A stretch of DNA of 64,000 nt from Sphaerolaimus hirsutus (Eukaryota; Nematoda; Chromadorea; Monhysterida; Sphaerolaimidae). Below are positions 1 through 64,000 of this stretch, in pieces. Below the pieces are notes generated by a model. The model worked only from the letters and a program-made list of their open reading frames with translations. It was not told the DNA's origin and made no database searches. The first letter of the stretch is position 1, and every line of letters begins with the position of its first letter. Location: contig OZ038457.1 of assembly GCA_964036195.1 (NCBI GenBank), positions 2,889,180-2,953,179 on the forward strand. Direction: 5' to 3'. The position numbers and the translations under genes were made by a program.

Positions 1-147
1 AGCAAACATTTATATTTAGCAGTTTCAAGTATAAAAAAATACAGTACCGAAACGGAAAGCATGATTCACATTACACGGAGGATGTTTTGTTTGTGCGTAA
101 CTTTTCAATGATGCAATTTCAATTTCCTAATTTGTGTCGCTGAAATA

Positions 148-532
148 AAGTGATGGAAAGTCGCCAGGAAAAAAACGCCACGCGCCATTCGAAAAAAATG
201 GCGCCAGACGACGGGAAAAAGGCGCCAAGTGGCAATGAAACCAGGTGGCAGTCCCAAGCCCTGTAAAGTGTAAAGTAAAGTGTCAAATGTAAAGTCAAAT
301 GCAAAGTCAAATGTCAAATGTAAAGTCAAATGCAAAGTAAACTGGCAATTGTCATGGAAAGTTCAGTAATAAAATCTTTTCTTTTTTTGTTTGATTGACA
401 CTTTACTTTGCATTTGACTTTACATTTGACACTTTACTTTACACTTTACAGGGCTTGGGACTGCCCCCAGGGCGCGGCACCCCTCAGTACCCTTAAATGG
501 CGCCAGCGGCAAGGCGAAACTCCATCACTAGT
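148..532. mobile_element. GGCGCC-rich TIR element with a nested A-type element
   Basis: The outer element opens with AGTGATGGA and closes with TCCATCACT, and its body is rich in GGCGCC. An A-type element (245-467) interrupts it. Related GGCGCC or GGCACC elements with AGTGATG-like ends occur near 12525-12594, 29118, 53300 and 56351-58416. Confidence 0.6.
245..467. mobile_element. A-type element, copy A1, introner-like termini
   Basis: The 5' end is GTGGCAGTCCCAAGCCCTG and the reverse complement of the 3' end is GGGGCAGTCCCAAGCCCTG; they differ only at the second base. CAG lies directly before (242-244) and after (468-470), a 3-bp target duplication. Both subterminal regions carry GTAAAG or CTTTAC runs. 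Non-genic copy, useful as a reference for the family. Confidence 0.85.
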
Positions 533-1100
533 AATTCACAAGTTTTTCAGGTTGTGTCCATGTTACAACACATATCGCTACATAGCGTCGGACATGAATA
601 TCTAGGTATCTATTTACTTTATTATTCACGTCATTTTTTTACCGAAGCCTCAGTTTTGTACTCTGAAACTATGATTTTTTGTTGAAAAAAAACAACTGTT
701 TCCAGCAACAGGTACCTAAGGTAAATACTTTTGTCTAAAAATCGAATTTCATTCAACCATTTCCATCCATTTTTGGTCAAAATAACATTATTTCATTCCT
801 ATTGTAGTAGTTTATCAACTAATTTACTACACTATTAGTTCCAAGCGAAATAAAATTTATCTACCTAGTTTTTTTGGTCATTTGACACAGCGCGCTTTAG
901 AGGCTCGCGAGTTTTATTGGACTAGTTAATTCCCGAGAATTCTGTCTATTTATTAGTTTAGGAAGAAAGTTACTTCTAGCTTCAACTGAAAGAAAAGTTC
1001 TAGTATCGAAAAGAACTTTCTTTCAAACAATAATACCTATGTATATAATTACGTTAGATAGCACTAAATCACTCGAGATATATATATATATATGTATATA

Positions 1101-1359
1101 CCGTATTTCCTCGAAATACCCCCCGGGGGGTGATTGTTTCAGAGTGAGAATTTTGAGAGAAAAACGTGAAAAATGCAACAATAACCACCATTTATAAGTT
1201 TTTACAGCCTTATATAAGGATGTAGATGGTATAAACGATGTTCAAACGTAACACAGTAAGCGTTTTGAACATCTGTTATGCATTTCCCGGACCACAAATT
1301 CATAGTGCCTATTTTGAGGGGGGTATTTCGAGGAGGGGGGGTATTTCGAGGAAATACGG
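1101..1359. mobile_element. F-type TIR element (CCGTATTTCCTCG), TA-flanked
   Basis: Long inverted ends CCGTATTTCCTCGAAATACC and its complement are flanked by TA. The inner ends carry C or G runs. Copies recur near 37105, 47182, 52654 and 58971, with diverged relatives near 3031, 12000, 42130, 50228 and 59838. A TA duplication would fit a mariner-like MITE, which is an inference. Confidence 0.7.
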
Positions 1360-1683
1360 TATATATATATATATACTAAATTATATATGATAAACTCAAT
1401 ATATATACTAAATTATATATGATAAACTCACTACCGTGAATCTTCGAACACGCCCCCCTCGAGTAACTCCAACCATCGAATAACTCCCCCCTGTTGTGTG
1501 CGTCAGGAAAAAATACCCCCAGGTCTGAGCGAGCTGGAGAAAAATAACTCCCCTTGAAATACCACCCCTGTCTGGAATAAGGTACAACATGTATGCAATG
1601 GACAAGATGTATTAATTGATGCCAATTTACATAAATAGCAGCACTGGTTTGTGTAACGAGCTACGATAATATCTTCTATGTGG

Positions 1684-2148
1684 CAGGGGTCTCCTAGGGG
1701 GGTTGGGGCGGGCTGCCCCCCCCCCCAAAATCCGCGGGCTATCTATCTATCCCGAAGCTAAATTTTTGGCTACTACCCCTCAAAGACCCCCCCCCCCAAA
1801 TCACTCAGCTATCTATCTATCTGGAGTGGTTTTTGAGAAATTTTGCCCCAATTTTCGCTAAAAATCACCAATTTTCGCACCTTTTTATAGTTTTTCACCT
1901 TCAAAATAGTGCTCTCCGGCTATATGCATGGTTATATGCCTGTTTTTAGCCATTTTAAACCTACTTTTGGCCATTTTTAACCGATTATTAGCGATTTTAT
2001 CCCCTTTCGGCCTTCTATGCACTGAAAAAGCCTATATATTTTGCCCCCGCGAGCCCCCCCAGAAAATTTTTTCAGCTATCTATCCCTCCGGAGGAGCGAT
2101 TTGGTATCTATCCAGCCCCCGCGAGGGCCAAAATATTGGTAACCCCTG
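1684..2148. mobile_element. D-type element (CAGGGGTCTCC ends, CTATCTAT body)
   Basis: It starts CAGGGGTCTCC and ends in ACCCCTG. The body has C and G runs and several copies of AGCTATCTATCTATC. Another copy of the family at 24965-25507 has an 8-bp target duplication, so hAT-type is likely. Confidence 0.65.
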
Positions 2149-3030
2149 CTAAGTAGTCACATTTATTAAACCCCCCCCCCCCAAATAAGCATTCAGCCAG
2201 AACTAACCACCCCTCAAAATTTGCTGGCGAAAAAATCAACCCCCTGGGGGTATTTCAAGGAAATATACGGTATTCAATAAGGACATAAGGAGTCCAAACG
2301 CCTTCCCATTTCCATAGCACTCAGGTTATACGAGAGTGCAGAAATCGATTTGTGCCGCGCGGCACATGCCGCTTACGCGCGGCGGCCGGTTAGCTAGCAG
2401 AGGCGGCGTGCATGAGCTACATTGTGCATGTGCATTGCTGCCGCCCAGGCCAACGCGGCCGTACACATAAATATTATATTATGTCCATTTTGTGGTTGAG
2501 GGGCGCCGCCATTAAACTAGGTAGGCACGCACTTTTCGATGAGTCTGTTACTTATTGCTGTCATAACATTTTGTACCAGTTGGCAATTTATGTCTAAAAT
2601 TGTGCCATTTTGTATCAAAAGTAATTTGGTTCATTGCAATTTGTTTCAGCGGACACATTGTTTCTTTGGCCATACACAGTACACACACTATTTGAAAATC
2701 ACAATGTGTGTCAACTGGGCCGACGTGTTTGGTTTCACATTTTAGTTGATGGGTCAAATTTTAACGAACGATGTTCAAATTCACATATAGGCAATTGCCA
2801 TGCGCTACAACCCGTCAACTCAAATGTGAATTGAAATGGAAACCAGTACACGTCCAGTGTTTGAACTTTGAATCACTGCCAACTTCCCTTGCACATTTAA
2901 GTCTGCGCGCGTTAAGGACGGTGTGCACTTATTGGACTACTTCATTCCAGCAAATTCCAGCAAGAAGTCACTCGAGATTATTAAATGTCCATTTTTCACT
3001 TCATTAGTGGTAATATGCCCAATATATATA

Positions 3031-3225
3031 CCGCAAATCCTCGAATAAGATCCCCCCCCTCGAATAACTCCCCCCTTGAATAACTCCCCCTGTTAGCGAG
3101 GCGAGGAAGAAAGTTAAGTCCAAGGTTTCTGAGGGAAAAATAACTCCCCCCCTCGAATAACTCCCCCCTCCAAAACGTCTGAGGAAAAAATAACTCCCCT
3201 GGGGTCTTATTCGAGGATTTAGGGT
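3031..3225. mobile_element. Diverged F-type element
   Basis: The two ends, one containing TCCTCGAATAAG and the other TTATTCGAGGATT, are inverted copies, and the body repeats CGAATAACTCCCCC. It is related to the CCGTATTTCCTCG family. Confidence 0.5.
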
Positions 3226-4067
3226 AATTTCCCTGAATTTGTCAAATTGAGCCATAACCGAAAAACAGTGGCGCTTTTCGTCGCAAATTAATCACACGTG
3301 GAAGCCTACCTATTTACTTGGACATAAATCATTTGCAATCACAAGGTTTTATTAAAATGTAAATAAATTGTGCCGGCTTGACAAAAGGTAGGGAATGCTG
3401 ATAGTAAATGGCCGACCGACAAACCGACACCATTTCGCAAATTCCGAGTAAATTTTACGATTACGTTAAGAAAGTCAGAGTGCTTCAAAGTCATTTAATG
3501 AAGTAATTTATAGTTATTAGATTTTATCTCTATCTGACAAACTTTGTTGCCCCGTGGCCAGTTTCGCACCTTGCAAACTATCAAGTAAAATGTCAGATAG
3601 ATAGTCCCATGATGTCAAATAGATGTCAAGTAGATAGTAGATGCCCAATAATATTTTATTTTACTTGAAAATTAACAATTTACGTTTAATTGACATTTAA
3701 GGGCGCGCACCGGACACAGTTCCGGCTTTACCGATGTGCCACTGTTGTATGTAATCGGGAATTTAGGATTTTTCAAATAATGGATTTTTCACTTTCAACT
3801 GCTTTTGAAGCGTCCTTCTTGAAGAATAACCTACAGAACCTCCAGACATCAACTTTTTCCTCATTCTAGAATGCATTTTAGTTAGATTGTGTTTTCACAA
3901 TGAGTACTCAGTCAAAACTTCTACATAATACCTAGCTAGTCAAAGTATTAAGTATGCATAAATATGCTTGAGTTTACCTAATCCTTTTCAAAAATACAGT
4001 TGAGACCAAATGTAACTCACAAAGTATTGTATTTCATGTATGGGTTAAACGTAAATTCATTGTCGCT

Positions 4068-4283
4068 GCACACTCTAGTTGACCAATACCAGCAAACTCA
4101 AATTTGAGTACTCATAAATCAGTTTTGGACGTATTTGAGTTAAATTTTCAGTTGATCTCATAATCCTCAGTTGACAGAGATTATAAGGTAAACCCAAAAT
4201 TAAACTCAAATACGTTCAAAACTGATTTATGAGTACTCATAGTTGAGTTTACTGGTGTGAGTAAACTAGTGTGCACAGTGTCA
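4068..4283. repeat. I-type inverted repeat (CACACTAGTT ends)
   Basis: The halves are inverted copies around AAACTCAAAT and ATAAATCAGTTTTG motifs and end in CTAGTGTGCACA. Related copies lie near 4620-4820, 5280-5486, 12626-12830, 28500-28770, 36487-36652 and 55545-55743. Confidence 0.5.
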
Positions 4284-5044
4284 ACGCGCTAACCAAATAC
4301 GCCATACGTGTGTTCTTTAGCACTTGCACACCAATTGTTGCTCTGTGCAAAAACGAATCGATTTTTTAGACTGCCAAAACTGAGTCAACGCGCTGGCCAC
4401 TGGAAATGTATACCTATTTATGTACTAAAATATTCATGTAGGCCTGGCCCTGACCTTTCAGTAGACTTTATCCAAAGAAATTCCGATTAAATTCGCTCTG
4501 GTGAATTGTTGATTTAGATTTCATGATAAAGTAACTCGCCGATAAAATTTCCCGCGCGATTTTTCACATTCCTATTTTAAGTTGACATTTATATGACCGT
4601 TTTTACCGATCGTGTCCACACAGTAGCATTCAACCGAAATTTCGGAAACCAATAATATTTAAATCAGCTTTGAATTGAATGCATTTGAGTTTACTGGATT
4701 GTAAATATAATTTTGAATAGCTAAATATCAACTTTAGTTGACATACACCTCATTCTGGCAAACTCAAATGCGTCAAAGCTGATTTATGAGTTGCCAAAAT
4801 TTCGGTGGAAAACTAGGGTGTGTATTTGGAGCCAATAAATACCTAAACACCACAAAACCTTCTCAGAGAACCTTCACAACGGCATAAAATCCCACTAAAA
4901 TACACTACAACAATGTCACTATCAAACACACTATTCATATTCGTGTGCGCTTTGAGCAAAAGCTTAGCGGCGGCGCGAGGGAACGAAATTAATGGGAGTC
5001 TATCTGCCATTGGGACAGCGGACACCGGAACTTTTGACACGGAT

Positions 5045-5232
5045 GCTGGTAAGGTGGCAAACGGTATGGATTTTCGGTAAACGGTACGATACGGTCGACC
5101 ATTGCGTTTGCGATAAACGGTACAATAGGTCTTTAATTTGGCAGTAAGTTGTACAAAAAGTGCAAAAATTGCACTGCCATAGGCGGGAATCGAACCCGCG
5201 CCTCTCATATCGTGTTAACACGAGCGCCCTAA
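5045..5232 (-). repeat. tRNA-like SINE fragment
   Basis: On the minus strand the stretch near 5176-5230 has a T-arm-like hairpin (GCGGG, TTCGATT, CCCGC) containing GGTTCGATTCC, which fits the Pol III B box. I could not find an acceptor stem that closes, so it is not called a tRNA gene. The adjoining AAACGGTACGATACGGTCGA sequence recurs near 36410-36440, which suggests a dispersed tRNA-derived SINE. Confidence 0.35.
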
Positions 5233-5486
5233 CATATGTATGTACATCGGCTGCACTCTAGTCACTTTGGCTCTAATGTGCCTGCACACACTAGTTTTCA
5301 CACGAAAATTTGAAAACTCTAAATCCGCTTAGAACGCATTTGAGTTTTCTACAATGAAGTGGCCGTCAAACTACAGTTGACGCCTGACGAGATTAAAAAT
5401 GACTCATTGTGGAAAACTCGAACACGTTCAATTCAAAGCTCATTTAAGAGTTTTTGAAATTTCGTGTGAAAACTAGTGTGCGCAGG

Positions 5487-6650
5487 TAGGGTTCAAACGA
5501 TATATCGTATCGAATATCGAATATCGGATATCGACCATTTTTTCATATCGAATATCGAATATCGATATCGAAAATTTTGAAAAAATATCAAATATCGATA
5601 TCGAATATCGACCATTTTTTCGATATATCGAACCTGTATTGTGTCCCTAAATTAAGTTTTCATTTTCATTTTGAGATATTTATGATTGATCTGATTTGCT
5701 TATAGTATTGTATTTGATGGGTAAAAGTACAGTATTTATAATGTCATTTTTGTTGAAGTGCTAAAATTGAAGCTAGAAATTGATGATTTGCTATTTTTAG
5801 CAACATGCCCTTAAGCAATTAGGTGCTAAGCAGGGACGTATCCAGGATTTTTGAGCGGGGGGGGGGCTGCTTGTTTACGGAGCCCGGCAAAGGGGGGGGG
5901 CTCAGCCCCCCCCTAAAATTTTAGCTAAATAGTGGCGGAATGGCGCTATGGCGCTGGCGCCAGTAGTAGGCGCCACGCCATGGCATTATTGGCGTTGGCG
6001 TCAGCGCCATGGAACGCTGTATATGTATGTAAATATACATACAAAACGGCAAAAAGCACAACATTGAGTGTATTTACAACGATTTGCGGCCACATGGAGT
6101 AAATCTGATGATAATACCTTGATGTCTGGTGAAGAATGCGCGCTTGCGCGCAAAATTTTTTACGCTGACGTTAAAAAAGTCTCATTTTCCGGTCACTTTC
6201 TGGTCTCACCCCGGGAGGGGGGGCTGCAGCCCCCCCCCGCCCCCCCTGGATACGGCCCTGGTTATAAGTATCAACTGTAATATCTACCAATTTTTATTTG
6301 TCTGATACACTTTGATTCATCATGTTTCTGTGCCATGTTCTTCTTTTGAGTGATGTAAACCTTGTTAAAATCACTTGTTCCATTCACATTTCAGTAAAGA
6401 GATGATTAAACATGTGTGCAACCACATGAAATCACAATATGCCACTTGAAACATGCCTTGCTATACCAAAAGCAAATCGCAATATCGAATATCGAAAATA
6501 TCGAAATATCGAATATCGAATATCGACCATTTCTCAATATCGAATATCAAATATCGATTTCGAGGTTCCATATCGTATCGATATCGAATATCGAGTTTCA
6601 GAAAAAAATATCGAATATCGATATTGAAAAGTCATATCGTTTGAACCCTA
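5487..6650. mobile_element. TAGGGT-type foldback element with ATATCG body, copy Q1
   Basis: It starts TAGGGTTCAAACGATATATCG minus its last base and ends with the inverted copy. A perfect 8-bp duplication TGCGCAGG flanks it (5479-5486 and 6651-6658). The ends run into degenerate arrays of ATATCGA. A G-type element (5831-6260) is nested inside. The second copy, Q2 at 33958-34633, lacks that insertion. Confidence 0.85.
5831..6260. mobile_element. G-type hAT-like MITE, copy G1
   Basis: The ends are CAGGGACGTATCCAGG and CCTGGATACGGCCCTG. The body has G and C runs, GGCGCC clusters and an internal GCGCGCTTGCGCGC palindrome that all G copies carry. Compared with Q2 near 34290, the flanks GTGCTAAG and GTTATAAG mark an 8-bp target duplication with two differences. 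Confidence 0.75.
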
Positions 6651-6769
6651 TGCGCAGGGCCAATATGTCATGTCATGTCAACTGGTTTTCATGCCAAGTC
6701 AAAATTTATATGATGGGTTGCAGGACAATTTTCAAGTGCACATATGGCAATGTCAACAAGGAATTAGGT

Positions 6770-7240
6770 GATGGGTTACCCCCCCAAGCTGCCCAGCTAT
6801 CTATCTATCCTGGAGGCCACTCAGCTATCTATCTATCCCGGAGGCAAAATTGTGGGCTACTACAACCTAAACCCCCCCCCCCCCCAATCGCTCAGCTCTC
6901 TACCTATCTGGAGCGATTTTTGAGAAACTATACCCCAATTGTCGCTCAAAATCGCTATTTTTCATACCTTTTATAGATTTTCACCTCCAAAATACTACTT
7001 TTTGTTCCTATTTACCTATTTTCAGCTATTCAGGACTATATGCCCCCTTGCATACCCATTTTGAGCTATTTTACACCTACTTTTAGCGATTTTTCTCCCT
7101 TTTCTTCCTTCTAGACCCTGAAATAGCCTATATATCGAGTCACTACAGCCCCCCACAACCCCCCCCCCCAAAAAAAAAAAAAAAAATTTTTTCCAGCTAT
7201 CTATCCAACCACTCGGAGGGTCAAAATTAAAGATACCCCA
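6770..7240. mobile_element. D-type element, diverged
   Basis: It shares the AGCTATCTATCTATCC motifs, C runs and GATTTTTGAGAAA body with the copies at 1684 and 24965. It ends just before the acceptor of the first recognised exon at 7250. Confidence 0.55.
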
Positions 7241-7249
7241 GATTTACAG

Positions 7250-10200
7250 TATGGTAAACCCTAGTATAACCAAAACAGCAGGCATCGCATCTGACACGGG
7301 CGGCTTCAGCAAAAGCAGAGAGCCAATTAGGGACAGTTTGCTCAAAGAGATCAGACTGGCAGAGTGGGCAAACAATAAATTGGCACCTGGCCAGACAAAT
7401 ACAGAGCGGGATCGTTGGAATAATTTACAGGTGCCAGTCAAATCCCGAGCCCTGTAACTTGTAAAGTCAAATGTCATGTAAAATGTCATACAATTTTGTC
7501 AATTGTCATGTTATGTCAAACTTTCAGTAATAAGTTTTGTTAGTTTTGATTGCGTTTTACATGACATTTGGCACTCTACACTTCGTGTTTAAACTTATCA
7601 TTTAGTGACTTATTGCTTAGTTATACAAGCTTTACGTTGCTTATCGCTTTTGTAAACGATACGTGACATAGTTATTTCACTATAAAAGGTCAAAATGAAT
7701 AAGATGTATGGAATGAATGAAATCCATCAGATGAAATTCAAATTTGAGACATAAGTATTCGCACCTAACTGGTCCAAAATTGTAAAGCAATAAACCACTT
7801 TGTCGATATCTTTGAAAATGCACTCACACATTTTTACCCCCCCCCCCCCCAGTCTCAATGGCACCAAGTGGCAAGCATAAATACGAGTGCATCCAGCACC
7901 AAATCCATGGCGCCAGGCGCCATTTCCACGGCGCCGCTGCACGCTGCCGATGGGCAGACTTATTCGCACATGGCAAACATCGGAGACACACAATCAAACA
8001 GTGTGCCAGTGGATGCCAGGTGCCAATTTCTCAAGTGGTGAAGTGATAAGAAAAGTGGTAAGTAGCAAGTGAAGTGACTAGGTAACTCAAGTGGAAATTA
8101 GAAAATATTTTGATGTATATTTCTCAACTATAACTCACAAATTCTTCTTTTTTATTTTCTCCAGGTTTTTCTAGAGATAAACACCTTCCCGGACAAGTTC
8201 ACCACCAATTTTTTTATTTCACTTCGAATGCAATATCTCCGTCTATGGGGACGTTATAAAGCTGAAACTTTGTATATAATAAGTTTTAAGACCCCTCTAC
8301 TCCCCAACAATGGGGGAGGTGCGGCGACTCACTACAGGGCGGGTCGCCCTATATGCAACATTTTTTTGGCATTTTTGGTGTCCCAATCAAGTTCACCACC
8401 CACTTGATTGGCTACACTACAAGAGCCATATCTCCAGCTGTAATGGCGGTATAAAGCTGAAATTTGGGGGATGTCTTGCCAACAACCCCCCTCACAATAC
8501 ACTAGTGGGGTGGCTGCCGACGACACACCAAAGCATGGGTCACTGCATATAAAGTTGACCATTTTCTGAAAACAGCCCAAGTGTCCCAAAACAAGTTCAT
8601 CACCCAACTGCATTTAAAAAAATGTTGCAACAACATACCTAATATAAAACTGAATCGGGTTGGAACCATAGTTCAGCCAGAAAATTTTTTTTTCAGTAGG
8701 GCACCCACCCTGTCCCATAAACAGTAGATTGAAATGTTCACTTTAACCCAATTTTTTGTTTCACACTTAAAAAGTTGGTTTACAAAGTTCACTAGAGAAT
8801 GGTCTAAGGTTCAAAGTTATGTAAACAACATAACCTCTAAAATGCCTCCATAAGGAAATTTACTTGGGGTGAATTCTATGATGTCAAAATGATGTCATTG
8901 CAGGAACAAAATTTGACAAAATTTTCACTTTTTCATTCACCCCAACTAAATTTCCTTATGGAAGCATTTGAGAGGATATGTTGTTTACATAACTTTGAAC
9001 CTTAGACCATTCTCTAGTGAACTTTGTAAACCAACTTTTTAAGTGTGAAACAAAAAATTGGTTTAAAGTGAAATTTTTGGTTTACCGTTTATCGGACAGG
9101 GTGGGTGCCCTACTGAAAAATTTTTGTTTTGGCTGAACTAGGGTTCCAACCCGATTTAGTTTTATATTAGGTATGTTGCTGCAACATTTTTATGATGCAG
9201 TTGGGTGATGAACTTGTTTTGGGACACTTGGGCTGTTTTTAGAAAATGGTCAACTTTATATGCAGTGACCCATGCTTTAGTGGGTCGTCGGCAGCCGCCC
9301 CACTGGTGTATTGTGAGGGGGGTTGTTGGCAAGACATCCCCCAAATTCAGCTTCATACCGCCATCACAGCTGGAGTTATGTCTCTCGTAGTGTAGCCAAT
9401 CAAGTGGGTGGTGAACTCGATTGGGACACCAAAAACGCCAAAAAATGTTGCATATAGGGCAACCCGCCGTGTAGTGAGTCGCCGCACCTCCCCCATTGTT
9501 GGGGAGTAGAGGGGTCTTACAACTTTATATATACAAAGTTTCAGCTTTATAACACCCTCATGAACGGAGATATTGCATTCGAAGTGAAATAAAAAAATTG
9601 GTGGTGAACTTGTCCGGGAAGGTGTTTATATTTATATTTTCTTTTTGAGAGACTTTCTGAAGTTATATTTAATTATCTTTTCTGAAAATCAAGAATATTT
9701 GAACGGTTAGACCTACAAAGCCTTCACTTAACTCACTCACGCTTACCACTTCCCACTTATCTCGCCACTTATCCACTTGAGGAATCGGCCCCAGGTCCTG
9801 CGGCAAAAACGGTTACTCAACGGGGCTCAAACAGAGGCCGTGCAAGTGCAGGGAACATTGGAGGGGCAAATATTGCGATCGAATTGTGTGCCACAACGGC
9901 GGCAAGCCCGTGGTGCTTTTAAAGGGGGGCCCGGCCAGGTGCAGATGCACTTCGGAAAAGTTTCATGTGTGTTTCGGATTTGGTTGGGGGGGGGGGGGTC
10001 GGCGGCATTGACTTTGACTATGTATAAAAGAGGAAACAAAACTTCAAAATCAGATAAAAAATTATAAAACCTACCTATCAAGCGGTACAAAAATATTATT
10101 TCTATAAAATTCTATTAAATTTTTACTAAAATTGAAAATTTTTTACAATTTTTTTTTAAATGTCCCATTTCTTTCAATTTCATTCTTAAATTTTCCATTC

Positions 10201-13200
10201 TGTCTGATATTTGCCAACCCTACCCATGAAACAAACAACCACCCCTCACCCAGGGAAGTAACTGCCACGTGCCCAACTGCCAGGGGGGCGAGCTCAACCT
10301 GGAGACTGGCACCACGTGCGACTGCTTCCCCAGCTACTACGGACATTTCTGCGAGCACTACTGCCCCCACACGTGGACTGAGGATGGCCAGTGCCTGTGT
10401 GAGAAAGGTGTGCCTTGTGCCTACAAAGTGCCTAGTTTTATGTGGGAATTTTGGAGAAATTGGGAAACACTTCTTTTTTGAAGACATTTCATGATACATG
10501 GAATAACACTGGAATGAGTGATTCTCGATCTCTGTCTATAAATATTTTAGCAGTTGATGTCACAGTTGTAAAAACGTATTAACTTTTACATGTATACTCA
10601 TGCTGATTCATGAGTTTCTCAAATGTGAAATAAAAACAGAAACATAAGTGTGTTCCCCCATTTTATTCCCCGAACCCCCTGATAGCTCAGCGACCCATTA
10701 TTGTGGAGCATATTTCGACCGGTCATAATTACACAAATTTACGCTGAAAACAAATTCATTCCTTTTTAACTTGAAAGTACAGATTTACCTTGAAAACATC
10801 TGATTAACGTAGACATCTGTACCAATTTTTATTTGACTGCAACACGCAAACAACACAGACTTCAACGGGCTGGAATGTGCGGCGTGCAGCAACAAAAACG
10901 AGACCCGCTGCTTCAAAAGAATTCATCGGTTTGTCTTAAATACAGCCATTATGGGAGAAGTTCTCGGTAATCATAAATACCTACCTGAATACATGGGGTT
11001 ATTTATACGCGATGAAAAAAGTATTGTTTTTTAAATTCAAGTGGAATGTGGTGAATATAAACACCTTCCCGGTCACGTCCGGCACCCAATTTTTTTTATT
11101 TTACTTCTTACATCCTATCCCCAGTTCTAGGGCGCCCCAAAGGCTGAAACTTGGGGGAGATATTGGCGCAACCCCCCTCTACTTCGCATGAATTTGGGGG
11201 GTCGCGGCGACCCCCCAAATTCATGCGAAGTAGAGGGGAGTTGCACCAATACCTACCCCAAGTTTCAGCTTCTGGCGCGCCCTAGAACTGGAGATAGGGT
11301 GTCACAAGTAAGATCAAAAATAGGGTGCCGGACGTGACCGGGAAGGTGTTTACTTCATTCTAAAGTGCGCGGCCAGGGGACAGTCCCGTACCCTGCAAAG
11401 TGTAAAGTCAAGTGCCAAATGTCATGTAAAATGTCAATAAAAGAGTATAGGCTTTACATCTCAACTTTCAACATTCAGCATGGCATTTGACAAGTTCGCA
11501 TGGCATTTGTCACCTGACTTGACAATTTACAGGGTGCGGGACGACCACCAATTCACGATCGAGTGCAATAATCGCAGCAGCTCAGCGATGGCGGCGCGCT
11601 ACCGGTACCGTTTCGCTGTGGCGGCGGCGGCGCTCAGTTTTATCGCCTTATTAATGCTGTGGTTGAGCACGGCCGCCAGGCGGCACAGACGCACCGCGCT
11701 CGCCAATCAGGTGACTATTTCAGTAGTGGACAAGTGACATGTAAAGTGGTAAGTGGTAGGTAAAGTGATGTGCCGAGTCAAGTGCGACCAGTAAGTGGTA
11801 AGTTAGCTTGTTGGCGAAAATACTTGTCATTTAGACGTTCGAACTTGTCACTTACTTGCCACTTATAATCTCTTGTCACTTGGCTACCAACTTTCTTAGC
11901 GGTCGCAACTTTGCAAGTGTGCACAGTTGACGTAGATAGATACTCAGTAAATAAAGAAAAATAGATAAAAAAGCCCAAATTTACCATATTTGTTTGCATA
12001 TATCCCCTCTGTAAGACGAGTGAGGATAAATAATCCCCCATTAAAACATATGATCAATTTGTTATGTCCAATTTGAACAAAAATATCAAGTTTTTGTGTT
12101 AATAAAGCATATTTGGCCGAATAATTTCATAGAAACACGTTTGGAAATTTCGACGAATAAAAATAACCTCCCTTCGAATAGTCCCCCCCTCCAAAAACGT
12201 CTAATGGTAAAAATAGAGAATTATTAGAGCGAATACGGTAGTTACCACTTGCCACAACAAAGTTCACTCACAAAACACAACTCCGTACCAAGCCACTTTC
12301 CACCACTCATCTACAGGTGCTGCAAGCGCAACTGGCGGCGGGGCAGTCGAGTAGAACGCGTCGCCGTTCAGCCGGCCTCGACTCTCTGGGGCCGGGCGGC
12401 TGGCGCAACCCCATCGCCCCCCTGCTCGGCTACGCCGCCGGCCCCGCCCCGCCCGCAATCAATATTGGTGGGTTTGGGACTGTGAGACTGGTGCTGCGAG
12501 GTTAAAGACTAGGAATGAAGGCGGTAGTGATGGAAAAGCGCCATGGCGCCATTTTGCTCTGGCACCATAGTCCAGGCGCTTTTTCCATTACTAATCGGGG
12601 TTTTAAAAAATGTGTTTTTTATGTTAAAAGTTGGAAAACCCGTGGCAGTTCACGGCGGAAATTTCGGAAACTGATAAATTAGCTGTGGACGCATTTGAGT
12701 TTACCGGAATAAGGATTTCGTCAACGGCAGTTGACGGGGGCCTAAAAATGACCCATTTCGGTAAACTCAAGCGTGTTCCACCTTTCAGAAACTTCGTCCA
12801 TAAAACAATTATAGTGCACGTGTAGACCTTAACCGCCAACCAATGAGCGACACGCTTGCAGGCGACCCGGTGGCCAGATTAAGCCCCGCCTACGCGCACA
12901 CGAGCGACCCGCTGCAGAGGCGGACCGCAGCCGAGCCGCCGCCCAGCTACGAGGACGCCGTGCGCGTCGCCGCAAATGGTCCGTTTTGTGCGCGTTAGCC
13001 CCCCCCCAGGTTGACATTTGAATCACACTATAGGTGGCAGTCCCAAGCCCTGTAAAGTGAAGTGTCAAATGTTATGTAAAATGTCAATTGCCATGCAGTG
13101 TCAAAGGTTCAGTAATTGTTGTTTTGATTGACATTTGACTTATTACACCGTGAGACATTGTCCTGTATTTGCCATTTAGCCGATTTTTTATTTGGAGTGA

Positions 13201-13587
13201 AACTGGCGAGTTGACAAGCGATCTCCAAAGTGACAACTCCAAAGAAAGTTCCCCGTCAACTTATCTAACATGTGAAACTTAACTCATCAATTTACCGCCA
13301 CTTGGCCGCACCGCCCTTTCTATCGGGGGCGCCCTACTATCTCACCTCGTCCTACATTGAACCACCATTTCAAACCCCTCAATCGCAATCCACAAACTGT
13401 CCAAGGCCCTTCGAACGGCCTGTCAAACGGGTCGCCGCCGCCCGCGTACACGGCGGGCACGGACGACGCGTACGGCGTGGGCGACATCGCCGCGCCCAGC
13501 GCCCAGTGCACGCCCAGTCGAGGCTTGACCGTGCGGCTGGAGGGCGGCGCCGGCACGCCCAAGATTGAACGCGAGCCAAATTTGTAG
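7250..13587 (+). CDS. EGF-repeat single-pass membrane protein with PPxY tail (3' part)
   Basis: Proposed exons: 7250-7430, 7853-8019, 9795-9966, 10254-10407, 10859-10928, 11533-11710, 12317-12467, 12862-12978 and 13406-13587 (stop TAG 13585). Phases agree throughout and give 456 residues. I see a hydrophilic Ser/Thr-rich stretch, then about four EGF-like repeats. One CxC...GxxC pattern is completed only by joining 9966 to 10254, another by joining 10407 to 10859, which supports those junctions. A hydrophobic helix with RRHRR after it (about 11610-11690) is the membrane segment. The cytoplasmic part holds PPPSY and PPPAY, possible ligands for WW domains such as those of NEDD4 ligases. I do not recognise the family. 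The 5' end is missing unless the ATG at 7251 is the start. The 12862 acceptor could instead be 12826. Three introns involve A/B elements at their 5' sites. Confidence 0.75.
7431..7852 (+). mobile_element. Intron beginning with an A-type terminus
   Basis: The exon ends TTACAG at 7430 and the intron opens GTGCCAGTC, then CCCGAGCCCTGTAA and GTAAAG repeats, which is the A-type 5' end with a 4-bp insertion. The 3' end is a long C run and CAG at 7850-7852, where no clear element terminus remains. CAG stands at both boundaries. It may be an aged introner. Confidence 0.5.
8020..9791 (+). mobile_element. B-type introner B1, forming a whole intron
   Basis: The element opens GTGCCAATTTCTCAAGTGG and closes with the inverted CCACTTGAGGAATCGGCCC. 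CAG lies before it (8017-8019) and after it (9792-9794). The intron 8020-9794 therefore equals the element plus one copy of the duplication. Joining 8019 to 9795 keeps the reading frame and enters an EGF repeat. Most of its length is a later palindromic insertion (8180-9626); without it the element would be about 325 bp. Confidence 0.85.
8180..9626. mobile_element. Giant palindrome, H-type foldback element H1
   Basis: The arms are about 700 bp each, near-perfect inverted copies meeting near 8905, with ends AACACCTTCCCGG and its complement flanked by TA. It is nested in introner B1. Shorter relatives sit at 11060-11350 and 57026-58153. Confidence 0.85.
11060..11350. mobile_element. H-type foldback element H2
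   Basis: The ends are AACACCTTCCCGGTCACG and its inverse, with TA on each side. The two arms fill nearly the whole element. It lies in an intron of the EGF-repeat gene. Confidence 0.8.
11377..11548 (-). mobile_element. A-type element A9, inverted, supplying a splice acceptor
   Basis: The ends are GGGACAGTCCCGTACCCTG and, in reverse complement, GTGGTCGTCCCGCACCCTG. CAG (11374-11376) and CAA (11549-11551) flank it. The subterminal TTTACAG at 11526-11532 is the only in-phase acceptor I see before the membrane-helix exon. The last 16 bases of the element would then be coding. Confidence 0.65.
11711..12313 (+). mobile_element. B-type introner B3, diverged, forming an intron
   Basis: After CAG at 11708-11710 the intron opens GTGACTATTTCAGTAGTGG and continues AAGTGACATGTAAAGTGG, closely matching the start of introner B2 at 59733. 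CAG at 12314-12316 ends the intron. The 3' terminus has decayed, although CCACTTGCC-type motifs remain near 12245. A diverged F-type element lies inside near 12000-12240. Confidence 0.65.
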
Positions 13588-14455
13588 ATTGTGGATTAAA
13601 TTGAGTGACCTCAGAGTTTGAGTTGATGGATATTTTACCGTATACCATTTGAATAATGAACAGAAAACGGTTTCTATATTTTCATTTTACCACGACTTGA
13701 ATTGCCTTACATTGTGGGATGATTGAGCTCAAAAACTTTCATGGCACTATTCATCGAAAATTGGTAACATTCTGTGCAAAGAATGTTCAGATAGTATACG
13801 AACTTCCTAATAAAAATGGTAATGTGAAAAACCTGCCGCACTGCGTATACCGCAGTGCGGCAGGTTCACTGATACGATTGAACACTTTACAAATAATGTG
13901 ACCGTATTTTCATGAATAAAGTGACGTAAAATATTGTACGAGTCACCCACAGAGAGCGATGCGACGATGACGATATTTTTTTAATATTCAGATGGGATAT
14001 GGTAAATTTAATTGTCGAATGTGCTGTTGGTGAACTAAGAGAATGAACCTAGTCAATAAATGCATATTTTAGCCGAGTATTAGCTACGATTTTCCGTGGA
14101 CGAAAATGCCAACATTCCACTCGTACGATACAGGTTTAGCATTTTTATTATTTATTCATCTCGCCTCATTTTTGCTGTTTAAAATATTTACGTTTTTACG
14201 TAGCGTGATAGTATTTCTCACGTTTGTCGCGGGAATTGTAACACACCGCATTTACTGTATTCAGACACAAACTGTATTTATGTTGCGTGACGTCAAGAAA
14301 ATATTATCAGAAAAATAAATCTACCGAAAATCCCAATCTTCACATAAACATCAATAAATATACATTCTCAACACATCTAAACACCAAAGTATAGACACTC
14401 CACAAAAAGTAACTCTCGTCTGTGCACACTACAGGGTGGCCTAATCAAATGTGAT
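13588..14455. other. Convergent 3' intergenic region
   Basis: It separates the stop codons of the EGF gene (+) and the carrier gene (-). It contains the perfect inverted CTGCCGCACTGCG hairpin near 13833-13866. An AT-rich 70-codon open frame at 14106-14318 (+) is hydrophobic but has no support as a gene. Confidence 0.5.
13915..13920 (+). terminator. Possible polyadenylation signal of the EGF gene
   Basis: AATAAA lies about 330 bases after the stop codon. No cleavage site can be assigned from sequence. Confidence 0.35.
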
Positions 14456-17400
14456 TTAAATGTGCGCTGGAATCGCATCACCGGAGTGCAGCAGCCGGCG
14501 GCCAGCGGTCAGCGCCAGCCAGAACACGCCCACTTGCGGACCAACCTGCAAAGGGCACACGTAAACCAGGGGTCTCCTGGGGGGGGGGCTGCCCCCCAAA
14601 CCGCTATCTATCCTGGAGGCCGCTAAGCTAAATATCTATCCAACCTCTGAGCACCCCCCCCCCCCAACTCGCTCAGATACCTACCTATCTGGAGCAGTGG
14701 CGTAGCCAGGATTTATGAGCGGGGGGGGGGCGGATTGTATACGGAACCCGGCGAACGGGGGGAGGCGGCGCCCCCCTCAAATTTGGCCCCTATAATTGCG
14801 GAATGGAGTTATGGCGCTGGCGCCATTCGTATGCGCCGCGCCATGGCGTGATTGGCGTCGGCGATGGCGCCAATGGGTACAATATAAGAAAAAATTTATA
14901 CCTAAATGTACGAAAATTTGTACGGCGCATAGTAATTTGGAGCGGTATTTATACTGATGATGATGCGACGTACGTAACAATCAGAGAGATTGTGAGGGGC
15001 GAAATGCGCGCTTGCGCGCAAATTTTTTAAAAACAACCTACAAAATCGGTATAGAAAAGTGTCATTCTCGGCAACTTTTATATCCGACCCGGGAAGGGGG
15101 GGCGGTCGCCCCCCCCGCCCCCCCCCTGGCCACGCCACTGATCTGGAGTGAAGCCTATTAATTTTGCCCCCCCCCCAGAAAAGCTTAAGCGAGTTTAGCA
15201 CTCGAGTTAACCCCAACCCAAAACACACAAATCAAAAAAAGGTACCCAAAACGCACCTTGAGCACATTCGAAAACAATCCATGGAAGTATCCCCAGGGCC
15301 CCGACACCAGGTAAATTCCCCGGACGCAATCCCACAGCGAACGAAACTTTACATCCACGCCCCCGTCCTTAGGTAGCAGGTATGATTGCGCCTGAAAATT
15401 AATTAATATGAATGATTTAATTAATATTTAATTTAATTAATAAGTGGAATTAATTAAGATTCATAAAAACGGATTGAGGTAAAGGACTCTGCAGTTTATC
15501 ATGAGGCAAGTGCAAGGTAATGCTCTTCATGACCAAATATTAGCGTGAATAGTATGTAGTCTACTTTTCCTGGAGATTTATAAATTATTGCCATTTATAA
15601 TTTTTAAATTATTGCTTGAATCTACATATTTATCTTACTGGAGTACATTTTCTCCGATTTTCAACCAAAACCGCTATATATTGGATCTTTTTATCAATTT
15701 GTATTGGTAAATTTGTAACATTGGAAATTCTTGCACATTTACATCGAATCATATCTTCAAAATATATAACTATCACCACACTATATCGCCAATTCCAACC
15801 ATTTAATATACCCAGTATAGGTACACATTCCCAATAACTTTCCACCGGTTAAAAAAATCCACAAAAAATCCAAAAAAGTGTCAATCGAAAAAAATCAATA
15901 AAAAACCCACCATATACTTCCTCCTAAGCACATCAAAGGGATGTGCCGCGACGACGCCCACAGAAACTACAGCGGCGCCGGCGGCCGCGTTCTCGAAGTA
16001 GAAGAACGGCTTGTTCTTGTGCGGGTAGTGCGTCAGCAAGGACAGCAGCGACAGAGTGTAGCCGGCGAAAATGGCTGAGCCTGAGTGGGGGTGGTGAAAA
16101 TGTTTTTTAAACAACCGCGGTTTTTAAAATCAGTTGAAAAACGCCGGCCATCCCATATCCTGCGACACAATGGCGGATCTACTATTTTTTGCACAGTTTT
16201 ACGCACACTATTTATTGGTCTGTCGGGAAAGTTCGTGCCGTTTCAGGATCGCCGCCCATTGGATCGTCCTGGACGATCAGTGGGCATTCACCCGGCGTAT
16301 ATAAGCTGGAATTTATCCAAGCATAAATTTTTACCACAAAATTGATTACGTAAAAGTCGATGCAGTGCTGATTTATCTCTCAATAATGTTCAAAACTCAA
16401 CGTGCACGATCCAGCGTTTCCGTGGTTTTCGATTTTTCGATGAAATTTCAATGTAAAATCGGCTGGAAACAAGTAGGAGATATGTATTATCATCCACTTT
16501 TATGTAATCAATTTCGCGGTAAACTTTTATTTTTGAATTTTACGTTGAGCGGTAATTCCAGCTTATATACACCGACTCAAAACTCACAATCCCCGACCAT
16601 CCAAAGGAAGACGGAACGAACTTTTCCGACAGCCCAATAATTGCCTACCCAAATTTCGAACACTAATCAAACTATTTACAATATTTCACAACTATTCACT
16701 ATTTATTTGCAATCTTTTAGCAAGAAAAGCAAGAGCGATTTACACCATCAAACCCCCATGGGGGTCAAAATCTACAAAACCCCCAAACCTGACCCACACA
16801 ACCTCACTAACCACACATGGACAGCGCCAGACCCCTATAAACACCCCTGTAGAACCCCTCATCATACAATATCTTGAAGAAGGCGTCAGTAGCGTTCTTG
16901 TAGTGTGGGGTGGCGCTGGGGGCGGCGCAAATGCTCGCTTGGGTGACTAAACGGACTTTGACCACGTCGAGGGGGTGCGTGGCTAGGGTGGCTGCCACCC
17001 CCGAGACGGAACCTGCGAGTTAAAAGTGACAGGGGTTAAGTGATCATTGGATGACACTTTATTTTTAAATTTGATTTTAATAATAATCATAATTCAAACT
17101 ACAAATTTGTTTCCACAGTTTAAATCACACAAATTTACTTAAAAACAAGCTTAAGCACTTAATCAATAAATCATTTAAAATCAAACGTTTGGAAACAACA
17201 TCGTAAAAAGTGAAAACTGAGTCCAAAACACACACATAAACATCAATCAAACTGACCACAAACAAACGTGTAAGCCATGGTCTCCAAGCTGGGCCACACG
17301 TTCGCCTTGGGCGTGGCCGGCACGAAGGCGCCCGCGAGCCTGTCGAACACGGTCACCGCGATGCCGTAGTGCGGCAACGTGCGCAGCGCCGACGCTCCCG

Positions 17401-19380
17401 CGCCAGTCAGGAAGCCCTTGTAGCCGTACAGACGTCTGCGGGAGGTTGGGAAGACACTTGTTTTCGATTGAGATGGAGATTTATTTTTTTTTCTGTGGTG
17501 ATTTCACAGATTTAAGTTATATTTGTGTATTTGTTAATTATAGCCGAGTTTCAGCCATTACCGCCGGAAATTCATATGGTACACTTCAGCGTAATTCGAT
17601 GAACTCTTAATCATATTTAAATAAATTTACATTGGTACAAATTAGCCAGAGGTTATAAGACTCAATAAACATTGTGTGGAATCGTATCTGTGTAGATTTT
17701 CCTCCAATGGGGCGCCATCTTTCCGTGTGTTTTCTTTCAACATTCGTTTGAGCTTCCCTTATCCAAGTACAATTAGGGTTCAAACGGGATTGACTTTTCG
17801 GGATCGGGATTCACTTTTTGAGATTTCGGGATCGGGATCGGGATTGGGGTTTCGGGATCGGGATCGGGATTGGTTTTTTGAGATTTCGGGATCGGGATCG
17901 GGATTGGCCGGGATTGGGGTCACGGGATCGGGATTGGGATAGGCATTTTTCCGGGATCGGGATTGGGTTCTAGGGATAGAGATTTCGGCCATTTTTCTGG
18001 CATTCACAGTTGTTCATAAAGGTCTCAAAACACTGTTGGATGCCAGAAAAGTGGTATAAAATTGACGCTGGGGGTTTGCATCCACTTTTTTGCATGCAAA
18101 AACGTCATTATTTCACTTTTTATAATTTCCACTAATTTTTCCGGGATCGGGATCCCGGACTTGGGAGTTTCTCGGGATCGGGATTTGAAAATTTTCGGGA
18201 TCGGGATCGGGACTGATAAATCCCGGAATTTCACGGGATCCGGGATCGGGATCCCGTTTGAACCCTAAGTACAATACGTCGCAATGTAAATATCTAACCG
18301 AATATGCGCCGCTGCCGCAGTGGGTCCCATTTTGCCGCCCGGCACCCCCGCCTCGGACCAAATCTTGCACACGCTCAGAGGATTCACAGCATATCTGCGA
18401 CATGTGTTGTTTTTTGAGTGCTCGAAGAAATTAAGATTTAATCAAATTTACATTTTGTGTATTAATTCTAATAGAACAGCATACATCCTACAATAGAAGA
18501 GCGTCTCTAATATGGCATGGCACCTATCATCTATTCATTCACTCATGAAAAGGAAGGAACGGCACCTCCAATATCTAGAACGACAGGTAAAAAGTTGTAG
18601 AAAATCTCTACCCAACCCCTTACGGCAATTTATTCACTACAGCGCGTTACAGCGAAAGACAAGCCACGGGTGGAGCTTGGGAACCTTTTGAACCATTCCA
18701 AGACAAATTACGGTGGGCACACAAAAATCAAAAGGTCCCCAAGCTCCGCCCATGGCTTGCCTTTTGCTGTAATCCGCTGTACAGTGCCCGCAGATATTTT
18801 GCTTTGCATGCGGCGGTCAGCGCAAGCTCCGCCCACTTTCGTGTAAATGCCCACTAGCGCTAACCCCCAAAATCACGAACGTTCCGTCAGGCTCGCCTTT
18901 TTTTGTGTGTGAGCTCAATAACGACAGTTCAATTTCTACGATTTCTTACATTCGACAGAGAACACACATAATTTTAGCCCCCTGTGTGTACGCTAGACCC
19001 ACAATTCCCATTTTTAAGCGCGTGGTGGGCCTCAAAATGTTCGTAAAAATCACAAGTTTGTATAGGGAAAACGACACGCCCGGCCGAGCAAAATTCACGT
19101 GCAGTTTTAAGATGTAGGCTGGCGCGAGAGCGCGGAGTAACAGTGGCACATGGCTCGGTGCCAATACGCACAGGAATTTCTGCGCGCACTGTAGTGAATA
19201 AATTGCCGTAACGTTTTGAACATGACCAGCTACCAAACTTGGACAACTGCCAAAAACACATCCACTCTCCGCGGCGGCGCACCACAACACCGACCTGGCT
19301 GCAGCGCCGGCTCCGCCCACCAGCGCGAAGTTGACCACTGCATTGGCGCGGTTATCAGTTAGCGGATTTCGTGACGCCAT
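14456..19380 (-). CDS. SLC25A43: Mitochondrial carrier, SLC25A43-like
   Basis: Seven exons read on the minus strand: 19380-19289 (ATG), 18394-18299, 17435-17260, 17012-16812, 16080-15911, 15391-15257 and 14545-14456 (stop). They total 960 bases and close in frame, giving 319 residues, the usual size of an SLC25 carrier. The three carrier signatures are at residues about 36 (PLSVCK), 135 (PLDVVK) and 236 (PFDVLR). After the third comes RRKYMAQSYLLP, then GGVDV and a GLFSNVLK stretch; this order matches what I remember of human SLC25A43 (KMQAQSPYLP, GGVDV, GLTANLLK). The protein should be a six-helix inner-membrane transporter of uncertain substrate. The first signature has Ser in place of the usual acidic residue. 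The 17260 donor (GTGGTC) was chosen on phase and is the least certain. Confidence 0.88.
14567..15180. mobile_element. D-type element interrupted by a G-type element
   Basis: It opens CAGGGGTCTCC and carries the ATCTATC and C-run features of the D family; the 3' boundary is vague. G2 is inserted at 14695-15140. Confidence 0.55.
14695..15140. mobile_element. G-type hAT-like MITE, copy G2
   Basis: The ends are CAGTGGCGTAGCCAGG and CCTGGCCACGCCACTG, with a perfect 8-bp duplication ATCTGGAG on each side. It has GGCGCC clusters and the GCGCGCTTGCGCGC palindrome in the body. It lies in the last intron of the carrier gene. Confidence 0.88.
16215..16637. mobile_element. TA-flanked mariner-like MITE
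   Basis: The ends are TTGGTCTGTCGGGAAAGTTC and, inverted, TTGGGCTGTCGGAAAAGTTC, with TA on each side. A second inner inverted pair, TATAAGCTGGAATT, lies near 16300 and 16560. No transposase frame is present. It sits in an intron of the carrier gene. Confidence 0.7.
17774..18267. mobile_element. TAGGGT-type foldback element with ATCGGG body, E1
   Basis: The ends are TAGGGTTCAAACGGGAT and the inverted copy. A perfect 8-bp duplication AGTACAAT flanks it. The body is mostly degenerate ATCGGG repeats around a unique core that includes TTGCATGCAAAAACG. Copies with the same core lie at 23790 and 61950. Confidence 0.9.
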
Positions 19381-19972
19381 CGCGGCGCGGCGACGGCGAC
19401 AGCTGCAGCGAGAGCTTACAAAGGACCGGAGACAAGTGAGGGGGTAACCCGCTACCGTACTTTTTTGTTCGGATGACGTCTTTTTTTGCAGGTAGAGTGA
19501 ATGAGGGATGGGGTTTCTTACTGCTGCGCTGTACGGACAGTAAAAATAATTTGCGAAAAACTACATTATCACATCGTTTTAGTCTTCGATATTAAAATCT
19601 CACGCGCATTGTACATTATTCATAAAAGTTTGAGCTTTAAGTTTTTAAACTAAATTTTTGCGGGGTGACCCCTTATGTGAGATTGGCAGCTCGCCAAAAC
19701 AGGTTTTGGATACAAGCGACTGTATACCTACATCACGTTGATGTGTCAATTTTAATTCGTCGGGCGTGATTAGCGACCATTTTCGATCGCTTTATCGCAT
19801 TCCACGGTAACTATAGGTGACGCGGACCGAAATCCAGCGTATTTTACTTTCGTTCGTACAAATGTAACCGTTCAAATAGAAACTTGGACGTGAGCCAATT
19901 TTACATTCGTGCCCGGTCCGATTTTTTTGTAATTTTATTCTTCCATGCGCAGCCGACTTTATTGTAGGCCGG
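19381..19972. promoter_or_regulatory. Putative shared bidirectional promoter
   Basis: The 592 bases separate the start codons of the SLC25A43-like gene (-) and fizzy-related (+). The stretch is richer in CpG near both ends and has a GATGACGTC site near 19472. I recognised no transposon inside it, unlike most of the window. Transcription starts are not known. Confidence 0.55.
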
Positions 19973-22900
19973 ATGTCAAACGAATATGAACGGCGGTTTC
20001 TCGCGCAGCACAACCGCAGCCGATCTCCACCGCTGGTTTGTTTCTCCAAAACTTTCCCGCTGAAAAATACCCCAAATATGTCTGCGGCCTTATTTATCCC
20101 TCCAGAAAGCTTTTGGCCAAGTGCCAAAAGTTGCTTCTACTTTCATTTGCGCATTTTGCAGCGCGGCTGTGGACGGGCGGGCCTGCAAACGACACCCGTG
20201 AAAGCTGGCGATCGGTTTATTCCAGTGAGTGAAGACGCCTCTGTTCCCTGCTGTGCCAATATGATTTTTGGCCTATAATGTTTTTTTTTTGTATTTTATT
20301 ATTGCTGATAAGCTGCGCCAGATAACTCAAACTGTTGGGAAATCAGTTTCAGGTTTAGGAGGCAAAGGTATAGGGAATAACCGCGCTTTCATCTAGTCGC
20401 AATTTCGTCTCTATTTTTGCTGAATTTTGGTTATTTAAAATAAATAAATAATCACATCACATTATAAAGTCGAATATTTACTTGTGTGAATTCAGTGCCC
20501 ACTTCGTCACGACGACACTATTCACCCAAATACGATTTTAAAAATCACTCATCGCTTCAAATTCACTCTTAAAAACCACTCTTCACTTCAAATTCACTCT
20601 TCACTTCAAAATACTCTCAAAAAATCACATTTTACTCGCTTTTACAGCTGCGAGCACATAGCAGAGAGTGGCGGACTCGCTTCGCGGCTGGGCAGCCAGA
20701 GACAGCGAAGCCAGACAATGAACAGCCGCCCCCACCGGCCGCACTGCACAGGTGGGCTTTTTGTTGTTATTTTAGGGGTGGATGGAAGTTTTTTACATTG
20801 TTAAAAATTTTAAAAAGCACGGAAAAACACTTTATTTGAAAGTCGGCAGCTGAAGTTTTCATGACTCACTCACCGGGTTTTTTTTGAAATTTCAGTGCGT
20901 CAAATTTCACCCCTCATTAACCTCCATTGGGGGTTGCTTTTATTTGCCTTGTCTTTTTGAGTGATAAACCCGTCAAGTATGTTCCAAGCTTATTTGAGCA
21001 CTGCTCCATGTTCAATGTTCGATGAAAGGTTGACATGAAAATGATTTTTTTGTGGCAGAAATCACGACGCCGAAACCACCACCCCCGATATACTTTGAAA
21101 CCAGACCAGGTGCCGGTTCCGCAAGTGGACAAGTTAAGAGTTAAAAGTTAAGAGTTGAGTAAAATGACAAATGGCGAGTTAAGAGTAAAGTTAAAGTTTA
21201 AGAGAAAAGTTAAAGTTTAAGAGAAAAGTTAAAATTTAAGAGTTGAGTTAAGGGTTGAGTTGAATGTTAAGAGTTGAGTTAAAGGTTAAAAGTTGAGTTA
21301 AGAGTTAAGAGTCGAGTTAAGAGTTGAGTTGAGAGTTAAGAGACAAGTGGAAAATGATGGTAAAAAATATAATAAAAAAAAATGTGAAATTGGTATCGAT
21401 ACGACTGTTTGCTGGCATGGTGTCAATGTTGTATGCACGTCATTTATAAATAATGTATCCAAAAAAATTATCGCTAAAAAAACGAAAAAATCGCGGAACA
21501 TTGTTTCAAATCTAACGCTCTCAAGATCCAAATTCATTTTTTTAATTTTATTATTATTTTTTATTACATTTTTCCCCCATTTGTCTTTTAAATCAACTTT
21601 TAACTCACCTTTTAACCTTTCACTCAACTCTTAACTCAACTTTTAACCTTTCACTCAACTCTTAACATTTAACTCAACTTTTAACTCAACTCTTAAATTT
21701 TAACTTTTCTCTTAACTTATCGTTTATCATTTTACTCAACTCTTTACTCATAACTTTTCCACTTGCGGAACTGGCCCCAGGGGTCTCCTAGATTTTGATC
21801 CTCCGGGGGTTGGATAGATGGATAGCTGGAAAATAGCCCCCCCCCCCAACCCCACATTGGAGACCCCTGTTTGAAACGTATCTAGCGTCCGCAGAAGTGC
21901 GTCGTGGCTGTCTATGTTCAGCGAGACGTCGCTGGCGAGCGTCGGCGCGAACGAGTCTCAGCAGCGCAGCGCCGCCCTGGGCGCGTCCGCACACCGCGCC
22001 CTGATCAGGAACGAATTGCTCAACTCCAAGATCGATGACATTCAGGCGAGTTGTTTTGGTGCGATTATGGTACCTGTGCGGTTGATTTTGGATTGAAAAG
22101 TATGTTTTTTACGACCCTGTTTTTGAAAACACGTTTTTTAACCGTTTAAAACACCCTATTTTGATGGATAACGTTTTTTAAAGTCAGCCGCACCCCGCAG
22201 ACGGCGCTGAGCGCGGAGCAGTGCCAGTGGTCGCAGCACTCGCCGCCGCTGCCGCAGCGCAAGGTGTCCAGCTCGTTCTCCGGCACGCTGGTCGGCATCG
22301 TGCGGCACGGCGCCGCCGCAGCCAGTCGCCCGCCCGACGAGTCGCCGCAGCCCGTTGTGCAGTCGGCCGCGCCCGCTAACAGTGTGGGCTCCCCGGCCCT
22401 GTTTCACTTTAGCCAGCCGTCGAAGTGTAACAGCAGGTGGGATTGTTTTGTGGTCTGTACTTTAAGTATGTGTGATCGGATGATAAAAGAACGGCGCCGC
22501 TCGCGATAGGTTACTTTTGGATGTTCTGTCATCTACAACGCATATAAAAACGAGATTTTCAGTTGACAGCTAATTCGATGTCAACTAGTCTACTGTAAGT
22601 ATACACAATCGGTGTTCATAATCGCGCAACATTTCGTTCACAGAACACCGACGAAGCGGCAGCGCGAACTAGAAAGATCGCCGTCGCCTGTATCAACATC
22701 AAGCGAGAACGAGCGGCGGGCCGGCGCTTGCGGCCGGCACAAACAGTTCTGCAGGTCGGGATGGGAAAAGATGACTTTTTGTAACACCTTGATCTTTAAA
22801 AGAAATTTCTCCTTAAATGACATCTTTTTGTCGGCATTTTTTCAAAAATGGATATGGAGCTAGCGATGGCCACTGCTTTTTAAAAAAGAAGTTTTTTTAA

Positions 22901-25900
22901 AACTGCAAAAAAAACCATTCCCATACAGATCCGCCCCGGCGCGCCCTACGCCGCATGCCCTGCGCGCGGCCAACGCGGGCTCGGCGGCGCGACGCAACTT
23001 GTCGGCGCTGTACTCGTTGTCGCCGCTCAGCTCGGACAGCAAGCGATTGCTGCAGTCGCCGCGCACGCCCGCCAGGAAGGTCGCGCTGCAGCCGTACAAG
23101 GTGGGTGGGAAGCTTGTGTGCTGTTTCACGTGTATTTATATTAACATTGGGAGTTGTTTTCATTGTTTTTTTTGTCTCGATTTTTTATTTAGAATCATTT
23201 TTTAGAAAATACGAGATCATTTAAAAAAAACAACAACAAGGTCGTTTTTTACATCCCTACAGCCAAACCGAACCAACACACATTCATGATCCATCTTATC
23301 ATCCACAGACATTGGACGCGCCTCAACTAGCGGACGATTTCTACTGCGACGTGCTGCACTGGTCCGCCAGCGACCAGGTGGCTGTGGGGCTGGGCTCCCA
23401 GCTCTACTTGTGGAGCGCCGCCACCGCGCAGGTATGTTACTGTTGTTACTAGGGTTGGCCGATGTTTTTTAAACGTTTTTTATTATAAAAAAACGTTTTT
23501 TTTTAAAAAAACATGGCGTCCGAAATGTTTTTTTTTTTTAAAAACATCGACCAAAATTTTTAGTACTAAGCACTAGGTATTTTGCAAATTTTTTGGGCGC
23601 AAGCGCGCAATTTCACAGACAAATTGACATAGGTGGTTGTTTTAATTGGTTTTGTGGCATTTTTAGTATCAAAGTATCCATTTCTATGTGCTACCATGGG
23701 TTAATAAGCCGTCATATGTTGCTGTAGTATATAATATTGAGGTAATGTTGATCCATGTACCTCCACAGTGTGTAACTTCACTCCCAAAGTAGGGTTCAAA
23801 CGGGATCCCGATCCCGATCCCGGATCCCGTGAAATTCCGGGATTTACCAGTCCCGATCCCGATCCCGATCCCGAAACCCCAATCCCGATCCCGATCCCGA
23901 TCCCGAAATCTCAAAAATACCGATCCCGATCCCGATCCCGAAAGTTTTCAAATCCCGATCCCGATCCCGAGAAACTCCCAAGTCCGGGATCCCGATCCCG
24001 GAAAAATTAGTGGAAATTATAAAAAGTGAAATAATGACGTTTTTGCATGCAAAAAAGTGGATGCAAACCCCCAGTGTCAATTTTATGCCACTTTTCTGGC
24101 ATCCAACAGTGTTTTGAGACCTTTATGAACAACTGTGAATGCCAGAAAAATGGCCAAAATATCTATCCTTAGAACCCAATCCCGATCCCGGAAAAATGTC
24201 TATCCCAATCCCGATCCCGATCCCGTGACCCCAATCCCGGCCAATCCCGATCCCGATCCCGATCCCGAAATCTCAAAAAACCAATCCCGATCCCGATCCC
24301 GATCCCGAAACCCCAATCCCGATCCCGATCCCGAAATCTCAAAAAGTGAATCCCGATCCCGATCCCGAAAAGTCAATCCCGTTTGAACCCTATCCCAAAG
24401 TAACAACCTCGTTTTATAACCTTGTTTGATCACTATTCCATGCCAAACTTTACCTGAAGTCACAAACATTTGACTATAAGGCGATATACAAACAATATGT
24501 CGACGAAAAATGGATATTTTTGACACAAATCACCAGTTATAATGCTATCCCATGGCTCCACAGACATTATATGGTCATATATAACATCACAGAGTATTGC
24601 CACTGTCTGATATACCTATATATGTTGACACAAGGTCATATCTGGGAGCTTTAAAAAAAACACGTTTTTTTTAAAAAAAAAACGTTTTTTATAAAAAAAA
24701 ACGTTTTTTATAAAAAAACGTTGTTTTTTTAAAAAAACATCGAGTTAAAAAAAAACGTTTTTTTTCCAACCCTAGTTGTGACGATTGGATTGGATTTAGA
24801 TTGTGTTGGCTTGGTGCCAATTTTGCGAGTGGACAAGTGGTGGTTGATAAGTGGTGAATCAAGTGGACTTTTATTTTAATGGAAATTCAATTCAGGGGTT
24901 CAGTATCATGGTTCAGTTTAGTTCAGGGAGGGGGGGTTAAAGGACCACCCCTAAGCATTCCCAACAGGGGTCCTCCTAGGGGGGGGGGGTGGCTGGGGGG
25001 GGGCTGCCCCCCCCCCCAAATCGGCCAGCTATCTATCTATTCCCGGAGGCCGCTCAGCTATCTATCTATCCCGAGGCAAAATTTTTGGCTACTACCCCCA
25101 AAGACCCCCCCCCCCCCCAAATCGCTCAGCTATCTATCTATCTGGAGTGGTTTTTGAGAAATTTTGCCCCAATTTTCGCTCAAAATAACCAATTTTCGCA
25201 CCTTTTTATAGTTTTTCACCTTCAAAATCGTGCTTTCCGGCTATATACATGGTTATATACCTATTTTTAGCCATTTTATACCTAATTTTGGCTACTTTTA
25301 ACTGATTATTAGCGATTTTTTCCCCTTTCTGCCTTCTTAACCTTGAAAAAGCCTATATATTGTGCCCCCGCCAGCCCCCCCCCCAAGCCCCCCCCCCCAA
25401 GCCCCCCCCCAGCCCCCCCAGAAAAATTTTTCAGCTATCTATCCCTCCGGAGGAGCGATTTGCTATCTATCCGGCCCCCGCGAGGGCCAAAATCCTGGAG
25501 ACCCCTGATTCCCAAAAACAATATGTGAATTGAAATATATTTTTCATAAAACCCCCGAACCCGCGCCGAAACCCCGCCCCCCCCCCCACTGCAGACGCAC
25601 GCCTTAACCCCGTCCGACCAAGAGCTCCCTCACATCACCTCGGTACAATTCAACGGCACCGGAGAGCACCTAGCAGTGGGCACGCGCACCGGCTTGGTGC
25701 AGTTGTGGGACGTGCACGCGAGCGCCCCCCTGCGCACGTACAGGGCGCACACCTTGGTGCCGGGCAAGACCAGGGTGGGCAGGTTGGCCTGGAGTGGGAA
25801 CACGTTGTGCACTGCAGGGCAAGATGCCACCATGTGCACTATTGATGTGAGATGTCCTCATGTTGACACCTTCGATAGATTCTGCTATCATTCTCAGGTG

Positions 25901-28889
25901 GGTTTTGGGGGTTCTTTTTGGTGGGAGCGTTTTTTCGTGCGTTCTCGCGTCTGCTAATGTCGCCTAATTGTGAGTGTTGCGCAACACGTGAAGACGTACG
26001 AAGCTTGAAAAGGTCTATTTAGACACGCCTAGGGTACAAACGGGATGGCCTTTCCAGAAATGGATTGGAATTTTAATCTTTCGGGATCTAGATCGAGTGC
26101 CACGTGCTCGGGATTGTTTTGTTTGTATTTTCGGGATCGGGATTGAAATTATTGTCTTACGGAAAAAGGATCACGGTTCTGCGCCCTGTAAAATCTAAAT
26201 GTTTACGCATATTTGTTAAATCTCGAGTAAACCGTAAAATTCTCTATAAAAAGTTTCTTAATTTACGCGCAGGAAGTGTGCGGCGTGGCGTTCACACCGG
26301 ACGGCAGCACGGTAGCCTCGGGCAGCAACGACAACACTGTATGCATCTGGTCGACGCGCGGCGACAAGCGCACCCCCTTGCACGTGTTCGACGACCACTC
26401 GGCCGCCGTCAAGGCTATCGCGTGGCACCCCCACGAGAGGGGGGTGCTGCTCACTGGAGGGGGAACCAATGACAAGTCGTTGAGGATCAGGAATACTATC
26501 ACCATGCAACTGGTGCACACTGTGGACACTGGAAATCAGGTGGGAAAATGCTGGGGGTCTAGTCGATTTGAACCTCTGCGGGGGTTCATGTAGATGGTAA
26601 ATCGCTCCCCTCCCTGTGATAGATAGCTGGAAATATTTCTGGGGGCACGGGGTTCAATATATAGGGTTTTTTCAAGTGTAGATGTTTACATAGGTAGAAG
26701 GATCGCTTAAAAAAAGTAAAAATGTGTGGAAAATAGGTATATAGGCACATATTTATATACATTTTCAGCTACACGTCAATTGTAGCTGAAAATTGGCAAA
26801 ACTCTAGAAATCGTGAAAATTGAGTGGAAACGATTCCAGATGCCGTCTCGATGCTAAACTCAATTTTCGAAGTTTTATGGAACTTGACCCCTCATTTATC
26901 ACCCCCCCCCCCCAGGTGTGCAGCGTGCTGTGGTCGCCGGACGCGCGAGAGTTGGTCAGCGCGCACGGCTTCTCCACGAACCACTTGCTGCTGTGGCGCT
27001 ACCCACAGATGCAGCAGTTGGCCCAGTTGGCGGCGCACGCGCGCAGGGTGCTGTATTTGGTGAGTTCGCGGGGGAGTTGACTAGGGTTGGCCGATGTTTT
27101 TTTAAACGTTTTTTTTCAACGTTTTTAAAAAAACAAAACATGACGTCCGAAATGTTTTTTTTTATAAAAGAAACATCGGCCGAAATTTTTAGTACTAAGC
27201 ACTGGGTATGCAAGCACCGCAAGCGCGCAATTTCACACACAAATTGACATTTGTGGTTGTTTTCATTGGTTTTGTGGCATTTTTAGTATCAAAGTATCCA
27301 TTTCTATGTGCTACCATGGGTTAATAAGCCGTCATATGTTGCTGTAGTATATAATATTGAGGTAATGTGCTTCCATGTATCTCCACAGTGTGTAACTTCA
27401 CTCCCAAAGTAACAACCTCCTTTTATAACCTTGTTTGATCACTATTCCGTGCCAAACTTTACCTGAAGTCACGAACATTTGACTATAAGGCCATATACGA
27501 ACGATATGTCGACGAAAAATGGATATTTTTGACACAAATCACCACTTATAATGCTATCCCATGGCTCCACAGACATTATATGGTCATATATAACATCACA
27601 GAGTATTGCCACTGTCTGATATACCTATATATGTTGACACAAGGTCATATTTGGGAGCTTTTAAAAAAACATTTTTTATTAAAAAACGTTGTTTTTTAAA
27701 AAAAACATCGAGTTAAAAAACGTTTTTTTCCAACCCTAGAGTTGACCAAGTGATGGTAGTTGACGACTGTAGTTTTCGAAGGTGAATGGTTCTGTTTCGA
27801 TTCAAATTTGGCTCATATTCGGGATTTGGTAATGGATCATTTATGATATCTGTTTTTAGTAGTTAACGGATTCCTCACTCTAGTACAGGTAATTTTTTTG
27901 AGATTCAACTGAAACTCAGATTTATTGACCTTGCAAATTCTATTGTCAGCTTATGTTTGTGGAGGCAGTGGTACTAAAAAGTCTGTAAGGTGAAGTTTTC
28001 AATATGCGATATGGTTCGGCAGGGGTAACCAAAAAGGGGTGTTGGGTGGTTACCCCCAAAACGCTTCAGCTACTTTTACAAATTTCTACTTTCAGCAACT
28101 ACATTTTGAAAATTTAATTTACCGCAGCGTTTATTATCAGCTATCTGTCTATTACAGGCCCCTGTCAGCTATCTATGAATCCCTAGGTGAAATTTTTTGG
28201 CCCAACCCTCTATTTGTGAATTCGGTGCACAATTTTTCCGGTAATATGCGTGCATTTTTATCAGAAATTTTTTTTCGCAGGCGCTATCACCGGACGGGCA
28301 GTCGATCGTTTCGGGCGCCGCCGACGAGACGCTCAGATTCTGGAAAGTCTTCTCTGCACCGCATCGACGCACCGCAAACGTTTGTTTAAAGGGGGGGGGG
28401 GGGTCTCCGGTCTGATATTCTCTCCCAGGCACCAGGGGCTGGATTCAATTCAGTTCAAATTTAAGTTTCGGTGCCCGAATTGTGAATAAGTGAACGAAAT
28501 TGTGCACGTTACCTTCGTGTAGTGCACCTTACGTTGATTGAAGCTCGCCCTAGTGGTATGTTTACAAATTAGTTTGGGAACAGTTTGGTTACATCGAAAT
28601 TTGGGAAACTCGTAAATTTGTTTTGAACTCATTCGAATGAACCATAATGAATAATTTTTGATAGCTGACAACAGTAGTTGACAGACTTTTCATTCCGGTA
28701 AACTCGAATATTTTCAAAACAAATTTATTAATTTTTCAAATTTCGTTGGTGTACTAGTATGCGCGCATGCTCGTTTTGTAACTTTTTTTTATTACACTTA
28801 CATTTTTACACTTACATTTTTTCACTTTCTGCGACACCCCTTTCCAGGCGAGTCGTTCCCTATTAAATTTCTACGAAACTTTGAGATGA
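19973..28889 (+). CDS. fzr: Fizzy-related / Cdh1, WD40 co-activator of the APC/C
   Basis: Thirteen exons: 19973-20035, 20162-20224, 20648-20751, 21895-22045, 22201-22436, 22644-22754, 22929-23100, 23309-23431, 25595-25897, 26273-26539, 26916-27059, 28281-28379 and 28848-28889. They close in frame at 625 residues, against roughly 480-500 usual. The start MSNEYERRFL resembles the Cdh1 N-terminus. The C-box DRFIP is at residues 38-42, then ALIRNELLN (about 110), SPLSSDSKRLLQSPR before the propeller, and LDAPQLADDFY opening seven WD40 blades (about 301-612), with matches such as QEVCGVAF and AVKAIAWHPH. Cdh1 recruits D-box and KEN-box substrates to the anaphase-promoting complex. The linker between C-box and propeller is unusually long. 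The C-terminal dipeptide reads LR instead of IR. One intron uses a GC donor. Confidence 0.93.
21110..21777. mobile_element. C-type element C1 with AAGAGTTAAG body
   Basis: The ends are GTGCCGGTTCCGCAAGTGG and the inverted CCACTTGCGGAACTGGCCC. CAG flanks it (21107-21109 and 21778-21780). Its start with GT and end with CC match the introner-like group. The inner ends are long arrays of AGTTAAG. It lies within an intron of fzr and does not define one. Confidence 0.8.
21778..21869. mobile_element. Short D-type element
   Basis: It runs from CAGGGGTCTCC to GGAGACCCCTG and abuts the C1 element, with TGGATAGATGGATAGCTGG inside. It ends 25 bases before fzr exon 4. Confidence 0.65.
22046..22051 (+). 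promoter_or_regulatory. GC-type 5' splice donor of fzr intron 4
   Basis: The exon ends CAG and the intron opens GCGAGT. Only this boundary joins in phase 0 to the 22201 acceptor; the nearby GTTGTT would break the frame. GC-AG introns are a known minor class with otherwise strong donor consensus, as here. Confidence 0.7.
23450..24774. mobile_element. TAGGGT-type element with AACG/T-run ends, P1
   Basis: The ends are TAGGGTTGGCCGATG and CCAACCCTA, with subterminal arrays of AAACGTTTTTT. GTTGTTAC and GTTGTGAC flank it (7 of 8 match). E2 is inserted in its core. It lies in the fzr intron after exon 8. Confidence 0.85.
23790..24392. mobile_element. TAGGGT-type foldback element with ATCGGG body, E2
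   Basis: A perfect 8-bp duplication TCCCAAAG flanks it. The uninterrupted site CACTCCCAAAGTAACAACC exists in the sister element P2 near 27400, so both ends and the duplication are proved by an empty site in the same window. Confidence 0.95.
24965..25507. mobile_element. D-type hAT-like element, copy D4
   Basis: It runs from CAGGGGTC to GGAGACCCCTG with a perfect 8-bp duplication ATTCCCAA on each side. The body has repeated AGCTATCTATCTAT and long C or G runs. A B-type 5' end fragment (GTGCCAATTTTGCGAGTGG) lies just upstream near 24810. Confidence 0.88.
27082..27738. mobile_element. TAGGGT-type element P2, without insertion
   Basis: The ends are TAGGGTTGGCCGATG and CCAACCCTA, with a perfect 8-bp duplication GAGTTGAC. 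The core is nearly identical to that of P1, which provides the empty site for E2. It lies in the fzr intron after exon 11. Confidence 0.92.
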
Positions 28890-29293
28890 CAATCGAAGCT
28901 CGTTTCACTGCCGATCTGATGTGCCATGGAGAATCTCATTTTTTTGTTTATATTCGGTGATTACCATATTTAGTATCTTAGTGTCGGTTTGTGTTTTACA
29001 CTGTTTATTTCTTGTAGTATTTGTTTGGGTTTCGATTTTCGATTAGTTGTTTCTAGTTAAGTTTTGCCTTGTCACACGCTATATTGCTGTATATATTGTA
29101 GGGGTAAACGTGTAGGTAGTGATGTAAAAAACGCCAACACTGGCGCCAGGCGCCAAAAATCCATGGCGCTTTTAGAACGTTTGTCACAGCATCGAAAATT
29201 TAAAATTTTAACACAGCCGCGGCACTGGGAGTATAACAATTCAAATTTGTCAAAATTTATTTTATTTACTTTTACTCAATGAGTAAATGCGTA

Positions 29294-29299
29294 AATAAA
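29294..29299 (+). terminator. Possible polyadenylation signal of fzr
   Basis: AATAAA lies about 400 bases after the fzr stop codon. Another lies near 29803. Neither can be confirmed. Confidence 0.3.
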
Positions 29300-31286
29300 C
29301 GGGGTACTATCCCAAAAAGCTCTTACTCAGTCCTATAATACCTATAGTTTTCAAAAGTAAATATAACAGAGTGCAGAAAGTCGAAAGTATTGCTATGTTT
29401 TCCTCTGTAAAGTTTTGAAGTTTTTTTAATTAGTTAATTTCACGTTTTTCGGGTTCAAAATTACCACGTTTCTTTTACAATTTCGGTAAAAATACGACAT
29501 CAATTTTGCGTATGCAAATCAGGTGTGCAAACCTCGCTTGGAAAGTTTTTTCAAATTTAAATCGGGTCAAATGATAAATTTTCACTTAAAAAGTTACCTA
29601 TGTTTGTGCTTAGATATCGTTTTGTATTTCTATCGGTTTCAGTGAACGCTGATTGGTGGAATATTCTTTCGCGGCAATTTTTTTGTCCATTTGAATGTTG
29701 CATTTTATCGCCGTTGCCTTTCCCTGTTTTCACATTTATATTCTCATTTGTTCGGTTTTTACGTGTTTTTCCTCGCTTCGTTGCCCATTTTATTTAGGAG
29801 TTGAAATAAAATTTATCAATTTTGAAAACTAGCTTCAATCGCACAAAAATATCATCGTCACAAAAAACCCGGCGCGTGTTCAAATTGAGAACGTTGTCTG
29901 ATTATCTGTGCACTCGTTTCTGTTGTAGCCGTGGCATGACACCCCACCCTGTAAAGTGTGTTGTCGACTGTCGAATATCATGCAAAATGTCTACAGTTCA
30001 GTGATAAAATCTTTTTTTACCTATTTAAGTATTTTCATTGACTCTACATGACATTTGTCAGTTTACACGACACTTTACAGGGTTCGGTTCTGCTACCTGC
30101 ACTTGTGATATGCTGACGCCATTTGAGGGTGCCATATTTGGAAAACCACGCGCACGACGCCCATTTTCTTTGCGCCACGGCTTTAAAAAATAGCGCCATT
30201 CAATTCACGGCGCCGTAAATTTCTGGCGCCTGGCGCTTTTCCTTCAGGCGCTTTTGGCCGTACACACGCTAGTTGACAAAGACACCGGGTGTCAACTGTG
30301 TCGACTGGTTTCCATTTTGGTTGATCGGTCGCAGAACGCATTCGAAAATGCACTCGAAAATTGTGCTGCGATCAACGATGGGTAAGTTCTCCAAAAAACA
30401 CTTTCTGTGTTTTGAGTTTTTCAAAAATGAATACCTGTGTTTTGAGTTTTTTTCTTGAAAAAAACTTGAGTAACTCTGTTTTTTTTTTCTGTGTTTTTTT
30501 TGTAAAAACTCAAGTTTTTTGAGTTTTTAAAAAAAATATGAGTTTTTTCCAAAAAAAATCGAGTTTTCCCCAAATTTTTTTTGATTTACAGCATTTTGAT
30601 ATGGAAACAGTGGTTTTCTTATAAAATATTGGTTTTGCACATGTTTTAACCCCACATACCATTTGTGTATTCATTCAAGTGTCAAAAAAGTCCATAAAGA
30701 TGTCCACAATGAGGACATCAACATCACAACAAAATGCCCAGAAATGACAGTTTACACAGTACTCCAAAATTCTTCAATGGATGTGCACTGTATGGAAGAC
30801 TACGGAATTGATTTGAACTACGACTACCATATTACCTCGAAATACCCCCATGGCATTATTATTTCATCAGAAATTTTGGTAAGGATCATAGAAAATAGTA
30901 GGCATTTACGTACCCAAAACAGGTTATTAATGCGTACAAACAGGATATATTTGAAATAAACATGTAGATAGCTACACAACCTAGTATTTACAGGCTATGT
31001 GTAGCTGCAATGCAAATTAGTAGTAATAAATATTTACATCATGTACATTGGATACATGATGTACATCATCCTGGAGGGGGGTATTTCGAGGGGGGCGGGG
31101 CTTTTTATTTCACCAGTCCATTTTGAGGGGAGTTAATTCAAGGGGGTCTTAATTCAAGGTAATAAGGTATACTTAAATGTCGAAACTTGAATTGTCAAAT
31201 CCACCGTGAGATGTGCATGCCATCTTGAATTTCTTTTTTGTACCATTATAAACTATGAATACATATACATAAATATTTACATATAC

Positions 31287-31512
31287 TCGGCGTACGTGAT
31301 ACTCTGCCCTCGCACTGATTTATGTCTCGTGTTGGAAGCGTGCCAATCATTATTAAATCCGATTTCCGTAAAAATATGAAAAAAATTCATCGATGTGAAT
31401 ATGTTAATGAATAACATTATAACAACAATCAATTTTGTCATCTTTTTATGAAACTCGGACGCGTTAACCATCGTTGGCACATTTCCAGCGGGAACCACGC
31501 GTGCAGGGTGTA
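31287..31512. repeat. O-type element, copy 1
   Basis: It runs from TACTCGGCGTACGTGATACT to CACGCGTGCAGGGTGTAAAG. A second, inverted copy lies at 55765-55996. Confidence 0.55.
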
Positions 31513-31825
31513 AAGTAACCGGAGTTTACTATAGATGCTTATATTATCTTGTTTAGTTTAACTGAATTAATGTGCATTCAACCGCTTCGCTGAAAAAAAA
31601 AAAAACTCTAAAAACTTTTCTGTGTTTCTGTGTTCTCCAAAAAAACTCTTGAGTCTTGAGTTTTTCAAAATTTTTGAGTTTCCGTGTTTCTGTGTAAAAC
31701 AAAAACACAGAAACTCAATGAGTTTCTGTGTTCAATTTCTGTGTTTTGTTTCATCGTTGGCTGCGATCGGTCAACTAAAATCCGAATTGACATCCGAACC
31801 AGTTGACACCCGGTGAGCGTAGCGC

Positions 31826-32095
31826 CATTGGCGCACCGCACACTGAAATTTTGCGTTCAGCGTTCGAACGTTTTTGCACGCTGAACTACAGACGCTGAAA
31901 TCAATATCTAAAGAACACAACGTTTTTGAAGCGTAAAAAATCTTATAGCATGCTAATTGTGCGAAAATACTGCTAATAACGAAATTTTTACGCTTCAAAA
32001 ACGTTGTATTCTTGAGATTTTGATTTCAGCGTTTGTAGTTCAGCGTGCAAAAACGTTCGAACGCTGAACGCAAAATTTCAGTGTGCGGTGCGGCA
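31826..32095. repeat. K-type palindrome
   Basis: Both arms carry CGCACACTGAAATTTTGCG, then AGCGTTCGAACGTTTTTGC, in inverted orientation, so the single strand would fold over most of its length. It ends about 90 bp before the GST kappa start codon and may influence its promoter. Confidence 0.75.
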
Positions 32096-32187
32096 TTGTC
32101 TCTGGCCGTCCATCCATGACGCCATTTATCCCCCCTTTTCCACCACTACCCTCCACTTATCTAGGTGAAGTGCACCGGCGCGCCAAC

Positions 32188-35100
32188 ATGTGCCGCAGAG
32201 CCGTCGTGCAGTTGTACTACGACGTTGTCTCGCCCTACTCTTGGTTCGCTTTCGAGGTCGTTTTCAGTTGACGGCTGCTTTTCGGTTGTTTTGAGTTCGC
32301 GCGTTTGTTGACTTCCATCTTCTCTGGTTTGGGTGTGGTTTCGTGGCGAATTCATTGTCGTGATTTTGATCCTTGGATTACTTCCGGACGTGGTTAAACG
32401 CAAAAAAAGAACATTTACGGGGGGCTAGTTCCGCAAGTGGAACAGTACTTATCTCTTCAATTCAGATAACATTCGATTTAATTTTTTAACTTTGCTATTT
32501 ATTTACCTTGCCATTTGCGGAACTGGTCCCTGGCGATATGTTTTTTCCGTTACATTTTACAGTATCTGGAGTGCGATCGCACATTACTTTCTTTTCGACA
32601 TTACCGCATGTGCACATGAAAATTGTCCCGCGACCCGCAAACTAAAATGTTCGCGCCAATCTTTCCGATAAATTTAAAGGCGCTTTAATTTTTTTGGTAG
32701 AAACATGATAAATTCAATGTCGATATACCATGTATCGTGTAAAAATTGATATAATTAAACGTTTTTCCAGGCGCTGCAACGTTATCGACACGTGTGGGAC
32801 ATCGACTTGGTGCTGCGGCCTTTTTCTCTGCGCGCCGTGCAACACAGAAGCGGTTCGTATTTGAATATCATCTGTTTTTATCCTGCAAGAATTGTCGGTG
32901 CACCTTTTGAAAGCTATGGTACTTTTAAAACGCTAATTAAATTTGATGTCAGATTTGAGGTAAATAAAAATATTTATGCATTCCCAATTTAGTTGTAGAT
33001 ATAAAAGTGGGGTCCTTTATTCCAACACTATACTGGTGGAAACCGCGTTCCCTTTAAAGTGCTATGTCAAGTGTGGAGTGTCATGCAAAGTGTCAAAGAA
33101 AATTAAAAAATGACAATTTTATTAGTGAACTTTGACAATTTTCATGACATTTGACACTTTACTGGGTACGGCGGCTACCGTTTTCGTTAGCAACAGTGAT
33201 AAAATGACGCCAGTGCCAAAAGGCGCCGCTTAATGGCCCCTGCTACCCGGCGTTTTTTTCCGCCAGAGGCACTTTTCTTTGGGACGGGCGCTATATTTAC
33301 CCCATTAGACTCTGTGCGCCAACAAATTCTGTAGTCAACTCTGAAATTGATGAGTCGACTGAAATATTGGTCTAATTAAACCGGGGGCAAACGAAGTTGT
33401 ATAGAATATGGAACACAAGGACGTATCCAGGGGGGCGGGGGGGCTGCAGGCTGCAGCCCCCCCCCCCCTTCCCGGGGTGAGACCTAAAAACTCACAGGAA
33501 ATGCAACTTTTCTATACATTTTTCATGTTTGTGTGCAAAAAATTTGCGCGCATGCGCGCATTCACCCCCTCAAACATATACCTAATAATCAGTGAATCAG
33601 TCCCCATCGGCACAAATCCCTAAAATTTCTGTCACAAATGTGCACAAAAACGTGTATTTACATACATATACAGTGGTATCTGGCACTGACGCCAGCGCCT
33701 ATGACGCCATGACGTGGCTCCTACGTATGGCGCCAGCGCCACGGTGCTATTCCGTCACTCAGCAGGCAAAATTTTAGGGGGGGGGCTTAGCCCCCCCCCC
33801 CGGTCGCTGGGCTCCGTAAACAAGCAGCCCCCCCCCCCGCTCAAAAATCCTGGATACGTGTCCCTGATGGAACATGGTCAAAATCGAGTGGGACCACTCT
33901 AGATGAAATTTGTGGCAACTCAAAGTTGGACATATCGACTTTTAGTTGACTTCTAGTTAGGGTTCAAACGATATATCGTATCAAATATCGAATATCGGAT
34001 ATCGACCGTTTTTTTATATCGAATATCGATATCGAAAATTTTGAAAAAATAACGAATATCGATATCGAAAATTTTGAAAAACATCGAATATCGATCATTT
34101 TTTCGATATATCGAACCTGTATTGTGCCCCTAATTAAATTTATTATTTTCATTTTGAGATATTTGTGATTGATCTGATTTACTATAGTATTTTATTTGAT
34201 GAGTAAAACTACAATGTCATTTTTGCTGGAGTGCTAAATTTGAAGCTTGAAAATGCTGATATGTCGTTTTTGCAACATGCATTAAGCAATTCAGTTATAA
34301 GTATGAACTGTAATTGTTGTTTGCCTGATACACTTTGATTCATCATGTTTTTCTTCCATTTTCTACTTTTGACTGATGTAAACCTTTTTAGAATCACATG
34401 TACCATTCATATTTCAGCATAGAGAGTGTCAGATTAACCACGTGTGCAACCACATGAAAATACAATAAGCTGCTTGAAATTTGCCTTGCTATACCAAATG
34501 AAAATTGCAATATCGAAAATATCGAAATATCGAATATCGATATCGAGGTTTCATATCGTATCGATATCGAATATCGAGTTTCAGAGAAAAATATCGAATA
34601 TCGATATCGAAAAGTCATATCGTTCGAACCGTACTTCTAGTTGCCAAATGTACATAGTGGTGTTCTGCGCAGGCAACTGCCACCCCATGGTGCTGGCTGC
34701 CAAGTGGCGACATGTCCAAAGGGAGCTGAGACAACTGGCAGACTTCTGGAACGTGCCGCTGCGACCACATCCAGTTTGTTTGCTTTGTTAAATTCTTTTC
34801 TCCTGGTCTGATTGATGTGGTGTGCTTAACTGGTTAACTTGAAATGTCACACAATTGTGTGACCAGGACCAGGGGTCTCGAATGGGGGGGGGCTACCCCC
34901 CCCCCCCCAAACCGCCCAGCTATCTATCTATTTCCGGAGGCCGCTAGCTACATTCAAAGCTCCCACATAAAATCCCCCAATGCAACCCTGTCGGACCTGG
35001 CGCGCACGTACTACACGCACGGCACGTTCACCAGCATGTGCTACTTAAGCAGCGTGCAGCGCGCCCAGCCAAGTTTGGCCGTCGCCGCTAGCCGGGCTTT

Positions 35101-36810
35101 GTTCGAGCGATTGTGGCGACACCACGACACCGTGCACACTGCCGCCGACTTGTTGCAGGTGGGGGTTTGTGTTAGGGTTGGGAATTTCAAAATTTTCGGT
35201 TCCGGTTCTCGGTTCTCGGTTCCAAAATAGTGCTCGGTTCTCGGTTCGGTTCGGGTCGGTTCGGTTCCCCAACCCTAGTTTGTGTGGGGTGAAGAGATGA
35301 TGGGTGATCGATTGTTGATCTGGTGGCAGTCCAGCGCTATGTAAAGTTTCTAATGTCATGCAAAGTGTCAATCAGAAAATAACATATTTTATCACTGAAT
35401 TTCACGTTTTGACATTCGACACTTTACAGGGTGCGGGACTGCCCCTGGCTCCAGTTACGCGTGTGGATTAGTGACAAAGAAACTGGAGAGGAAAGTCGTT
35501 AGTAGTAGGTAAAGGGGGTGCACTGATACGCACATCTACCCGTTACGCACATTTGCCCGTTTTTTCACTTGACACTTTTCAAGTGATTTTCAGATATGAG
35601 TGGAGTGAAAAAAGTTCACTAATGTCATTGCGCAACTTTTTTTCACCTTACTTATATCTGAAAATCACTTGAAAAAGTGTCAAGTGAAAAAAACGGGCAA
35701 ATGTGCGTAACGGGCAGATGTGCGTATCAGGCCTACCCCGTAGGTAAAGTGCATAGTGTCTACAAAGAAGTACTTGTCACTTTACTTGTCTACAAGGAAG
35801 TACTTGCACCTGTCTTGCCTTGCTCTTGATTAGCCTCTCGACCTGCCATTTGTCTGTTGGACTAGTATCTTCAATTTGTCTCTTTATTTACTTATACACT
35901 CCCGAAATCTGCCCCGGCAAATTCAAAAACGTGAGTTCAAAAAAAAATTCACCAACTATCGGTCGAAATCCCATCCGTCAACTCAAAATTACAAATGAAA
36001 ACTCCGCTGTCCACGCGCCAACTGGCTGCCGCAGGTGGGCAAGTCGTGCGGCATGAGCAAGTCGAGGGCGGACTACACGGTGGCCCACGTGTCCAGACGC
36101 TCGGTTATTGCCACTGTTCTACACAACTCGCGCACTGCTGTGGAGACACACGGGGTAAGTTGGATATGTTTTAATTGGGCTTGGGTGATGTTGATTTGAA
36201 TGAAGTATTGAATTGATATGTCTGTTGACCAACTCTACCATTTCGCACGTCAATAATACGCGAAAAAGTTTATCACATTTTTTAATCGGTCGACTTAGTG
36301 CGCATTTTTCACGTATTTACTTTATTCATCAAAACGCGGTAACATTTTTTTGTAACAGTTCGGTTCGATCAGCACCCGTTCGGTACACTAAATCTTTCAT
36401 TTTTCTGTAAACGATACGGTACGGTCGATCTTCAATTTTACGGTATTTACGGTGTTGCCCATGTACGGCCTGATGTTGCCCATTGGGCCCCCACACGCTA
36501 GTTGACATCGACACCAAAAGTCAACTGGTGCCGATCCCGATTCAAAGCTTGCTGACGAGTAGACGAACGACGTTCAAACGCAATCTTTGAATCAGGAACG
36601 GAACCAGTTGACATTTGGTGTCGATGTCAACTAGCGTGTGCGGAGCCATTGTGTCTTTTAGGTCACTCAAACGTAACGTTTTAACAGGCTTTCGGTGCCC
36701 CCTGGATTACGGTAACTCCTTCAAATGGAACTGAACAACACCAATTCTTTGGCCACGACCGTTTTCCCTTGATAGCTCATATTATTGGTTCGTTCCCCCT
36801 CCCAATTTGA
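32188..36810 (+). CDS. GSTK1: Glutathione S-transferase kappa
   Basis: Six exons: 32188-32256, 32771-32852, 34673-34773, 34940-35158, 36035-36154 and 36688-36810. They close in frame at 237 residues, near the 226 of human GSTK1. The start VVQLYYDVVSPYSWFAFE matches the thioredoxin-like N-terminus; Ser15 in VSPYSW aligns with the catalytic Ser16 of the human enzyme. Next come LRPFSL, GNCHP (the cis-Pro region differs), the helical insert with ALFERLW, and the terminal AFGAPWITV, FFGHDRFPLIAHIIG block typical of the DsbA-like fold. It should conjugate glutathione to electrophiles in mitochondria or peroxisomes; no C-terminal SKL signal is seen. Only one acceptor for exon 4 keeps the frame, and it lies inside a D-type repeat. 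Confidence 0.92.
32421..32529. mobile_element. C-type element, short diverged copy
   Basis: GGGGCTAGTTCCGCAAGTGG faces an inverted CATTTGCGGAACTGGTCC. It lies in the first GST kappa intron. The flanking trinucleotides do not match, so the target duplication has decayed. Confidence 0.5.
33416..33866. mobile_element. G-type hAT-like MITE, copy G3
   Basis: The ends are CAAGGACGTATCCAGG and CCTGGATACGTGTCCCTG with a perfect 8-bp duplication ATGGAACA. It contains the GCGCGCATGCGCGC palindrome. Confidence 0.85.
33958..34633. mobile_element. TAGGGT-type foldback element with ATATCG body, Q2
   Basis: A perfect 8-bp duplication CTTCTAGT flanks it. The core matches Q1 at 5487 but has no G-type insertion. 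It lies in the second GST kappa intron, ending 31 bases before exon 3. Confidence 0.88.
34870..34952. mobile_element. Truncated D-type element abutting GST kappa exon 4
   Basis: It has the CAGGGGTCTC start, G and C runs and GCTATCTATCTATTTCCGGA, then stops at GGCCGCTAGC. The TTTCCGGAG inside it is the proposed acceptor of exon 4, so its last 13 or so bases may be translated. Confidence 0.6.
35173..35277. mobile_element. TAGGGT-type element with GGTTC body, 105 bp
   Basis: The ends are TAGGGTTGGGAA and CCCCAACCCTA, with a perfect 8-bp duplication GTTTGTGT. The body is CGGTTCTCGGTTC-type repeats. It begins 15 bases after GST kappa exon 4. Confidence 0.88.
35323..35444 (+). mobile_element. A-type element, copy A7
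   Basis: It opens GTGGCAGTCC and closes GGGTGCGGGACTGCCC, with CTG on each side (35320-35322 and 35445-35447). The GT and CC termini are intact. Confidence 0.8.
35523..35730. repeat. J-type palindrome
   Basis: The ends, CTGATACGCACATCTACCCG and its inverse, continue as near-perfect arms through CACTTGACACTTTTCAAGTG. It fills the middle of the fourth GST kappa intron. Confidence 0.75.
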
Positions 36811-37104
36811 GCATTTATTTTGGGTGCAGCAAATTTTCTGTGTCGATTTGCAGGTGAAAAATATCCGGGTCCGATGCGCGATTTCAGTGAACCTGATCAG
36901 AGATGATTTCTAATTGCGATTACAGTTTTGAGGTTTTGAATTGAGTTTGTTTGGATTGTTGTATTTAAAGTGCTTCGGGATATTTCGCTTGCTAAGAGTT
37001 ATGTCAATCACAAACTAAAATAGCCTGATAAAGCAGGTCGATTATTTTGCTCAATTTGCCTTTGTGCCGTATGATTGTATTTTATGGCGGAAAAAGCTAG
37101 ATAC

Positions 37105-37469
37105 CGTATTTCCTAGAAATACCCCCCGGGGGTTTATTTTTTCAGAGTGAGAATTTTGAGGGGGTTATTCGAGAGGGGTTTATTATTTCGCCAGAAATTA
37201 TTTGAACTCCCAGTACTAATTTGTTGTTTGTAATGTATGCAGACGTAGAAAAATGCAAAAAAGCCACCATGTATAAGAAGTCTATAGATTGGATGGTCAG
37301 TATGTATAAACCACGTTCTAACGGAACACAGTAACATGTATTATGCATTGCCCGGATCACAAACCACACCTTTTGTAATTTACGTTCTAATTACACTCAA
37401 TTTGGGGGGGGGGTTATGAATTCATAGTGCCCATTTTGAGTGGGGGGGGGTATTTCGAGGATATACGGT
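37105..37469. mobile_element. F-type TIR element, TA-flanked
   Basis: CCGTATTTCCTAGAAATACC faces the inverted TATTTCGAGGATATACGG. TA lies before it. The core shares sequence with copies at 1101 and 47182. Confidence 0.65.
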
Positions 37470-37721
37470 GCGTACATATTTATATTCACACTTATTTATC
37501 AAATCAATGAAGAAGCTATTTGTTCAATGGAACTAATCCATCTGCGCTCACGAAGCTGTATGTGTATATTAATTACAGCAATTAATCAATTAAATATTTG
37601 AATAAATGTCTGTGTGGTGTCTGTATGTTATTTTGCTTAACACAGCCAGTAGCCATAGTGTTGTGCACACACGCCATTGACAGTGAAAAGATCCAATATG
37701 GCGAAAAACCTATAACATGTT

Positions 37722-38171
37722 CAGGGACGTAGCAGGATTTTTGAGCGGGGGGGGGGGCGGATTTACGTAGCCCGGCTAACGGGGGGGGGGGGGGGGGGGG
37801 GGGGGTGCGGCGCCCCCCCTAAAATTTTGCCCCTTAGTAAAGGGATAGAGCCATGGCGCTGGCGCGTTTTGTAGGCGCCAGCGCCATGGCAGTATTGGCG
37901 TTGGCGCTGGCGCCAACGTATACTCTATAGGTACCGATTTAGACCTATATATAGGACTAAGACCATGTTGGACACTTTTATAATGCTTTATAGGCTCCTG
38001 AAAATACACATTAAACAATCGGGTGGGGATTTGCGCGCTTGCGCGCAAAAAGTTTTTGAAAGTGCCTACAAAATCGCTTCAGAAAAGTGCCATTCCTGGC
38101 GAAATTTTATGTCCGGCCCGGGAACGGGGGGGGGGGGGGGGGGCGCCCCCCCCCCCCTGCGTACGTCCTTG
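37722..38171. mobile_element. G-type hAT-like MITE, copy G4
   Basis: It runs from CAGGGACGTAGCAGG to GTACGTCCTTG with a perfect 8-bp duplication AACATGTT. A long G run and the GCGCGCTTGCGCGC palindrome are present. Confidence 0.85.
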
Positions 38172-38295
38172 AACATGTTGAATATGAATAGAAAGGCATA
38201 CCTACATAAATAGCTGGGCGGGGTCTGCCATAGGTGGTAACTAGGTTCAATCGAAAATACCGACAAAATGTCGGTCTCGGTGTCGACTTCTGGTC

Positions 38296-38389
38296 TAGGG
38301 TCCAATCCCGATCCCGAAAGGCCAATCCCGATCCCGAAATCTCAAAAAAACAATCCCGATCCCGAAAAGTCAATCCCGTTTGAACCCTA
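38296..38389. mobile_element. Minimal TAGGGT-type element with ATCCCG body, E4
   Basis: At 94 bp it has only the TAGGGTCCAATCCC and GTTTGAACCCTA ends and a few ATCCCG repeats. A perfect 8-bp duplication TTCTGGTC flanks it. The unique core of the larger E copies is absent. Confidence 0.85.
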
Positions 38390-38482
38390 TTCTGGTCTCG
38401 GTTTGAACTCCAGGGAACCTCGTATCTCCCTTCGCAGATCGCTGTCAATACAATCTTCAATCAATTGACCACAGGCGGTGAA

Positions 38483-38542
38483 ATGGCCGCGGGCGCTCGT
38501 AAAGTCCGCGCCAACATTCACTTGTATTTCGATGGCGTCTCG
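38483..38542 (+). CDS. Second GST kappa copy, first exon, cut by the gap
   Basis: The frame reads MAAGARKVRANIHLYFDGVS up to the run of N. LYFDGVS lines up with LYYDVVS of the complete GST kappa gene 6.3 kb upstream on the same strand, so this looks like a tandem duplicate. The rest is lost in the gap, and no further GST kappa exon is visible after it. Whether it is intact cannot be told. Confidence 0.7.
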
Positions 38543-38742
38543 NNNNNNNNNNNNNNNNNNNNNNNNNNNNNNNNNNNNNNNNNNNNNNNNNNNNNNNNNN
38601 NNNNNNNNNNNNNNNNNNNNNNNNNNNNNNNNNNNNNNNNNNNNNNNNNNNNNNNNNNNNNNNNNNNNNNNNNNNNNNNNNNNNNNNNNNNNNNNNNNNN
38701 NNNNNNNNNNNNNNNNNNNNNNNNNNNNNNNNNNNNNNNNNN
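38543..38742. other. Assembly gap, 200 N
   Basis: Exactly 200 N separate the second GST kappa exon from a repeat block. The round number suggests a placeholder of unknown true length, so the order of the two sides rests on scaffolding only. Confidence 0.95.
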
Positions 38743-41395
38743 TACTTACTTAATGAAGGAGTACATGCATGCCAAAATTCAGACAAATCAAAAAAAAATT
38801 ATACCCTCGCCCAAAGAAAATGCATCAGCGCGTGTAACGGTCTTGCAAAAATTTTGTGCATGCTAATTTGGTGATAATTCACAAATTAATTATGCAAACA
38901 ACCCATACACACCCATTATTGACTTTTGAAAAAAATTATTTTTCACTGGGACCATTCCCTTATTTAACAAACGTAACATATATTTTTGCCATGAATGTTT
39001 TCACAGACATCAATTGGAATGGGATGGAAGATCAAGAGAATGGGTTTTTTTAGAGGGAGCAGGTATTTTTTATTTTTTCTACACTCAACTAACAGGGGGG
39101 GGGGTCGAGAGGGATAAAATGGAGTAACTTAGCATATTCTTTAGGAGGGTGTATAGAAATTTTTCTATTTGTCTAAATTTTTGTGTGTTACTTCAATTTG
39201 TCTCAATGTGTTGACTACTTCGTTTAGTGAGTACGCATGCCAAATTTCAGCTCAGAGCAGTTAGTGGTTCTTATTTTTTAATGCTTTTATTTTTGTCAAT
39301 CACTGTATTTTTGTATAGTGAACAAAATCCCACTGGGGACTGGTAAGAACTAGGGTGTCAAAAAATTTTTTTATGAAAAACTGAAAATGGAAAGGTAAAT
39401 TCTTCCCCTGTCGGGGACGAACATCCCCGGTCGGGGACGAACATCCCCGGTTGGGGACGAACATCCCCGGTCGGGGACCAAAATTATTTGTTTACTGAAA
39501 AAAAACTTTCTCACCGGGGACGTTTGACCCCGGTCGGGGCCATTTAGATGTTGCTGGGGACCGGTCCCCAGCAGGATTTCGATCACTATACAAAAATACA
39601 GTGATTGAACAAAATTGAAGTATCAATAAAAAAACAATCAGTAACTGCGCTGAGCTGAAATTTGGCATGCGTACTCACTATTTGAAGGAGTACTCACATG
39701 CCAAAAGTCAGACAAATCCAAAAAAAAATTATACACTTGTACAAAGAAAATGCATCAATGCGTGTAACTGTCTTGCAAAAATTTTGTGCATATAAATTTG
39801 GTGGCAATTCATCTAATTAACATGCAAGCAACCCATACACACCAATTATTGACCTTTGAAAAAAATTATTTTTCACTGGGGACCGGTCCCCGGCCGGGAC
39901 CTGTGTAAATAGCCAAGTATGTGTCCAAAATTACTTATGTGTTTGGCATGCAGTTTCACATAAAGAAAAAGATAAATACTGATTGGAAAAATAATGGAAA
40001 AATGCCAGATAACTGAAAATCAAGCCAAAAAACTGAAAATCAAGCCATAAAATTGAAAAATGGCCTGGAAACATGGAAACGGGAAGGTAAAAAATTTTCA
40101 GCCAGAAAACGGAAAATGATAAGGTGAAAAATTTTGGCTGCCAGAAAATGGAAAAGTTAAAAAATTTCAGCTGATGGAAAATGGAAAACAAAAAGGTAAA
40201 AAAAGCGGTAAAATGTGGAAAAGCGAAAGGGAAAACAGAAACAGAAATTTGACACCCTAGTAAGAACCGCTAACTGCTCTGAGCTGAAATTTGGCATGTG
40301 TACTCATGTAACAAAGAAGTAAACACATTGAGACAAATCAAAGTAAACACGAAAAATTGAGACAAATTGAAAAATTTCTATACACCCTCCCAAGGAATAT
40401 GCTAAGCTACTCCATTTTTTCCCTCTTGACCCCCCCCCTTAGTTGAGTGTAGAAAAAATAAAAATAAAACCCATTCCCTTGTAAAACTCACCTCCAAAAG
40501 TATATGTTATGTTTGTTTTATAAAGGACCAGTCCCTGGTGAAAACTTTTTTTTTAAAGACAATAATTGGTGTGTATGGGTTGTTTGCATATTAATTACGT
40601 TAATTATCACCAAATTAGCATGCACAAAATTTTTGCAATATGGTTACACGCGCTGATGCATTTTCTTTGGGTGAGGGTATAATTTTTTCGATTTGTCTGA
40701 ATTTTGGAATGTGTGTACTCCTTCATTGAGTGAGTGTGCATGCCAAATTCAGCTCAGTGCGGTTATCGGTTCTTGTTTTTTATGCTTTCAATTTTCATTC
40801 ACTGTATTTTTGTATAGTGAATGAAATCCCACCAGGGACTGGTCCCCAGCAGCAAAAGAAATAGCCCCGATTGAACCCTGGTCAGAAAATGTATTTTTCA
40901 GTTAACAAAGAATTTTTGTCCCTGACCCTGTTGGGGATGAACGTCCCCAGCTGGGGACCAAAATTCTTTGTTTACTGAAAAAAAAAATTCTCACTGGGGA
41001 CGTTTGGCCAGAGTCAGGGCCATTTCTATTGCCACCAGGGACCGGTCCCTGGTGGGATTTTGTTCACTATACAAGAATACAGTGAACGACAAAAATGAAA
41101 GCATAAAAATTAAGAACTGGTGACCACGCTGAGCTAAAATTTGGCATGCATACTCACTAAACGAAGGAGTACACACATGCCAAAATTGAGACAAATCCAA
41201 AAAAATTATACACTTGTACAAAGAAAATGCATCAGTGCGTGTAACTGTCTTGCAAAAATTTTGTGCATGTAAATTTTGTGGTAATTCACCTAATTAACAT
41301 GCAAGCAACCAATACACACCAATTATTGACTTTTGAAAAAAATTATTTTTCACTGGGAACCGGTCCTTTGTATGGGCTGCTGTAAATAGCGCCAC
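38743..41395. repeat. L-type repeat cluster (GGGGAC/TCCCC arrays)
   Basis: Several alternating inverted and direct copies share ATGCCAAATTTCAGCTC, AAAAATTTTGTGCATG and ACTGGGGACCGGTCCC segments. Between them are tandem units such as GGGGACGAACATCCCCGGTC. Another copy lies at 45230-45840. The TAGGGT element at 39351-40259 is inserted in it. Confidence 0.7.
39351..40259. mobile_element. TAGGGT-type foldback element with GGAAAAC body, copy 1
   Basis: The ends are TAGGGTGTCAAA and TTTGACACCCTA with a perfect 8-bp duplication GTAAGAAC. Much of its interior is L-type sequence; degenerate GAAAATGGAAA repeats fill the rest. Confidence 0.8.
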
Positions 41396-41775
41396 AATAC
41401 AGACAAAAGAATATATGACTAAAAAGAAAACAAACATACTGTATTTCTTCAATCTTAATGACGTGTTCATTCACATTGGCTTGCTCGATTACTTTGGCGA
41501 GTCTATCGAGCATCTGAAAAATACATTGCCCTGCTTGAATACATTGCCGTATGAAAAAATTGATGTTGCATGATCATTTATGTTTTGATGTTCGCTGCCA
41601 TACATATGCACACCATCTGTTCTGCCTATGTTTTGCTTTTGCTATCTACTCATACGGTATTGTGCAGCCTTATGTCACAAAATGACAATGGTTTGCACTT
41701 ATGTCACTAATTGCACTTGAATCATGAATACAATCTGAAAAATATATTGCCGTGCTCGTTTTACATTGCCGTGCT

Positions 41776-43250
41776 CTATTACATTGACCCCCCAAAACCG
41801 CTTATGAAACAATACATTGGCGGTCAATATGATCGAAGAAATACGGTAATGTATTTTTTCCATGAATGTTTTCACAGAATCAATCAGAGAAGAGTTTTAC
41901 AAGGGAGTTGGGTTTTTAGAGGGATTTTTTCAGGTATTTTTTCTTTTTTCTACACTCAACTAACAGGGGGGAGTTAGAAAGGAATGAAATGGGGTAAATA
42001 CAGTAGCTCTATCAATTTTGGCAGAGGGAGATGTAAGTTACAACTTGTTTGCACTGTCTGCAAGTACCACGCAGGAATCGTGCACAAAATTAACCAACCA
42101 AGGACTAATCAATCTCAATCACATCTTACTGAAGCAAGGAATTACTAAATGAGGAGGGATTTATTCAAGGGGTGTTATTCTAGGTGCAGTTTTTTGAAGG
42201 GGTGTGGTATTCAAGGTGGGAATTATTCAATGTGAACTATTTTATCTAAGGGATGGATTTATTCAAGGGGCATTATTCAAGGCCAACTTTAGAGGAGTTA
42301 GAGGGAGGTTATTCAAGGGAGGGAGGTCATTCGAGGAAGATTATTCAAATCTTATGTAAAAAGCAAGATTTGGATACAAAAACATAAGATTTGGATATGA
42401 TAAAATAAGATTTGGATACACACGACACTTTATAGGGTATTTTACATGACACCAGTGGCATAGCCAGGATTTTTGAGCGGGGGGGGCGGATTGTCTACGG
42501 AGCCCGGCGAACGGGGGGGGGGGGGCGGCGCCCCCCCCCCCCCCCTAAAATTTGACCCCTATAGTAGGGAATTGACGCCATTCGTAGGCGCCACGCCATG
42601 GTGTTGGCGCCAATCGTAGGCGCCGCGATATGGCGCCTTTGGCGTCACATACCGCTGTAAATGTATGTAATTTACATACATATACATCGACATGGATTCA
42701 ATTGAGTGCATTTTAACCCAGCTTGAGGCAATCGCAACCTACCAGTTAAAAATGCCTGTAATGTGAAGCAAAAATGCGCGCTTGCGCGCAAAATTTTTGA
42801 AAATTGACCCCGAAATCGTTGCAGGAGAACACACTTCCTTACATTTCCATGTCTCACCCCGGAAGGGGGGGGTGGCCGCCCCCCCCGCCCCCCCCCCTGG
42901 CTACGCCACTGCATGACACATGAAATTTTAAAGGGTCATTGACACTTTTCAGGGTCGTTTACAGGGTCTAGGAGTGGCAGCTGATAATCACAACATAAAT
43001 GGAACATGGAAGCTCCAGGTGATTCTGATCATTTAAAGTGTTTATTGGTGAAAATCGGTTGAGAAATTGCTGAGATATTGAGTTTTAAAATTGCATGCAT
43101 TTTCATTCAACTGTATCAAATCAGCATATGAAATTTACACATCACTAATCCAACCACAAAAATTGAATCTGCATGCTGTCCTGATCATTTTAAGTGTTGA
43201 ATGATTCAAATCAGCCCAGAAATGGTTGAGTGATTACGCTTCAAAGTCAC
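41776..43250. repeat. Tandem duplication, unit 1 (with a G-type insertion)
   Basis: Nearly identical to 43279-44280 once the G-type element at 42453-42911 is removed. It begins near TACATTGACCCCCCAAAACC. The short divergence suggests a recent local duplication. Confidence 0.85.
42453..42911. mobile_element. G-type hAT-like MITE, copy G5, with empty site
   Basis: The ends are CAGTGGCATAGCCAGG and CCTGGCTACGCCACTG, with CATGACAC duplicated on each side. The other unit of the tandem duplication has a single CATGACAC at 43948-43955, so the 8-bp duplication and exact ends are proved. Confidence 0.95.
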
Positions 43251-43278
43251 TCATCAAGATTGCCCATTTTTTATATTA

Positions 43279-44280
43279 TTATTACATTGACCCCCCAAAA
43301 CCGCTTATGAAACAATACATTGGCGTTCAATATGATTGACAAAATACGGTAATATATTTTTTCCATGAATGTTTTCACAGGATCAATCGGAGAAGAGTTT
43401 TACAAGGGAGTTGGGTTTTTAGAAGGATTTTTTCAGGTATTTTTTCGTTTTTCTACATTCAACTAACAGGGGGGAGTTAGAAAGGAATGAAATGGGGTAA
43501 ATACAGTAGCTCTTTCAATTTTGGCAGAGGGAGATGTAAGTTACAACTTGTTTGCACTGTCTGCAAGTACCATGCAGGAATCGTGCACAAAATTAACCAA
43601 CCAAGGACTAATCAATCTCAATCACATCTTACTGAAGCAAGGAATTACTAAATGAGGAGGGATTTATTCAAGGGGTGTTATTCTAGGTTCAGTTTTTTGA
43701 AGGGGTGTGGTATTCAAGGTGGGAATTATTCAATGTGAACTATTTTATCTAAGGGATGGATTTATTCAAGGGGCATTATTCAAGGCCAACTTTAGAGGAG
43801 TTAGAGGGAGGTTATTCAAGGGAGGCAGGTTATTCAAGGAAGGTTATTCAAATCTTATGTAAAAAGCAAGATTTGGATACAAAAACATAAGATTTGGATA
43901 TGATAAAATAAGATTTGGATACACACGACACTTTATAGGGTATTTTACATGACACATGAAATTTTAAAGGGTCATTGACACTTTTCAGGGTCGTTTACAG
44001 GGTCTAGGAGTGGCAGCTGATAATCAGAACATAAATGGAACATGGAAGCTCCAGGTGATTCTGATCATTTAAAGTGTTTATTGGTGAAAATCGGTTGAGA
44101 AATTGCTTAGATATTGAGTTTTAAAATTGCATGCATTTTCATTCAACTGTATCAAATCAGCATATGAAATTTACACATCACTAATCCAACCACAAAAATT
44201 GAATCTGCACGCTGTCCTGATCATTTTAATTGTTGACCGATCCAAAACAGCCCATAAATGACCAACTTATTAAGCTTCAA
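43279..44280. repeat. Tandem duplication, unit 2 (uninterrupted)
   Basis: This matches unit 1 from the TACATTGACCCCCC start to about 44280 and keeps the empty site of G5. It includes TTCAAGGGG-type repeats resembling F-type interiors. Confidence 0.85.
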
Positions 44281-44483
44281 AATCAATGTCCAGATAAGGC
44301 CTACAAAATGAACATCTTTATATAGACCCCCTTTTTCTCAGGACTGGGGGATTATTTGAGCAAACAAAAATTTTTGGTCATAGCCCAGACAGTAGACCCC
44401 AAACCCTAACATACTTAAATGACATCAAAATCGGCCAATGTATTTACAACAGCATGGGACACATGCATGTACATGGTCAGGCT

Positions 44484-45165
44484 GAAAAGTCCCTGGACAG
44501 TGCTCGCAATTCGCGCTAGGGGTAAGCTACGGTCATAAAATTGTAACATGTTAATATATCAGGTGTTTTGAGTTTTCATCCAAACTTTCACTCCTTTAGC
44601 TCCACCCACTGCGGAACTGTGGGGGTTACAATTTCGGTCATTTTGTACTGATGTACACATGGTGCACTGCACATGCACACCGCTGTTGAACACAGGTAAT
44701 GTGTCCAGTACAGATTAGTAATGAAAGACAAATGAAATTTGATTGACATAATTATTTACTCCCCATTTCAAAACAACATTAAAATCATTGTAATACAACA
44801 TGATCTCAGATGATCACCAAAACATCCATCACAGTTCCCACGTTTTTTGCACATCACCCTGATTTGCATATTAATTTTACCTTAATAGCAATGATGTTGA
44901 TAAAAGTGTTGAATACTATCAGCACATTGCCAACACACTGGCTTACACTAGCCAAAGTTTCATGATCACAACTGAAAGCAGCGTTGAGCTAGAGCACCAT
45001 TTGTACATCAGTACAAAAGGACCGAAATTGTAACCCCCACAGTTCCGCAGTGGGTGGAGCTAGAGGGGTGAAATTTCGGGTGAAAACGCAAAACACCCGT
45101 TCCGTTTACGTGTTAAAATTTTATGACCGTAGCTCACCCCTAGCGCGAATGGCGAGCACTGTCAG
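44484..45165. repeat. Inverted repeat with arms of about 170 bp
   Basis: Both arms carry GTGGGGGTTACAATTTCGGT, TAGCTCCACCCACTGCGGAA and CTACGGTCATAAAATT in opposite orientation. About 340 bp of unique sequence separates them. Confidence 0.75.
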
Positions 45166-46213
45166 CCCGCTCATGTATTTATATTTAAATATAATCACAC
45201 AAAATTAAACACCCTAATGCAATAAATTTTTATAAGGCACACGGGCCGAATGGACCCTGTACGGTCCAAAAATTTTCTGTTTACTGAAAAAAAATTTGTC
45301 TCACCGGGGTCGTTTGGCCCCGACCGGGGACATTTACCACAAAGTGCCGAAAAGTACCAGCAATTTTTGTGTGGTACCGGGGCCAAACGACCCCGGTCGG
45401 GGACCAAAAATCGTTGTATACTGAAAAAATAATTTTCTCACCGGGGACGTTTGGCCCCGGTCGGGACCATTTCAATATTGCCGGGGACCGGTCCCCGGCA
45501 GGATTTCATGCACTGTAGAAAAATACAGTGATCGACAAAACTTTAAGTATAAATAAATTAATATTCACTGACCGCTCTGAGCTCAAATTTGGCATGCGTA
45601 CTCACTTAACAAAGGAGTACACGCATGCCAAATTTGAGAAAAATCGAATTAATCTATTCACCCCCCAAAAAAAATTTGCATCGGCGTGCGTAACCGTCAT
45701 GCAGAAATTTTGTGCATGCAACTTTGGTGTTAATTAACCTAATTAACACGCAAAGAACACATACACACAAATTATTTATTTTTGAAAAAAATTATTTTTT
45801 GCCGGGTCCCGGTCCCCGGCCGGGACCTGTGTAAATAGCCAATGAGTTATGCAAACGCGTGTGCTGCTTCTTCATTTAATTCACACATTGATACATTGAA
45901 TTCACCAACAGAGCGAAGGCAATAAAAACAACAATTTAAATATTGGCGTAAAAAAAAATCTGCATAAAATACAAAATTGGCTTTAAATATTATTTTTTCA
46001 GAGTGGAAACTTGGGGGGGGGTTAAACGAGGGTGGGTATTTTGAGGGGGTTAAACGAGGGTGGGTATTTAGAGGGGGGTGTATTATTTTGCCAGAAATTT
46101 TTCAAAATCCCAGTACTAAATTGTTGTTTGTAGGTAACACAGATGTCGAAAAATGCAACAAAAACTGCTTTTTATAAGACTCTATATACTTATATTAGGT
46201 AGATGGTACAAAC

Positions 46214-46399
46214 TAGGGTGTCAAAAATTTTTTTTTACGGAAAACGGAAAACGGAAAGGTAAAAATTTTGCGGCTGCCGGAAAACGGAAAACGGAAAGGT
46301 AAAAATTTTTCGGCTGCCGGAAAACGGAAAACGGAAAGGTAAAAAATTTTCCTGCGGAAAGGCGGAAACGGAAAACGGAAACGGAAATTTGACACCCTA
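46214..46399. mobile_element. TAGGGT-type element with GGAAAAC body, copy 2
   Basis: The ends are TAGGGTGTCAAA and TTTGACACCCTA with a perfect 8-bp duplication GTACAAAC. The interior is almost only ACGGAAAACGGAAAGGTAAA repeats. It is the simplest member of its group. Confidence 0.92.
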
Positions 46400-47181
46400 G
46401 TACAAACCCCTGTTCTACACAACACAGTCATTGTTTTTAATGTGTGTTCTGTGTTTCCCAGATCACAAACTGCATTACGTTCTCTATACACCAAATTGGG
46501 GGGGGGTGGTATTTCGAGGGTGGTTTATAAATTAATAGTGTAAATTTTGAGGTGGGTATTTCGAGGGGGGATATTTCGAGAAAATACAGTATAAAAAACG
46601 GATGTGTCGAAGTCCGCCTCTTCCGCCGTGGATGACATTTCAACGTTTTTTTTGTTACGTTTCGCTTTTCCATACGCGCCGCGTATCAATTGTTGATTTA
46701 TTTAGCACGTTGAACTTAACAGTGTGTTTTGCTGCCTTGAATTCCCTAAAAAATTTGAAAACTATTTTTGAATTTTCGAATTTTTTGAAAAATAAATCGA
46801 TTTTTAAGTGTTTTTTCTAGGGGCGAAATGAAAATGTTTTCGAATTTTTGAATCTTTTTTTGCCATCGTTAATGGTAAGAAATGATAGTGCGAATGCTAT
46901 AAATATTTCATCGTGCGTCAGCGAACGCGCCCCAAAGTTGTTAAAAGTACCTAAATTTACAAAACGTAAAGATAAAGTATTTTAAATGTATCAACTGCCC
47001 GAGTTCAGAAAAAGGTAAAAAAAATTTGTAGTTGAATATGTTTTAAATAAACGTAAAAGTACTTTTCAACTAGGATATACTCAATGAAGTATTCTCCACA
47101 ACTTCCACTCCAGAAATTCCACTAAAGAATGTTCCACTCAAGAAAATGTAAATGTGAGAAATATTTATTTATTTTGATATA

Positions 47182-47440
47182 CCGTATTTCCTCGAAATAC
47201 CCCCCGGGGGGTGATTGTTTCAGAGTGAGAATTTTGAGAGAAAAACGTGAAAAATGCAACAATAACCACCATTTATAAGTTTTTACAGCCTTATATAAGG
47301 ATTTAGATGGTATAAACGATGTTCTAACATAACACAGTAAGTGTTTTGAACACCTGTTATGCATTTCCCGGACCACAAATTCATAGTGCCGATTTTGAGG
47401 GGGGGTATTTCGAGGGGGAGGGTATTTCGAGGAAATACGG
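47182..47440. mobile_element. F-type TIR element, TA-flanked
   Basis: It is nearly identical to the copy at 1101-1359, including the GGTATAAACGATGTTC core, and TA lies on each side. Confidence 0.8.
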
Positions 47441-47581
47441 TAGCAAAGTATAGCAACAATTCAAACAACATGAGATTACACGGTAAACTAAAAGTTAAAC
47501 TCGAATACATTCAAAGCTGATTTTTGAGTACTCAACTTTGGTGCTCAACTTTGGGCACCCACCTTTAGTGGTGGTAAACTG

Positions 47582-47770
47582 GTGCCAATCCCAGACCCTG
47601 TAAAAAGCTGTATAAAATGTAAAATGTCATGCAAAGTGTTATTACTCATGGAAAATGCATGGCAAAATGGCAACTTGGTTGCCATTTTGCAGGACATTTT
47701 CCATGACTTTTGACACTTTGCATGGCATTTTACATTTTACAGTGCTTTTTACAGGGTCTGGGAGTGGCCC
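47582..47770 (+). mobile_element. A-type element, copy A2
   Basis: It opens GTGCCAATCCCAGACCCTG and closes CAGGGTCTGGGAGTGGCCC, flanked by CTG. It abuts copy A3 and shares the central CTG with it. Confidence 0.85.
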
Positions 47771-47773
47771 CTG

Positions 47774-47963
47774 GTGCCAGTCCCAAGCCCTGTAAAGTGT
47801 AAAGTAAAGTGTCAAATGTTAAGTCAAATGCAAAGTAAAGTGTTGATCAAAACAAAAAAGAAAAGATTTTATTACTGAACTTTGCATGACAATTGACAGT
47901 TTACTTTGCATTTGACTTTACATTTCACTTTACTTTACACTTTACAGGGCTTGGGACTGCCCC
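47774..47963 (+). mobile_element. A-type element, copy A3
   Basis: It opens GTGCCAGTCCCAAGCCCTG and closes GGGCTTGGGACTGCCCC, flanked by CTG at 47771-47773 and 47964-47966. It belongs to a different sub-family from A2, as its inner ends match A1. Confidence 0.88.
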
Positions 47964-48373
47964 CTGGTGTGTGCAGTGACATTTATACTGTACTATGAAA
48001 TGGCACCATGATAATGGTGCCCTTCATTGGCGCCAGAGGGCCCTGGTGCCTTGCCATTGTCGCTTGGCAGTATTTTGCAATATTTTTTGCTTGCGGAAAT
48101 AGATGCATCGAAATAAAGTGCATTTCAAGAGAAAAAATACCTTCCAATGAAATTTTTACGAATATATTTATCTATGGAGTTGTATTTTTCAAGTAAAAAT
48201 AGATACATTTTCACAACTTTGCGGTGTGCGCGCCTAGCCCAGCTAATGTAATTTGTTGCTTTTTATGTACCGATTTATGGCTTCTTAGTTAATTGACCAG
48301 GTCGTATAATTTGAGTTGACCGCATGTTCTACACGCATTCACATTCCCCAGCCGCACATGTGGTCTTGTATTT

Positions 48374-49248
48374 GAGGCGTCTAATTCTAAAAGTCGACAA
48401 GTCCACAAAATGTGATTTTGAGTCAATCGCATTTTAAGTTTCAGATCCAATTTGTGGTCTGTGCAGCGTGTCCAATGTGGCTCTCTCATGCTTTACATTA
48501 AGTTCCATATGTTGACACTAAAGTGTCAAATTTTCAGCGCCTGCTCTCAATGTATATACCAAAAATGGGGTGAGCACAAAATGCCATTTGGATTTTTGCA
48601 AGAAATCTGCAGCAAAATCCAGTAAACAAAAGTGGACTTGTCAACTTCTTGCTGAAAACAGCTTTGGACTTGTCAACTTCTTGCTTTAAACCACGTGGAC
48701 TTGTCGACTTTTAGAAATCATGTCCAAACTTCTGATTGAAGACCAAATCATGTCCAAACTTCTAGTAAACAAGACCAAGTCCAGTAAACAAAAGTGGACT
48801 TGTCGACTTCTTGCGTTAAACAGATGGACTTGTCGACTTTTAGTTGTAACTAGGTATGGACTTTTCGACTTCTTGCAGTCGCAGACATTTTTGTTCCCAG
48901 CCTGGATCCATCTGCCTTATGGAAAATTTCTGGACTTGTCGACTTTTAGATATCACTGTACATAGCGGACTTATCACATTTCTTGCTTTTTTCCCATAAA
49001 AAAAAGTTCCCGAGGTGGGCTTGTTGCCTTTTAGCTGAAAACTAAGTGGACTTGTCGACTTCATGCCGATATTTTTTGCGTTTTTCCCTGAAAATGCCAA
49101 ATTTGACACTATCATATATGGGCATGTGAGGTCAAAAAATTTATGGAAAATTTTGAAAAATGGGAGGAAGTGTCCCCTGATCATGTTTCCGGGCCTAACT
49201 CCAAATTTTCACATTTTGGACTTGTCGACTTTTAGAATTGGACGCCTC
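48374..49248. mobile_element. N-type element with repeated GGACTTGTCGACTT
   Basis: The ends are GAGGCGTCTAATTCTAAAAG and its inverse. Between them GTGGACTTGTCGACTT and close variants recur about ten times at irregular spacing. No coding frame is evident. Confidence 0.7.
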
Positions 49249-49474
49249 ATTTAGATTTGGACTATCGCGGCTGCGGCCTGTGGGATCCGGATTCCGTGTG
49301 CCATCCCATACACACGCACTTACGTTTGCCATTTTCCCGGGCATTTTGTATGACTTATGACACTGTGCATGACATTTGTCATTTTACAGGGTGTGGGATT
49401 GCCCCCAGATCGAAGATCCCCGTCCGACCCCAGCCTCAACCACCCCCCCCCCCTCCCATGCTAAACCCTTACTG

Positions 49475-49615
49475 GTGCCACTCCCAGACCCTGTAAAATG
49501 TAAAATGCCATGCAAAGTGTCAAAAGTCATTTTACGGGGAATTTTACATGACTTAAGACACTCTGCGTGACATTTAACATTTTACACGGCATTTTACAGG
49601 TTCTGGGAGTGCCCC
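49475..49615 (+). mobile_element. A-type element, copy A4
   Basis: It opens GTGCCACTCCCAGACCCTG and closes GTTCTGGGAGTGCCCC, flanked by CTG and CTT. An A-type 3' end fragment lies just upstream near 49386-49408. Confidence 0.75.
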
Positions 49616-50227
49616 CTTCCTAGTATTGTAATCATTCCATGCGTTTTTTTTCATTTTTCCAATGCTGAAGCCTTTTCTGCATCATAAGATTAATTGAACA
49701 CAAGAAAATACTCATTAGGACTCGAGACGTCTAATGGGAAGTGAACCACACTAAAAAACGACACATTTTTTAGAACAGAATACTGAAACAAAGAGTATCT
49801 GTCAAAGAGTCTGTTTTTTCAAACGTCTGTTGTTTATATTGCGCAGGGTTTTTTTTGTTAGGTAAATATGTTTGTTTCATTCGACTGTTCTACAGTTAAC
49901 GCTGAAACCTTATTTGTTCATAGATTTTTGACCCAACGAGCCCACACACGCTAGTTGACATCGCAAATTTGTGTCAACTCAATGTCAACAAAATAACACA
50001 AAAGAATTTTAAAGGCAGCACACTTAACAGAATCAATGAAGAGTAGGTGTCATTATGTAAAATTAACTATGCTCTATCAGATAGGAAGGATGAAATCACA
50101 TAGGTAATTCACTGAAATTTAGTTGACATGAAGTCAGTTGACATCCAGCGTGTGTGGCGCCATTTTTGTGTAAGAAATCAAAAACCATACCCAACCCACA
50201 ATGGAGGGGTCTTACCATTTTAGAATA

Positions 50228-50555
50228 CCGTATTTGCTTGAATAGTTCCCCCTTGAATAATTCCTCCCTCGAATAATCCCCCCTTATAAGACGAACGAGG
50301 AAATAATAATCCCCCTGAAGAGATTTGATCAATTTGTTGTCAATTTGAACAAAAATGGCACATTATTGTGTGAATAAAGCATATTTCATTGAATGAGTTG
50401 ATAGTAATATCCTTGAAAACTTTGACGAAATAATAATTCCCCCCTTGAATAATCCCCCCTCGAATAACCCCCCCCCCCCCTCGAATAATTCCCATCTCAA
50501 AAAAGTCTGACGAAATAATAATCCCACCAGGGGGGTTATTCAAGCAAATACGGTA
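50228..50555. mobile_element. Diverged F-type element (GCTTGAATA ends)
   Basis: ACCGTATTTGCTTGAATA faces the inverted TATTCAAGCAAATACGGT. The interior repeats GAATAATCCCCCC. Similar remnants lie near 12000 and 59838. Confidence 0.6.
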
Positions 50556-50857
50556 ATCATTGGTGTTTGATTAAGGTCCGAATTACAAAGGCGATGAGAA
50601 AAATGAATATGGTCTTCATTCCGATGGTATATGGTAGCTTTTTACCTAAGCCTATTACCTTTTACGTTTTTACCTGTTGAAAATCACGCGACACTTAAAA
50701 AATTGATTGATGTCAAATAATTTGTCCCCAGACTATCTTCATTTGATCTATTAGCATTTCAAATTTCCCACAGCATTAATTATGTAATTGTGTGATATTC
50801 ATTTTCAAAAATAGTATAAATTTGTCGAAGCAAAGTTTATCCAGAGAATCCGCCCAG

Positions 50858-51034
50858 GTGCCAATCCCAGACCCTGTAAAATGTAAAACGTCATGCAAAG
50901 TGTCAAAAGTCAAGGAAAATGCCATGCAAAATGGCAACTCGTTTGCCATTTTGCAGGGCATTTCCCATGACTTTTGACAGTGTGCATGACATTTGACATT
51001 TTGCAGGGCTTTTTACAGGGTCTGGGACTGCCCC
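50858..51034 (+). mobile_element. A-type element, copy A5
   Basis: It opens GTGCCAATCCCAGACCCTG and closes CAGGGTCTGGGACTGCCCC, flanked by CAG (50855-50857 and 51035-51037). In an exon this copy would provide CAG|GT and CCCCAG splice sites. Confidence 0.88.
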
Positions 51035-51677
51035 CAGTCAACGATTCACATTTTACTGGCACGCCATACTTGAAATACTTGAAATGCGGCCTCATCAAGT
51101 GCCGTGCTGCCCACGCGTGCTAGAAGACATTCGCATGTAAATACCGTATTTACTCGAAATACCACCAGGGGGTTTATTTTTTCACAGCGCAAATATTGAG
51201 GGGGTCATTTGAGGGACTGGGTTTTTTTCAGGGAATTAAATACCCTTCGAATACCTCCTTGAATCATCACCTCGAAATGCCCTCCCGAAGTAACCCCCCT
51301 CGAATTATCCCCTCTCGAAATATAACTGTAAAATACAACTCTACCCTTTGAATAACTCTCCATCTTGAATAAATCCCCCTCTGATCTGATGAAAAAACTC
51401 CTCTCTGGGTCTTATTCTAGGATTTGCAATATTTACAGCATTCCCCAAGTTGAATAATTCCCCCACTAGAACAAATACCCCACTCGAATAATTCCCCCCA
51501 CTAGAACAAATACCCCACTCGAATAATTCCCCCAGTTAATAAACACCCCATGATGGAAGAAAGATAGTGTACATATTTATATATTTTCAACAATCGATGA
51601 AGTCAGAACACCCAGTAGAGCTGTGTTTGGTTTGATTCAGCCAATGCAAATGCAGACATCCAGTGTGAAAATGAAAG

Positions 51678-52338
51678 GTGTGCTTCTGAAAGTACCGATC
51701 TACAATTTTTTCAAATTTGAGTTAGGACCAATTTTGGGGTCCCCATAAAAATGCACTTCAAAAATATATATAATATGTGGGGGGTGCGAAATTCTATTTT
51801 TAGATATGGGCTGTCGAAAAATGCAAAAAAATCGCAAAATACAGTTCCTGCAATTTTAAAAGTACCGATCTACAAGCTTTTTCAGCTTTTGTGTCTTAAA
51901 AAAGTACCTATCTACACACTTTTTTCAAAATTGTTCTTATAAATTTACCAATCCTCACATTATTTTTTGTGCTTCTAAAAGTACAGATGTCAGATTGGCG
52001 TCAGATTGAGCAAAAACTCATTTTGTGCTTTTTTATTATCGGTAAAAGTACCGATATACATCTTTCTGATTTTGGTCTTTAAAAGGTACCGATCTACATG
52101 CTATTACCAATTTGTTCCTTTAAAATGTACTGTACTACAAAAAATACAATTCACTAAATTTTATATAGTTAGTGTTATGTGTATTAGCAACGATTATACC
52201 CATGCATGTGGATACCCAACATTATGGCTGAAATACCCATATCCAATACCCTTGTATGGGTATTGCATACTCCAAACTTTCAATTGTGATTATCTCAAAA
52301 TCGATTTTTTTGTAGATCGGTACTTTTAGAAGCACACC
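51678..52338. mobile_element. M-type element (GTGTGCTTCTGAAAGTACCG)
   Basis: GTGTGCTTCTGAAAGTACCG faces the inverted copy at the other end. AAAGTACCGATCTACA recurs through the body at least five times. Confidence 0.65.
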
Positions 52339-52653
52339 CTTCAAATGTGTAGTGGAATATAGGTACACTATTATACAATTACCAACAGAGACCGGACATA
52401 AAATGAAAATTTTGATGAAAAAATAATGATCAAACTTGCGAATAGTTCCCACATCAAAAATGTCTGATGAAACATAGATCCCCCTGAGAATTATTCGAGT
52501 AAATACAGTATGTTTGTAGCAGAGTGTACTAACACTTGAATACTTCCCGATATCAACACTGTGTAATGATAAACTGAGTTCCCGATGGTAGTATTTATTC
52601 ACGAAAATACGGTATGTACACTGTACAGTAACAGCTGCGGAGGCTGGTGACTA

Positions 52654-52913
52654 CCGTATTTCCTCGAAATACCCGCCCCCTCGAAATACCCCCCCCTCAA
52701 AATGGGCACTATGAATTTGTGGTCCGGGAAATGCATAACAGACATTCAAAACACTTACGGTGTTACGTTAGAACATCATTTATACCATCTACATCATTAT
52801 GTAAGACTGTAAAAACTTATAAATGTTGGTTATTGTTGCATTTTTCATGTTTTTCCCTCAAAATTTTCACTCTGAAAAAATAAACCCCCCGGGGGTAATT
52901 CGAGGAAATACGG
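52654..52913. mobile_element. F-type TIR element, TA-flanked
   Basis: It is in the opposite orientation to the copies at 1101 and 47182, with the same core and TA-flanked CCGTATTTCCTCG ends. Confidence 0.75.
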
Positions 52914-53969
52914 TATATTTTTAACGGAAATCTATGAAATATTCAGGTATACCCGACCGCTCCGGAAACAATTTTTGTTCTTTCAACCGTTCTTCAGTTC
53001 AAGTAGTTCTACTTTTTAGAATATTGCTAGATTTCATGATGCTGGTAAAATAGTATTTAGCACATGGGCGATTTGCGTATGCAATCCACATTCATACAAA
53101 GATATGGACTCGAAAAAAGTTCCCACAAGGATTTTTCCCAGTGCAGATAAACTTGCCAATCCTATTTTCCGTGTTCAATGCTAGGATAGTATTTTATATT
53201 CACACACATCAACACTCAATTGCACTGTAATGATTTTGCACACGTAAAATTTTTGCATTATGCAAATAAGTATGCAAAAAGGCTCCAATCCAAGTGCCAG
53301 AAACGCCATGGCGCTTTTTTGTTTTGGTGCTGGCGCCATGTTGTTTTTTCATTACTACACCCGCCTTTGACGAAGCAGGAATTCTGAAAATTTCATTTTA
53401 TGACGTCATTCTTAAAAAAATTCCTTTCCACATTTTCAGTTGTCAGGGAGAGAAAAAGTTTCCAAAGTGACACTATTGAGGTGCAGGCACCAAATAAAAC
53501 GTTTGCATTTTTTATCATCCTAACAAATAAGGAGAGAAAATACGTTACGTATAATATGAGTAAATTATTATATATTTATGTAAACGCTTTACTAACAAAT
53601 GACGCAGAAAGTGATGCACTGCAGTTTTTTGGTGTCTGTTGTGTCAAAACACATGGGTTTTTGTCATCATAAAATCCATTGAATGTCACTCGTTATGTGT
53701 ATTTTTTTGCAAATTTGACAAATTAGCTTACATAGTCGCACTGGCGCATAAAACCACAAATAAATACATCCATACCGTATTGACTCGAATATATGCTCCA
53801 GTACTCTACTCTACTCCAGTAAGGGGTACCCTCTAATAAGAGGTGCAATTTTGGAATGTGACGAAATAAATTATCGGCATTCTTCAAGAGACACAGCAGC
53901 GTGTCAGAAACGTGTAAAAACGTAAAAACAGCGGCCAAATACGGCTAACATGATGCAATTTTGCATCTG

Positions 53970-54146
53970 GGGACACTCCCAGACCCTGTAAAAAGCCCTG
54001 TAAAATGTCAAATGTCATGGAGAGTGTCAAAAGTCATGGCAAATGCCGTGCAAAATGGCAACCAAGTTGCCATTTTGCAGGACATTTTCCATGATTTTTG
54101 ACACTTTGCATGACATTTGACATTTTACAGGGTCTGGGATTGGCAC
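53970..54146 (-). mobile_element. A-type element, copy A6 (inverted)
   Basis: Read on the minus strand it opens GTGCCAATCCCAGACCCTG and closes GGGAGTGTCCC, flanked by CAG. On the plus strand the flanks are CTG (53967-53969 and 54147-54149). Confidence 0.85.
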
Positions 54147-54806
54147 CTGAACTGCATTTAGACTCAGCTGATTTCAGTAGATTACTAAAGTCAGATAGAG
54201 CTCCACATGCCTAATTCACCATTTTGTTGCATTCCCAATGTGATCAATTGAGATGAGCTGTTGTTCACTGTTGGTAGAATGTTGCCGCACACACTAGAAA
54301 ATAATTATTTTCTTCTAATTATTGTATTTTCATTGTTTCCCATAATTATGTTCCCTGTAAAATAGGTAGATTGTGTAAAATATCCTAGTCTTGAGTGAAC
54401 AAATGTAAACTTTCCTTTAGTTTTGAGAAGTTCATTGGAGGCTTGGATTTTTTACGGGTTGGTTTTAAAAAATCATTTGTATACAAATTGTATAAAAATT
54501 GTACTAATCTATTTTATTGTTATTTTATTCTTGTTTCATTTTATTTTATTTTATTCCAAAATGTTAATAATATAATAAAATGGAACCATTTTACAAAAAA
54601 ATTACAGAAATTTTACAAAAAATCAGAATCTTGCGCGCAAGGCCAGAAAAATGTGATAATTAGACCTAAACATGAAAAACGTGTGACAAATTTTTTATTA
54701 CTTTGCAAAAGTTGCATGCAGTTTGTTACCTAGTTCCAAGTGTAAAGTCACAATTATTTTTAATGATGGTTTGCATTTTCAGTAGAAGGATTACTGGAGT
54801 GCTCAG

Positions 54807-55262
54807 GGGGCATTTGTAAAAGTTCATGCAGAGTGTCAATTGTCATGACGAATGTAAAGTAAAGAGTCAATTGACATCTCAAATGTCAAGCAAAGTATAA
54901 TTGTCATGACAAATGTCATGTGCAAAGTGTAAATTGTGTATTTGAATCTTATTTATGTTATGTTCTTATGTCGTTATGTTATGAATCTTATGTTTTGGTA
55001 TCCAAAGGTTATGTTTTTGTATCCAAATGTTCACATAAAATTTGGATACATAACAACAACAAGATTTGGATACAAAAAAATAAGATTTGGATACAATTTG
55101 CTTTACAGTTTCCACTTTAATTTATATTTGTCATGACAATTGACACTTTACTCAACATTTGTCATGATAACTGACACTATACTTAACATTTGTCATGACA
55201 ATTGACACTTTGCATTTTATTCCATATGACATTTTGATACTTTACAGGGCTTGGGACTGCCC
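54807..55262. mobile_element. A-type element, copy A8, diverged 5' end
   Basis: The 3' end GGGCTTGGGACTGCC is clear and CAG flanks both sides (54804-54806 and 55263-55265). The 5' end GGGGCATTTGTAAAAG is diverged and no longer starts with GT. TTGGATAC repeats and TGTCATGACAATTGACA repeats fill the body. Confidence 0.6.
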
Positions 55263-55764
55263 CAGCCCCACAAATAAACAGGTTGAACAATAAACAACAA
55301 GATGAAAATTTTACAAAAAATATGAATTTTTATACAATTTTTACAAAAATATCAATTTGTATACAATTTTACAAATTTTTACAAAAATTCAAATTTTTAT
55401 ACAATTTTTATTTTGAAATTTTCCATATTATTATATTGTATTTTATTCTTATATTTCCATTTTATTTTTATTTTATTTTTTACTGAAATTTTGCCAACCC
55501 TGTTCACCATCCCTTGCTAAATTTGACTGTTTTTAATGTGCCTGCGCACACTGGTTTTCACACGAAATTTTGAAAACTCACAAATCAGCTTAGAACACAT
55601 TTGGGTTTTCTACGATGACATGGCCGTGAACTAAAGTTGACGGAGATTCAAAATCACTGATTGTGGAAAACTCAAACACGTTCAAAGCTCAGCTATGTGT
55701 TTTCAAAAGTTCGTGTGAAAATGAAAACTAGTGCGCGCGGGGCCAATAACCGCAAGAAGTGTAA

Positions 55765-55996
55765 AACACCCTGCACGCGTGGTTCCCGCTGGAAGCGCGC
55801 CAGCTATTTTTTACGCATGCTATTTTCATAAAAAGTTGAAAAAGTCATCTCTGTTATGACGCTATACATTAACTTATTCACAACAATGATTTGTTCATCT
55901 TTTATACAGAAATCGCAAGCTTTATCATCATTGGCACGCTTCCAACGTGAGACGTAATGAGTGCGAGGGCAGAGTATCATGTCCGCCGAGTATAGC
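55765..55996. repeat. O-type element, copy 2 (inverted)
   Basis: It starts CACCCTGCACGCGTGGTTCC and ends TCATGTCCGCCGAGTATA, matching 31287-31512 in opposite orientation with many differences inside. Confidence 0.5.
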
Positions 55997-56350
55997 TAGG
56001 GTTGGGCCTTAATGAGCACTCTGTAGTTGTCTGTAGGTATTTTATCTCTGACAGTCTGATTATTTATATCACGCCATCTAACTCGTGTTTGAAAGTAAGT
56101 AACTAAACATCGCTAATGAGACATGACTTTTTATAGCTTGATCTGTGAATTCTCAACATAGCAGAAAGGCGTGAAGAAATTTTTATTCACCCTATGCATA
56201 TGAAACTATTGCAAATTTTCAACTACCTAAATAGTGAAAGATTTATTAAACTGCCATACGCCAGTCCCGCGCCCTGTGAAATGTCAGAAACGTTGCTCAT
56301 ATTTTATTCAAATGTTACTTTTACTGCACATTTCACACAGTGGTAAATGA

Positions 56351-58416
56351 TAGTGATGTTAAAGGCACCGGGAAAAATAGCACCGCACCGCACCGGCACC
56401 TTTGCCAACGCATGAAAAGGGCACCTGGCACCCTGGGGCACCGGCCAGAAAATGGCACCGCACCGCACCGGCACCGGTGCCCTTTGAAAAAAATGGCACC
56501 GGCACCGAAGGGCACCGGCGGGTTGCCGGTGCTAGCACCGAAAGGCACCGCACCGGGCTGGAATTTCTGAAGTAAATATCGGGCAGTTTCTCAGTGGTCT
56601 CACCTTTGGAAGTGCATATTTCCATGAATTTTCAACCGATTTTGATGGTTGAGCACTTAAAATGATCAGAATGATGTGGCAATCAATTTTTTGAAGCAAT
56701 TACAATGATTACAAATGAAAGATAAAAAATTTAATTCACTACAATGTCCATAGCCACTATTGTCTACTGATGGAGTCGTTGCTGTACAGAGATTGGAACT
56801 ATCTCTGCCATAAACTGACAACAAATTTTGAACAAACAAGTAAGATAAATATAAAATATAAAAATGATTTAAAATTCAACAAAATTTTAGATTTGCTCAT
56901 CAGATCACGTATCGGGTATAATGGATTTCACAGTAGGTATATTTATTTGATGGGAGGTTTACAAAATAGGCAAAAACGGTTGGGTAAATATATCGCTGTT
57001 TTTTTGAAATATGAATAAGCACATAAACACCTTCCCGGTCACGTCCGGCAGCCATTTTTTCATTCTACTTCTTATATCCTATCCCCAGTTCTAGGGCGCC
57101 CCAGAGGCTGAAACTTGGGGAAGACATTGGCACAACCCCACCCTACTTCGCATGAATTGGGGGGGTCGCGGCGACCCCTCTCAGGGTGGGTCGCCTTAAG
57201 TGCAACTTTTTTTCCGGCTTTTTTGGTGTCCTTCAGCAGGTCCGGCACCCGCTGATTTCTGAGCTGTGGGAGGGGTATAAATCTAAAATTTTGGGGATGT
57301 GTTACCAACACCCCTTCCCTACTATACACTATTCAATAATGTGAGATTAATGTGTAATTTTTTTTATAAATTCTCTTATTCTCTAAAAAACACCACTCCC
57401 CAATAGATAGATGACAAAATATTCACTTTTTGGAACTTTTTTATTAGACACTTGAAGAGCTGGTTTACAATACCTTAAAGGGAAGGGTTCGATGTTTAAA
57501 TTTATGTAAAGAACCATACCTCTAAAATGCCTACATTGCAAAATTTACTTAGGGTGAATTTTATGACATCATAATGACATCATTGCAGGAACAAAAATGA
57601 ACAAAATTTACACTTTGAAATTCCCCACAAGTAAATTTTGCAATGCATGCATTTTAGAGGTATGGTTCTTTACATAACTTTAAACATCAAACTGTTCCCT
57701 TTAAAGTATCGTAAACCAGCTCTTCAAGTGTCTAATAAAAAAAGTTCCAAAAAGTGAATTTTTTGTCATCCATCTATTGGAGAGTGGTGTTTTTTAGAGA
57801 ATAAGCGAATTTTTGAGAAATTTTTCACTTTAATCTCAGATTATCGAATAGTGTATAGTATGGGAGTGGTGTTGGTAACACATCCCCAAAATTTTAGATT
57901 TATACCCCTCCCACAGCTCAGAAATCAGCGGGTGCCGGACCTGCTGTGGGACACCAAAAAAGCCAAAAAAAATTTTGCACTTAGGGCGACCCACCCTGAG
58001 AGGGGATGCCGCGACCCCCCAATTCATGCGAAGTAGAGGGGGGTTGCGCCAATATCGCCCCCAAGTTTCAGCCTCTGGGGCGCCCTAGAACTGGGGATAG
58101 GATATAAGAAGTAAAACCAAAAAATGGCTGCCGGACGTGACCGGGAAGGTGTTTACTATGGGCAAATTTGCACAGCACATGAAGCCTTGGCCGGTGCCTT
58201 TCCCGGTGCCTTTTACTTGGCCATGGTGCTAGCACCTTTGGCACCGGCAAAAAAATGGCACCGCACCGCACCGGCACCGGTGCTATTCTGAAAAAAATGG
58301 CACCGGCACCGGCATGGCACCCCTGAAGATTGCAATGGCACCGCACCAGATCCGGTGCTGGTGCCCTTCGGTGCCCAGCACCGGGGCACCGGTGCCCCGG
58401 TGCCTTTACATCACTA
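56351..58416. mobile_element. TAGTGATG-type element with GGCACC body
   Basis: The ends are TAGTGATGTTAAAGGCACC and its near inverse ending CATCACTA. A perfect 8-bp duplication GTAAATGA flanks it (56343-56350 and 58417-58424). Both ends run into dense GGCACCGGCACC arrays. H3 (57026-58153) is inserted in it, so the original element was about 0.9 kb. Confidence 0.85.
57026..58153. mobile_element. Giant palindrome, H-type foldback element H3
   Basis: The arms, about 560 bp each, meet near 57600 and end AACACCTTCCCGGTCACG; TA flanks. The layout matches H1 at 8180, and the outer ends are closest to H2 at 11060. Confidence 0.85.
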
Positions 58417-58624
58417 GTAAATGAACACAGAGCGCACTTTTTTACTGTGCTGGGCATTTCACACTTAATAGGACACTTTGCAAAACCATCAAATGACATC
58501 CACTTTTTAGACATTCAAAACAAAATACCTAGTTGAAAGAGATTAATCATACACAGACGCCTATTAGTATAACCTAAAAATTTCTAATATTGCATTTTCT
58601 AAAACAATCCTCAGCTGACCGTGA

Positions 58625-61600
58625 ATGGATTACATCCGAAGTTTCGACATTCGTTTAGAAAAAGACGTTTTCTACGCGGGAGAAACTTTACAAGGTCATG
58701 TTCTCATAGAGAATATTGAGAACATAAAAATCAGAGGTTATACTAGTTTGAGCTACCGTAATTTGACGAATAACTCTCCCATTAAGGCTTTTGAGTGAAA
58801 TTTCATGTAGCGGAAAATAGAGTAATTCCTAGAAATACCCCAGTAAATAAAGTACCAATATACCCACTTTCAAAACCCAGTTGATGTATAGGTTCAATTT
58901 AAAAAGCAGATAAAATATATCATTTTCACTTTTAATTCTATTTAGGTAGGTATTTACCTACCGTATTTCCTCGAAATACCCCCGGGGGGTTTATTGTTTC
59001 AGAGTGAGAATTTTGAGGGGGGGTTAAACGAGGGTGGGGTTTATTTTTTCGCCAGAAAATTTTTGAAATCCCAGTACTAAAATGTAGTCTGAAACGTACG
59101 CAGACGTCGAAAAATGCAACAAAAATCGCCATTTATAAGACTCTAAAGACATTTATAAGTGTGTAGACGTACAAACACTGTTCTCACATAACATCGTTTT
59201 TAACGTGTATTCTGCATTGTCGGGATGACAAACCACAGCCTTTGTCATTTACGTTATCTATACAGTAAATTTGGGGGGGGTATTTCGAGGGGGGGTTTAT
59301 AAGTTCTTAGTGTCCATTTTGAGGGGGGGTATTTCGAGGGGGGGGGGGGGGGGTATTTCGAGGGGGGGGGGTATTTCGAGGAAATACGGTATATCATAAA
59401 ACCTCATTTAAGTAGAAGGGTTTTTGTCGAGGTGAGGGTTGATTTTCCTCAGCTCTCTCAGACATTGGAGTATTTCGACAGGAAAATTTATTCAACGATT
59501 GGCAATTCGAAGGAATACAATATATCCAAAATTCAAATACCCCCCCCCCCCAAAAAAAAAACTATAAAAAAATTTAGGCATCCGCGTGCTACTGCGGGGA
59601 AAAGCTCACGCGGAATGGAAAATCATGAAATCGGGGGAACGACGCACAGTTAAGGATGACCAGTATCTGCTGGATGATAAAACTACAATCTGGGGGGTGG
59701 ACAAGCATGACGAGTCTGCCAGCAGCTACCAGGTGCCAATTCCTCAAGTGGATAAGTGACAGGTAAAGTGGTAAGTGCTGAGTTAAGTTGTGAGTGGTTT
59801 GTTGAGTGACAAGTTAATTTTCTGTAATTTAGTAGTAACATATTTGCTTGAATAATTCCCCCCTTAATAGTTACCCCTTTAGGTTTGTGATAAATTAATA
59901 AATCTGTTGTGGCCAATTTAAACAAAAAGACCATGTTACTTTGTTAATGATGAATATTTTGTGAAGTGAGGTGATATTGACAATTTTGAAAATATAATAA
60001 TCACCCCTTTGAATAGTTTCCCCATCAGAATTGTGTAATGACAAGATAATTTGCCAGGGAATGATTCAAGCAAATCTGGTCATTTACTTGTTATATTAAA
60101 GTTTGCTCATGACTGACTACCATGTCTCACTTGACATGCCACTTAACACTTTTCTTGTCACTTGTCAACTCGCGGCATTGGCCCAGGGCGCCGGCATCAG
60201 CAGTGTACCGATTTTGCCCAGGGGCATGCATAGGTTCCCTTTTGAGGTGAGTAGGGTGTCAAATTTCCGTTTTCCGTTTTCTGTTTCCGTTTTCCGCAGG
60301 CAAATTTTTTCCGTTTTCCGTTCCGTTTTCCGGCTGCTGAAATTTTTTTTCCGTTTTCCATTCCGTTTTCCAGCAACTTTTTTTCCGTTTCCGTTTTTCC
60401 GGCTCATTTTCCGTTTTCCGGCTCAATTTTCAGTTTTTCCGCCTTTTTTCCGTTTTCCGCCTCCATTTCCAGTTTTTCCGCCTTTTTTCCATTTTCCGCC
60501 TCAATTTTCCATTTTACCGCCTCATTTTACCCTCTTCTGGCTCAACTTTCTGTTTTCTGATCAGCCAAACTGGTAAAAATTCATGCAGATTGTCAATGAT
60601 GTGAAAAATTTTCTGTTTCCAACAAAATTACTGCAAATTTTTTCCACTTCCAGCAAAATTTCAGAACATTTTATCCGTTTTCCGGCAAAATTTCAGCAAG
60701 TTTTTCCATTTCCGTGCAAATTGGATTTTTCCGTTTCCGTTTTTCCGGCCTCTTTTTCCGTTTTCCGGCCGCTGAAATTTTTTTCCATTTCCGTTTCTGT
60801 TTTCCGCCAAGTGCAAATTTTTTTCCGTTTTCCGTTCCGTTTTCCGGCCGCTGAAATAATTTTTCCGTTTCCGTTTCCGTTTTCCGTAAAAAAAATTTTT
60901 TGACACCCTAGAGGTGAGTGAATTTTACTGTGATGCTGTTCTGTTAACTGACAGATAAAGTGACTAGGTAGGTGATATGTGAAAAATGACCATCTGTCAA
61001 TGCTTACTCATGCGTGTTGCAGGGTGCGGCACTGGTGCCTGATTACCACCTACAACTTTACTTATCACTTGCCATCTTCCTGTCACTTGAACACTTTCAG
61101 AAGCAGCACCAGCTTATTTACTTAGTGTTTGTCAATACCACAAGAAACAAACAAACAAACACACACTGTAAAAATAGATATGTGAAGTGTGTGTGTCTGT
61201 GCCTCTGTGAATAAACTATCACACCCTTCACGAAATTTTGACTGAAGTGTCTTCCACATCTTTTTCCAGCATCACAATAAACAAAATTCATGAAGCACAC
61301 TACACAAGCAATCAAGGCATACTTTGCATGGTTTGTGTAAAGTCGTGAAGCATCTGTCTGGAGCAAAATGACGTGCCTTCCCACTGATACTGCGTACCTG
61401 CGTGAAGACACTTCACAACACTTCACAGACCTTCATAACACTTCACTATGCATCACACATCCATTTTTTGCTGTGACAACAACAAGCCCAAACTTGTCTA
61501 CTCGCAGTTCGTCTTGCCGCAAACATCGCTGCCATGCAGTTTCGAGTCCAAGGCGGGCACCATCCGCTACTACATCAAGGTGGTCATCGACATTCCCTAC

Positions 61601-63962
61601 GCGTCCCCGCCGCAGGGCATCAAGTACTTCACCATTATTGGACCCAATATTGACTGCATGGATGAGAAGTATTTGGTTGGTAAATTGGCATTAATACCTG
61701 GTTTGCTCTGATTATTGTTACCGGTACCACCGCATCTAGAATTGGAACGTTCTCTACTTGTACCAGGCCCAGATCCTGTAAAATGTCATGCAAAGAGTCA
61801 AAATTTCATGTAAAACATCATGTGTAAAAGACCCTGTAAAGTGTCATGTAAAAACTCTATAAAGTGTCAAATGTGACGTAAAACGCTAAAAAACGTCTGT
61901 CGATCTAAAATACTTTACGTTTACACACCTATCTTATTGTACTTTAGTGTAGGGTTCAAACGGGATTGACTTTTCGGGATCGGGATCGGGATCGGGATTC
62001 ACTTTTTGAGATTTCGGGATCGGGATCGGGATCGGGATTGGGGTTTCGGGATCGGGATCGGGATCGGGAATGGTTTTTTGAGATTTCGGGATCGGGATCG
62101 GGATTGGCCGGGATTGGGGTCACGGGATCGGGATCGGGATTGGGATAGGCATTTTTCCGGGATCGGGATTGGGTTCTAGGGATAGAGATTTTGGCTATTT
62201 TTCTGGCATTCACAGTTGTTCATAAAGGTCTCAAAACACTGTTGGATGCCAGAAAAGTGGCATAAAATTGACGCTGGGGGTTTGCATCCACTTTTTTGCA
62301 TGCAAAAACGTCATTATTTCACTTCTTATAATTTCCACTAATTTTTCCGGGATCGGGATGCCGGACTTGGGAGTTTCTTGGGATCGGGATCGGGATTTGA
62401 AAATTTTCGGGATCGGGATCGGGATTGGTATTTTTGAGATTTCGGGATCGGGATCGGGATCGGGACTGGTAAATCCCGGAATTTCACGGGATCCGGGATC
62501 GGGATCGGGATCCCGTTTGAACCCTACTTTAGTGTACTTTAATACTTTAGTATCAACCCCCCCCCCCCCGCAGAACCCAATGGTAGGGGAAGAACGTCGC
62601 ACCGCATGTTGGCTGTGCTGCCGCAGGGGCCCAGTGACTCTGCGCGTGACGCTCGACCGCACTGCCTACGTGTGCGGCGAAAGAGTGCGCTTGCGTGCAG
62701 AATTGGACAATAGAACAGACACGCCCAGGACCCTCAGGATTAGGATCGTGCAGGTGCGAGGGGGTGACATTTTGTTGGGTGATTTTGGGGGGTCCAAAAA
62801 TGTAGAAATTTTGAGACGGAACATGATTGCACTAAAGTACTGGCAATTTTTACATCACTATTCCCAATCCTATTACACTTTCACATAGCCAACTCCAAAA
62901 AAAGCAATATAAAATTTCACCAAACCCCCACCCCCGCCCCCCCACAGAACGTGGAATACTTCATCGACAAGGGGGTGCTGGGGGTGAACAAGACCCTGCA
63001 CTACACTGTGGCTGAGCACAGGGCCGGGCACGTGGGGCCCTACGCGGCGGGCAGATACGACACGGGCGCCAGCCAGCCCGCCCTAACCCTACCCGTGGTC
63101 CCGCCCACTTTGGTGGGCGTGTGCAGGTCGGTCGATGGAATTGGGAGTGATTATGTACTTATTAGTGTCTATCAGTGGGGTGATGATCGTGGGGAAACAT
63201 TTGAAAAGTTTTGATAAGATTTATGGAGAAAAAAATCCAAATTTGAAACTTCACTTTGAAAAAATACATTAGAAACAGCGTTTATTTGTCTTTATAGTGT
63301 AAATGCTCCTCAACTCTCTCAATTCTCAAGCGACCCTCCAACCCACACAAATAAACAATCCCTGCTCAAATACAACCCCCACACACAGACTGGTGCAAAT
63401 CTACTATTCCCTAAAAGCGTGCGTGGAGACTGAGAAGGGGGATGATCTGCACATGGTGTTCCCATTCACGGTAGCCACGGTGCCCTTTCGCATTCCTAAC
63501 TCGCCCCAACAGCCCAATTTGGATTATGGTAGGCCAGGGGGGGGGCATTCTGTTGAATGTAGGTACAGTAGTTTTGTCTCGATTTTTACTCGTTACCGAT
63601 AAGTGCACTTGTCCCTTATAAGTTTAGCTATGACTTAACACTTTTGTTATTACTTGTCCACGTGCAGAATTGACCTGTACGAACTGTTGTTGTTTTTCAA
63701 GAGAAAGGCCATTTATTCATGCTATTTACTTCCTTGGCCTCTGTTAGCGTATACACCCTTCACACTTACAACCCTGCAAATCTATTTCTGCACATGCAAA
63801 CCAGTAAAAAAACCCATCCCTCATGAAATCCCAAAACCCAAACACTCCACCGCACTAGCAAACGCAGATTACTGCGCCGGGCACGTGGAAGGCGGCCAGT
63901 ACGTATCGCCCGAATTCCAACTGGGGCAGGTCTACGACGGGGGCGGCGGGGACGATGAGCAG
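58625..63962 (+). CDS. Alpha-arrestin, ARRDC family (3' end outside window)
   Basis: Eight exons: 58625-58736 (ATG), 59578-59732, 60187-60246, 61508-61675, 62574-62753, 62948-63126, 63389-63528 and 63868-63962. They total 363 codons in frame. The N-domain begins with FDIRLEKDVFYAGETLQGHV, the usual arrestin start, then IRVLLRGKAHAEW, LPRGMHRFPFEF and CSFESKAGTIRYYIKV. The C-domain begins about residue 180 with CCRRGPVTLRV and includes LVQIYYSLKACV and ATVPFRI; HVEGGQYVSPEF and LGQVYDG follow. Such proteins act as cytoplasmic adaptors that recruit NEDD4-family ubiquitin ligases to membrane cargo, usually through PPxY motifs in the tail, which would lie past 64000. Intron 2 is a B-type introner and the eighth intron starts with an A-type terminus. 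The donor of exon 3 carries a hAT-type insertion. Confidence 0.9.
58971..59389. mobile_element. F-type TIR element, TA-flanked
   Basis: The ends are CCGTATTTCCTCGAAATACC and the inverse, with an expanded G run near the 3' end. It lies in ARRDC intron 1. Confidence 0.75.
59733..60183 (+). mobile_element. B-type introner B2, forming ARRDC intron 2
   Basis: The exon ends TACCAG; the element opens GTGCCAATTCCTCAAGTGG and closes CAACTCGCGGCATTGGCC, followed by CAG (60184-60186) and the next exon GGCGCC. The CAG duplication supplies the acceptor AG. Removing 59733-60186 restores an uninterrupted arrestin frame. An F-type remnant lies inside (about 59838-60080). Confidence 0.88.
60252..60910. mobile_element. 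TAGGGT-type foldback element inserted on a splice donor
   Basis: The ends are TAGGGTGTCAAA and TTTGACACCCTA with a perfect 8-bp duplication GAGGTGAG (60244-60251 and 60911-60918). That octamer is the exon 3/intron 3 junction GAG|GTGAG. The body is CCGTTTTCCGTTTCCG repeats. Confidence 0.92.
61950..62526. mobile_element. TAGGGT-type foldback element with ATCGGG body, E3
   Basis: A perfect 8-bp duplication CTTTAGTG flanks it. The core with TTGCATGCAAAAACG matches E1 and E2. It lies 47 bases before ARRDC exon 5. Confidence 0.92.
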
Positions 63963-64000
63963 GTGCCACTCCCGGACCCTGTAAAATACCATGTAAAACG
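63963..64000 (+). mobile_element. A-type introner, 5' end only, at an ARRDC splice donor
   Basis: The exon ends GATGAGCAG and the intron opens GTGCCACTCCCGGACCCTG, then TAAAATACC, the A-type 5' terminus. The 3' end is beyond the window, where GGGAGTGGCCCC followed by CAG would be expected. Confidence 0.7.

What the first reader, a model, noticed from the sequence alone, without database searches (positions are those of the whole stretch)
59733..60186. ARRDC intron 2 is a transposon: a B-type introner
The intron starts at the first base of the element and ends with the target duplication. The exon ends TAC-CAG and the element GTGCCAATTCC...GGCATTGGCC is followed by a second CAG and then GGC. 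Excision of element plus one CAG gives back TAC-CAG-GGC in frame in a conserved arrestin domain. This is the layout expected when a TIR element creates an intron by landing on a CAG in an exon.
Basis: partly seen in the sequence, partly recalled or inferred. Interest (0 to 1): 0.95.

Follow-up and report, generated by a model that had tools for sequence, protein, structure and literature searches.

The report
Intron made from a jumping element
In this animal-like genome one intron of an arrestin-type gene appears to be a small jumping DNA element whose own end and copied landing site act as the splice signals, a rarely seen way for animals to gain introns.

Summary
A terminal-inverted-repeat element (59733-60183) lies between two CAG copies (59730-59732, 60184-60186); removing it with one CAG restores an arrestin-domain frame. 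A divergent second copy of the locus (C422) keeps the element, GT and both CAGs; 13 of 13 exon differences are synonymous. A nested MITE enlarged an element of about 200 nt to 451 nt. Termini of its subtype number 1,555. Relatives with the same CAG/CAG layout interrupt CPT2-, TFB1M- and PPP4R2-like genes, where joined flanks rebuild the domain. CWG duplication, ACCWGGT-like target and GGG/GTG ends match NuwaI-type (PIF/Harbinger-related) MITEs. Likeliest reading: an introner, GT from the TIR and AG from the duplicated target, whose target resembles the proto-splice site CAG|G. Against a wholly specialised intron maker: GT ends are no commoner beside CAG (187) than beside CTG (211), so the family as a whole behaves like an ordinary MITE. 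No RNA, orthologue without the intron, autonomous partner or species name was obtained.

The parts
58625..58736 (+). ARRDC exon 1 (ATG to ...ATC AGA G)
   Evidence: translation used (Arrestin_N E 2e-31); DNA
59578..59732 (+). ARRDC exon 2, ending TAC CAG (phase 0)
   Evidence: 11 of 11 differences to the C422 copy synonymous
59730..59732 (+). first CAG of the target-site duplication (exonic)
59733..60186 (+). intron 2 = element (451 nt) plus second CAG
   Evidence: joined flanks keep the frame
59733..59777 (+). left terminal inverted repeat (length approximate); its first two bases are the inferred 5' splice site GT
59835..60085 (.). nested, unrelated MITE (TACCGTATTTGCTTGAATAATTC-type ends); limits approximate
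60139..60183 (+). right terminal inverted repeat (length approximate); ends GGCATTGGCC
60184..60186 (+). second CAG of the target-site duplication = inferred 3' splice site
   Evidence: unchanged in the C422 copy
60187..60246 (+). ARRDC exon 3 (GGC GCC ... TTT GAG)
   Evidence: 2 of 2 differences to the C422 copy synonymous, one in its first codon
61508..61675 (+). ARRDC exon 4 (TTC GTC ... TAT TTG)

Best explanation
A nonautonomous TIR transposon (MITE) with a CWG target duplication, of the NuwaI/PIF-Harbinger-like kind, inserted at a CAG inside an exon of an arrestin-domain gene. The left TIR begins GT and gives the 5' splice site (CAG|GTGCC); the duplicated CAG behind the right TIR gives the 3' splice site; the right end of subtype-B elements is pyrimidine-rich and poor in AG. 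Removing the element with one CAG restores the old reading frame, so the copy persists as an intron. A second MITE later landed inside it. Shown: the element, its CAG copies, its repetitiveness, the frame and the synonymous exon variation. Inferred: splicing by the spliceosome at exactly these bases, origin of the intron by the insertion, and the transposase group.
For: Element, TIR and CAG duplication. 365 exact CAGGTGCCAATTCC, control 0; 1,555 longer termini, control 0. Joined exons hit Arrestin_N 2e-31 and C. elegans ARRD 2.1e-71. 13 of 13 exon differences between C13 and C422 are synonymous, while GT and both CAGs are unchanged; one of them (GAG to GAA) removes the nearest upstream GT in the C422 copy. 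Same layout elsewhere: CPT2-like gene (L018; Carn_acyltransf 1.4e-15; aligned to 2h4t through the joint with no gap at it), TFB1M-like gene (L067; RrnaAD 6.9e-9 through the joint of one element), PPP4R2 (L026; 1.3e-15, reaching about 5 residues past the joint). Frame across the joint, 44 of 47 paired elements used: mean arm 102; shuffled partners 87 +/- 5.6, 2 of 1000 shuffles as high; one-base offsets 92; other strand 75. The splice-competent orientation has longer joined frames than the opposite one: 14 of 22 against 7 of 20 paired elements used, p 0.048. AG-free stretch before the terminal CAG: median 65.5 nt in 26 subtype-B elements; shuffles give about 11 (whole element) or 22 (last 50 nt).
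Against: No RNA. No orthologue or allele without the element was found. GT is not enriched at the CAG side genome-wide (187 CAG-GT against 211 CTG-GT among 1,555 termini). CAG|GTGCCA is a weak match to the usual GTRAGT donor (recalled), and stronger-looking donors (GTAAAG, GTAAGT) lie 30 and 38 nt inside. The intron lies in a variable loop, so the protein comparison does not fix the joint to the residue; the same holds for the second L067 element, whose joint falls in a 13-residue stretch that the human TFB1M-type chain lacks (E 5.2e-4, best stretch 0.0061). Only 4 of 20 joined peptides that I picked for Pfam passed a curated cut-off, and 3 of these 4 matches cross the joint.
Confidence: 0.82

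Rival explanations
1. The intron is old and the MITE landed inside it; the match of element ends and intron ends is accidental or the old ends were lost.
For: No intron-less orthologue was available. The loop is 9 residues longer than in C. elegans, so old borders are unclear.
Against: Both ends coincide to the base with the exon ends that keep the frame; the nearest upstream GT (GA|GTCTG) is absent from the C422 copy through a synonymous change. The coincidence recurs in CPT2-, TFB1M- and PPP4R2-like genes.
Confidence: 0.08
2. The element is removed from the mRNA by inverted-repeat recognition and RNA ligation (SOS splicing) rather than by the spliceosome.
For: Strong folding of the intron with its flanks: z-score -4.1, 0 of 100 shuffles as stable, although the nested MITE's own inverted repeat contributes. 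SOS splicing of DNA transposons from animal mRNA is described in a review (PMC13247085, passages seen); that it recognises inverted repeats is recalled.
Against: GT at one end, AG at the other and a pyrimidine-rich AG-poor right end are not required by that route.
Confidence: 0.05
3. Splicing uses the stronger internal donor (GTAAAG at 59763 or GTAAGT at 59771) in the left TIR.
For: GTAAGT-like sequence recurs in the left TIR of many relatives.
Against: With either donor the window copy would retain an in-frame TGA; the C422 copy has a 1-nt deletion in that stretch (sequence).
Confidence: 0.05

Closest known systems
Introners (Gozashti et al. 2022, PMC9860276; section 7 and passages seen)
   Same: Repeated elements with TIR and target duplication that sit exactly at intron borders; splice sites shared between element and duplication; excision usually keeps the mRNA length. 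That paper finds introners in only two animal groups and names copepods among introner-bearing species.
   Different: Here the left TIR gives GT and a 3-bp CAG duplication gives AG, in an animal-like genome of unknown species; the family-wide counts look like an ordinary MITE; no RNA proof here.
NuwaI group of the PHIS (PIF/Harbinger, ISL2EU, Spy) transposons (PMC4482050; section 7 and passages seen)
   Same: CWG target duplication, TIR of 12-61 bp, first three bases usually GGG, animals only. Here, among 1,555 termini that the pattern limits to GGG or GTG, 1,157 are GGG by subtraction.
   Different: No transposase is linked to these ends here; the intron copies named in this report have GTG at the left end.
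SOS splicing of DNA transposons (review PMC13247085, passages seen)
   Same: Removes DNA transposons from animal mRNA.
   Different: Excision by endonuclease and RTCB ligation, not by the spliceosome. Not tested here.

Membership tests
Introner | Repetitive element whose ends coincide with intron ends at several unrelated genes | tested here: met
   ARRDC, CPT2-like, PPP4R2-like and TFB1M-like genes; intron ends inferred from frame, not RNA
Introner | Excision restores the original reading frame | tested here: met
   Joined-flank frames exceed shuffled partners, 2 of 1000 as high; CPT2 aligned through the joint
Introner | RNA shows precise splicing | not testable with these tools
   no reads available
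Introner | Orthologous site lacks the intron in relatives | not testable with these tools
   the genome has no relatives in the collection (text)
NuwaI-type PHIS MITE | 3-bp CWG target duplication | tested here: met
   pairs found without asking for CAG mostly show it on both sides; 56 of 100 listed unselected termini on C1 have CTG or CAG outside, the other 44 do not
NuwaI-type PHIS MITE | TIR ends usually GGG | tested here: met
   1,157 of 1,555 subtype termini by subtraction, pattern limited to GGG or GTG
NuwaI-type PHIS MITE | Autonomous copy with PHIS transposase and the same ends | tested here: inconclusive
   DDE_Tnp_4 has 163 matches (lower bound), but 0 of the 15 listed on C1 lie within 16 kb of a listed terminus; both lists are partial
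SOS splicing substrate | Excision and RNA ligation without the spliceosome | not testable with these tools
   needs RNA

The most novel reading that the evidence does not exclude
The transposon's own target preference, ACCWGGT with CWG duplicated, is the proto-splice site (CAG|G): every CAG-side landing of a copy whose end is GTG instead of GGG makes a ready intron. One base change (GGG to GTG) in an ordinary NuwaI-type MITE would then turn it into an intron maker, and the classic proto-splice motif around introns would, in such lineages, be a transposon footprint.
Probability: 0.3. Interest if true: 0.8.

Novelty: new member of a known kind. Interest (0 to 1): 0.62.

Why it matters
Introners are rare in animals; the 2022 survey found them in only two animal groups (PMC9860276, passages). 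Here a family has a likely transposon group that can be named, a nested insertion and a divergent second copy that show how such an intron ages, and a target preference that coincides with the proto-splice site. That makes a simple question testable: which single changes turn a common MITE into a source of introns.

Tried and rejected
Viral source: the pattern GTGCCAATTCCNCAAGTGGA gave 2 viral contigs; by eye both matches lie in the same open coding stretch, without a second TIR, so chance. GT asymmetry as proof of splicing selection: a first impression from sampled loci was biased by how they were picked; a visible list of 80 rows gave p 0.03, but whole-genome counts show none (187 against 211). 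Subtype B only in the CAG orientation: suggested by sampled loci, contradicted. Faster change of the nested MITE than of the element ends: 20 of 250 against 7 of 199, p 0.07, not claimed. Potassium-channel match of the L004 peptide: E 0.18, not used. U1 snRNA 5' end and ARRDC paralogues: searches did not complete. No empty allele was seen; the C422 copy holds the element. Literature: searches; no held paper has introner, Harbinger and MITE together (0 papers); held library only.

Rows dropped: one search used 28 of 30 elements (two had short flanks); one search used 44 of 47; one search used 14 of 22 CAG and 7 of 20 CTG pairs (second duplication missing or tandem copies), and its GC test used 30 CAG and 21 CTG left ends after 9 array loci were left out. 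In the paired sets upstream GC hardly differed (0.515 against 0.502), against the GC argument. include both copies of the ARRDC locus.

Full report
What is there. Exon 2 of an arrestin-domain gene ends TAC CAG at 59732. It is followed by GTGCCAATTCC...GGCATTGGCC (59733-60183), a second CAG (60184-60186) and GGC. The two ends form an imperfect inverted repeat of about 45 nt. The joined exons (165 residues) match Pfam Arrestin_N at 2e-31 and C. elegans ARRestin Domain protein 7usy_J at 2.1e-71 (that the chain is from C. elegans is recalled). The window lies in an unnamed 348-Mb assembly of 762 contigs; the species was not determined. The gene content is animal-like.

The element is composite. 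Stretches within positions 119-354 of the intron match many places at about 70%, and the loci looked at carry TACCGTATTTGCTTGAATAATTC-type ends. The same ends, worn, bracket about 59835-60085. Without this nested MITE the element is about 200 nt, near the short end of its relatives (26 subtype-B elements, 182-863 nt, 13 of them 182-269).

The exon borders without RNA. A second copy of the locus on contig C422 (element 94% identical) is an allele or recent duplicate. GT, both CAGs and the first 11 nt of the element are unchanged. One synonymous change removes the nearest upstream GT. In the stretch between GT and the internal donors the window copy has an in-frame TGA and the C422 copy a 1-nt deletion. 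Of the four donors considered (59733, the nearest upstream GT, 59763, 59771), only 59733 keeps the frame open in both copies.

The family. CAGGTGCCAATTCC occurs 365 times, control 0; CTGGTGCCAATTCC 525 times, partly in 46-bp tandem arrays; CWGGKGCCARTTCCNCAAGTGGA 1,555 times, control 0. In 98 fetched loci (several overlapping) and the window, 47 elements had matching ends with CAG on both sides. In 46 of them the base before the first CAG is C in 31, the next one out is A in 22, and the base after the second CAG is G in 25: an ACCWGGT-like target. Internal sequences fall into several subtypes sharing the terminal 11 nt.

Other genes. L018 holds an element inside a CPT2-like gene; the joined peptide matches Carn_acyltransf (1.4e-15) and aligns to CPT2 structures through the joint with no gap at it. 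From recall, the human CPT2 site lies inside one long exon; this was not checked. L067 holds two elements in a TFB1M-like gene: RrnaAD matches through the joint of one (6.9e-9); at the other the joint falls in a 13-residue stretch that the matched chain lacks, with a weak alignment (E 5.2e-4, best stretch 0.0061). L026 matches PPP4R2 (1.3e-15), reaching about 5 residues past the joint. L042 lies in a zinc-finger gene; its match above cut-off is a finger away from the joint, and the finger across the joint is below cut-off. Of 20 joined peptides that I picked, 4 gave a match above a curated cut-off and 3 of these cross the joint.

Statistics. Open frames through the joint are longer than with shuffled partners (mean 102 against 87, 2 of 1000 as high), than with one-base offsets (92) and than on the other strand (75) in 44 of 47 elements used; sense exceeds antisense in 20 of 28 of an earlier set of 30. 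The opposite orientation, which has no AG at its end, has shorter frames (p 0.048, small sets). Flank GC is lower there for all left ends (0.445 against 0.511, p 0.036) but hardly in the paired sets (0.502 against 0.515).

Result against a purely specialised introner. Of 1,555 subtype termini, 187 are CAG-GT and 211 CTG-GT; the other 1,157 are GGG by subtraction. GT is not concentrated beside CAG, and three quarters of these termini lack GT. The simplest reading is an abundant MITE family of which a minority of copies serve as introns; how large a minority was not measured.

Mechanism. The 5' GT comes from the TIR, the 3' AG from the duplicated target. In subtype-B elements the right end supplies a 70% pyrimidine tract with an AG-free median of 65.5 nt (shuffles about 11 or 22). 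The intron with its flanks folds strongly (z -4.1), in part through the nested MITE; this may bring the splice sites together or may point to SOS splicing. The donor is weak, so help from pairing is plausible but inferred.

Known relatives. The layout is that of TIR introners (PMC9860276, section 7 and passages). The CWG duplication, GGG ends and animal distribution match NuwaI (PMC4482050, section 7 and passages). Transposase domain DDE_Tnp_4, the HARBI1-type domain (recalled), has at least 163 matches, but none of 15 listed on C1 is within 16 kb of a listed terminus, so the partner is unknown. Huff 2016 was not held; it and Gozashti 2025 are recalled, not seen.

Noticed in passing
G000 C1:4860117-4860268, C1:14377581-14377732, C2:14927828-14928025 (loci L076-L078, L090-L095): 46-bp tandem arrays whose unit contains the element's terminal motif CTGGTGCCAATTCC; a satellite apparently born from an element end.
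   Followed up: partly
window 47582-47963: Two A-type elements (terminal motif followed by CCCAGACCC/CCAAGCCC) lie back to back and share one CTG, as if one landed in the target duplication of the other.
   Followed up: partly
window 50858-51034 and 53970-54146: Further A-type elements with the same terminal layout; the longest joined frame seen there has arms of 64 and 80 nt.
   Followed up: partly
window about 60247-60910 (intron 3): A TCCGTTTTCC-rich stretch of about 660 bp is present here and absent from the C422 copy.
   Followed up: no
window about 61081-61112 (intron 3): A worn right end of the same element type followed by CAG.
   Followed up: no
G000, e.g. C7:3244940-3245572: At least 163 DDE_Tnp_4 matches; many listed rows have nearly equal scores and about 4 TGA inside a 633-bp span, which suggests a recently amplified transposase gene with an intron.
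   Followed up: no
window about 25676-26593: WD-repeat exons that look like a CDC20/FZR1-type gene (from reading the ORF list; name recalled).
   Followed up: no
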